Positions 1 to 37,723 of a stretch of 37,723 nucleotides of DNA are shown here, in pieces. The notes below the pieces were generated by a model. That model was not told the DNA's origin. It made no database searches and was given only the letters and a program-made list of their open reading frames with translations. Origin of the DNA: Clostridia bacterium (lineage in GTDB: Bacteria; Bacillota; Clostridia; Christensenellales; Aristaeellaceae); contig JAFRHH010000087.1 in assembly GCA_017433405.1 (NCBI GenBank), forward strand, positions 1 to 37,723, read 5' to 3'. Within the stretch, counting starts at the first letter, position 1. Each line of letters opens with the position of its first letter. A program made the translations under genes and the position numbers.

Positions 1-2
1 AG

Positions 3-68
3 GAATTCAGGGCCATCCGGAACGCGGGCGCCTCCGCGCCGGCCATCGCGGCCGGCGCGGAGGCCTGA
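3..68 (+). CDS. Possible C-terminal end of an upstream gene (partial)
   Basis: An open frame enters from the left edge and stops with TGA at 66-68. The 21 visible residues end in an Ala/Gly-rich stretch and do not identify a family. The last 14 codons lie inside a strong GC hairpin (31-63), so the frame may be only a by-product of that hairpin. If real, the gene is 129 bases upstream of the GltD-like start and in the same orientation. Confidence 0.3.
   Translation, partial: EFRAIRNAGASAPAIAAGAEA
31..63. other. Perfect GC-rich hairpin (14-bp stem)
   Basis: Bases 31-44 pair perfectly with 50-63 around a 5-base loop (ATCGC). The stem is almost all G and C and has no T-run behind it. It could be an mRNA 3'-end structure or a weak terminator of the gene entering from the left. 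It could also simply be Ala/Gly-rich coding sequence. Confidence 0.4.
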
Positions 69-169
69 GGGGCGGTTCGGAACGCTGAAGGAGCCGGAAG
101 GCCTGCGGCCTGACGGAAGCCCGAAACGGCGGGGATGCCGGAACGGGCCGAAGGCAGGAATGGCAGATG

Positions 170-183
170 TGAACTGCCGTTTA
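170..183 (+). promoter_or_regulatory. TGAAC-N4-GTTCA-type palindrome before the GltD-like gene
   Basis: TGAACTGCCGTTTA is followed at once by an AAGGAGGA ribosome binding site and the ATG at 198. It matches, with one change in the second arm, the palindrome seen at 1865-1878 (minus), 6987-7000, 7024-7037 and 7865-7878. In RNA it could form a 5-bp stem with a UGCC loop. It could equally be a protein operator in DNA. Confidence 0.45.
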
Positions 184-197
184 CGAAGGAGGAGCAT

Positions 198-1499
198 ATG
201 GCGCTGCATGTCATGGAGGAAGCCAACCGCTGTCTGGGATGCAAAAACCCCCGCTGTCAGCAGGGGTGCCCGATTCATACGAACATTCCGGAGGTCATCC
301 GCCTGCTGAAGGCGGGGAAGCTGAACGAGGCAGGGTGGATGCTGTTTGAAAACAATCCGCTGACGACGGTCTGCGCCCTGGTCTGCAATCACGAAAACCA
401 GTGCGAAGGCCACTGTGTCCGCGGGATCAAGGAGTCCCCGGTGCACTTCTCGGTCATCGAGAGCTATATTTCCTCCACCTATGCCAACCAGATGGTTCAG
501 GGGCCTCATCCCTCCAACGGGCGGAAGGCGGCCATCATCGGCGCCGGCCCCGCGGGGCTGACCATCGCGATCATCCTCGCCCGCTACGGGTATCAGGTGA
601 CCATCTTCGACAGCCGGGACAAGATCGGCGGCGTGCTGCGCTACGGGATTCCGGAGTTCCGCCTGCCGGACGCGGTGCTGGACGATCTGGCCTACCGCCA
701 TCTGGAGCTCAAGGGCATCCGGTTCCGGCCCAATACCTATATCGGCAGCGCCATCACGATTGATGACCTGTTCCGGGACGGGTTCCAGAGCGTCTTCGTC
801 GGCGCGGGGCTGTGGAAGCCGCGGAAGCTCAACATCCGCGGGGAGAGCCTTGGCCATGTGACCTATGCCATCAACTATCTGGCCAGCCCCGGCGCTTTCC
901 GGCTCGGGGAGCGGATCCTGGTCATCGGCACCGGGAACAGCGCCATGGACTGCGCCCGGACGGCCATCCGGCACGGGGCGCGGTTCGTGACCTGCGTCAA
1001 CCTGACGGAGACGCTGACGGCCAGCCAGTACGAGAGCAGCTACGCGAAGCTGGAGGGCGTGACCTTTCTCCTGAACAAATGCACCCTCGAGATCCGGGAG
1101 GACGGCGTCATTCTGGCGGACAGCCGGAAGGACGAGGAAGGGAAGATCGTCCCGATTCCGGGGACGGAGAAGCTCTATCCCTGCACCGGCGTCATCATTG
1201 CCGTCAGCCAGGGGGCGGAGAGCAATCTGGTGACTACCACGAAGGGGATCGACACGGTCCGCAGCGGCCTTCTGACGGTCGATGAGGACGGGCATACCAG
1301 CCGCCCCGGCGTCTTCGCCGCGGGGGACGCCGCCAGCGGCGCCCGCACCGTCGTCGAGGCGGTGGCCAACAGCAAGCGCGTGGCGGAGGCCATGCACGCC
1401 TACATGCAGTCGCTGCCCATGCCGGTCACGACGGACTATCCCGACGCGCCGGTGGTGATCACCCCGGAGGCCTTCGCCCAGGCGGAGCAGGTTTTGTAA
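198..1499 (+). CDS. GltD-like FAD/NAD(P)-dependent oxidoreductase with N-terminal Fe-S domain
   Basis: The 433-residue protein has the build of the glutamate synthase small subunit and its relatives (NfnB/SudA, PreT). These move electrons between NAD(P)H, FAD and Fe-S clusters. The N-terminus has cysteine motifs RCLGCKNPRCQQGCP and CNHENQCEGHC for [4Fe-4S] clusters. An FAD-binding IIGAGPAG follows near residue 114, then a NAD(P)-binding VIGTGNSAMDC, and a C-terminal GVFAAGDAASG that contacts FAD. The start at 198 is chosen over an ATG at 135 because AAGGAGGA sits just before it and the family starts with this Cys motif. No large glutamate synthase subunit or NfnA-type partner is visible, so the partner may lie to the left. 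The broad family is secure; the exact reaction is open. Confidence 0.85.
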   Translation: MALHVMEEANRCLGCKNPRCQQGCPIHTNIPEVIRLLKAGKLNEAGWMLFENNPLTTVCALVCNHENQCEGHCVRGIKESPVHFSVIESYISSTYANQMVQGPHPSNGRKAAIIGAGPAGLTIAIILARYGYQVTIFDSRDKIGGVLRYGIPEFRLPDAVLDDLAYRHLELKGIRFRPNTYIGSAITIDDLFRDGFQSVFVGAGLWKPRKLNIRGESLGHVTYAINYLASPGAFRLGERILVIGTGNSAMDCARTAIRHGARFVTCVNLTETLTASQYESSYAKLEGVTFLLNKCTLEIREDGVILADSRKDEEGKIVPIPGTEKLYPCTGVIIAVSQGAESNLVTTTKGIDTVRSGLLTVDEDGHTSRPGVFAAGDAASGARTVVEAVANSKRVAEAMHAYMQSLPMPVTTDYPDAPVVITPEAFAQAEQVL

Positions 1500-1527
1500 G
1501 AAACGATTATTCGGCTTTATTCCATCT

Positions 1528-1845
1528 TTATTCCATCAGGAACATCTGCCGGAGCTTTGGCTGGGCGCCGGTTTCCGGATCCATGACCAGATCCAGCACA
1601 TCCTGCATATAATCGTTCCACTTATCCACGATGGGGCTGCCCGCCTGGGTTTTCTCGGCGAAGGCGACGCCCTTTTCGCATTCATAATAGCCGAAGACGT
1701 CCCGCCCGTCGCTCCAGATGCTGTAGTTCCGGATGCCGGCTTCCTTCAGGAGCGCCAGCATCTCCGGCCAGATCTCATCGTGACGGCGTTTGTATTCCGC
1801 CTGCATGCCCTCCCGGATGCGGCCCTTCCACGCAAAACGTTCCAT
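1528..1845 (-). CDS. rhaM: L-rhamnose mutarotase
   Basis: The 105-residue cytoplasmic enzyme interconverts the alpha and beta anomers of L-rhamnose so that rhamnose isomerase gets its substrate. It has the full usual length of the RhaM family, with the conserved opening (His22 in RRHDEIWPEM), NYSIW, and the C-terminal MDPETG region. His22 matches the catalytic histidine position known in E. coli RhaM. It is divergent from the GH105/ABC operon and converges with the GltD-like gene, leaving a 28-base gap with no clear terminator. A ribosome binding site (GAGGAGGA) lies before the start. The gene ties the cluster to rhamnose released from rhamnogalacturonan I. Other rhamnose catabolic genes (isomerase, kinase, aldolase) are not in the window. 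Confidence 0.93.
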   Translation of the reverse strand: MERFAWKGRIREGMQAEYKRRHDEIWPEMLALLKEAGIRNYSIWSDGRDVFGYYECEKGVAFAEKTQAGSPIVDKWNDYMQDVLDLVMDPETGAQPKLRQMFLME

Positions 1846-1864
1846 ATTCCTGTTTCCTCCTCTG

Positions 1865-1878
1865 TGAACGTTCGTTCA
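1865..1878 (-). promoter_or_regulatory. TGAACG-NN-CGTTCA palindrome in the rhaM leader
   Basis: Read on the minus strand, TGAACGAACGTTCA is followed directly by CAGAGGAGGA, the ribosome binding site of rhaM. The inverted repeat has 6-base arms. The same arms, with centre TA instead of AA, occur at 6987-7000. The site lies downstream of the predicted rhaM promoter, so it is in the transcript. It could be an operator acting as a roadblock or an RNA hairpin near the start site. Confidence 0.6.
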
Positions 1879-1943
1879 AGTCTGCAATTCTGTTTCTTTA
1901 TCCATTCGCTTCCCGCGGGGAAAAGCGGATGAATCCGGATGTC

Positions 1944-1972
1944 ATCATATCAGAAAAGGCGCCTGCGTTCAA
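1944..1972 (-). promoter_or_regulatory. Sigma-A-type promoter for rhaM
   Basis: On the minus strand, TTGAAC and TATGAT are separated by exactly 17 bases. The transcript would have a leader of about 90 bases with the palindrome at 1865-1878 near its end. This promoter and the one at 2095-2124 account for the 324-base divergent intergenic region 1846-2169. Nothing else gene-like is seen there. Confidence 0.7.
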
Positions 1973-2094
1973 GCACAGCGCCGGAGCGCCGGGCGATCTG
2001 TATGGAGACGCGAACATGCCGCCGTGCCACCCCGGTTCAGCCGCACCTATTTCCGAAAAAAAGCTGTCGTTTTTGACCATAAACCGATTCAGGA

Positions 2095-2124
2095 TTGACA
2101 ACTGCGCCCCAAAACAGGTATCAT
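2095..2124 (+). promoter_or_regulatory. Sigma-A-type promoter for the GH105/Lpl operon
   Basis: A consensus TTGACA at 2095-2100 and TATCAT at 2119-2124 are separated by 18 bases. They lie about 45 bases upstream of the GH105 start. This is a strong match for a housekeeping promoter and is divergent from the rhaM promoter. Confidence 0.75.
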
Positions 2125-2169
2125 ATCCGCAGGAAACAACCATTCGAAAAAAGAATAGGAGACGGAAAG

Positions 2170-3225
2170 ATGGGCTATCAGGCGATTGCGAAACAGGTGC
2201 TGGGAATGCTCCAGCGGGCGGACGGGAACGATCCTTCCCGGGGCCATCTGACCATGAACAACTGGGAATGGCCGACCGGCGTGGCGCTCTACGGGATCTA
2301 CAAGACCTATCAGCAGAGCGGGGACAGGAGCATTCTGGACTATCTGACCGGCTGGTATGACGATATGCTGCACCGGGAGACCCAGCCTCACCGCAACGTC
2401 AATACCGTGGCGCCCGTGCTGACGCTGACCTGCCTGTACGGCGAGACGGGAAACGAAGCCTATCTGCCGGTGATCGAAAGCTGGATCGACTGGGTGATGA
2501 AGGAGATGCCGCGGACGGAGTATGAGGGCCTGCAGCACTGCACCGTCTGGAACAAGCATTATCAGCAGCTGTGGTGCGATACGCTGTTTATGGTGTGCCT
2601 GTTCCTGGCCAAGGCCGGCGTGGTGCTCGGGCGGGAGGAGTTGATCGAGGAGGCGGAGTATCAGTTCCTGATCCATATCCGGTATCTGCAGAACAAGGTG
2701 AATGGCCTGTTCTATCACGGGTGGACCTTCGACCGGCGGCACAACTTCGCCGAGGCTTTCTGGGCCCGGGGGAACGCCTGGTTTACGGCGGCGGCGGTCG
2801 AGCTGTACGACATTACCCGGCGGGAAAACGCGGCGATGCGCATGATCCACAGCGCCTGGAAGGATCAGGTGCTGGCCCTCTGGAAATATCAGCGGGTCAA
2901 CGGCCTGTATACGACCCTGATCGACGTGGAGGAAACCTACTGCGAGACCAGCGCCACCGCGGCCATCGCCTACGGCGTGCTGAAGGGAATCCGGATGGGC
3001 TGGCTGCCCCAGGAGCCCTACGCGGCCATGGGCAAGCTCAGCGCCGACGCGGTGCTGGGGCAGATCGACGAGACCGGCGCGGTGCAGGGTGTATCCGGGG
3101 GAACCGGGATGGGACATAACCTGCAGCACTATAAGGACATTATCGTGATGCCCACCGCCTATGGCCAGGGGCTGACCTTCCTGATGCTGACGGAGCTGAT
3201 GATTCAGGACGCGAATCAGGACTGA
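2170..3225 (+). CDS. Unsaturated rhamnogalacturonyl hydrolase (GH105 family)
   Basis: The 351-residue (alpha/alpha)6-barrel enzyme belongs to the YteR/YesR family. It removes the unsaturated galacturonyl residue that rhamnogalacturonan lyases leave at the non-reducing end. Visible family marks are WCDTLFM (residues 135-141, with Asp137) and WARGNAW (198-204). In this family the catalytic acid lies close to such motifs. The start at 2170 follows AGGAGA; an ATG at 2095 in the same frame lies inside the promoter and is rejected. There is no signal peptide, so it should act on imported oligosaccharides. It is the first gene of an operon with two permeases and a binding protein. Kidney-shaped GH88 enzymes are the nearest alternative, but the rhamnose context favours GH105. 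Confidence 0.85.
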   Translation: MGYQAIAKQVLGMLQRADGNDPSRGHLTMNNWEWPTGVALYGIYKTYQQSGDRSILDYLTGWYDDMLHRETQPHRNVNTVAPVLTLTCLYGETGNEAYLPVIESWIDWVMKEMPRTEYEGLQHCTVWNKHYQQLWCDTLFMVCLFLAKAGVVLGREELIEEAEYQFLIHIRYLQNKVNGLFYHGWTFDRRHNFAEAFWARGNAWFTAAAVELYDITRRENAAMRMIHSAWKDQVLALWKYQRVNGLYTTLIDVEETYCETSATAAIAYGVLKGIRMGWLPQEPYAAMGKLSADAVLGQIDETGAVQGVSGGTGMGHNLQHYKDIIVMPTAYGQGLTFLMLTELMIQDANQD

Positions 3226-3294
3226 AATCGGGGCGGCACGCCGGGATGAAAAGAGGCGAAGCGCGGCGGTGCCTGACGGAAAGGGGAGAACGGC

Positions 3295-4251
3295 ATGACA
3301 ACAAAAGCGGTGAACACGGCTGTGCCGAGGCCGAACGGGGGAGGCTACTGGAAAAAGCTGGGCCTGGATCTGGCCAAAAACAAATGGCTCTACATCATGA
3401 TGATCCCCGGGCTGATCTATTTCCTCGTGTTCAAGTATCTTCCCATGTGGGGCATCGTGATCGCCTTTGAGGACTATTCCCCTTTCCTGGGGCCCTTCAA
3501 AAGCGCGTGGAAGGGGCTGTACTGGTTCCAGCGGTTCTTCTCGACCCGGAAGTGGATCGACTATCTGTCCAATACACTGATTCTCAGCTTCATGAGCATC
3601 GTGTTCACCTTCCCGGCGCCGATCATCCTGGCGCTTCTGCTCAACGAGATCCGCAGCACGCAGTACAAGAAGGTAACCCAGACGCTGCTCTACATGCCGC
3701 ACTTTATCTCGATCGTCATCGTTGTTTCGATTACCTACGTGATCTTCGGAACCGAGGGCATTATCTACAAGCTGACGACCCAGATGCTGGGGAGGTCCAT
3801 CGACTATCTCGGCGATCCCAAGGTATTCCGGTGGATGATCGTCGGCCAGAGCATCTGGAAGGAGACCGGGTGGGGAACCATCATCTTCCTGGCGGCCCTG
3901 ACCAATGTGGATACCCAGCTGTACGAGGCAGCGATGATCGACGGGGCGAACCGCCTGCAGCGCCTCTGGCATATTACCCTGCCGGCGATCCGGTCCACCA
4001 TCGTGCTGATGCTGGTGCTGCGGATGGGCAGCGTGCTGGATACGGGCTACGAGCATCTGATCCTGATGAGCAACGCGCTGAACCGCTCCGTGTCCCAGAC
4101 GCTGGACGTGTTCGTGTATCAGAACGGTATCGTCAACGGCCAGCTGAGCTATACCACCGCCGTGGGCCTGATGAAGAGCATTGTGTCCGTGATCCTGGTG
4201 GTCAGCTCCAACAAGATCGCCCACCTGCTGGGCGAAGAAGGCCTGTACTGA
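3295..4251 (+). CDS. Sugar ABC transporter permease, LplB type
   Basis: The 318-residue integral membrane protein has about six transmembrane segments. It carries the inner-membrane permease (EAA) loop EAAMIDGANRLQRLWHITLP, which docks on an ATPase. The N-terminus (NKWLYIMMIPGLIYFLVFKYLPMWG) is typical of LplB/YtcP-class permeases for complex or aldouronate and rhamnogalacturonan oligosaccharides. GGGGAGAA precedes the start. It forms a heterodimer with the next gene product, 15 bases downstream. As usual for this class, no ATPase is encoded nearby; a shared MsmK-like ATPase elsewhere is likely. The substrate is inferred from GH105 and rhaM. Confidence 0.9.
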   Translation: MTTKAVNTAVPRPNGGGYWKKLGLDLAKNKWLYIMMIPGLIYFLVFKYLPMWGIVIAFEDYSPFLGPFKSAWKGLYWFQRFFSTRKWIDYLSNTLILSFMSIVFTFPAPIILALLLNEIRSTQYKKVTQTLLYMPHFISIVIVVSITYVIFGTEGIIYKLTTQMLGRSIDYLGDPKVFRWMIVGQSIWKETGWGTIIFLAALTNVDTQLYEAAMIDGANRLQRLWHITLPAIRSTIVLMLVLRMGSVLDTGYEHLILMSNALNRSVSQTLDVFVYQNGIVNGQLSYTTAVGLMKSIVSVILVVSSNKIAHLLGEEGLY

Positions 4252-4266
4252 GAGGAGGGGCGGAAG

Positions 4267-5223
4267 ATGGCCAAGAAAAAGATCGATGAAACCACCGTTC
4301 AGCTGAACGGCAAAACCATTACCATCGGCAGCGGCCCCGTCGGCGTGTACCGGACTCCCGGGAGCATCGCCTTCGACATCCTGAACTATGTGATTATCGG
4401 GCTGGCGGCCTTTACGACGGTGCTGCCGATCCTCTACATCATCTTCAACTCCTTCGCGACGGAGCTGGAGCTGCAGACCCGGCCGATGTTCATTATTCCG
4501 AACACCTGGTCCACCGACGCCTATAAGTACATCTTCGCGTCCAACAAGCTGATCCGGGCTTTCGGAAACTCCGTGTTCATCACCTTCTTCGGGACGCTGA
4601 TCAACCTGTTTTTCACCGTGACCATGGCCTACCCCCTGAGCAAGAAGTTCCTGCGGGGGCGGACGCCGATCCTGAACATGGTGATCATCTCCATGTTCTT
4701 CTCCGGCGGCATGATTCCCGGATACGTGGTGGTTTCCAGCTGGCTCGGCATGCGGGGTACCTACTGGGCGCTGCTTCTGCCCGGGGCGATCAGCGCCTAT
4801 AACATGATGATCGTCAAGAACTTCTTCCAGGGGATTCCCCAGGAGCTGGAGGAGAGCGCGGCGCTGGACGGCTGCAACGATCTGATGACCCTGATCCGGA
4901 TCGTGCTGCCCCTGAGCCTGCCGGTGCTGGCCACCTTCGGCCTCTTCTACGCGGTCGGCCACTGGAACAGCTACTTCCCGTCCCTGATCTATCTGACGGA
5001 CGACAAGATGTATCCGCTGCAGCTGATCCTGCGGAACATCATCGTGACGGCGGAATCCTCCGCCAGCGACATGAGCCTGATGGACCCGAACTTCGTCGAG
5101 CCGCCGAAGCAGTCCATCAAGATGGCGGTCATCGTCGTGGCGACCGTTCCGATCATGTGCATCTATCCCTTCCTGCAGAAGTACTTCGTGAAGGGTGTCA
5201 TGGTCGGAGCTCTGAAAGGCTGA
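4267..5223 (+). CDS. Sugar ABC transporter permease, LplC/YtcP type (carbohydrate permease)
   Basis: This 318-residue second permease subunit has a cytosolic N-terminus, about six membrane segments and the docking loop EESAALDGCNDLMTLIRIVLP. The C-terminal ending (YFVKGVMVGALKG) is characteristic of LplC/YtcP proteins. The start has a GAGAGGAGGGG ribosome binding site. It is followed by an 87-base structured spacer and then the binding protein, so the gene order is permease, permease, binding protein, as in the second cassette at 33979-37631. Confidence 0.9.
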   Translation: MAKKKIDETTVQLNGKTITIGSGPVGVYRTPGSIAFDILNYVIIGLAAFTTVLPILYIIFNSFATELELQTRPMFIIPNTWSTDAYKYIFASNKLIRAFGNSVFITFFGTLINLFFTVTMAYPLSKKFLRGRTPILNMVIISMFFSGGMIPGYVVVSSWLGMRGTYWALLLPGAISAYNMMIVKNFFQGIPQELEESAALDGCNDLMTLIRIVLPLSLPVLATFGLFYAVGHWNSYFPSLIYLTDDKMYPLQLILRNIIVTAESSASDMSLMDPNFVEPPKQSIKMAVIVVATVPIMCIYPFLQKYFVKGVMVGALKG

Positions 5224-5228
5224 AACCC

Positions 5229-5247
5229 GAGACAGATTCTGTCCGTG
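5229..5247 (+). repeat. Dispersed repeat GACAGATTYTGTCCGYG, copy 1
   Basis: GAGACAGATTCTGTCCGTG contains the inverted repeat GACAG-ATT-CTGTC. Close copies lie at 6916-6934 and 26198-26216, each just after the stop codon of an ABC transporter gene. Here it is part of a structured spacer between permease and binding protein. That spacer also has CCGC-GTTA-GCGG and CCCGAG/CTCGGG arms (5226-5281), and a second CACAGAGGAGGA that precedes no start codon. Confidence 0.6.
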
Positions 5248-5310
5248 ATCCGCGTTAGCGGGCCACAGAGGAGGACTCGGGCGAGCATATCAAAAAAGGA
5301 GGGTATATCC

Positions 5311-6834
5311 ATGAAGAAACTCGTTTCCCTGTTTCTGTGCCTGGCGATGGTTCTGTCCGTCATGAGCTTCGCCGCGGCCGAGGAAGACATGACCCTGAAC
5401 GTCATGCTTCCCGACTTCTATTCCGACGCGGACTGGAAGACCCTGGAGGACGGCAACCCCGTGCTGCAGGCCATCTATGAAAAGACCGGCGTCAAGCTGA
5501 ACGTGACCTGGGTGCCCAACTCCGGATACGGCGAGCAGACCACCCTGACCCTGGCGGATGTGAACAATCTGCCGGAAGTCATGGTCATGCAGGGCCCGCG
5601 GGACGCCATCATGCTGAAATCCGCCCGGGACGGCGCCTTCTGGGATCTGACCGACTTCGTGGCCGACGCGGCGAACTATCCGAACCTGGCCGCCGGCGAA
5701 AAGTCCGTCTATGACAACATCGCCGTCGACGGCCGCCTCTACGGCATCTATCGCGCCCGGGCCTACGCCCGCGCCGGCATCTATTACCGGAACGACTACG
5801 CGGCGCAGGCCGGCTATGCCGAAGAGCCCGCCACCGTCGAGGAGTTCAAGGATATGTGCCTGAAAATGGCCGCCCTGGATCCCAACTTGTACGTCATCAA
5901 CATGTGCAAATACGTCGCCGGCACCATCGGCATCATGACCGTCATGAACGGCGCGCCCTATCAGTACGGCGTGAATGCCGAAGGCAAGATCTATCCCGCC
6001 TTCGAGGATCCGGCCTTCCAGGAAGGCCTGGACTTCCTGCGGGAGCTGTATGCCGCCGGCGGCATCGACCCGAACTTCATGACCATCGAGTCCGGCAACT
6101 GGGACGACGCCGAGCGCAGCGATCCGCCCAAGGCCGTGATGCGGCTGGACTGCCTGGACAACGGCTACCGCTATGAGGAGTGGCTGGAGGAGAACAAGGG
6201 CACCGATAAGGAAAAGCCCGTCGTCAGCCTGCTGACCGCCATTCCCAACAAGGACGGCAAGATCCAGATCTGGCCCCAGAACATCGGCGCCTCCGGCGAA
6301 ATCGTCATCACCAAGGCCGTCTCCGCCGAGAAGCTGCCCAAGGTCGTGAAGTTCCTCGACTGGTGCAACAGCCAGGATGGCCAGACCCTGCTGAACTGCG
6401 GTCTGCAGGATGTGACCTACTGGATCCATTCCGACGGCTTCCGCTACACCTATCCGGAAGGCGAGGCGGAGAATTCCGCGACCTACGCCGCGACCACCAA
6501 CGTGATTCAGCACAGCCTGAACCAGCTGGGCATGAACGTCAACGGCGACCTGACTCCCCCGACGGCTGCGACCCTGCTGCGGTCGGAGTATAACAAGAAC
6601 CTGGAGGACAACGCCCAGTACGTGATCGCCAACCCCTGCCTGACCTTCGAGAGCGAGACCAACAACCTGATGGGCTCCACCATCAACCAGGCGGTGGAAG
6701 ACGCACAGGTACAGTACATCGCCGGGAAGATCGACCTGGCCGGGCTGCAGGCGGCCTACGCTGACTGGCACGCCGAGGGCGGCGACCTGATTCTGCAGGA
6801 GTATCAGACCGTGTACGACGCTCAGGCCAAGTAA
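5311..6834 (+). CDS. Extracellular sugar-binding protein of an Lpl-type ABC transporter
   Basis: This 507-residue solute-binding protein has a classical signal peptide (KK, hydrophobic core, then SFAAA before EE at about residue 24). There is no lipobox cysteine, so it would be cut by signal peptidase I and not be lipid-anchored. The mature part resembles the LplA/YtcQ family (DUF3502-like long sugar binders). An AAAAAAGGAGGG site precedes ATG 5311; the upstream in-frame ATG at 5245 is rejected because the signal peptide begins here. The ligand is probably a rhamnogalacturonan oligosaccharide, inferred from the operon. A hairpin follows at 6857-6885. Confidence 0.88.
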   Translation: MKKLVSLFLCLAMVLSVMSFAAAEEDMTLNVMLPDFYSDADWKTLEDGNPVLQAIYEKTGVKLNVTWVPNSGYGEQTTLTLADVNNLPEVMVMQGPRDAIMLKSARDGAFWDLTDFVADAANYPNLAAGEKSVYDNIAVDGRLYGIYRARAYARAGIYYRNDYAAQAGYAEEPATVEEFKDMCLKMAALDPNLYVINMCKYVAGTIGIMTVMNGAPYQYGVNAEGKIYPAFEDPAFQEGLDFLRELYAAGGIDPNFMTIESGNWDDAERSDPPKAVMRLDCLDNGYRYEEWLEENKGTDKEKPVVSLLTAIPNKDGKIQIWPQNIGASGEIVITKAVSAEKLPKVVKFLDWCNSQDGQTLLNCGLQDVTYWIHSDGFRYTYPEGEAENSATYAATTNVIQHSLNQLGMNVNGDLTPPTAATLLRSEYNKNLEDNAQYVIANPCLTFESETNNLMGSTINQAVEDAQVQYIAGKIDLAGLQAAYADWHAEGGDLILQEYQTVYDAQAK

Positions 6835-6856
6835 ACCGACCGACTAAGGACCCTGT

Positions 6857-6885
6857 GGGGCTGCCGCCGTAGGGACGGCAGCCCC
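6857..6885 (+). terminator. Hairpin after the binding-protein gene, probable terminator
   Basis: GGGGCTGCCG pairs perfectly with CGGCAGCCCC around a 9-base loop. Only a weak pyrimidine run (CCTTCC) follows, so it may be an mRNA-stabilising 3' end rather than an efficient terminator. It closes the GH105-Lpl operon. Confidence 0.6.
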
Positions 6886-6915
6886 CTTCCATGCCTTCCC
6901 GCGACACCGGCGGAG

Positions 6916-6934
6916 GAGACAGATTTTGTCCGCG
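6916..6934 (+). repeat. Dispersed repeat GACAGATTYTGTCCGYG, copy 2
   Basis: GAGACAGATTTTGTCCGCG lies 31 bases after the terminator hairpin. It is embedded in a longer imperfect inverted repeat (GCGAC...GTCGC, 6901-6940). It matches copies at 5229-5247 and 26198-26216. Confidence 0.6.
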
Positions 6935-6986
6935 GTCGCGCAAACGGGAGCGGCTCCAGATTTGTCATCCGGACAGCATGGCAGAC

Positions 6987-7000
6987 TGAACGTACGTTCA
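6987..7000 (+). promoter_or_regulatory. TGAACG-NN-CGTTCA palindrome upstream of the deacetylase gene
   Basis: TGAACGTACGTTCA is a perfect 14-bp palindrome followed by CAGAGCAG. It has the same arms as the rhaM site (1865-1878). A related site with the real ribosome binding site lies 37 bases further on (7024-7037), as if the module had been duplicated. A shared regulator of rhaM and this operon is a reasonable guess. Confidence 0.6.
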
Positions 7001-7023
7001 CAGAGCAGACAGACCGGCAGACC

Positions 7024-7037
7024 TGAGCTGCCGTTCA
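7024..7037 (+). promoter_or_regulatory. Leader palindrome next to the ribosome binding site of the deacetylase gene
   Basis: TGAGCTGCCGTTCA is followed by CAGAGGAGGA and ATG 7052. The arms TGAGC/GTTCA form a short stem with a G-U pair in RNA. It belongs to the same set as 170-183 and 7865-7878, which share the TGCC centre. Confidence 0.45.
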
Positions 7038-7051
7038 CAGAGGAGGAACCC

Positions 7052-7852
7052 ATGAACAAGGTATACTGCTGCTACCCCGGGGGGAAATTCAAGGCGCTGA
7101 CCATGAGCTACGACGACGGGCGTATTTACGACCGCCGCCTGATTCAGATCTTCAACGAAAACGGCATCCGGGGCACCTTCCATCTCAACAGTGGGCTCCT
7201 GAAGGGGCCGGACAAGATCGACCCCGGGGAGATTCCGGAATTGTACCGGGGCCATGAGGTGGCCTGCCATACGGTGACCCATCCCACCATTGCCCGCTGC
7301 CCGCTGCCGGAGGTGGTGCGGGAGGTGCTGGACGACCGGCGGGAGCTGGAAAAATATACCGGCTATCCGGTGCGCGGGCTGAGCTATCCCAACGGGTCCC
7401 TGAGCCGGGAGATCGAGGAGATGCTGCCGGCCTGCGGGATCCGCTATTCCCGGGTCGTCGGCAGCAGCGACGGCTTCGCCCTGCCGGAGAATCCCCTCCG
7501 GTGGAAGGCAACCTGCCATCACAACCACCGGCTGCTGGAGCTGGGGGAGGAATTCCTGAAACTGTATAAACGGCAGTACCTCTACCTGATGTATGTCTGG
7601 GGCCACAGCTACGAGTTCAACGACGCGGACAACTGGGAGCTGATGGAGGAATTCTGCCGGAAGATGGGCGGCCGGGAGGATATCTGGTACTGCACGAATA
7701 TCGAGTTCATGGACTGCATGGACGATTTCAAACGCCTGCAGTTCGCCGCGGACAACGAATTTGTCTGTAACCCGAACGCCCGGGACTGCTGGATCACCGT
7801 CAACGACGGGGAACCGGTCTGTATTCCCGGCGGAGAAACGGTAAGATTGTGA
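7052..7852 (+). CDS. Polysaccharide deacetylase family protein
   Basis: This 266-residue NodB-fold (carbohydrate esterase 4-like) protein removes acetyl groups from sugars using a metal. The metal-site motifs are visible: MSYDDG (Asp21, Asp22) and the HxxxH pair in CHTVTHPT (His73, His77). There is no signal peptide, so it should act in the cytoplasm on imported, acetylated oligosaccharides. The start at 7052 has GAGGAGGAA in front; the open frame upstream to 6926 crosses the palindromes and is rejected. It leads an operon with a PL22-like lyase and an acetylesterase-like protein. The exact substrate is unknown; acetylated pectin fragments fit the context. Confidence 0.82.
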   Translation: MNKVYCCYPGGKFKALTMSYDDGRIYDRRLIQIFNENGIRGTFHLNSGLLKGPDKIDPGEIPELYRGHEVACHTVTHPTIARCPLPEVVREVLDDRRELEKYTGYPVRGLSYPNGSLSREIEEMLPACGIRYSRVVGSSDGFALPENPLRWKATCHHNHRLLELGEEFLKLYKRQYLYLMYVWGHSYEFNDADNWELMEEFCRKMGGREDIWYCTNIEFMDCMDDFKRLQFAADNEFVCNPNARDCWITVNDGEPVCIPGGETVRL

Positions 7853-7864
7853 GGAGACAGGACG

Positions 7865-7878
7865 GGAACTGCCATTCA
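7865..7878 (+). promoter_or_regulatory. Leader palindrome next to the ribosome binding site of the PL22-like gene
   Basis: GGAACTGCCATTCA is followed by CAGAGGAGGAA and ATG 7896. It lies in the 43-base gap between two genes of one operon. A transcriptional operator is less likely at such a place, which speaks for an RNA-level role or for spread of the module with the ribosome binding site. Confidence 0.4.
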
Positions 7879-7895
7879 CAGAGGAGGAAATACGG

Positions 7896-8963
7896 ATGAT
7901 TGCATACCGTGATCCGGTCACCGGATACGAGGTCCGGAAATATACCGAGGGACCGGAAAGAAACGCCAAGCTGTATTTTACCTGCGAGAACTTTTCCGCC
8001 GACGACCGGCACTTCTTTTTCATGAAGCAGCAGCTGGAGGGCCGGGACGACGGCGGCTGCTGGCGGGCGGACGTGGAGACCGGGGAGCTGACCCGGGTAA
8101 CCGACGAAAGCTATCGGGGCTTCGCCACGGACCGGGAGAAGAACATCGGCTATACCGTCCGGAACGAGACGGAGGTTTTCGCGGTGGATCTGACCACCAA
8201 CGAGCGCACGAAGATCGGCGATCTGCCGGCGGGGGGACGGATTACCGGCCACCTGACGGCGGCGGACACCGGGCGCATCGCCTGCAGCTATCATCTGGCC
8301 AACAAGATTTATGCCCTGGTCATCCTGGATCCGGGGAAGGAGGCGGAGGTCGTCTACCGGAGCGATTTCCGGCTGGGCCACGCGCAGATCTGCCCGACGG
8401 ACGGGAACCTGATCTTCTACATTCACGAGACGGAGGGGGACGCCTTCCAGCGCACCTGGATGTACGACGTGGAGGAGCGCTATGCCCGTCCCTACTATGT
8501 GGAGCATCCGAATGAGTGGATCACCCACGAGGTCTGGAGCGCCGACGGGACGGAGATGGCCCTGATGAAGCTGGATCCCCCGGGCCCGGTGGACGGCGCG
8601 AAGGGGAAAACCCATACCGGGAACATCATTCTCGGGGATAAGGACGGGCGGCATTTCGACGTGGCGGCCACCAGCCTGCAGCTGCTGCACCCCTGCATCA
8701 GCCGGGATCACAAATGGCTGTGCGCCGACCGGATCAGCTATCTGGGCACCACCGTCCAGGAGGGGGTTGTGCTGATCGAGCGGGCGACGGGGAAGGCGAA
8801 GCTGATCGCGACGACCGGAAGCTGCAAAACCGGCGCGGATCATCAGCATCCGAGCTTCAACCGCCGGGGGGATATGATCCTGTTCTCCAACCCGGACGAG
8901 GCGGGAATCGCCCAGGTCTGCACCATCGATCTGAAGCAGGTAAAGGAGGACTGGGGAAAATGA
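7896..8963 (+). CDS. ogl: Oligogalacturonate lyase (PL22-like, seven-bladed propeller)
   Basis: This 355-residue cytoplasmic beta-propeller enzyme cleaves small oligogalacturonides by beta-elimination, giving unsaturated monomers that feed the KDG pathway. Visible marks are the N-terminal DPVTGYEVRKYT, LGHAQICPTDGNLIFY, THEVW (His211) and an HxH pair in DHQHPSF (His316, His318). These match the catalytic histidine and the manganese-binding histidines of characterised PL22 lyases. The length is slightly shorter than the usual 380-390. The stop overlaps the next start by 4 bases (ATGA), so the two are translationally coupled. Some homologues are annotated only as WD40-like propeller proteins; the histidine pattern supports the lyase call. 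Confidence 0.8.
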   Translation: MIAYRDPVTGYEVRKYTEGPERNAKLYFTCENFSADDRHFFFMKQQLEGRDDGGCWRADVETGELTRVTDESYRGFATDREKNIGYTVRNETEVFAVDLTTNERTKIGDLPAGGRITGHLTAADTGRIACSYHLANKIYALVILDPGKEAEVVYRSDFRLGHAQICPTDGNLIFYIHETEGDAFQRTWMYDVEERYARPYYVEHPNEWITHEVWSADGTEMALMKLDPPGPVDGAKGKTHTGNIILGDKDGRHFDVAATSLQLLHPCISRDHKWLCADRISYLGTTVQEGVVLIERATGKAKLIATTGSCKTGADHQHPSFNRRGDMILFSNPDEAGIAQVCTIDLKQVKEDWGK

Positions 8964-9637
8964 ATCAGATCTGGCTGATTGGGGATTCCACGGTCACGGA
9001 TAACGAGCCCCCCTTCCGGGGCTGGGGCTGGGCGCTGCCCCGATTCGTCCGGGAGGGCGTGACGGTGCATAACGCGGCCGTCAGCGGCCGGAGCACCCGA
9101 AGCTTCCGGGAGGAAGGCCTCTGGGAGCCGGTGGAGCGGGGCCTCGGCGAGGGCGACCTCCTGATGATTCAGTTCGGCCACAATGACGAGAAGGACGACG
9201 AGCGGCACACGGATCCGGATACCACCTTCCCGGAGAACCTGCGGCGGTACTGCCGGGAGGCCCTGGCCAGGGGCGCGCGGCCGGTGCTGATGACCCCGGT
9301 GAGCCGGCGCTTCTTCGTCGGCGGCGGGAGCCTGCTCTATACCCACGGGGAGTATCCCCGGGCGGTTCGCCGGGTGGCGGAGGAGGACGGGATTCCGCTG
9401 TGCGACCTGAAGCGGGACAGCCGGGAGCTGTATCTTTCGCTGGGGGAGGAAAAAACGGCGGAGCTCTTCGTCCGCTTAAAGCCCGGCGAGCATCCGGATG
9501 TTCCGGAGGGGCACGACGACAAGACCCACTTTAACGCTCATGGCGCGGAGACGATCTGCGGCCTGGTGGTGAAGGAGATGCGGGCGATTCCGGTCTGCCG
9601 GGCTTTTCTCAGAGAAGAGGCTGAGGGGAAACATTGA
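8960..9637 (+). CDS. SGNH/GDSL hydrolase, rhamnogalacturonan acetylesterase-like
   Basis: This 225-residue enzyme carries the four SGNH blocks: IGDSTV (nucleophile Ser10), NAAVSGRSTRSF (Gly), FGHNDE (Asn) and DDKTHFNAHGA (Asp and His). The GDST start, RSTRSF and THF..GA pattern is that of rhamnogalacturonan acetylesterases (CE12, YesT/RhgT of Bacillus). Those remove acetyl groups from galacturonate in rhamnogalacturonan I. There is no signal peptide, so it is intracellular like YesT. AAAGGAGGA lies before the start, inside the end of the lyase gene. It ends the first part of the catabolic cluster; a 260-base regulatory gap follows. Confidence 0.83.
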   Translation: MNQIWLIGDSTVTDNEPPFRGWGWALPRFVREGVTVHNAAVSGRSTRSFREEGLWEPVERGLGEGDLLMIQFGHNDEKDDERHTDPDTTFPENLRRYCREALARGARPVLMTPVSRRFFVGGGSLLYTHGEYPRAVRRVAEEDGIPLCDLKRDSRELYLSLGEEKTAELFVRLKPGEHPDVPEGHDDKTHFNAHGAETICGLVVKEMRAIPVCRAFLREEAEGKH

Positions 9638-9655
9638 ATGTGAACTTTTCCCATG

Positions 9656-9817
9656 AGTTCCACTAAAAACTCTGAAGCCATTTCGGAATATGCAGTTTCA
9701 GTTATATTTTGGTCAATCTAATTAGTGGAACCGTTCCACTGTCAAGATGGATCAGTATTGTGCTGAAACGCAAGTAATTTCAACGCACAGAGGGTTTCGA
9801 TGACAGTTTAGTGGAAC
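9656..9817. promoter_or_regulatory. Regulatory region with three AGTGGAAC-type operator sites
   Basis: The gap 9638-9897 is clearly more AT-rich than its surroundings. It holds a near-perfect palindrome AGTGGAAC-C-GTTCCACT at 9724-9740, a half-site GTTCCACTAAA at 9657-9667, and its exact inverse TTTAGTGGAAC at 9807-9817. The outer sites are about 70 bases on each side of the central one. This spacing suggests a dimeric or looping repressor, for example of the LacI type. A TATATT at 9704-9709 could be a -10 box, but its -35 is poor. The sites control the isomerase and DUF2264 genes. Confidence 0.6.
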
Positions 9818-9897
9818 ATTAGGGAAGAATTTAGATTGAACGAGGAAGGGTTAACCTGAAGCCATTGGACATAGAAAAGGGTTTGGAGGAAGACATG

Positions 9898-10737
9898 ATG
9901 AATATCGGCATTCGGCTGCATGATACCGCCCCGGGCACCCTGGAGGAGCGGCTGAGCTTCGCGGCGAAGCAGGGCTTTACCTGCGAGCACCTGGCCCTGA
10001 GCAAGGCCGTCAGCGGCTTTCGCATGGAGGAGGCGCCGCGGCGGCTGGACCAGGAGCTGGCGGACCGGGTGAAGGAGGCGCATCGGCAGGCCGGGCTTTC
10101 CTGCGCCGTGCTGGGCTGCTATCTGAACCTGGCGGATCCGGACGCGGAGAGCAGGGAGAAGACCCGGGAGATCTACCGGGCGCATCTGCGGTTCGCGCCC
10201 CTGTGCGGGGCCGGGGTCGTCGGGACGGAGACGCCGGCGAACCCGAAGTCCGTGTTTTCAAAGCCGGCGCCGGAGGATGAGGACGCCTTCCGGCTGTTCA
10301 TCGACAGCCTGCGGCCGGTGATCCGGCACGCGGAGGAGGCGGGCGCCGTCCTCGCGGTGGAGCCGGTCTGGAGCCATATCGTTTCCACCCCGGCCCGGGC
10401 GGAGCGGATGCTGGAGGAGATTCGGTCGGATCATCTGAAGATCATCCTGGATGCGGTCAACCTGATCAGCCCGGCGGCGGCGGACCGGGCGGACGACATC
10501 GTGGCGGAGGCCATCCGCCGCCTCGGGGATCAGGTACGGGTGCTGCATATGAAGGACTATGTGCTGAAGCCGGACGGAACGATGGACGCCTGCGCCTGCG
10601 GCACCGGAAACATGCGGTATGAGCGGCTGCTGCGCTTCGCGAAGGAGCGGAAGCTTCCCATGACGCTGGAAAACACCGTGCCGGAAAACGCGGAGGCGGC
10701 GCGGCTGCATCTGGAAAAAATCGCGGAAACGGTATAG
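9898..10737 (+). CDS. Sugar phosphate isomerase/epimerase family protein (TIM barrel)
   Basis: This 279-residue protein belongs to the xylose-isomerase-like TIM-barrel superfamily (IolE, hydroxypyruvate isomerase, tagatose epimerase). The four usual metal ligands can be placed: Glu in LAVEPVW, Asp in ILDAVNL, His in VLHMKDY and Glu in TLENTVPE. GGAGGA lies 7 bases before ATG 9898; an adjacent ATG at 9895 is also possible, while the ATG at 9865 has no such site. It is preceded by the operator region and followed after 38 bases by the DUF2264 gene. The substrate cannot be read from the sequence; a uronate or keto-sugar intermediate of pectin breakdown is plausible. Confidence 0.8.
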   Translation: MNIGIRLHDTAPGTLEERLSFAAKQGFTCEHLALSKAVSGFRMEEAPRRLDQELADRVKEAHRQAGLSCAVLGCYLNLADPDAESREKTREIYRAHLRFAPLCGAGVVGTETPANPKSVFSKPAPEDEDAFRLFIDSLRPVIRHAEEAGAVLAVEPVWSHIVSTPARAERMLEEIRSDHLKIILDAVNLISPAAADRADDIVAEAIRRLGDQVRVLHMKDYVLKPDGTMDACACGTGNMRYERLLRFAKERKLPMTLENTVPENAEAARLHLEKIAETV

Positions 10738-10775
10738 AATAGCCGAAACTGATGGTCACAGAGGAGAAGATTACG

Positions 10776-11915
10776 ATGAACGGAAGACAGGAATGGCTGG
10801 AGGATCTGCTCCGGATTGTGGGCCCCGTGCTGGAAAACCTGGAGCGGGGCGAGCTGAAGAAAAGGCTGCCACTGGATTTTCATCCGGAGCGGGCGGTCTT
10901 CGCGCCGCTGGAGGCCTTCGGCCGGAGCATGCTGGGTCTGGCCCCCTGGCTGGAGGCGGACGATCAGGCCCTGGATGAGCCGGAGCGGGCGCTGCAGGCG
11001 ACATGGCGGGAGCGGGCGCTCCGCTGCCTGGACTGCGCGACGGATCCGGCTTCCCCGGATTACATGGTTTTCGACCGGGGCGGGCAGCCCCTGGTGGATA
11101 CCGCCTTTCTGGCCCATGCGATCCTGCGGGCGCCGAACGCCCTCGGACGGGCGATGACGCCCCGGGTTCGGAAGCAGGTGGCCGACGCCTTCCGGGCCTC
11201 CCGGGCGATTCCCGCTTACAGCTGCAACTGGCTGCTCTTCTCCGCCATGGTGGAGGCGGGCCTCTTCCTGTTGGGGGAGGACTACGATATCATGCGGGTG
11301 CTCTACGCCCTCCGGCAGCACGAGCAGTGGTACCGGGGGGACGGCGTCTACGGGGACGGCCCCGAATTCCACTGGGATTATTACAACAGCTTCGTGATCC
11401 AGCCCATGCTGACGGACATCGTCCGCCTCATGGCCGGGGAGCATCCGGAGATCGCGGAGATGCGGGAGCGGGTAAACCGCCGGGCCGCCCGCTACGCGGA
11501 GGTGCTGGAGCGGCTGATCGGGCCCGAGGGCAGCTATCCCGTGATCGGGCGCTCCATCTGCTACCGCTTTGGCGCCTTCCAGATGCTGAGCCAGGCCGCC
11601 CTGAACCATCGCCTGGAGCAGCCGCTTAAGCCCGCCTCCGTCCGCTGCGGCCTGACGGCGGTGATCCGCCGGGTCATGAGCGCCCCGGACATGTTTGACA
11701 AAGCGGGCTGGCTGACCCCCGGCGTGTACGGACGCCAGGAAAACCTGGCGGAGGGGTATATCAATATCGGCTCCCTGTACCTGTGCAGCGCAGTTTTTCT
11801 GCCCCTGGGACTTTCGCCCTCGGATCCCTTCTGGGCGGATCCGGAGGCGGACTGGAGCGGGAAAAAGGCCTGGGGCGGCGGGACGATCACGATCGATCAC
11901 GCCCTGGAAGGCTGA
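10776..11915 (+). CDS. DUF2264 domain-containing protein, probable glycoside hydrolase
   Basis: This 379-residue protein has the DUF2264 pattern: LRCLDCATDP, FLAHAILRAP, NWLLFSAMVEA, YRGDGVYGDGPEFHWDYYNSFVIQPML and a C-terminal VYGRQENLAEGYINIGSLYLC. The family has an alpha/alpha-barrel look. As far as I know, members include beta-glucuronidases placed in GH154; this assignment is from memory. There is no signal peptide. The start at 10776 follows CACAGAGGAGAA; a nearer upstream ATG (10752) lies in that leader. Located in a pectin cluster, it probably trims uronic acid from imported oligosaccharides. A terminator begins at its stop codon. Confidence 0.75.
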   Translation: MNGRQEWLEDLLRIVGPVLENLERGELKKRLPLDFHPERAVFAPLEAFGRSMLGLAPWLEADDQALDEPERALQATWRERALRCLDCATDPASPDYMVFDRGGQPLVDTAFLAHAILRAPNALGRAMTPRVRKQVADAFRASRAIPAYSCNWLLFSAMVEAGLFLLGEDYDIMRVLYALRQHEQWYRGDGVYGDGPEFHWDYYNSFVIQPMLTDIVRLMAGEHPEIAEMRERVNRRAARYAEVLERLIGPEGSYPVIGRSICYRFGAFQMLSQAALNHRLEQPLKPASVRCGLTAVIRRVMSAPDMFDKAGWLTPGVYGRQENLAEGYINIGSLYLCSAVFLPLGLSPSDPFWADPEADWSGKKAWGGGTITIDHALEG

Positions 11916-11966
11916 GAGCGGGGCTTCCGGCGTGTATCAGGGCGCCAGAAGGCGGGCGCTCTTTTT
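11915..11966 (+). terminator. Rho-independent terminator of the pectin operon
   Basis: Outer arms AGAGCG/CGCTCT enclose an inner stem CTTCCGGCG/CGCCAGAAG with one mismatch and a 10-base loop. TTTTT follows directly. The structure starts at the DUF2264 stop codon. Confidence 0.75.
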
Positions 11967-12065
11967 CCTGTTTGGCTTCTATTTCCTGCGCCGAGGGATT
12001 CCCGCTTCAAAGACAGGGAAAAAGAAAACTTCCGGCGGCCGGAACTCCGGACGCTGACCGGCCGG

Positions 12066-12094
12066 TTGACTTTGGGCGGGAATCGCGATACGAT
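12066..12094 (+). promoter_or_regulatory. Sigma-A-type promoter for the NitT/TauT-like genes
   Basis: TTGACT and TACGAT are separated by 17 bases, 67 bases upstream of the binding-protein ATG. With the terminator at 11915-11966 it separates this transcription unit from the pectin genes. Confidence 0.65.
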
Positions 12095-12161
12095 AGGGAC
12101 AGCGGCGGAAGCCGTGAATACAAATTCTCACTCGAGAGGGGAAAGAAAGAGAGGGATACCC

Positions 12162-13088
12162 ATGAAAAAACTGCTGACCCTGATCCTGACGCTGGCCCTG
12201 ATCCTGGGCCTGGGAGCGGCGGGCGCCGAAACCACGGAGGCGGCCGCCCTGACCCTGACCGCGCCGGGCGGCGCGCCCGCCCTGGCGGTGGCGGCGATGG
12301 CCGAAAAGAACCCGGAGCGGTTTACCTTTGTGGCGGCGGATACCATCGCGGCGGCCTTTGCCAAGGCGGAGGCGGATTTCATCATCGCGCCGGTCAACGC
12401 CGGGGCCAAGCTGTACAGGGCCGGGAAATCGGCCTACAGGCTGGCGGCTGTGGTGACCTGGGGCAATCTGTATATCGCTTCCCAGAAGGAAGGCCTGTCG
12501 GAAGCGGATCTGAAAGGCGCGGAGATCACGCTCTTCGGCGAAAACACGATCAACGCGTCGGTCGTGCTCTACGCCCTGAAGGAAAACGGGATCGAGCCTT
12601 CGAAGGTCAACTACCTGGCCGGCGCCGCGGAAACCCAGGCGCTGCTGCTCAGCAATCCGGAAGCCATCGTGGTGACGGCGGAGCCGGCGCTGACGGCGGC
12701 CCGGATCAAGAATGACAAAATCAGCGCCATCGCGGTCAACGCCCTTTATCAGAAGGCGACCGGAAACGACGGATACGCCCAGGCCGGGCTGTTCGTGAAT
12801 CCGGCGACCCTCGAGGGACGGAAGGAAGCGGCGGACGCCTATCTGGAGCAGGTTCGGGAGGCCGCGGGCCTTTGCGCCACCGACGTGGAAGCCGTCGCGG
12901 CAGCCGCGGTGAAGCTGGAGATCCTGCCGAACGCCAAGGTTGCCCAGGCCGCGATTCCGAACTGCGCGATCCGATATCTGAGCGCGGCGGAAGCCAAAGC
13001 CCAGGTGGAAACGACGGCGGCCGTGGATCTGAGCCAGTTCGGCGGCGAGGTTCCCGCGGATGACTTCTATTATGGACTCGAAAAGTAA
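12162..13088 (+). CDS. NitT/TauT-like ABC transporter substrate-binding protein
   Basis: This 308-residue exported protein has a short signal peptide (MKKLLTLILTLALILGLGAAGA, cut near residue 22) and no lipobox cysteine. The mature part has the two-lobe pattern of the NMT1/SsuA-like family: PALAVAAMAEKNP, ADFIIAPVNAGAKLY, YIASQKEGLSEADLKGAEI, FGENTINASVVLYALKENGI and VVTAEPALTAA. Such proteins bind small molecules such as sulfonates, thiamine precursors or nitrate; the ligand here is not readable. GAGAGGGA precedes the start. It overlaps the permease start by 29 bases. The ATPase that usually completes the transporter is missing. Confidence 0.75.
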   Translation: MKKLLTLILTLALILGLGAAGAETTEAAALTLTAPGGAPALAVAAMAEKNPERFTFVAADTIAAAFAKAEADFIIAPVNAGAKLYRAGKSAYRLAAVVTWGNLYIASQKEGLSEADLKGAEITLFGENTINASVVLYALKENGIEPSKVNYLAGAAETQALLLSNPEAIVVTAEPALTAARIKNDKISAIAVNALYQKATGNDGYAQAGLFVNPATLEGRKEAADAYLEQVREAAGLCATDVEAVAAAAVKLEILPNAKVAQAAIPNCAIRYLSAAEAKAQVETTAAVDLSQFGGEVPADDFYYGLEK

Positions 13089-13842
13089 ACGATGGGAAAC
13101 GACGGCGTTCTGTCTGGGCCTTCTCCTGACGGGAGTGCTCATTCAGACGGCCGGGTGGCTCCGGGGGGACCGGCTGGTCTTCCCGGAGCTTTCTGAAATC
13201 GGCGGGGCGCTGATCCGGCTCCTGGGGACGGAGCGAACCTGGCGGATGATCGGAACGACGCTTGGCCATCTGGCGGAGGCGCTGGTTCTGTCCTCCCTGA
13301 TCGGGATCGGGCTGGGGGTGCTGGAGGGGCGTTTCCGGTTTCTCCGGATCCTGCTCCGGCCGACGATGACGCTTCTGCGCTCCCTGCCGATGATCGTGAT
13401 GACCGTCATCCTGATGGTGCTGATGAACTATGATCAGGTTCCGGTGACGGCGACGGTGCTGATGCTGATTCCCATGATCAGCGAGGCGGCCTGCGAAGGC
13501 TTCCTGCGCATCCCGCCGGAGCTGGTGGACGTATACCGGATGAACAGCGATCTGACGGGGCGGGTGCTCCTGCGGGTGTATCTGCCGCTGATGGCCGGCT
13601 ATCTGAAGCAGGCCTATGTCGGGGCCGTCGGCATGGGAATCAAGCTGGCGGTTACGACGGAGTATCTGGTTCAGACGAGGGATTCCCTCGGGAAGGCCGT
13701 TTATACCAGCGCGTATTTCAATGAATACGCGGATATCTACGCCTATGCGCTGATCATGATTCTGCTGGCCCTGATCCTGGGCGGGCTGCCGGGGCTGGTC
13801 AGCCGGGCCGCTGGCGGAGACGGACCTGGGCCCGTGAGCTGA
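13060..13842 (+). CDS. NitT/TauT-like ABC transporter permease
   Basis: This 260-residue membrane protein has about six segments and the permease docking loop EAACEGFLRIPPELVDVYRMNSDLTG...YLPLMAG of the SsuC/TauC class. ATG 13060 (GCGAGG upstream) or ATG 13072 may be the start; both lie inside the end of the binding-protein gene, so the genes are coupled. No ATPase gene follows. The next gene is uridine kinase after 137 bases. The transporter must borrow an ATPase from elsewhere, or that subunit has been lost. Confidence 0.8.
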   Translation: MTSIMDSKSKRWETTAFCLGLLLTGVLIQTAGWLRGDRLVFPELSEIGGALIRLLGTERTWRMIGTTLGHLAEALVLSSLIGIGLGVLEGRFRFLRILLRPTMTLLRSLPMIVMTVILMVLMNYDQVPVTATVLMLIPMISEAACEGFLRIPPELVDVYRMNSDLTGRVLLRVYLPLMAGYLKQAYVGAVGMGIKLAVTTEYLVQTRDSLGKAVYTSAYFNEYADIYAYALIMILLALILGGLPGLVSRAAGGDGPGPVS

Positions 13843-13979
13843 GGACGGCGGGAACGGTATTCAAATCGTCGTTCGGCGGAACGTGGAGACAGACCCCGGG
13901 TTTCGGGCGGAGACGGACGGGAAACGGTGTTCACGGAAGAGATGGGGCTCGAGGGACAACAGGAAAGGGGAGAATCGTC

Positions 13980-14603
13980 ATGTCCTGCATCTTTATTGGC
14001 ATCGCGGGGGGAACCGGATCCGGAAAGTCCACCTTCACCAACCGGCTGAAGGAAGCCTTCGGCGACAGCGTCTCCGTTCTGTACTATGATAATTATTACA
14101 GGGCGCATGACGACATTCCCCTGGAGCAGCGGAAAACCATTAACTATGACCATCCGGACGCCTTTGAAACCGAACTGCTGATCCGGCATCTCCGGGAGCT
14201 GAAGGAAGGGAAAACCATCCAGTGCCCGGTGTATGACTATTCCATCCATAACCGGACGCGGGAAACCGTGGAGATCCGGCCCACAGAGGTGGTGCTGATC
14301 GAGGGGATCATGGTGCTGCAGAACGAGCAGGTCCGGGATCTGTTGGATATCAAGATTTACGTCGAGGCGGACGCGGACGAGCGGATTCTCCGCCGGGTGA
14401 TCCGGGACGTCAAGGAGCGGGGCCGGGATGTGGAGGGAATTGCCAGGCAGTACCTGACAACCGTCAAGCCCATGCATTACCTGTATGTGGAACCGACCAA
14501 ATATCTGGCGGATATCGTCATCAACAGCGGACTGAACGACGTGGCCTACGATCTGATCCGGCTTCGGATCGCCCTGCTGCTGGAGGAGCAGGGGACAGAT
14601 TAA
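13980..14603 (+). CDS. udk: Uridine kinase family protein
   Basis: This 207-residue cytoplasmic P-loop kinase phosphorylates uridine or cytidine in pyrimidine salvage. It has Walker A GGTGSGKST (residues 10-18), YYDNYYR, NYDHPDAFETELL, the CPVYDYSIHNRT motif and VVLIEGIMVL, all in the expected order and at full length. GGAAAGGGGAG precedes ATG 13980. The last codons and the strong terminator at 14608 end the unit. A phosphoribulokinase-like function is the main alternative, but the CPVYDY block favours Udk. Confidence 0.9.
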   Translation: MSCIFIGIAGGTGSGKSTFTNRLKEAFGDSVSVLYYDNYYRAHDDIPLEQRKTINYDHPDAFETELLIRHLRELKEGKTIQCPVYDYSIHNRTRETVEIRPTEVVLIEGIMVLQNEQVRDLLDIKIYVEADADERILRRVIRDVKERGRDVEGIARQYLTTVKPMHYLYVEPTKYLADIVINSGLNDVAYDLIRLRIALLLEEQGTD

Positions 14604-14607
14604 GAAA

Positions 14608-14642
14608 AAACGCTGCCTGTACACGGAGTACGGGCAGCGTTT
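14608..14642. terminator. Strong bidirectional terminator between udk and the aldo/keto reductase gene
   Basis: A 15-bp stem (14608-14622 with 14628-14642, one G-T pair) closes a 5-base loop. An A-run before it and TTTCGATTT after it make it work on both strands, as expected between convergent genes. Confidence 0.85.
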
Positions 14643-14714
14643 CGATTTAACCATGTCTCAGCCTGGCCGGGCCGTTCAGGGGACGGATCGGAAAAGCGGT
14701 ATTTCAGCGGGATC

Positions 14715-15707
14715 TTATCCCATGGAGATCCGGTCAATTTCGGAGATTTCCTCCGGAGAGAAGGCAAGATGCTCCAGCGCCTTCACGTTGTCGAGCACCT
14801 GGGAGGGCTTCGACACGCCGATCAGCACGCTGGTGATGACCTCGTCCTTCAGCAGCCAGGCCAGCGCCATCTCCGCCAGGGTCTGGCCGCGGCGGCAGGC
14901 CAGCTCGTTCAGGCCGCGAATGCGCTCAAGGGTTTCCGCCGTCAGGGCGGACTCCCGCAGGAAGCGCCCGTCCGTCCGAATCCGGCTGTCCTCCGGGATG
15001 CCGTTCAGATACCGGTTGGTCAGCAGCCCCTGGGCCAGGGGGGAGAAGCAGATGATACCCTTGCCGGTTTTCGCGGCGGCTTCCTTGAGGCCGTTTTTTT
15101 CGATGGTGCGGTCGAAGATGTTATACCGGTTCTGATTGATGATGAAGGGAACCTTCAGCTCCGTCAGGATGGCGCAGGCTTTCTCCAGGGTCGCTCCGTC
15201 GTAGTTGGACAGGCCGGCGTAGAGCGCCTTTCCGCTGCGGACGGCCTGCTCCAGGGCGCCCATGGTTTCCTCCAGCGGGGTTTCCGGATCCATCCGGTGA
15301 TGATAGAAGATATCCACATAGTCCAGCCCCAGCCGGGCAAGGGACTGATCCAGGCTGGCCAGGAGGTATTTCCGGCTGCCGAAATCCCCGTAGGGCCCCG
15401 GCCACATTTCATAGCCGGCCTTGGTGGAGATGATCATCTCATCCCGCCAGGGACGGAAGCTTTCCCGGAGGATCCGGCCGAAATGAATCTCGGCGGAGCC
15501 GGGCTCCGGGCCGTAGTTGTTCGCCAGATCGAAATGGGTGATCCCCAGGTCGAAGGCGGCGAAGCAGATGGCCTTCATGTTCGCGAAGGACCCGGTATCC
15601 CCGAAATTGTGCCAGAGGCCCAGGGAAACGGCCGGCAGCTTCAGACCGCTTCGGCCGCAGCGGCGGTACAGCATGGAATCATAACGGGTTGGATCAGCCT
15701 GGTACAT
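14715..15707 (-). CDS. gpr: Aldo/keto reductase, L-glyceraldehyde-3-phosphate reductase (YghZ) type
   Basis: This 330-residue NADPH-dependent enzyme of the AKR14/YghZ class reduces L-glyceraldehyde 3-phosphate, methylglyoxal and similar aldehydes. The N-terminus (YRRCGRSGLKLPAVSLGLWHNFGD) follows E. coli YghZ closely. So do FDLANNYGPEPGSAE, with the Asp and Tyr of the tetrad, STKAGYEMWPGPYG (Lys) and IFYHHRMD (His). AAGGAGGAAA precedes the start on the minus strand. It is a single gene that converges on udk. A TATAAT on the minus strand (15852-15857) may be its -10 box. Confidence 0.88.
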   Translation of the reverse strand: MYQADPTRYDSMLYRRCGRSGLKLPAVSLGLWHNFGDTGSFANMKAICFAAFDLGITHFDLANNYGPEPGSAEIHFGRILRESFRPWRDEMIISTKAGYEMWPGPYGDFGSRKYLLASLDQSLARLGLDYVDIFYHHRMDPETPLEETMGALEQAVRSGKALYAGLSNYDGATLEKACAILTELKVPFIINQNRYNIFDRTIEKNGLKEAAAKTGKGIICFSPLAQGLLTNRYLNGIPEDSRIRTDGRFLRESALTAETLERIRGLNELACRRGQTLAEMALAWLLKDEVITSVLIGVSKPSQVLDNVKALEHLAFSPEEISEIDRISMG

Positions 15708-15851
15708 GGTTTTTCCTCCTTCATCTTTCGCCGTTCCGGGTCTGGTTCATTCAGGATCACGCGATGGTCCGCTTTGCGGCCTGATTCCGCGCCTGTCTGC
15801 CCATCTTCGCTTTCTGTTCTTTTCCTGTCTCTTTCAGTTCCGGATGGGGTC

Positions 15852-15857
15852 ATTATA
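15852..15857 (-). promoter_or_regulatory. Possible -10 box for the aldo/keto reductase gene
   Basis: TATAAT on the minus strand lies about 145 bases before the ATG. The -35 region at 17-19 bases is T-rich (TTTCCT) but poor. It is one of the few signals in the 411-base gap 15708-16118; the others are the rnf promoter and the repeats at 15994-16063. Confidence 0.35.
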
Positions 15858-15938
15858 TCGGAATCCGGCGGGGAAGGAAAGAGGGATTTCGCGCAGTTTC
15901 AGGACGAAGCAGGGCAGATTTGACCTTTTAAAATTGTC

Positions 15939-15967
15939 TTTACTTCAACAGACCGATTTGATAAAAT
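15939..15967 (+). promoter_or_regulatory. Sigma-A-type promoter for the rnf operon
   Basis: TTTACT and TAAAAT are separated by 17 bases in a locally AT-rich patch. They lie about 150 bases before the rnfC start. The transcript would include the imperfect tandem repeats at 15994-16063 and a small hairpin TGACA-GTC-TGTCA at 16083-16095. Confidence 0.6.
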
Positions 15968-15993
15968 ATGGGGTGGTTTACAAATACAATGCA

Positions 15994-16063
15994 GGGAATG
16001 ATCCGGGGAATTGTTCAGGGGATGATCCGGGAATTTTCACGGGATTGTCCAGGAAACGATCAG
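15994..16063 (+). repeat. Three imperfect 23-24 base tandem repeats in the rnf leader
   Basis: Units start at 15994, 16018 and 16041. They share GGG-ATGATCC-GGGAATT-type blocks; the third is more diverged (GGGATTGTCCAGGAA). They lie between promoter and start codon, so they are in the transcript. Repeated binding sites for a protein or repeated RNA structure are both possible. Confidence 0.5.
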
Positions 16064-16118
16064 CGGTTTATTCCGGATTGTATGACAGTCTGTCAGGGGG
16101 AAAGGAGCGTTCCGACCA

Positions 16119-17468
16119 GTGAAAAAAACCTTTCGCGGCGGCGTGCATCCGGCGGGGCACAAGGAGCTGAGCCATGAGGAGCCGCTGCATATTTTTGACC
16201 CGAAGGGGGAAATGGTCTTTCCGCTGAGCCAGCATATCGGAAAGCCGGCGAAGGCCATCGTCAAAAAGGGAGACAGCGTTCTGGTGGGGCAGAAGATCGC
16301 CGAGGCGGACGGGTTTGTTTCCGCCCCGATCCATGCCAGCTGCTCCGGGACGGTGAAGGCGCTGGAAAAGCGGCGGATCCTGACCGGACAGATGGCGGAC
16401 TGCATCGTCATCGACAACGACGGTCAGTTTACCGGGGTGGAGAGCTTCGCGGCCCGGGACGACGACCACACGATGAGCAACAGCGATATTCTCGAACGGA
16501 TTCAGGAGGCGGGGATCGTCGGGCTCGGCGGCGCCGGCTTTCCGACCCATGTCAAGCTCAAGCCCAGGGATCCGGACGCGATCCGCTATATCATCGCCAA
16601 CGGCGCGGAATGCGAGCCGTATCTGACCTGCAACGATCAGCTGATGCGCTCCTGCGCGGCGGAGATTATCGAGGGCCTGGAGCTGGTGATCCGTCTTTTC
16701 CCCAATGCGGAGGGCGTCATCTGCGTTGAGGACAATAAGCCGGAGGCCATCGAGGCCATGAAGAAGGCGGCGGAAGGCCACGCGCGGATGACGGTGAAGG
16801 CCATGGTGACCAAGTATCCCCAGGGCGGGGAGCGCAGCCTGATTCAGGCGGTGACGGGCGCCAACTTCCCGGTCAGCAAGCTGCCGGCGGACGTGGGCTG
16901 CATCGTGGACAACGTCGGAACCCTTTACGCGATTCAGCGGGCGGTGCTCTACCGGGAGCCCCTCTACAGCCAGGTGTTCACCCTGACCGGCGAGGCGGTG
17001 GCCAAACCGGGCAATTATATCGTCCGGGACGGGACGAACTTCGCCGAGCTGCTGGAGGCGGCGGGCGGCGTCAAAAACGGGGTGAAGGCCGTCAAGGCCC
17101 TGGTGGGCGGCCCCATGATGGGCATCGCCACCGGGAGCCTGGAGGTGCCGATCCAGAAGCAGAACAACGGGCTGACCCTGCTCTCCGAGGATCCCGTGGA
17201 GCAGGCGGAGGGCCTGATGACCGCCTGCCTCCACTGCGGGCGCTGCACGACGGTCTGCCCGATGGGCCTGATGCCCCAGATGATGGCCGATGCGGCGGAG
17301 GCGAACAACCTTGAGCGGTACGAGAAAAAGCTCTACGGGCTGGAGTGCATCCAGTGCGGCAGCTGTACCTTTGCCTGCCCGGCGAAGCGGCCGCTGACCC
17401 AGACATTCAAGCAGACCAAGGCGGAGATTCTGGAAAAGAGGAAACGGGAAGGGGGAAACACCAAATGA
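16119..17468 (+). CDS. rnfC: Rnf electron transport complex subunit RnfC
   Basis: This 449-residue peripheral subunit of the ferredoxin:NAD+ oxidoreductase binds NADH, FMN and two [4Fe-4S] clusters. Typical parts are the N-terminal GGVHPAGHKELS with a biotinyl-like domain, GLGGAGFPTHVKL, the SLBB region, and two cluster motifs CLHCGRCTTVCP (Cys370-380) and CIQCGSCTFACP (Cys410-420). The start is GTG with AGGAG 11 bases upstream. The stop overlaps the next start (ATGA). The order C-DG-E-A-B agrees with other Clostridia, except for the fusion of D and G. Confidence 0.95.
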   Translation: MKKTFRGGVHPAGHKELSHEEPLHIFDPKGEMVFPLSQHIGKPAKAIVKKGDSVLVGQKIAEADGFVSAPIHASCSGTVKALEKRRILTGQMADCIVIDNDGQFTGVESFAARDDDHTMSNSDILERIQEAGIVGLGGAGFPTHVKLKPRDPDAIRYIIANGAECEPYLTCNDQLMRSCAAEIIEGLELVIRLFPNAEGVICVEDNKPEAIEAMKKAAEGHARMTVKAMVTKYPQGGERSLIQAVTGANFPVSKLPADVGCIVDNVGTLYAIQRAVLYREPLYSQVFTLTGEAVAKPGNYIVRDGTNFAELLEAAGGVKNGVKAVKALVGGPMMGIATGSLEVPIQKQNNGLTLLSEDPVEQAEGLMTACLHCGRCTTVCPMGLMPQMMADAAEANNLERYEKKLYGLECIQCGSCTFACPAKRPLTQTFKQTKAEILEKRKREGGNTK

Positions 17469-19033
17469 ACACGGGCATGATGAACCTTTCCTCCGCTCCC
17501 CATATGCGGGACAAATGGACGACCCCCTTCATCATGCGGGTGGTCTTTCTGAGCCTCATGCCGGCGACGCTGGTCGGCATGATCGTCTACGGCTGGAACG
17601 CCGTGGGCATCGTGCTGCTGAGCATCGTTTCGGCGGTGGCGAGCGAATGGGCTTTCAATAAAATCTGCCATAAGCCCGGCTCCATCTGGGACGGGAGCGC
17701 GGTGATCACCGGGCTGCTGCTGGCCCTGAGCCTGAGCCCGGCCACCCCGCTCTACATGCCGGTGATCGGCTCCGTTTTCGCCATCGTCGTGGCGAAGGGC
17801 TGCTTCGGGGGCCTGGGCAAGAACTTTATCAACCCGGCGCTGGCGGGGCGCTGCTTCCTGCTGATCAGCTTCGGCCGGGCCATGAGCACCTTCACGGTGG
17901 ACGGGGTTTCCGCCGCGACGCCGCTGGTGGATCTGGCGGCGGGGCAGAACGTGGACGTGATGAAGATGTTCCTGGGAACCAGCAACGCCGTTATCGGGTC
18001 CAGCGTGCTGGCGCTGCTGCTCGGCGGGCTGGCCCTCTGGGGCTTCGGGTTTATTCACGGCCAGATCTGCTTCAGCGTGCTGGGCGGGTTTACCCTGTTC
18101 GTCGCCCTCTTCGGCGGCCACGGCTTTGACCCGGCGTATCTGGCGGCGCAGCTGTGCGGCGGCGGCGTGGTCATGGGCGCCTTCTTCATGGCGACGGACT
18201 ATGTGACGAGCCCTGTCAGCCGGCTGGGGCAGTTCATCTACGGCTGCACCATCGGCGTGCTGGGCGGTCTGTTCCGGATCTACGGCAGCACGACGGATTC
18301 CTTCAGCTACAGCATTATCATCGGAAACCTGCTGACCCCCCTGATCGATACCTATATCGTCCAGAAGCCCTTCGCCTACCGGCGGCTCGCCCTGTGGGCC
18401 CGGCAGCAGGAGAAGGGGTCCTTCTGGAAGCGGATTCCCAGGCCGGTGATCGCGCTGCTGGTGATTACCGCGGTGGCCGGTGTGGCCCTGAGCGGCGTCT
18501 ATACGGTGACGAAGGATACCATCGACGAGCAGAACCGGCTGGCCAACCTGGAAAGCTACCAGGCGGTCTGCCCGGCGGAGGTCTTTGAGCCCTCCGAGAA
18601 GGCGGATCAGGCGCTGGCGGCGCTGGAGGGCGGCCCCTGGGGCGAGAGCTTCGGGCGCAGCACGATCAACGACTTCCTCGTCGGAAAGGACGCGGCGGGA
18701 AACGTGGCCGGATACGTGGTCAGCGTGACGAACGCCGACGGCTTTGACGGAGATATTACCCTGACCATCGGCCTTTCCCCGGAGGGGGCGGTGACCGGAA
18801 TCAGCTTTACCGAGCTGCATGAAACCCCCGGCATGGGCATGCGGGCGGAGGAAGACGGATTCAGGAACCAGTTCACCGGGAAGCGCCAGGCGCTGAAGCT
18901 GGTCAAGGGCGACGCGGCGGCGGATCATGAGATCCAGGCCATCTCCGGCGCCACGATCACCAGCACGGCGGTGACCAACGCCGTCAGCGCCGGGATCGAC
19001 TTCTATACCAAGACCGTACGGGAGGCGGACTGA
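17465..19033 (+). CDS. rnfD: Fused RnfD-RnfG subunit of the Rnf complex
   Basis: One uninterrupted frame of 522 residues covers two subunits that are normally separate. Residues 1 to about 320 are RnfD: a multi-pass membrane protein with KNFINPALAGR and the loop MATDYVTSP, where RnfD carries covalent FMN. From about 323 (RIPRPVIALLV) a membrane segment and a periplasm-type flavin domain follow, as in RnfG. That part has TELHETPGMGMR and the flavinylation motif SGATITS (Ser494-Ser500, Thr497 the expected attachment site). The join keeps the frame and there is no internal start with a ribosome binding site, so this looks like a real fusion. ApbE, which attaches FMN, is not in the window. Confidence 0.9.
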   Translation: MNTGMMNLSSAPHMRDKWTTPFIMRVVFLSLMPATLVGMIVYGWNAVGIVLLSIVSAVASEWAFNKICHKPGSIWDGSAVITGLLLALSLSPATPLYMPVIGSVFAIVVAKGCFGGLGKNFINPALAGRCFLLISFGRAMSTFTVDGVSAATPLVDLAAGQNVDVMKMFLGTSNAVIGSSVLALLLGGLALWGFGFIHGQICFSVLGGFTLFVALFGGHGFDPAYLAAQLCGGGVVMGAFFMATDYVTSPVSRLGQFIYGCTIGVLGGLFRIYGSTTDSFSYSIIIGNLLTPLIDTYIVQKPFAYRRLALWARQQEKGSFWKRIPRPVIALLVITAVAGVALSGVYTVTKDTIDEQNRLANLESYQAVCPAEVFEPSEKADQALAALEGGPWGESFGRSTINDFLVGKDAAGNVAGYVVSVTNADGFDGDITLTIGLSPEGAVTGISFTELHETPGMGMRAEEDGFRNQFTGKRQALKLVKGDAAADHEIQAISGATITSTAVTNAVSAGIDFYTKTVREAD

Positions 19034-19034
19034 G

Positions 19035-19859
19035 ATGAAAAAGTATTTTGAACGGATCAGCAACGGCCTTCTGAAGGAGAACCCGGTGCTGGTGCTGATG
19101 CTGGGCATGTGTCCGGCCCTGGCGGTGACGACCCAGGCGATGAACGGCATCGGCATGGGGCTGAGCACCCTGGCGGTGCTGGTGCTGAGCAATCTGGTGA
19201 TCAGCCTTTTGCGGAAGGCGATTCCCGACCAGGTCCGGCTGCCGGCCTACATCGTGATCGTGGCCAGCCTGGTGACGGTGACGGAGCTGCTGATTGAGGC
19301 CTATCTTCCCAGCCTGTATAAATCCCTGGGGATCTATATTCCCCTGATCGTCGTGAACTGCATCATCCTGGGCCGGGCCGAGGCCTATGCCAACAAGCAT
19401 ACGCCGGGGCTGGCGGTCATGGACGGCATCGGGATGGGCCTCGGATTTACCGTGGCGCTGACCCTGGCCGGCGCGGTCCGGGAGCTGCTGGGCAGCGGAA
19501 ACCTTTTCGGCGCCCGGGTGATGCCCGCCGGCTATGAGCCCATGCTGATTTTCATTCAGCCTCCGGGAGCCTTCATGATCTTCGCGGCGATTATCGCGAT
19601 CATGAACGCGATCGGAATCAGAACCCGCCAGCGGCAGCTGGTGGAGAGCGGCTGCGACGGCAACTGCGCCCTGTGCACAGCGGCCTGCGAAAGCCCGAAG
19701 GCCGCCCCGGCGGCGGGAAAGACCGGGGAAGCGGCGAAAGCGAAGATCGCCCCGGCGGGGAAAACCCTGGACACAGCGGCCGCGAAGCCCGCGCCGGCTG
19801 CGGCGGGGAATCCGCGGCCGGCTGAGGCGAAGGACGCGGAAGGAGGGAAGGCGGAATGA
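19035..19859 (+). CDS. rnfE: Rnf complex subunit RnfE with cysteine-rich C-terminal extension
   Basis: Residues 1 to about 203 form the usual RnfE membrane subunit (six segments; NPVLVLMLGMCPALAVTT, PLIVVNCIILGRAEAYA, DGIGMGLGFT). A tail of about 70 residues follows. It starts with a CxxxCxxCxxxC cluster (Cys207, 211, 214, 218) and continues as an Ala/Pro/Lys-rich low-complexity stretch. The cluster could bind iron-sulfur or zinc. It starts 1 base after the rnfDG stop and ends with a 4-base overlap with rnfA. The core call is secure; the role of the tail is unknown. Confidence 0.93.
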   Translation: MKKYFERISNGLLKENPVLVLMLGMCPALAVTTQAMNGIGMGLSTLAVLVLSNLVISLLRKAIPDQVRLPAYIVIVASLVTVTELLIEAYLPSLYKSLGIYIPLIVVNCIILGRAEAYANKHTPGLAVMDGIGMGLGFTVALTLAGAVRELLGSGNLFGARVMPAGYEPMLIFIQPPGAFMIFAAIIAIMNAIGIRTRQRQLVESGCDGNCALCTAACESPKAAPAAGKTGEAAKAKIAPAGKTLDTAAAKPAPAAAGNPRPAEAKDAEGGKAE

Positions 19860-20437
19860 ACAAGAGCCTGATTCTGATTATCGTATCCGGCGCGCTGATC
19901 AATAACGTCGTGCTGAACCAGTTCCTGGGCATCTGCTCCTTCCTGGGCGTAAGCAAGCAGATGAAGGCCTCGGTCAGCCTGGGCGGGGCGGTGATCTTCG
20001 TCATCACCATCGCCTCGGCGGTGGCGAGCCTCATGTATGATTTCATCCTGAAGCCCCTGGGCATCGAGTTCATGCGGACGATCATCTTTATCCTGGTGAT
20101 CGCGGCGCTGGTGCAGATTGTGGAGATGTTCCTGAAGAAGAAATCCCCGGCCATGTATCAGGCGCTGGGCATCTATCTTCCGCTGATCACGACCAACTGC
20201 GCGGTGCTGGGCGTGGCGCTGAACAACGTGCAGGACGGATACAACTTTATCGAGAGCGTGATGAGCGGCTTCGGCACGGCGGTGGGCTATACGATCGCCA
20301 TCGTCCTGCTGGCGAGCATCCGCAGCCGGATCAACGAGAAGGATATTCCGGCCCCCCTGCGGGGGGCGCCGATCGTGATGATAGCCGCGGCGCTGATGTC
20401 CATCGCGTTCATGGGCTTCGGCGGGCTGTCGTTCTGA
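19856..20437 (+). CDS. rnfA: Rnf complex subunit RnfA
   Basis: This 193-residue membrane subunit is homologous to RnfE and forms with it the pseudo-symmetric core that holds a [2Fe-2S] cluster in the membrane. It has ALINNVVLNQFLGICSFLGVSK with its conserved cysteine, YLPLITTNCAVLGVAL with the second one, and six hydrophobic segments. The length is normal. The ATG overlaps the rnfE stop, so translation is coupled. rnfB follows after 17 bases. Confidence 0.95.
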   Translation: MNKSLILIIVSGALINNVVLNQFLGICSFLGVSKQMKASVSLGGAVIFVITIASAVASLMYDFILKPLGIEFMRTIIFILVIAALVQIVEMFLKKKSPAMYQALGIYLPLITTNCAVLGVALNNVQDGYNFIESVMSGFGTAVGYTIAIVLLASIRSRINEKDIPAPLRGAPIVMIAAALMSIAFMGFGGLSF

Positions 20438-20454
20438 GGGGAGGGGCGTAAAGC

Positions 20455-21252
20455 GTGACGATTCTGATTACGACCCTGGTCATTGCCGCCGTGGGCCTGG
20501 TGGTCGGCTGCGGCCTGGTGGCGACGGCGAAAAAGTTCGCCGTGAAGGTCGACGAAAAGGAAAGCGCCGTGCGGGAAAAACTGCCCGGCAATAACTGCGG
20601 CGCCTGCGGCTTCGCCGGGTGCGACGCGCTGGCGGCGGCCATCGCGAAGGGGGAGGCGCCGGTGAATGCCTGCCCCGTGGGCGGAAACGCCGTGGCGAAG
20701 GAAATCGGCGCCCTGATGGGCGTCGAGGCGGGCGAGACGGAGCGGAAGGTCGCCTTCGTGGCCTGCAGGGGCAGCTGCGAGGTAACGAAGAACCAGGGCA
20801 ATTATATCGGGATCCGGGACTGCCGGGCGGCGGTCATGAGCGGGATCAGCGTGACCGACTGCAGCTACGGCTGCCTGGGATTCGGATCCTGCGCCGAGGT
20901 TTGCCCGGAGAAGGCGATCCTGATTCGGGACGGCGTGGCCATCGTCAACCGGAGCCGCTGCGTCGGCTGCGGGCTGTGTACGAAGGCCTGCCCGCGGGGG
21001 CTGATTTCCCTGATTCCCGAAAGCCGGGTGGTCCAGGTTCAGTGCTCGAACCGGGACAAGGGCCCCATGGTCCGGAAGATCTGCTCCGCGGGGTGCATCG
21101 GCTGCGCCCTGTGCGTGAAACAGTGCCCGGAAGGCGCAATGACCTTTGAAAACAATCTGGCCCGGGTGGACAGCGAAAAGTGCGTCCTCTGCGGAAAATG
21201 CGCCGAGAAATGCCCGGCGAAGGTGATTACAACGACGATCAGAGCCGTCTGA
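20455..21252 (+). CDS. rnfB: Rnf complex subunit RnfB (ferredoxin-type)
   Basis: This 265-residue Fe-S subunit accepts electrons from reduced ferredoxin. It has one N-terminal membrane anchor and the Fes domain NNCGACGFAGCDALA (Cys48, 51, 56). Several ferredoxin motifs follow: CAEVCPEKAI, CVGCGLCTKACPRG, CIGCALCVKQCPEG and CVLCGKCAEKCPAK. The start is GTG with GGGGAGGGG upstream. It is the last rnf gene. Only 46 bases separate it from the first gene of the peptide-export locus and no terminator is seen between them. Confidence 0.95.
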   Translation: MTILITTLVIAAVGLVVGCGLVATAKKFAVKVDEKESAVREKLPGNNCGACGFAGCDALAAAIAKGEAPVNACPVGGNAVAKEIGALMGVEAGETERKVAFVACRGSCEVTKNQGNYIGIRDCRAAVMSGISVTDCSYGCLGFGSCAEVCPEKAILIRDGVAIVNRSRCVGCGLCTKACPRGLISLIPESRVVQVQCSNRDKGPMVRKICSAGCIGCALCVKQCPEGAMTFENNLARVDSEKCVLCGKCAEKCPAKVITTTIRAV

Positions 21253-21298
21253 CGGGGAAACCGGGCTGCCGGTGACGAAAAGCGGAGGAAAGCGAACC

Positions 21299-21739
21299 AT
21301 GGAAGGAAAGCAGACCATGGAGGGGAAGCAGGAGATTTTTCGGAAATCCAGCCTGGAGCGGATTCAGTCTCCGGAACAGCTGGATCAGTATCTGAAGGTC
21401 ACGACGCCGATGGTGTGGATTATACTGGCGGCGATTCTGCTGCTGCTGGCGGCCGCCTTCTGGTGGAGCTCGGAGACGGAAATCGCCAGCCGGGTGGATA
21501 CGGTCGGCGTCGTCAAGGATGGCGTGCTGACCGTTGTGCTGGAGGACGAGCGAACCCGCCAGCTGGTCAAGAAGGATATGGATATTCAGATCGGCGATAT
21601 CTCGGAAACCATCGACTCCGTCCAGACGGACGCCGCCGGGGCGGTGAAGGCGCTGACCTATGTGGAGCTGCCCAACGGCACCTATAATGTTCAGATCAGC
21701 TATAAATACACCCGGCTGCTGAGCCTGTTATTCAACTGA
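21299..21739 (+). CDS. Short HlyD/NHLM-type export accessory protein
   Basis: The 146-residue protein begins like the HlyD-type secretion protein of NHLM bacteriocin systems (IFRKSSLERIQSPEQLDQYLKVTTP), with one membrane segment at about 48-66. A small beta-rich external part follows. Full family members have some 400 residues with a coiled-coil hairpin and lipoyl domains; these are absent here, and the frame shows no sign of a broken remainder downstream. GGAGGA precedes ATG 21299. A second ATG at 21317 follows an in-frame duplication of the start region (MEGKQ twice). The next gene, 16 bases on, is the C39 ABC exporter. The family link rests on the N-terminus and context. Confidence 0.7.
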   Translation: MEGKQTMEGKQEIFRKSSLERIQSPEQLDQYLKVTTPMVWIILAAILLLLAAAFWWSSETEIASRVDTVGVVKDGVLTVVLEDERTRQLVKKDMDIQIGDISETIDSVQTDAAGAVKALTYVELPNGTYNVQISYKYTRLLSLLFN

Positions 21740-21755
21740 CGAAGAGGAAAGAGGC

Positions 21756-23936
21756 ATGGGAAAGCAGAAGGTTAAGGAGCCGGTGCGGAAGGGTGTGGCC
21801 ACGGTGCCGGTGGTCCTCCAGCTGGAGGCGCAGGAATGCGGCGCCGCCAGCCTTGCCATGATTCTGGCCTATTACGGGAAGTGGGTTCCCCTCGAACAGG
21901 TGCGGTATGACTGCGGCGTATCCCGGGACGGAAGCAACGCGCGAAACCTGGTGATTACCGCCAAGCATTACGGGCTGGAGGCGAAGGGCTACCGCTGCGA
22001 GCCGGAAGTCCTCCGGGAGCAGGGCACCTTCCCCTGCATCATTCACTGGAATTTCAACCACTTTGTGGTGCTCGACGGCTTCCGGGGGAAATATGCCTAT
22101 CTGAACGATCCCGCCAGGGGGCGGGTCAGGGTCAGCCTGGAGGAGTTCGATCAGTCCTTTACCGGCGTCTGCCTGACCTTTTCCCCCGGCGAGGACTTTG
22201 TGCCGGGCGGCAAGCGCAGGAGCATTCTGGATTTCGTCCGGAAGCGGATGCGGGGAACCGAGGCCGCGGCGGTGTTCACCATCGCGGTGACGCTGCTGGG
22301 CTATCTTTTCGGGGTCATTGAGCCGGGCTTCTCCCGCTTCTTTATGGACCGGCTGCTGACGGGGGAGAACCGGGAGCTGCTGATTCCGTTTCTGATCGCC
22401 TTCGGCGTGCTCGGCGGCCTTCAGATCCTGGTGGCGGGCATTCAGGGAATCTATAACCTGCGGCTGAACGGCAAGATGGCGGCGGTGGGCAATACCACCT
22501 ATATGTGGAAGGTGCTGAAGCTGCCGGTGGCCTTCTTTTCTCAGCGGATGAGCGGCGATATCCAGAGCCGGCAGGCCAGCAATGCCTCCATCGCCGGAAT
22601 CCTGGTCAACACGCTGGCGCCGCTTTTCCTCAGCGCGATCATGATGATCTTCTATCTCGTCGTCATGGTCCGATACAGCCTGCTGCTCACCCTGATCGGC
22701 ATCATCAGCCTGATGCTGAATCTGGGGGTCAGCATGCTGATCAGCCGCAAGCAGATGGAGGTGATGCGGGTCAAGCTGAGGGATGCCGGCAACCTGACCT
22801 CCACGACGATGAGCGGCATCAGCCAGATCGAAACCCTGAAGGCCAGCGGCGCGGAAAACGGCTTCTTTCAGAAATGGAGCGGATATCACGCGGCTGTGAA
22901 CGCCCAGGAGGTCAGCTTCCAGAAGACGGAACAGCTGCTGGGGGCCATTCCCTCCCTGGTCAGCACCCTGGCGGATTCCGTCATCGTCGTGCTGGGCGTA
23001 TGGCTCGCCATGCACGGGAATTTCAGCCTGGGCATGATTTCGGCCTTCCAGATGTACCTGATGAACTTCATGTCCCCGGCGACGGAGCTGATTTCCGCCG
23101 GAACCTCCCTGCAGGAGATGCGGGGAGAGATGGAGCGCATTGAGGACGTCATGAACTATCCGGACGACGACCGCTTCGCGCCGGAGACGGGGGATCAGGC
23201 GGAAAAGGCCGGCAAGCTGAAGGGGAATATCGAGCTGAGGGATGTGACCTTCGGCTATTCCCGCCTGGCGCCCCCGCTGATCGAGCATTTCAATATGACC
23301 ATGAAGCCGGGGCAGAGCGTGGCCCTGGTGGGCATGAGCGGAAGCGGAAAAAGCACGATCAGCAAGCTGATCAGCGGCCTGTACGCCCCCTGGAGCGGGG
23401 AGATCCTCTTCGACGGCAAGCCCATTCGGGAGATTTCCCAGAGCGTTTTCACCGGATCGGTCGCCGTCGTGGATCAGGAGATCATTCTCTTTGAGGATAC
23501 GATCGCGAACAATATCAGGATGTGGGATACGACCATTCAGAATTTTGATATCATCCTGGCGGCCCGGGACGCCCAGCTCCATGAGGACATCATGAAGCGG
23601 GACGGCGGATACAACTCGGTGCTGGGGGAGAACGGACGGGATCTGTCCGGCGGTCAGCGGCAGCGGATGGAGATCGCCCGGGTGCTGGCCCAGGATCCTT
23701 CCATTATGATCATGGACGAGGCGACCAGCGCGCTGGACGCCAAAACGGAGCATAACCTGGTCCGGGCGGTTCGGGAACGGGGAATCACGACCATCGTCGT
23801 GGCCCACCGGCTGAGCACGATCCGGGACTGCGACGAGATCATCGTCCTGGATCACGGGAAGGTCGTTGAGCGCGGAACCCATGACGAGCTGTACCGCAAA
23901 GGCGGGTACTATACGGAGATGATCTCCAGTGACTGA
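21756..23936 (+). CDS. C39-peptidase ABC exporter (NHLM bacteriocin-type, first transporter)
   Basis: This 726-residue exporter joins an N-terminal C39 peptidase to a membrane domain and an ATPase. The peptidase has its catalytic residues: Cys28 in QECGAA, His102 in NHFVVLDG and Asp118 in LNDPARG. These enzymes cut peptides after double-glycine-type leaders during export. Six membrane segments follow (about 165-440). The ATPase has Walker A GMSGSGKST (526-534), the signature LSGGQRQRM and Walker B IMIMDEATSALD. The stop is followed after 49 bases by the second exporter, which probably partners it. The substrate is likely the 65-residue peptide at 26304. Confidence 0.9.
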   Translation: MGKQKVKEPVRKGVATVPVVLQLEAQECGAASLAMILAYYGKWVPLEQVRYDCGVSRDGSNARNLVITAKHYGLEAKGYRCEPEVLREQGTFPCIIHWNFNHFVVLDGFRGKYAYLNDPARGRVRVSLEEFDQSFTGVCLTFSPGEDFVPGGKRRSILDFVRKRMRGTEAAAVFTIAVTLLGYLFGVIEPGFSRFFMDRLLTGENRELLIPFLIAFGVLGGLQILVAGIQGIYNLRLNGKMAAVGNTTYMWKVLKLPVAFFSQRMSGDIQSRQASNASIAGILVNTLAPLFLSAIMMIFYLVVMVRYSLLLTLIGIISLMLNLGVSMLISRKQMEVMRVKLRDAGNLTSTTMSGISQIETLKASGAENGFFQKWSGYHAAVNAQEVSFQKTEQLLGAIPSLVSTLADSVIVVLGVWLAMHGNFSLGMISAFQMYLMNFMSPATELISAGTSLQEMRGEMERIEDVMNYPDDDRFAPETGDQAEKAGKLKGNIELRDVTFGYSRLAPPLIEHFNMTMKPGQSVALVGMSGSGKSTISKLISGLYAPWSGEILFDGKPIREISQSVFTGSVAVVDQEIILFEDTIANNIRMWDTTIQNFDIILAARDAQLHEDIMKRDGGYNSVLGENGRDLSGGQRQRMEIARVLAQDPSIMIMDEATSALDAKTEHNLVRAVRERGITTIVVAHRLSTIRDCDEIIVLDHGKVVERGTHDELYRKGGYYTEMISSD

Positions 23937-23985
23937 GCAGAAAGAAACAGGGACGGAATCATTCCCCGGGAAAGGAGGCGTGGCG

Positions 23986-26190
23986 TTGGGCTGGTTTACG
24001 GAACAGCTGGAGCAGCGGAAAAGGCAGGACCAGCAGGATTTCAGCGAGTCCATGGAGCGGATCGCCCAGGCGGTGCTGGGGGACAAATCCGTGGAAAGCA
24101 TGCTGGAGAGCGAAGCGCAGCAGGATTCCAAGGACGATATCGACGCGGTTTTGCGCTATTTTAAGCTGAAGCCCCGGCCGGTACCCGATTCCGTTCAGCA
24201 CTTTGAGGAAAAGCTGGAATACAGCATGCGCCCCTATGGGATCATGTACCGTCGGGTGGAGCTGAAGGAGAACTGGTATCGGGACGCCTACGGCCCCATG
24301 ATCGGGACGCTGAAGGAAAACGGGGCGACGGTGGCCCTTCTGCCTTATGGATACAGCGGGTATTACCGGATCGATCCGGATACGGGAAACAAGATCCGGA
24401 TCACCCGGAGAAACGTGGGAGAGCTTGATACGACGGCTGTCGTCTTCTATCGGCCCCTGCCCCAGCGACGGCTGAAGGTTCCCGATCTGCTCAGATACAT
24501 GTGGCAGTGCGTCAGCATGTCGGATCTGGCGATGCTGGTCGGAATCAGCCTGCTGGTCTCCGTCGTGGGGCTGCTTCTGCCCCGGATTCACATGCTTTTG
24601 ACCGGCATGATCTATGAAAGCGGCCGGGATGACATGCTGATCGGGACGGCGGCCTTTATTCTGGCGACGCTGATTACCTCCTCCATGATCGGAATCTCCC
24701 GCAGCCTGATGTCCAACCGGCTGCAGAACAAGACGGATCTGGGCATGGAAGCCGCGACGATGATGCGGGTGCTGAGCCTGCCCGCCCATTTCTTCCGCCA
24801 GTTCTCCTCCGGTGAGCTGAGCAGCCGTCTCTCCTCGGTCAACCAGCTGGGCATGCTGATCGTGGGGCGGATTCTGTCCGTCGGGGTTACCAGCCTGGCC
24901 TCCCTGGTTTACGTGGGCCAGATCTTTACCATCGCCCCCGCGCTGGCGCTGCCTTCCCTGGGAATCGTCGCGGCGACGACCCTGCTGACGGTGGTCACCA
25001 CCCTCCGGCAGGTGGATTACAGCCGGAGGCTCATGGAGCACGAGGCGAAGCTGGACGGCATGACCTACAGCATGATCAACGGCGTCCAGAAGATCAAGCT
25101 GGCCGGCGCGGAGAAGCGGATGTTCGCCCGCTGGGCCAGAATGTACGCGGCGGGCGCCAAGGTGGAATACAATCCGACGCTGCTGATCCGTCTGAGCTCC
25201 GCCTTCAGCCTGGCGGTGACCGTGGTGGGCAATATGGTGCTGTACTTTCTGGCGGTGCAGAGCGGTGTGACGCCGAGCCAGTATATCGGCTTTTCCGCCG
25301 CCTTTGGCGCGGTCAGCGCCGCCTTCCGGGCCCTGGCGGATATCGCCATGACCGCCTCCACCATCCAGCCGACGCTGGAAATGGCGGAGCCGATCCTCAA
25401 GGCGGAGCCGGAAACCTCCGAGGGCCGGGAGATCATCACCCATCTGAGCGGCAGCATTGAGCTGAACAACGTGTCGTTCCGGTATAATTCAACCATGCCC
25501 TACGTGGTGGATAATCTGAGCCTGAAGATCAGGGCCGGGGAGTATATCGCCCTGGTCGGCCGGACCGGCTGCGGAAAATCGACGCTGGTGCGGCTGATGC
25601 TGGGCTTTGAAACACCGGAAAAGGGCGGCGTTTTCTACGATGGAAAGGACATCAACACCCTGGATCTCCGGAGCCTGAGGCGGAAGATCGGGTCGGTGAC
25701 GCAGGACGGCACGCTGATTCCCGGGGATATCTATTCGAACATCGTGATTTCCGCGCCGGAGCTGACGCTGCAGGAAGCCTGGGAGGCGGCGGAGATGTCC
25801 GGTATCGCGGAGGATATCCGGGAGATGCCCATGGGCATGAATACCATGATCGCGGAGGGGCAGGGCGGTATCAGCGGCGGACAGAAGCAGCGGCTGATGA
25901 TCGCCCGGGCGGTGGCGCCCAAGCCCCGGATTCTGATCTTTGACGAGGCCACCAGCGCCCTGGACAACCTGACACAGAAGAAGGTCAGCGAGGCGCTGGA
26001 CGGCCTGAAGTGCACCCGGATCGTCATCGCCCACCGGCTGAGCACGATTCGCCACTGCGACCGGATTCTTCTCATGGAGGACGGCAGGATCGCCGAAAGC
26101 GGAACCTATGAGGAGCTGATCGCGAAGGGCGGAAAGTTTGCCGAGCTGGTGGAGAGACAGCGGCTGGACACGGGAGATGAATCCGACTGA
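23986..26190 (+). CDS. Second ABC exporter of the NHLM-type system
   Basis: The 734-residue protein has a long N-terminal cytosolic region without the C39 catalytic residues. Six membrane segments (from about 195) and an ATPase follow, with Walker A GRTGCGKST (525-533), ISGGQKQRLMIA and ILIFDEATSALD. This is the layout of the ATP-binding partner in NHLM bacteriocin systems. The start is TTG 23986: AAAGGAGG lies 7 bases before it and the family starts with an MGWF-type sequence. A GTG at 23929 overlapping the previous stop is the alternative. A dispersed repeat lies just after the stop (26198-26216). Confidence 0.88.
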   Translation: MGWFTEQLEQRKRQDQQDFSESMERIAQAVLGDKSVESMLESEAQQDSKDDIDAVLRYFKLKPRPVPDSVQHFEEKLEYSMRPYGIMYRRVELKENWYRDAYGPMIGTLKENGATVALLPYGYSGYYRIDPDTGNKIRITRRNVGELDTTAVVFYRPLPQRRLKVPDLLRYMWQCVSMSDLAMLVGISLLVSVVGLLLPRIHMLLTGMIYESGRDDMLIGTAAFILATLITSSMIGISRSLMSNRLQNKTDLGMEAATMMRVLSLPAHFFRQFSSGELSSRLSSVNQLGMLIVGRILSVGVTSLASLVYVGQIFTIAPALALPSLGIVAATTLLTVVTTLRQVDYSRRLMEHEAKLDGMTYSMINGVQKIKLAGAEKRMFARWARMYAAGAKVEYNPTLLIRLSSAFSLAVTVVGNMVLYFLAVQSGVTPSQYIGFSAAFGAVSAAFRALADIAMTASTIQPTLEMAEPILKAEPETSEGREIITHLSGSIELNNVSFRYNSTMPYVVDNLSLKIRAGEYIALVGRTGCGKSTLVRLMLGFETPEKGGVFYDGKDINTLDLRSLRRKIGSVTQDGTLIPGDIYSNIVISAPELTLQEAWEAAEMSGIAEDIREMPMGMNTMIAEGQGGISGGQKQRLMIARAVAPKPRILIFDEATSALDNLTQKKVSEALDGLKCTRIVIAHRLSTIRHCDRILLMEDGRIAESGTYEELIAKGGKFAELVERQRLDTGDESD

Positions 26191-26197
26191 AACGAAA

Positions 26198-26216
26198 GGG
26201 ACAGATTTTGTCCGCG
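26198..26216 (+). repeat. Dispersed repeat GACAGATTYTGTCCGYG, copy 3
   Basis: GGGACAGATTTTGTCCGCG contains GGACA-GATTT-TGTCC. It is 8 bases after the exporter stop and 88 bases before the peptide start. It matches 5229-5247 and 6916-6934. Confidence 0.6.
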
Positions 26217-26303
26217 AATCGCATAAAAGGATGTCGGAGCGCTGCCATCTTCCCGGAACAGCCGTATATACTGATGAACATTGAGGAAAGGAGGGGCTTA
26301 GCA

Positions 26304-26501
26304 GTGGAAAGGAAGCTGAAGAATCTGTTTGACTTTCAGAGATTCGAAGGCAACAGCAGCCTGCAGGCGGTCATCAACGATGTTCATGCCCGCTACGCGC
26401 TGGCGGAGCTGAGCGACGACGAGCTGACGATGGTCAACGCGGCGGGCGTTCAGGCCATGCAGTCTTCTTATAGAAACGGGATTAAGCCCGAGGACAAGTG
26501 A
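26304..26501 (+). CDS. Small leader-bearing peptide, candidate export substrate
   Basis: The 65-residue product starts at GTG 26304, with AAAGGAGGGG 7 bases upstream. The first half has LFDFQRFEGN and a likely amphipathic helix. Residues 35-48 read ELSDDELTMVNAAG, which follows the double-glycine leader pattern LSxxELxxVxGG with Ala-Gly at the cut. Cleavage after Gly48 by the C39 peptidase would release a 17-residue tail (VQAMQSSYRNGIKPEDK) with no cysteine. It lies directly after the two exporters, and its stop overlaps the sigma factor start (GTGA). It could be a bacteriocin or signal precursor. Because of the coupling to a sigma factor, a regulator of that sigma factor is the main alternative. 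Confidence 0.7.
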   Translation: MERKLKNLFDFQRFEGNSSLQAVINDVHARYALAELSDDELTMVNAAGVQAMQSSYRNGIKPEDK

Positions 26502-27022
26502 TCCTGACGGAAGAGGATCGGGAGAAGATCTATATCGCCTACAGTGGCAAGGTGATGGGATACATCATGGCCCGGGTGCGGCGCCGGGCGGAGGCCGAGG
26601 ATCTGACGGCCGATGTATTCGAAAAGGTCTATCGGAAGATCGGGGAGTATGATCGGACCAAGAGCTCTCTGAGCACCTGGATCTTTACGATTACCCGAAA
26701 CACGCTGATCGACGCCTACCGGAGGCAGCGGCCGACGGAGGAGCTCAGCGAGACGCTTTCGGACGATACTGAGATTGACGAGGAACTCCTGCAGTCGGAG
26801 ACGCTGGGGGAGCTGGCGGATGCCCTGAAGCGGCTGGATCAGGAGCTGAGGGATATTATCGTCCTCCGGTATTACGACGGGAAACCCCTGACGGAGATCG
26901 CCACGCTCATGAACCTGAGCTACGGCGCGATTAAAATCCGCCACCAGAAGGCGCTGAACGAAATCCGCCGGATGCTGAGCGGGGAGGAGCCCGGAAGGGT
27001 GGTTCCCCTGCGGGTGCTGTAA
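26498..27022 (+). CDS. ECF-type RNA polymerase sigma factor
   Basis: This 174-residue sigma factor has region 2 (YIMARVRRRAEAEDLTADVFEKVYRKI...STWIFTITRNTLIDAYRRQ), which binds core polymerase and the -10 element. Region 4 (LDQELRDIIVLRYYDGKPLTEIATLMNLSYGAIKIRHQKAL) is the -35 reader. An acidic linker of about 30 residues joins them. GTG 26498 overlaps the stop of the small peptide by 4 bases; GAGG lies 5 bases upstream. No typical anti-sigma factor gene follows. Its likely targets are in this locus, but I could not find a clear repeated ECF promoter. Confidence 0.88.
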   Translation: MILTEEDREKIYIAYSGKVMGYIMARVRRRAEAEDLTADVFEKVYRKIGEYDRTKSSLSTWIFTITRNTLIDAYRRQRPTEELSETLSDDTEIDEELLQSETLGELADALKRLDQELRDIIVLRYYDGKPLTEIATLMNLSYGAIKIRHQKALNEIRRMLSGEEPGRVVPLRVL

Positions 27023-27028
27023 AAAAAT

Positions 27029-27120
27029 ACACGGGGACGGTCCTTATGTGCTGCAAGAACACATGGGGACGGTCCTTTTGTGCTGTGAGGACAACACACG
27101 GGGACGGCTCTTCTGTTCTG
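27029..27120 (+). repeat. Three direct copies of a GGGGACGG-type repeat
   Basis: Copies at 27029-27050, 27058-27082 and 27094-27120 share the core ACACGGGGACGGTCCTT followed by a GTG- or CTG-rich end. They lie just after the sigma factor stop. An inverted copy sits at 31094-31120. Such interspersed GGGGACGG repeats are, from memory, common in Clostridia and often found near IS200-like (REP-associated) transposases; no transposase is present here. Confidence 0.75.
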
Positions 27121-27169
27121 AATTCAGAGCTGGACATGACGGGGAGACGAAGAAAGGATCATCTGAATC

Positions 27170-28897
27170 ATGGCAAATCATCCGCTCAGCATCCTTTTTC
27201 CGGATCAGGACCGGGTCGTTTATCAGACCGTTCCGGAGGAGACCTGGCACAATCTGGGGCTGGACACCCTGGTTGGCCAGGTGGCTCAGAAGCCTTCGGA
27301 GATTCCGCTGCTGCAGCGGGTGATGACCAGCCTGACAGCCGATCCCGGGGTCAGCCGCTTCCGGAGCGAGGTGTTCCAGGATCTCCTGGCGAATCCGAAG
27401 ATCCGGAATCAGCTGATGGAGCTGCTGGAAAAGGTTCGGATGTTCTACGATTACGGCGTGGTGCGGCGGCATACGGCGGACGAGGCGGGACTCTGGGATC
27501 TGATGCACCGCCTGGAGGAATACCATGATTATATCCTGACGGTGGAATCCATCCAGGCCTGTCTCACGGACCAGCAGATTACGTCGGAAGGTCTGATCCG
27601 CCTGCGGGACGAGGTCCGCGGGATCTATGAAAGCCATGCGTTTGCCGCCCTCCGGCAGGATGTGGAGGCCCTGCGGGTCTCCGCCTCGAAAGTTCAGAGC
27701 CTGACCGTGGGAATCAACCTCAATGACCGGTTCGAAGCGGTCAGCATGGGGCTGGTCTCCGTGAACGCCAGGCCTTTTACCCGTTCCGGGCTGCTGAAGC
27801 ATTTCGCGGCGGCCCTGTCGGCGAAGGACGACGTTTCCCCGGATGCGGAGTGGAACGGAAGCCTGTCGTATCAGCCGGCAGAACCGCTTTCCGCAGTCTC
27901 GGGCATGGAGCGCCTTGCGAAAACCGGCATGGTCATGCGCAATCCCCTGATCGGGCTTACGCTGGCATCCATCTCCAGGGAGGACGGATCCGCGGACGCG
28001 CCTCATCAGATGGACAGCGCCGCTTCCCAGCTGGTTTCCAGGCTGGTGCGAAAGCTGAAGGATACCCTGGGGAAGTATATGAACACGAGCGTTCGGGAGA
28101 TCGCGGATCTGATTCCGGAGCTGCTTTTCTACGTCCGCTGGGCGGAATTTATCGAATCCTGCCGGGAGCGGGGCTGGGTGTTTTCCCGGCCCCGGGTGCG
28201 GGAGGGCTCCGGGGAAGCGCCAGGCATGGAGGCCCGGGGCTTTTACAACCTGAAGCTCATGGGTTCCGTCTCTCCGGCGGAGGCGGTGACCAACGATCTG
28301 TGCTTTGACGGAGAGAAGCGCGTCTATCTGCTGACGGGGGCCAACCGGGGCGGCAAAACCACCGTGACGCAGGCGGTCGGCCAGCTGTTTCTGCTGGCGC
28401 AAAGCGGCGTCTCCGTTCCCGCGGCGTCATTTTCCTTCGATCCGGCCGATCAGGTGCTGACGCATTTCCCCGCGGACGAAGACCGAACCCTGGATCTGGG
28501 GCGGCTGGGGGAGGAGTGCCAGCGGTTCCGGGAGCTTTACGCACAGAGCACCGAGCGGAGCCTGCTGCTTTTGAACGAAACCTTTTCGACGACATCCTTC
28601 GAGGAAGGGTATTACATCGCGGTGGACGCGGTTCGCGCGATCCTCCGGCGTGGCGCCCGTACGATCTATAATACGCATATGCATAACCTGGCTCAAAATC
28701 TGGATTCCGCCATCAACACGGAGGATTCGGCCGCGAAGGCCGTATCGCTGACCGCGGAAACCCGGGAGGGCCGGTCTACCTTCCGGATACGGATCGGCCC
28801 GCCGGAAGGCAAATCCTATGCCCGCGGCATTGCGGAAAAATACGGCGTCACCTATGAGGCGCTGACGCAGGACAGCTCCACTGCGAGGAAGGAATGA
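27170..28897 (+). CDS. MutS-related P-loop ATPase
   Basis: This 575-residue protein contains the core/lever and ATPase regions of the MutS family but neither the mismatch-binding N-terminal domain nor a MutS2-type Smr nuclease. Walker A is LTGANRGGKTT (Gly390-Thr398 region). The following QLFLLAQSGVSVPA and the late YNTHMHNLA are MutS-like. The Walker B strand reads LLLLNETF: Asn469 stands where MutS has Asp, while Glu470 is kept. A start at 27170 is supported by AAAGGA some 12 bases upstream. The next gene starts 1 base after the stop. The role is unknown; mismatch repair is unlikely. Confidence 0.75.
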   Translation: MANHPLSILFPDQDRVVYQTVPEETWHNLGLDTLVGQVAQKPSEIPLLQRVMTSLTADPGVSRFRSEVFQDLLANPKIRNQLMELLEKVRMFYDYGVVRRHTADEAGLWDLMHRLEEYHDYILTVESIQACLTDQQITSEGLIRLRDEVRGIYESHAFAALRQDVEALRVSASKVQSLTVGINLNDRFEAVSMGLVSVNARPFTRSGLLKHFAAALSAKDDVSPDAEWNGSLSYQPAEPLSAVSGMERLAKTGMVMRNPLIGLTLASISREDGSADAPHQMDSAASQLVSRLVRKLKDTLGKYMNTSVREIADLIPELLFYVRWAEFIESCRERGWVFSRPRVREGSGEAPGMEARGFYNLKLMGSVSPAEAVTNDLCFDGEKRVYLLTGANRGGKTTVTQAVGQLFLLAQSGVSVPAASFSFDPADQVLTHFPADEDRTLDLGRLGEECQRFRELYAQSTERSLLLLNETFSTTSFEEGYYIAVDAVRAILRRGARTIYNTHMHNLAQNLDSAINTEDSAAKAVSLTAETREGRSTFRIRIGPPEGKSYARGIAEKYGVTYEALTQDSSTARKE

Positions 28898-28898
28898 A

Positions 28899-30827
28899 AT
28901 GAAAAAAATCTTTACGGTGGACGATTTGATGGTGGCCGTCATCGCGGCTCTGGGGTATGGCTTCGGGTATGCGCTGGCGAAGCGCTGGGGGTGGCCGGAG
29001 GCGGCGTGCGTGGCAGCGTGCCTGGCCCTCGGAATGGGGCTTGAGGAGGCCACGGGCAGGATTATCTTCAGCAAAGCCGTACAGCGGAAGAGGACGAACC
29101 GGGTGCTTGCCTATGCCGTTATCCTGCTCATTTTTCTGGCGGCCCAGGCTGTTTCTGTCCGGTGGCTGGGGGAGTCCATGCTGAAAACGGTGCAGGAAGA
29201 GGTCATTTTCACGGCTGGCTTCGCCGTGCTCGGCCTGATCGTCAACCTGATCCTTCGCTGGATTCGCGCCAGAAGGATTCGCGAGCGCTATGGGGACGGA
29301 GAAGAGGGCTTTGCCTTCGACCTGACGCGGGAGGAGCAGGCGGAAACCGACAGGCGAAATCGGCGGATTCAGGGCGAATATGATGCCAGCCTTGCTGTAA
29401 AAACAAGGACGGGCATCTATGTCGGGGAAAGAAATCATTCCATACTGACCTATCTGGGAATCCCCTACGCAAAGCCGCCGGTGGGGGAACTGAGATGGAA
29501 GGCGCCCGAGCCGCTCCCGGCCTCAGCGGATGTATTTGAAGCGGTGCACTTCGGCGCTTCGGCCATCCAGGTCGACCATAGGGGCTCGATTGAAAAGACG
29601 CTCAGGCAGAGCGAGGACTGCCTGACGCTGAACATCGGCGTCGGAGATGCAAAGAACAAAAAACCAAAGCCGGTGCTGGTGCTGTTTCACCACGGCGATT
29701 TTGCGTACGGAGGCGCTGTCGATCCCCTGCAGTATGGGAGCGCTTTTCTGGAGAAGCATCCGGATACCGTGTTCGTCAGTTTTAATTATCGTCTCGGCCT
29801 TTTCGGGTTTATCGATTTTACGGAGGTTCCCGGCGGAGAGGCTTATCCGGATGCTCTGAATCTGGGGCTTCTGGATCAGATTGCGGCGCTCGAATGGATC
29901 CGGGAAAACATCGCGGCCTTTGGCGGCGATCCTGATCGGATCACGGTTCTTGGCTTCGAGGCCGGGGCGCTGTCCATTCTGCTGCTGGCCGCCAGCGAGC
30001 GGGCGAGGGGCCTCTTCCGGAGGGCGTTCGTCTTCAGCGGCAACCCGGAGGAAGCATACGATACGCCGGAGGCGTCCAGAGCGCTGGCCGCGGAGCTTTT
30101 GAAGGAAACAGGGACCTCCACGATGGAGGAGCTGCGGCTGCTGAGTACGGCGACCCTGAAGGACGCGGCTCAGAAGCTCTGGCGGAAGCTGTCCGCGCCG
30201 ACCTGTGACGGGAGGCTGATCCCGTCGGACGTTCTTCGCGCGTACCGGGAGGGAAAGGCAGCAGGGATCGATTTCATCATCGGTTTCCCGGGAAATGAAA
30301 CACAGATCTGGCGCTCCGTGATCGGGGAGCGGCCCTATCGGGAAATGATCGCCTCGGCCGTGGCGGACATGCAAAGCCAGACGGACGGTTCCGGTGCCAA
30401 GGCCATCCGGGAGGCGGGCGGGGCGCGGGCCTCCGCCGCGGACGACCCGGAAGCGGGATCGAAGATTGTCGAGCGATGGAATGCGCTGGGCATTTACCGC
30501 GGCGCGGTCAGCCTGAATGAGGGCGGGAACAAGATACATCTCCTGTTCTGGAACGAAAAACCGCTGATTGAAAAGCTGGGCTCAGGCACGATCGACGTGG
30601 CGGCCGTCCTGCTTGGAAACAGGGAAGCGCTGGAGATGTACGGCAATGTGATGGATCAGGATCTGTCAGAGATTCTTCAGCTTTTTCTGCATAAGTTTAT
30701 CGGCGGAGAAGCCCTGCGGCTGTACCACAACGAGATCCGAGGCGTAGACGCCCTGAACTGGAAGGCGTTTCCGGCAGCCCTCTTCATTTCGGACGGAATC
30801 ATCCGGTGCGGCGCTTTGAAACAATGA
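28899..30827 (+). CDS. Membrane-anchored carboxylesterase-type B homologue, probably inactive
   Basis: The 642-residue protein has three or four N-terminal membrane segments (residues 7-125). A type-B carboxylesterase domain from about 170 follows: YLGIPYAKPPVGELRWKAPEP, SEDCLTLNI, FVSFNYRLGLFGF and AALEWIRENIAAFGGDPDRITVLG. The nucleophile elbow, normally GESAG, reads GFEAG, so Ser is replaced by Glu354. The oxyanion loop HGGG reads HHGDF (265-268). The C-terminal part is also diverged. It is likely a non-catalytic binding or scaffold protein. The frame is intact, so it is not a decayed gene. It is coupled to the MutS-like gene (1-base gap); the pair is enclosed by the GGGGACGG repeats. Confidence 0.72.
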   Translation: MKKIFTVDDLMVAVIAALGYGFGYALAKRWGWPEAACVAACLALGMGLEEATGRIIFSKAVQRKRTNRVLAYAVILLIFLAAQAVSVRWLGESMLKTVQEEVIFTAGFAVLGLIVNLILRWIRARRIRERYGDGEEGFAFDLTREEQAETDRRNRRIQGEYDASLAVKTRTGIYVGERNHSILTYLGIPYAKPPVGELRWKAPEPLPASADVFEAVHFGASAIQVDHRGSIEKTLRQSEDCLTLNIGVGDAKNKKPKPVLVLFHHGDFAYGGAVDPLQYGSAFLEKHPDTVFVSFNYRLGLFGFIDFTEVPGGEAYPDALNLGLLDQIAALEWIRENIAAFGGDPDRITVLGFEAGALSILLLAASERARGLFRRAFVFSGNPEEAYDTPEASRALAAELLKETGTSTMEELRLLSTATLKDAAQKLWRKLSAPTCDGRLIPSDVLRAYREGKAAGIDFIIGFPGNETQIWRSVIGERPYREMIASAVADMQSQTDGSGAKAIREAGGARASAADDPEAGSKIVERWNALGIYRGAVSLNEGGNKIHLLFWNEKPLIEKLGSGTIDVAAVLLGNREALEMYGNVMDQDLSEILQLFLHKFIGGEALRLYHNEIRGVDALNWKAFPAALFISDGIIRCGALKQ

Positions 30828-31010
30828 AATACCGGGAGCAGTTCTGTGGAACAATGATCATCCGAGCGGACTTCTCTGCATGAACGACGCAAAAGCGCAT
30901 GGCTCGGTGCGAGAGGCAACAGAACGGTCGGTGCGTAAGACTGAAAAACAGCCCGCCTGCCAGGATGCAAAGGAATCATAGGCAAAAGAATCATAGGGAC
31001 GAGGACATCA
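30828..31010. other. Intergenic stretch without a recognisable gene
   Basis: Together with the terminator and repeat that follow, this makes a 300-base gap between the esterase homologue and the oxidoreductase operon. Only a short doubled GAATCATAGG-like block (about 30970-31000) stands out. No promoter or RNA gene is seen. Confidence 0.5.
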
Positions 31011-31039
31011 AAAAGAACCGGCTGGGTTACAGCCGGTTC
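31011..31039 (-). terminator. Rho-independent terminator of the 2-oxoacid oxidoreductase operon
   Basis: GAACCGGCTG pairs perfectly with CAGCCGGTTC around a 5-base loop. Read on the minus strand it is followed by a T-run (CTTTTT). It lies about 90 bases beyond the stop of the gamma subunit gene. It may also stop plus-strand transcription weakly. Confidence 0.8.
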
Positions 31040-31093
31040 CGGTTATTCAGGGAGGGGTGCTGAAGCTGCGGGCTTCTTCCCGGGGCTGAGCCG

Positions 31094-31120
31094 AACACAA
31101 AAGGACCGTCCCCGTGTGTT
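31094..31120 (-). repeat. Inverted copy of the GGGGACGG-type repeat
   Basis: On the minus strand it reads AACACACGGGGACGGTCC followed by TTTTGTGTT, nearly the same as the copies at 27029-27120 but in opposite orientation. It lies between the gamma subunit gene and its terminator. With the left copies it encloses the MutS-like and esterase-like genes. Confidence 0.75.
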
Positions 31121-31127
31121 CGTGCGT

Positions 31128-31664
31128 TCAGCCGACGGCCGCGGCGCCCCGTTCCATGGCCTGGCGGTTGATCGGGAGCAGATGCTCCTTCTTCGGGCCG
31201 AAGGTGGCCTTCAGGGCTTCCATGGCGGAATCGATGGAGACGACCCCCGTCTTCTTCAGGATGGCGCCGAGCATGACCATGTTCGCGGTCCGGGCGTTCC
31301 CCAGCTCCTCGGCGATGCCGTTGCAGTCCACCGGGATGGCGGTGATATCGTCCCGGTCCGGCGTGATGTCGATCAGGGAGGAGTTGTACAGCATGACGCC
31401 GCCCTTTTCCATGGCGGGGGTGAACTTGATCATGCTGGGCTTGTTCATGATGACCGCGAAGGGAATTTCCGTCACCAGCGGAGATCCGATGGGCTCATCG
31501 GAGATGACGACGGCGCAGTTGGCCTCGCCGCCGCGCATTTCGGGGCCGTAGGAAGGCATCCAGGAGACGTTCATCCCCTCATGCATGGCCGCCTTGGCCA
31601 GCAGCTGGCCGATCAGCAGCACGCCCTGGCCTCCGAATCCGGCAATCAGAAACTGAGCTTCCAT
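31128..31664 (-). CDS. 2-oxoacid:ferredoxin oxidoreductase, gamma subunit
   Basis: This 178-residue subunit of the pyruvate/2-oxoacid ferredoxin oxidoreductase family carries the catalytic gamma domain. The N-terminal FLIAGFGGQGVLLIGQLLAKAA and SYGPEMRGGEANCAVVISDEPIGSP are the family marks. It is the last gene of the operon delta-alpha-beta-gamma on the minus strand. AAGGAGG precedes the start; the gap to the beta subunit is 3 bases. Confidence 0.92.
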   Translation of the reverse strand: MEAQFLIAGFGGQGVLLIGQLLAKAAMHEGMNVSWMPSYGPEMRGGEANCAVVISDEPIGSPLVTEIPFAVIMNKPSMIKFTPAMEKGGVMLYNSSLIDITPDRDDITAIPVDCNGIAEELGNARTANMVMLGAILKKTGVVSIDSAMEALKATFGPKKEHLLPINRQAMERGAAAVG

Positions 31665-31667
31665 GGC

Positions 31668-32405
<738 letters not shown>

Positions 32406-32407
32406 GT

Positions 32408-33484
32408 TCAGCAGCCTCCTTTCGCCAGGGCTTCCACCTGGTTCACGATCTCCCGCACGGTGGGCACGATGCCGCCGGTCCGGCCGAAGAAGTGAACCGG
32501 GGTGGCGCCCTCCACGGCCAGGCGGACGTCCTCCACCATCTGGCCCATGCTCATTTCCACCGTCAGGAAGGCTTTGGCGTGCTTCGCGGCTTTCGCGATG
32601 GGGGCGGCGGGGAAGGGCCAGAGGGTGATCGGTCGGATCAGGCCGGCTTTGATTCCGGCCTCCCGCAGCTTGCGCATGGCGCTGCGGGCGATCCGGGCCG
32701 TGGTGCCGTAGGCGACAATCACATAGTCCGCGTCCTCCGTCATCTCCTCCTGCCAGCGGCACTCGTTCCGCTCCATGGCCGCATATTTCTCATAGAGGTG
32801 ATTGACATGTTTTTCCAGCACCGCGGGATCGATATACAGGGAGTTGATCACCGCCCGATCCCGGCCGCAGCCGGGCTTCCAGCCGGTGGCCGCCCAGGTT
32901 TTCGCGGGAAGATCCTTCCGTTCCTTCCGCTCCGGCATCTCCACCGGCTCCATCATCTGGCCGATCAGGCCGTCGCCCATGATCAGCACAGGATTCCGGT
33001 ACAGATCCGCCAGGTCGAAGGCTTCCTGGGTCAGCTCCACCGCCTCCTGCACGGAGGAGGGGGCCAGCACCAGCATCCGGTAATCCCCGTGGCCGCCGCC
33101 GCGGGTGGACTGGAAGTAGTCGGACTGGGCGGGCTGGATGGACCCCAGGCCCGGGCCGCCGCGGACCATGTTCACGATGACGCAGGGCAGCTCCGCACCG
33201 ACGATATAGGAGATCCCTTCCTGCTTCAGGGAGATTCCCGGGCTGGAGGAGGAGGTCATGACCCGCGCGCCGGCGCCGGCTGCGCCGTAGACCATATTGA
33301 TGGCGGCGACTTCGCTCTCCGCCTGCAGGAAACAGCCGCCCTCGATCTTCGGCAGCCGCTTGGACATGTATTCGGGAATCTGGTTCTGAGGGGTGATCGG
33401 ATAACCGAAGAAGAAGCGGCATCCGGCCTGGATGGCGGCTTCAGCGATGGCTTCGTTCCCCTTCATGAGCATTTTCTGACCCAT
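32408..33484 (-). CDS. vorB: 2-oxoacid:ferredoxin oxidoreductase, alpha subunit (VorB-type)
   Basis: This 358-residue alpha subunit begins [17 protein letters not shown] and has [47 protein letters not shown] and [18 protein letters not shown]. This pattern is usually annotated as 3-methyl-2-oxobutanoate dehydrogenase VorB in Clostridia. Substrates may be branched-chain 2-oxoacids or 2-oxoglutarate; the sequence does not decide. AAGGAGGAA precedes the start. The ferredoxin-like delta subunit lies upstream, 15 bases away. Confidence 0.9.
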
Positions 33485-33499
33485 GGATACGCTTCCTCC

Positions 33500-33703
33500 T
33501 TATTTTTCGACTTTAATCACCGCGTCCGGGCACATCCGGGCGCAAAAGGCGCAGCCAATGCACTGATCCTGATCGGAAATGGCAATGGGATGATATCCCC
33601 GGGAATTGATCTCCTTGCTGAGGGCGAGGAGATGACGGGGACAAACATCGGCGCACAGACCGCAGCCCTTGCAGGTCTCAACGGCGATGGTCAGCTTGGC
33701 CAT
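33500..33703 (-). CDS. 2-oxoacid:ferredoxin oxidoreductase, ferredoxin-like delta subunit
   Basis: This 67-residue protein has two [4Fe-4S] motifs, CKGCGLCADVCP and CIGCAFCARMCP, and passes electrons from the thiamine site to ferredoxin. ATG 33703 has GAAGGAGG before it; a longer frame up to 33766 runs through the promoter and is rejected. It is the first gene of the four-gene operon. Confidence 0.92.
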   Translation of the reverse strand: MAKLTIAVETCKGCGLCADVCPRHLLALSKEINSRGYHPIAISDQDQCIGCAFCARMCPDAVIKVEK

Positions 33704-33737
33704 GGAAGTTCCGCCTCCTTCAAATAATAATGAACCT

Positions 33738-33766
33738 ATTATAGTTTCAGATGCTTCCGCCGTCAA
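33738..33766 (-). promoter_or_regulatory. Sigma-A-type promoter of the 2-oxoacid oxidoreductase operon
   Basis: On the minus strand TTGACG and TATAAT are separated by 17 bases. This gives a transcript start about 25 bases before the delta-subunit ATG. It is a near-consensus, likely strong promoter. Confidence 0.8.
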
Positions 33767-33877
33767 TGCGGGAACAGGAAAAAATCAGCCGTGGAAGGGA
33801 CCGGGAGGGGGCGGGAGCGGATGGACGGGAAAAAGGATAAAAGGTCAAAACCGCATGGTCTGCCCCGCTTTTTGTGC

Positions 33878-33906
33878 TTGAAATGGTGAAAAGTGTGCTT
33901 TATAAT
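33878..33906 (+). promoter_or_regulatory. Sigma-A-type promoter of the second Lpl-type cassette
   Basis: TTGAAA and TATAAT are separated by 17 bases in an AT-rich patch, about 70 bases before the permease start. It is divergent from the oxidoreductase promoter. Confidence 0.8.
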
Positions 33907-33978
33907 TTGTATAAAGAAAGAAGTACATGCGGACATCCCTGATCGTTTTGGGTTTCGTCCATGGAGGGAGGATTCGGC

Positions 33979-34920
33979 TTGGAGCGGAGCAAGGCTGTCA
34001 AACCGGGAAGCGGCGCGAAGTTTCTCTATCTGAAGAATAACTGGCAGCTATATCTGATGGTGCTGGTGCCCATCGCCTTTGTCATTATTTTTAAGTATGC
34101 CGCGTATCCGGGTCTTCGGATCGCCTTTATGAACTACAAGCCGGCCAAGGGCTACGCCGGAAGCGAATGGGTCGGGTTCCAGATCTTTGAAAAGATCTTT
34201 AAGGACAAGGATTTTATCCGGGCCCTGAAGAACTCCCTGGCCTTCAACTTCCTGGATCTGCTGGTCGGGTTCCCGGTGCCGATCATCCTGGCGCTGATGC
34301 TCAACGAGCTGCGGTTCCAGCGGTATAAGAAGCTGAGCCAGACGATCCTCTACCTGCCTCATTTCCTGAGCTGGGTCATCATCGCCAGCGTGGCGCTGAA
34401 TCTGTTCAAGCCGGAAAGCGGCCTGGTCAATATCCTGCTGAAAAACGCCGGATGGATCGACAAGGGGATTCCCTTCCTGACCGAGAAGTGGCACTGGGCG
34501 GTGACCTATCTGCTGATCGGCGTATGGCAGAACATGGGCTGGGGCTCCATCATCTATCTGGCGGCGATCACCGGGATCAGCCCGGATCTCTATGAGGCGG
34601 CCACCATCGACGGGGCCGGCCGGCTCCGCAAGATCTGGAACGTGACCCTGCCCTGCATCCGGGGAACGATGGTGACCCTGCTGATCATGAATCTGGGCCG
34701 GGTCATGGGCTCCAACTTCGAGCGGCTGGACTCCTTCGGCAACGTACAGGTCAAGGAATTCCAGTATCAGCTGGCGATTTACATCTATGAGAAGGGACTG
34801 GCGGGAAGCAACTTCAGCAGGGCGACGGCGGTGGGCCTGTTCCAGTCCCTGGTGGGCCTGATCCTGGTGCTGACCTCGGACCGCGTCTCCAAGGCGCTGG
34901 GCGAGGACGGCCTGCTGTAA
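33979..34920 (+). CDS. Sugar ABC transporter permease, LplB type (second cassette)
   Basis: This 313-residue permease has about six segments and the docking loop EAATIDGAGRLRKIWNVTLP. It resembles the permease at 3295-4251 throughout (NNWQLYLMVLVPIAFVIIFKY, PHFLSWVIIASV). A TTG start at 33979 is preferred: GGAGGGAGGA ends 6 bases before it. The ATG at 33961 lies before that site and has no ribosome binding site of its own. It is the first gene of a permease, permease, binding-protein cassette without ATPase. The substrate is unknown. Confidence 0.88.
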   Translation: MERSKAVKPGSGAKFLYLKNNWQLYLMVLVPIAFVIIFKYAAYPGLRIAFMNYKPAKGYAGSEWVGFQIFEKIFKDKDFIRALKNSLAFNFLDLLVGFPVPIILALMLNELRFQRYKKLSQTILYLPHFLSWVIIASVALNLFKPESGLVNILLKNAGWIDKGIPFLTEKWHWAVTYLLIGVWQNMGWGSIIYLAAITGISPDLYEAATIDGAGRLRKIWNVTLPCIRGTMVTLLIMNLGRVMGSNFERLDSFGNVQVKEFQYQLAIYIYEKGLAGSNFSRATAVGLFQSLVGLILVLTSDRVSKALGEDGLL

Positions 34921-34938
34921 GAGGGGAGGAGAGAGAGT

Positions 34939-35847
34939 ATGACGACGGCTTCCGCTCCGAAGAAGGAATCCCTCTTCAAGGGGGTCAACCGGGTTCGGGT
35001 CAGCGATTTCGTGATCGCGTTCATCATCCTGCTTCTGAGCCTGACCTGCATTATCCCGTTCATTCATATCGCGGCCAAGAGCATCTCCAGCAATACCGCG
35101 GTGCTCTCCAAGAACGTGTATCTGCTGCCCAAGGGCATTAACTTCGAGGCCTACGGCTCCATCTTCCGGGACGGGCAGCTGACGCATTCGATGGTTTATA
35201 CGATCTGGATGACGCTGCTGTTTACGGTGATCGGCATGATCATCACGACGCTGGCGGCCTATCCCCTGGCCCGGCGGGATCTGAAGGGCCGCGGGCTGAT
35301 CGCCTTCATCCTGATGTTTACGATGTACTTCAGCGCCGGCCTGATTCCGGAATACCTGCTGTACAAGGATCTGGGGCTGCTGAATACCATGTGGGTGCTC
35401 GTGCTGCCCCTGAGCTTCAGCCCCTACAACATGCTGATCATGCGCAGCTTCATCCGCTCCACGATTCCGGACAGCCTCTATGAGGCGGCCAACCTGGACG
35501 GGGCCAGCCATTTCCAGATCCTGACGCGGGTGGTGCTGCCGCTGAGCAAGCCGATTATCGCGACGCTGTCCCTGTTCTACGCCGTCGGCCGCTGGAACGC
35601 CTACGCCGACGCCAAGTACTACATTACCACCAAGGCGCTGCAGCCCCTGCAGTACCTGCTGAGCAACATGGTGCTCAACAGCGGGCAGGACGCGGTCAGC
35701 CTCTCCGAACAGGCGGCGGTGGAAGCCACTCCCGAGGTGCTGCAGTCCGCGGTCGTCATGTTCGCCACCCTGCCGATCATCATGATCTATCCCTTCGTTC
35801 AGAAGTATTTCGTTCAGGGCACCATGATCGGCGCGGTGAAGGGGTGA
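34939..35847 (+). CDS. Sugar ABC transporter permease, LplC/YtcP type (second cassette)
   Basis: This 302-residue partner permease has the docking loop YEAANLDGASHFQILTRVVLPLS and the family-typical end YFVQGTMIGAVKG. GGGGAGGAG precedes the ATG. It is related to the protein at 4267-5223. The 143-base gap to the binding-protein gene holds short GC hairpins and the stem at 35950-35968. Confidence 0.9.
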   Translation: MTTASAPKKESLFKGVNRVRVSDFVIAFIILLLSLTCIIPFIHIAAKSISSNTAVLSKNVYLLPKGINFEAYGSIFRDGQLTHSMVYTIWMTLLFTVIGMIITTLAAYPLARRDLKGRGLIAFILMFTMYFSAGLIPEYLLYKDLGLLNTMWVLVLPLSFSPYNMLIMRSFIRSTIPDSLYEAANLDGASHFQILTRVVLPLSKPIIATLSLFYAVGRWNAYADAKYYITTKALQPLQYLLSNMVLNSGQDAVSLSEQAAVEATPEVLQSAVVMFATLPIIMIYPFVQKYFVQGTMIGAVKG

Positions 35848-35949
35848 CAACCGCCAGCGGCGGTAGTCCTGTCAGAGGTGAAATCAGCCAAAAAAAGCGG
35901 CGGCTTGCCGTGACAGCGCCGCGGCGATGGCGGCTGCCTGTAAGGTATC

Positions 35950-35968
35950 TTAAGGGCGGAGCCCTTAA
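35950..35968 (+). other. Stem-loop just before the binding-protein ribosome binding site
   Basis: TTAAGGGC-GGA-GCCCTTAA is a perfect 8-bp stem followed by AAAAT and the AAAGGAGG site. Such intercistronic stems often protect or separately regulate the highly expressed binding-protein part of an operon. It may slow or stop part of the transcripts, though there is no T-run. Confidence 0.55.
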
Positions 35969-35990
35969 AAAATAAAGGAGGTAAACCCAT

Positions 35991-37631
35991 ATGAAGAAAC
36001 TCGTTTCCCTGCTGCTGGCGCTCTGTGTCATGCTGAGCATGGCAGCCGTCGCGTCCGCCGACGTTCCCGGTGACTGGGCGCCCTTCGCGGAGCGCGTGAA
36101 GATCACGGTGCCGGTGTATGACCGCTCCAAGGAAGGCTATCCCGCGGTGGACGACAACTACTGGACCCGGTATATCCAGAAGGAATTCGGCGACAAGTAC
36201 AACATCGAAGTGAAGTATGTCGCGATTCCCCGCGGCGACGTTATGACGAAGTACTCCATGCTGATCGCGGCCGAAGACACCCCGACCATCATGATGGAGT
36301 ATGACTATCCCAAGGTTGCGCAGTGGGCCAACGACGGCGCCATGCAGGAGATCAACCTGGAGGAGTTTGCCAAGGTGGCTCCGACCTTCTATCAGGCCAT
36401 GGTCGACAACAACCAGCTGGGCTACACCGATATCAACGGCAAGACCTACTTCGTGCTGACCGAGCGGCCCTACTACAACACCACCTTCACCTTCGTCAAC
36501 TTCGTCCGGATGGACTGGCTGCGCAAGGTGGGCTATGATCATGTGCCCCAGAACTACGAGGAGCAGAAGGACGCCCTGAACAAGATGATCGCGGCGGGCC
36601 TGACGACCAACCCCCTGAGCACCGGTATCCCGACGGCGGCCTATATCGCCAATTTCGGCTATCGTGACTTCCCCGTGACCGACGAGGGGGAGAAGGAATG
36701 GGCGATGCACAGCTCCCTGGGCACCCCCAGCTTTGCCTGGTATCCGACCCAGCGGATGCTGAAGCGGATGAACGCCGAGTATCACATGGGCTGGTATTCC
36801 AGCGAGTTCGATCTGGAGAAGAACAGCGGCGGCGCCGCCACCGACCAGACCCAGACCGACTTCGTCAACGGCAAGACCTACACCTATGGCGGCTATATTG
36901 CCAACAACATGGCCTGGCTGACCGCCTTCTATGAGAACAACCCCGGCGCCGAGCTCGCCATCGCAAGCCCCTATGCCGGCCTGGAAGAGGGCGTCAACAC
37001 CGGCGCGATCCGCGCGGACAACCCCTTCGGCATGATCGTCGGCTTCTCTTCCCTGGCGAACGCGGATCAGCTGAAGGCCGCCTGGATGCTGATGGAGTGG
37101 ATGATTCAGCCCGAGAACCTCTTCGTGCTGGAGAACGGCGTCGAAGGCAAGACCTATCAGCTGGATGAAAACGGCCTGCCCGTCATGCTGGACTACAAGG
37201 GCGAGGAAATGCTGAACCACAACAACAACATCGACATGACCTGCCTGGTGCACGCCTCCAAGAAGGTTGGTACCATCGAGCAGACCATCACCCAGATGAG
37301 CCCCGTGGGCCTGCCCCAGGACTTCACCCAGGCGATCATCGACAACTACTACAAGCTCAAGGAGCTGGCGGACGCCGGTAAGGCCTATTCCGACCCGGTC
37401 TTCGCCGTCGCCATCGAGAGCGAGAGCGAATACAGTGCGAGCCTGCTGAGCCTGTGGCAGGAAGACTATGCCAAGCTGATCAAGTGCGATCCCGCCGAGT
37501 TCGACGCGCTGTTTGAGCAGCTGTCCCAGGAATACAAGGATGCCGGATACCAGGAGATCATGGACGAGCGTCTGGCGGCCTATGAAGCCGGCAACACCAC
37601 CAAGATCCCGGATCTGTCCAAGGCCAAGTAA
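35991..37631 (+). CDS. Extracellular sugar-binding protein (second Lpl-type cassette)
   Basis: This 546-residue exported solute-binding protein has a signal peptide that ends VASA before DVPGDW (cut near residue 23). There is no lipobox cysteine. The first eight residues of the signal peptide (MKKLVSLL) nearly equal those of the protein at 5311. The mature part is a long type of sugar binder (LplA-like). AAAGGAGG precedes the ATG. It ends 92 bases before the window edge. No catabolic genes are linked to this cassette in the window, so the ligand cannot be inferred. Confidence 0.88.
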   Translation: MKKLVSLLLALCVMLSMAAVASADVPGDWAPFAERVKITVPVYDRSKEGYPAVDDNYWTRYIQKEFGDKYNIEVKYVAIPRGDVMTKYSMLIAAEDTPTIMMEYDYPKVAQWANDGAMQEINLEEFAKVAPTFYQAMVDNNQLGYTDINGKTYFVLTERPYYNTTFTFVNFVRMDWLRKVGYDHVPQNYEEQKDALNKMIAAGLTTNPLSTGIPTAAYIANFGYRDFPVTDEGEKEWAMHSSLGTPSFAWYPTQRMLKRMNAEYHMGWYSSEFDLEKNSGGAATDQTQTDFVNGKTYTYGGYIANNMAWLTAFYENNPGAELAIASPYAGLEEGVNTGAIRADNPFGMIVGFSSLANADQLKAAWMLMEWMIQPENLFVLENGVEGKTYQLDENGLPVMLDYKGEEMLNHNNNIDMTCLVHASKKVGTIEQTITQMSPVGLPQDFTQAIIDNYYKLKELADAGKAYSDPVFAVAIESESEYSASLLSLWQEDYAKLIKCDPAEFDALFEQLSQEYKDAGYQEIMDERLAAYEAGNTTKIPDLSKAK

Positions 37632-37650
37632 TTCCGGAAAAGGAAACAAA

Positions 37651-37703
37651 GGGGAATCGGGGCAGGGAACGAAACCACAGCTGGGAACTGAACCGGATTC
37701 CCC
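37651..37703 (+). other. Inverted repeat after the last binding-protein gene
   Basis: GGGGAATCGG and CCGGATTCCCC pair with one bulged base around a loop of about 32 bases. AAAACC follows, not a T-run, so termination is uncertain. It lies 20 bases after the stop codon. Confidence 0.4.
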
Positions 37704-37723
37704 AAAACCAGGGAAGGGGGGGG

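What the first reader, a model, noticed from the sequence alone, without database searches (positions are those of the whole stretch)
21299..27022. Compact peptide-export locus coupled to an ECF sigma factor
The sequence shows a mini-adaptor, a C39-peptidase ABC exporter with intact Cys/His/Asp, a second ABC exporter, a 65-residue peptide with a double-glycine-type leader, and an ECF sigma factor whose start overlaps the peptide stop. NHLM systems are known to export leader-bearing peptides. New here is the lack of any modification enzyme or immunity gene and the translational coupling of peptide and sigma factor. I infer a secreted signal or toxin whose production is tied to its own sigma factor, or a peptide that itself controls the sigma factor.
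Basis: partly seen in the sequence, partly recalled or inferred. Interest (0 to 1): 0.75.

Follow-up and report, generated by a model that had tools for sequence, protein, structure and literature searches.

The report
Sigma-peptide pair with wall-protein regulon
A bacterium carries a transcription switch paired with a tiny peptide that mimics an export tag, and sequence evidence suggests that this pair turns on very small cell-wall-binding proteins which a neighbouring type of pump could send to the cell surface.

Summary
The five genes are real. The 65-residue peptide (pep) founds a conserved unnamed family that accompanies this ECF sigma factor in 35 of 36 sigma-bearing genomes among 150 (in the last, pep and sigma are both interrupted), often with a stop/start overlap. 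The toxin/signal reading is weakened: pep keeps the exporter-recognition positions -12, -7 and -4, but its cleavage pair is Ala-Ala, not Gly-Gly, in 48 of 55 homologues.

I found an ECF-type promoter, CTGCCAnC-N13/14-CGTATcAAC, 36 nt before pep. It precedes pep in other genomes (29 of 55 against 4 of 1100 shuffles). Elsewhere in the same genome it precedes three double-glycine microproteins, two being LysM domains, and proteins with Sec-like signals. GG-LysM genes carry it in pep-bearing genomes or loci (35 of 51), rarely where no pep was seen (2 of 24). It is absent before the exporter operon.

Best reading: a sigma/pep module controls peptidoglycan-binding microproteins exported by an NHLM-type exporter. 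I infer, unproven, that pep is an anti-sigma whose uncut pseudo-leader docks on the exporter; published work suggests that losing Gly-Gly can also weaken docking. No structure prediction or wet-lab evidence.

The parts
21299..21739 (+). Mini-adaptor, 146 aa: N-terminal hydrophobic segment and a short domain; truncated NHLM HlyD-like protein
   Evidence: TIGR03794 first 56 of 421 positions only, below cutoff; homologues beside the C39 exporter in most loci
21756..23936 (+). C39-peptidase ABC exporter (NHLM ABC1, LahT-like)
   Evidence: TIGR03796 924 bits over cutoff; catalytic and ATPase motifs; C39 domain closest to 6mpz
23980..26190 (+). Partner ABC exporter without peptidase (NHLM ABC2); probable start GTG 23980, longest ORF from 23929
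   Evidence: TIGR03797 706.2 of 709.4 bits; start judged by SD and by homologues beginning MGWF
26242..26267 (+). ECF-type promoter motif CTGCCATC-N13-CGTAT, 36 nt before pep, 52 nt after the abc2 stop
   Evidence: Found by comparing pep with two LysM genes of the same genome; scans of window, own genome, other genomes
26304..26501 (+). pep: 65-aa peptide of an unnamed family
   Evidence: 37 of 150 family genomes; 12 of 396 order genomes, same-family ones included; alignment A3 of 55; no named family
26304..26396 (+). pep residues 1-31, conserved N-terminal block (LFDFQ.FE.N..LQ.VID.VHARY); proposed sigma contact (inference)
   Evidence: Conservation in A3; 13 C-terminal leader residues sufficed for LahT150 (PMC6363468 passages)
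26409..26444 (+). pep residues 36-47, pseudo-leader: L36(-12) L41(-7) V44(-4) A46(-2) A47(-1)
   Evidence: Register read from A3; hydrophobic at -12 in 54, -7 in 54, -4 in 52 of 55, at -15 in only 31 of 55
26445..26498 (+). pep residues 48-65, short hydrophilic tail
   Evidence: Alignment; substitution counts in close pairs, mixed
26498..27022 (+). ECF sigma factor, 174 aa; start overlaps the pep stop (GTGA)
   Evidence: TIGR02937, Pfam regions 2 and 4; homologues at E up to 1e-20 in 36 of 150 genomes

Best explanation
The locus is the control and export unit of a cell-envelope regulon. Step 1 (supported by sequence statistics): an ECF-type promoter precedes pep and, through the overlapping stop and start, the sigma factor. 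Step 2 (supported): the same promoter sits before unlinked genes for tiny double-glycine-leader proteins, many of them a single LysM domain, and before some proteins with Sec-like signals; that this sigma reads it is inferred from co-occurrence. Step 3 (inferred from leader and exporter families): an NHLM-type exporter trims and exports the GG microproteins, whose LysM domains then bind peptidoglycan. Step 4 (inferred, weakest): pep is a bipartite regulator. Its conserved N-terminal block binds and restrains the sigma; its pseudo-leader, with Ala-Ala at the cleavage pair, docks on the exporter's C39 domain without being cut efficiently. When the exporter is free it titrates pep and the sigma works; when cargo fills the exporter pep is displaced and shuts the sigma off, so transcription follows export capacity.
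For: Promoter: identical CTGCC-to-CGTAT spacing before pep and two unlinked LysM genes; own genome 9 sites against 4 for the reversed pattern, and with CAAC added 10 against 1 at up to two mismatches, 6 of them exact. Upstream of pep outside the window: 29 of 55 within one mismatch, 19 exact, against 4 of 1100 shuffles. Pattern totals 194 against 65 reversed in 37 pep genomes. Cargo: 35 of 51 GG-LysM genes in pep-bearing genomes or loci carry it, 2 of 24 where no pep was seen, p 9e-7 (repeated by script). Similar gene content in a second genus, G099: 4 GG-LysM, 2 other GG, 2 SH3 proteins. Pairing: sigma in 36 of 150 genomes; 34 have pep by search, G031 by reading, G045 a pep-like stretch with an in-frame TAG, as in its sigma. 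46 of 57 pep copies are followed by sigma (47 with L090), 20 with the exact A/GTGA overlap. Exporter over cutoff in 33 of 37 pep genomes against 23 of 113. Ala-Ala in 48 of 55; all 80 LysM leaders have GG. C39 leaders end in GG, GA or GS (PMC7018657, PMC10885120 passages).
Against: Against docking: the rtg paper states that the GG motif is also required for binding (PMC7018657), and the MAM paper reports that in-silico GG to AA changes made the predicted leader contact incompatible with recognition (PMC12184118). The promoter is absent before hlyD here and nearly everywhere (1 of 88 within one mismatch). Pep also occurs without an adjacent sigma, in L116, L128 and L136 just before a LysM gene, which a plain cargo reading explains as well. 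A second, divergent sigma copy in G076 and the sigma in L077 have no pep seen upstream. 26 of 55 pep upstream regions outside the window lack the motif within one mismatch, and 0 of 5 GG-LysM genes have it where pep is divergent. Four homologues have GG and three AG at the site. GG-LysM cargo also exists in genomes without pep (3 of 17, by eye from the capped list). Non-pep genomes also show a milder excess of the pattern (205 against 142). The genome has a second NHLM exporter on C86, so which one carries the microproteins is open.
Confidence: 0.35

Rival explanations
1. Pep is itself an exported cargo peptide of the same regulon (a signal, toxin or wall peptide) cut at a non-canonical Ala-Ala site; its link to sigma is only operon organisation.
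For: Keeps leader positions -12, -7, -4; copies precede LysM cargo without sigma; four homologues have GG in register; the tail is conserved in one genus (L120, L125, L126).
Against: Ala-Ala in 48 of 55 while all 80 LysM leaders examined have GG; tail 10-18 residues by eye, hydrophilic, in other pairs faster-changing than the leader; nearly every sigma genome has pep; the conserved first 31 residues were not needed for C39 recognition in LahT150.
Confidence: 0.25
2. Pep regulates sigma but does not touch the exporter: a small cytoplasmic anti-sigma or activator whose leader-like end is ancestral, left from a GG precursor.
For: Pairing with sigma and stop/start overlap; the -2/-1 glycines are lost, and literature suggests that this weakens C39 recognition; only 12 of 41 fetched pep loci lie near the exporter; G004, G089 and G125 have pep without a match over cutoff, G080 only a cut-off piece (genomes 75, 87, 83 and 92% complete).
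Against: Leader positions kept in 52-54 of 55 and in the divergent G031 pep; exporter association 33 of 37 against 23 of 113.
Confidence: 0.25
3. Orphan bacteriocin or RiPP locus with remote modification and immunity genes.
For: NHLM exporters are tied to RiPP precursors (PMC2887384 passages); the same genome has a LanM-like and radical-SAM cluster with its own NHLM exporter on C86.
Against: No modification gene among the locus genes scanned or among the regulon genes recovered in two genomes; recovered cargo is LysM and other unmodified-looking domains; the window's pep tail has no Cys or Thr, only two Ser.
Confidence: 0.07
4. The shared promoter is read by a different ECF sigma factor, and the pep-linked sigma is just one target.
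For: Co-occurrence cannot prove which sigma reads a promoter; non-pep genomes also show some excess.
Against: The motif sits before pep-sigma itself in many genomes and its excess is larger in pep genomes.
Confidence: 0.08

Closest known systems
NHLM export cassettes (TIGR03794/03796/03797), Haft 2010
   Same: Same adaptor, C39 ABC and partner ABC families; tied to precursors with GG-type leaders (PMC2887384 passages; PMC6363468 passages)
   Different: No NHLP or Nif11 precursor and no modifying enzyme found at the locus; adaptor truncated; candidate cargo here is LysM and similar domains under an ECF-type promoter; the Haft text has 0 occurrences of 'sigma' and 'lysm'
LahT of Lachnospiraceae C6A11 (C39 domain, solved as 6mpz)
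   Same: Closest solved C39 domain; leader rules -12, -7, -4 (PMC6363468 passages). That 6mpz is LahT150 is my reading of its title and the paper
   Different: LahT serves a lanthipeptide cluster with Nif11-type double-Gly leaders
MAM of Faecalibacterium, with a linked C39 exporter
   Same: GG-leader protein thought to be exported to the cell envelope (PMC12184118 passages)
   Different: Different protein; no LysM in the text and its two 'sigma' words are a supplier's name; no pseudo-leader peptide in the passages read
EbfG1-4 / PteB of Synechococcus elongatus
   Same: Small GG proteins exported by a C39 exporter for biofilm (PMC4997328 abstract and outline)
   Different: Different cargo and host; no ECF sigma or pep in what I read
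SigX-CfrX (Pseudomonas), small soluble putative anti-sigma
   Same: Small soluble protein proposed to hold an ECF sigma (PMC8999054 passage)
   Different: Linked to a porin and ion channel; no exporter or leader-like end in the passage
FlgM / ExsE export-coupled regulators (recalled, no call)
   Same: Works-like: a small inhibitor links secretion capacity to transcription
   Different: Those pass through flagellar or type III systems; pep is predicted not to be cut, and the exporter is a C39 ABC exporter

Membership tests
NHLM export cassette | C39 peptidase ABC protein over the TIGR03796 cutoff | tested here: met
   924 of 853 bits
NHLM export cassette | Partner ABC protein over the TIGR03797 cutoff | tested here: inconclusive
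   706.2 of 709.4 bits
NHLM export cassette | Full HlyD-like adaptor over the TIGR03794 cutoff | tested here: not met
   34.8 of 156.2 bits, first 56 of 421 positions
NHLP or Nif11 precursor peptide | pep matches TIGR03793/TIGR03798 or Pfam Nif11 | tested here: not met
   None of these among the families matched by 55 members at E up to 1
Double-glycine (C39) substrate | Hydrophobic residues at -12, -7, -4 | tested here: met
   Window L36, L41, V44; 54, 54 and 52 of 55 homologues (Ala counted as hydrophobic)
Double-glycine (C39) substrate | GG, GA or GS at -2/-1 | tested here: not met
   Ala-Ala in the window and 48 of 55; GG in 4, AG in 3 (register of the last seven set by hand)
ECF sigma factor | Sigma regions 2 and 4 | tested here: met
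   PF04542 and PF04545/PF08281 over cutoff
ECF sigma factor | Autoregulated promoter | tested here: inconclusive
   Motif upstream, conserved; use by this sigma not shown
Anti-sigma factor (pep) | Physical binding and inhibition of the sigma | not testable with these tools
   Structure prediction off; association only

The most novel reading that the evidence does not exclude
A new kind of export-coupled gene control: a leader mimic made cleavage-resistant by a conserved Ala-Ala pair reports the occupancy of a C39 ABC exporter to a co-translated ECF sigma factor, which in turn tunes the supply of tiny peptidoglycan-binding proteins; a FlgM-like logic on an ABC exporter.
Probability: 0.25. Interest if true: 0.9.

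Novelty: new variant of a known kind. Interest (0 to 1): 0.72.

Why it matters
It gives this exporter and sigma factor a candidate regulon and a short testable promoter, so a locus from an uncultured clade becomes a set of predictions. It suggests that C39 ABC exporters in Clostridia may serve the cell wall, not only bacteriocins: single LysM domains of about 50 residues with a GG leader. If pep is a cleavage-resistant leader mimic, these bacteria couple an ABC exporter's load to transcription, a link known to me (recalled) from flagellar and type III systems.

Tried and rejected
Rejected: pep as an NHLP or Nif11 precursor (no such match in 55 members) and as homologue of a solved protein (one hit at E 1). 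Rejected: an ECF promoter before the exporter operon. The simple sigma-70 scan of 21000-27200 found no site. Led nowhere: literature searches for LysM with GG leader, NHLM or NHLP with sigma, and exported anti-sigma (some gave the comparison papers). PEG 446 proved unrelated; the Hungate1000 bacteriocin paper has 0 occurrences of LysM, NHLM and NHLP. Tail substitution counts are mixed: relaxed in some pairs, conserved in one genus. The C84 promoter hit has no clear gene; the C5 hit looks intragenic. Downstream VanZ-like and DUF218 proteins were set aside as anti-sigma candidates: the VanZ cluster was seen in 7 of 54 loci and neither is in the window locus.

Because two papers count against docking of an Ala-Ala leader, I lowered the best explanation from 0.40 to 0.35 and the novel case from 0.30 to 0.25, and raised the regulator-without-exporter rival from 0.20 to 0.25.

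Weak points of counts: the random control includes true sites, so (shuffles; window and duplicate L130 left out) is the cleaner test. Of the 24 GG-LysM genes 'without pep', 20 lie in exporter loci where only the fetched stretch was seen and 4 in genomes searched for pep. L074 and L130 are the same contig and both count among the 57 pep copies; one tandem pep (L113) counts as followed by sigma by distance. L203, with 12 nt upstream, was left out. A3 holds 55 of 56 distinct peps; L125 was left out. rests on numbers copied. Sec-type signals were judged by eye.
Full report
Observation. The window is one contig (C67) of a 2.5 Mb genome that is 89% complete. The exporter belongs to the NHLM group; its C39 domain is closest to the solved domain 6mpz, which I take to be LahT150 (PMC6363468). 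The adaptor is truncated and the partner ABC protein falls just under its curated cutoff. The second ABC gene probably starts at 23980. Several named relatives of the exporter come from gut and rumen samples (titles); the window's own source is not known to me.

The peptide family. pep has no named family but has homologues in 37 of 150 genomes of its family and 12 of 396 of its order, eight of those 12 from its own family. Its first 47 residues are conserved: an N-terminal block, then positions that match a C39 leader at -12, -7 and -4 (54, 54 and 52 of 55 hydrophobic; -15 only 31 of 55). The next pair should be Gly-Gly. It is Ala-Ala in the window and in 48 of 55 homologues, Gly-Gly in four and Ala-Gly in three; the register of those seven was set by hand. 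The tail is short and hydrophilic. In some close pairs it changes faster than the leader, in one genus it does not.

Pairing with sigma. Of 57 pep copies in 54 loci, 46 are followed by this sigma on the same strand (47 with L090) and 20 share the exact A/GTGA overlap; L074 and L130 are one contig. Of 150 genomes, 36 have the sigma at E up to 1e-20. 34 of these are among the 37 pep genomes. In G031 I read a divergent pep with Ala-Ala just upstream of sigma. In G045 the pep-like stretch and the sigma each carry one in-frame TAG. Three pep genomes (G004, G006, G125) show no sigma; they are 75, 90 and 83% complete. Against strict pairing: G076 has a second, divergent sigma copy and L077 a related sigma with no pep seen upstream.

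Promoter and regulon. LysM search of the own genome gave only two hits, both small GG-leader LysM proteins on other contigs. Their upstream regions share with pep the blocks CTGCC..C and CGTAT at identical spacing. The genome has nine exact sites against four for the reversed pattern; with CAAC added and up to two mismatches ten against one, six exact. Sites precede pep-sigma, the two LysM genes, a third GG microprotein (C25), and proteins with Sec-like signals (by eye) and SH3 (C9), fn3 (C42) and HAD (C81) domains; C84 has no clear gene and C5 looks like chance. In genome G099, of another genus, twelve sites with none in the control precede pep, four GG-LysM genes, two other GG microproteins, two SH3 proteins, a metallo-beta-lactamase-fold protein, a small membrane protein and one place without an ORF found. 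Outside the window genome 29 of 55 pep upstream regions have the motif within one of eleven mismatches, against 4 of 1100 shuffles. GG-LysM genes have it in 35 of 51 cases in pep-bearing genomes or loci, 0 of 5 where pep is divergent, and 2 of 24 where no pep was seen, 20 of these 24 from exporter loci of which only the fetched stretch was examined. The exporter operon does not have it here, and 1 of 88 hlyD upstream regions does. Across 150 genomes the pattern exceeds its reversed control in pep genomes (194 to 65) more than in others (205 to 142). In some relatives sigma, VanZ-like, DUF218 and exporter genes follow pep in one direction and could be one operon.

Exporter link. A TIGR03796 match over cutoff is in 33 of 37 pep genomes and 23 of 113 others, p 5e-14. 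Yet only 12 of 41 loci fetched around pep have it nearby (some contigs short). The window genome has a second NHLM exporter beside LanM-like and radical-SAM genes, so the assignment of cargo to exporter is an inference. Exporter loci from genome contigs show other GG-leader cargo: CW_7 repeats, Nif11-like Cys-rich proteins, an unassigned family.

Mechanism. Supported by sequence: pairing, shared promoter, Ala-Ala pseudo-leader. Inferred: this sigma reads the promoter; the exporter carries the LysM proteins to the wall; pep restrains sigma and docks on the exporter without efficient cleavage. Reasons: C39 leaders end in GG, GA or GS (PMC7018657, PMC10885120, passages); 13 leader residues sufficed for LahT150 (PMC6363468 passages), so the conserved first 31 residues of pep should serve another partner, and sigma is the commonest one. 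Against docking: GG is stated to be needed for binding too, and in-silico GG to AA changes in MAM broke the predicted contact. Rivals: pep as cargo, pep as a regulator without exporter contact, an orphan RiPP locus, another sigma reading the promoter.

Known or new. Exporter and sigma are members of known kinds. In the searches made I saw no paper on pep, on GG-leader LysM proteins or on an ECF sigma tied to an NHLM exporter; the library holds open-licence PMC papers only, and I judged mostly from listings. MAM of Faecalibacterium and EbfG of Synechococcus show that C39 exporters are tied to envelope or biofilm proteins.

Noticed in passing
G000 C86:50000-68000 (L180): A second NHLM exporter with short adaptor beside a LanM-like protein (273.5 of 304 bits, under cutoff) and a radical SAM protein of the ACGX type; probably a RiPP cluster.
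   Followed up: partly
L043:12498-12833, L033:7736-8593, L036, L057, L064, L079: GG-leader proteins next to NHLM exporters made of CW_7 (Cpl-7) cell-wall-binding repeats; L043 confirmed by Pfam, the others by eye.
   Followed up: partly
L037:212-676(-), L042, L056, L095: GG-leader proteins of about 120 residues after the leader with a pattern like VASGSF.SNTGT.LNL.V.WSV; the one tested (L037) has no Pfam or NCBIfam match.
   Followed up: no
L033:10296-10652, L057:12485-12799, L060:14109-14372, L061:12394-12663: GG-leader peptides whose tails share a motif like SWFVTLM..L, near exporters; possible separate peptide family (by eye).
   Followed up: no
G045 C133 (L234): The pep-like ORF and the ECF sigma each carry one in-frame TAG, the one in pep where other peps have a conserved Gln; either decay or TAG read as an amino acid.
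   Followed up: no
window 27023-27121: Three degenerate 32-nt direct repeats (CACGGGGACGGTCC core) between sigma and the MutS-like gene.
   Followed up: no
window 21299-21739: The mini-adaptor also matches weakly (E 0.004, residues 35-146, below cutoff) the MAG1140 family of NCBIfam.
   Followed up: no
L113:5712-8262, L124, L117, L033: VanZ-like and multi-TM DUF218 proteins downstream of pep-sigma in several relatives, not in the window locus.
   Followed up: partly
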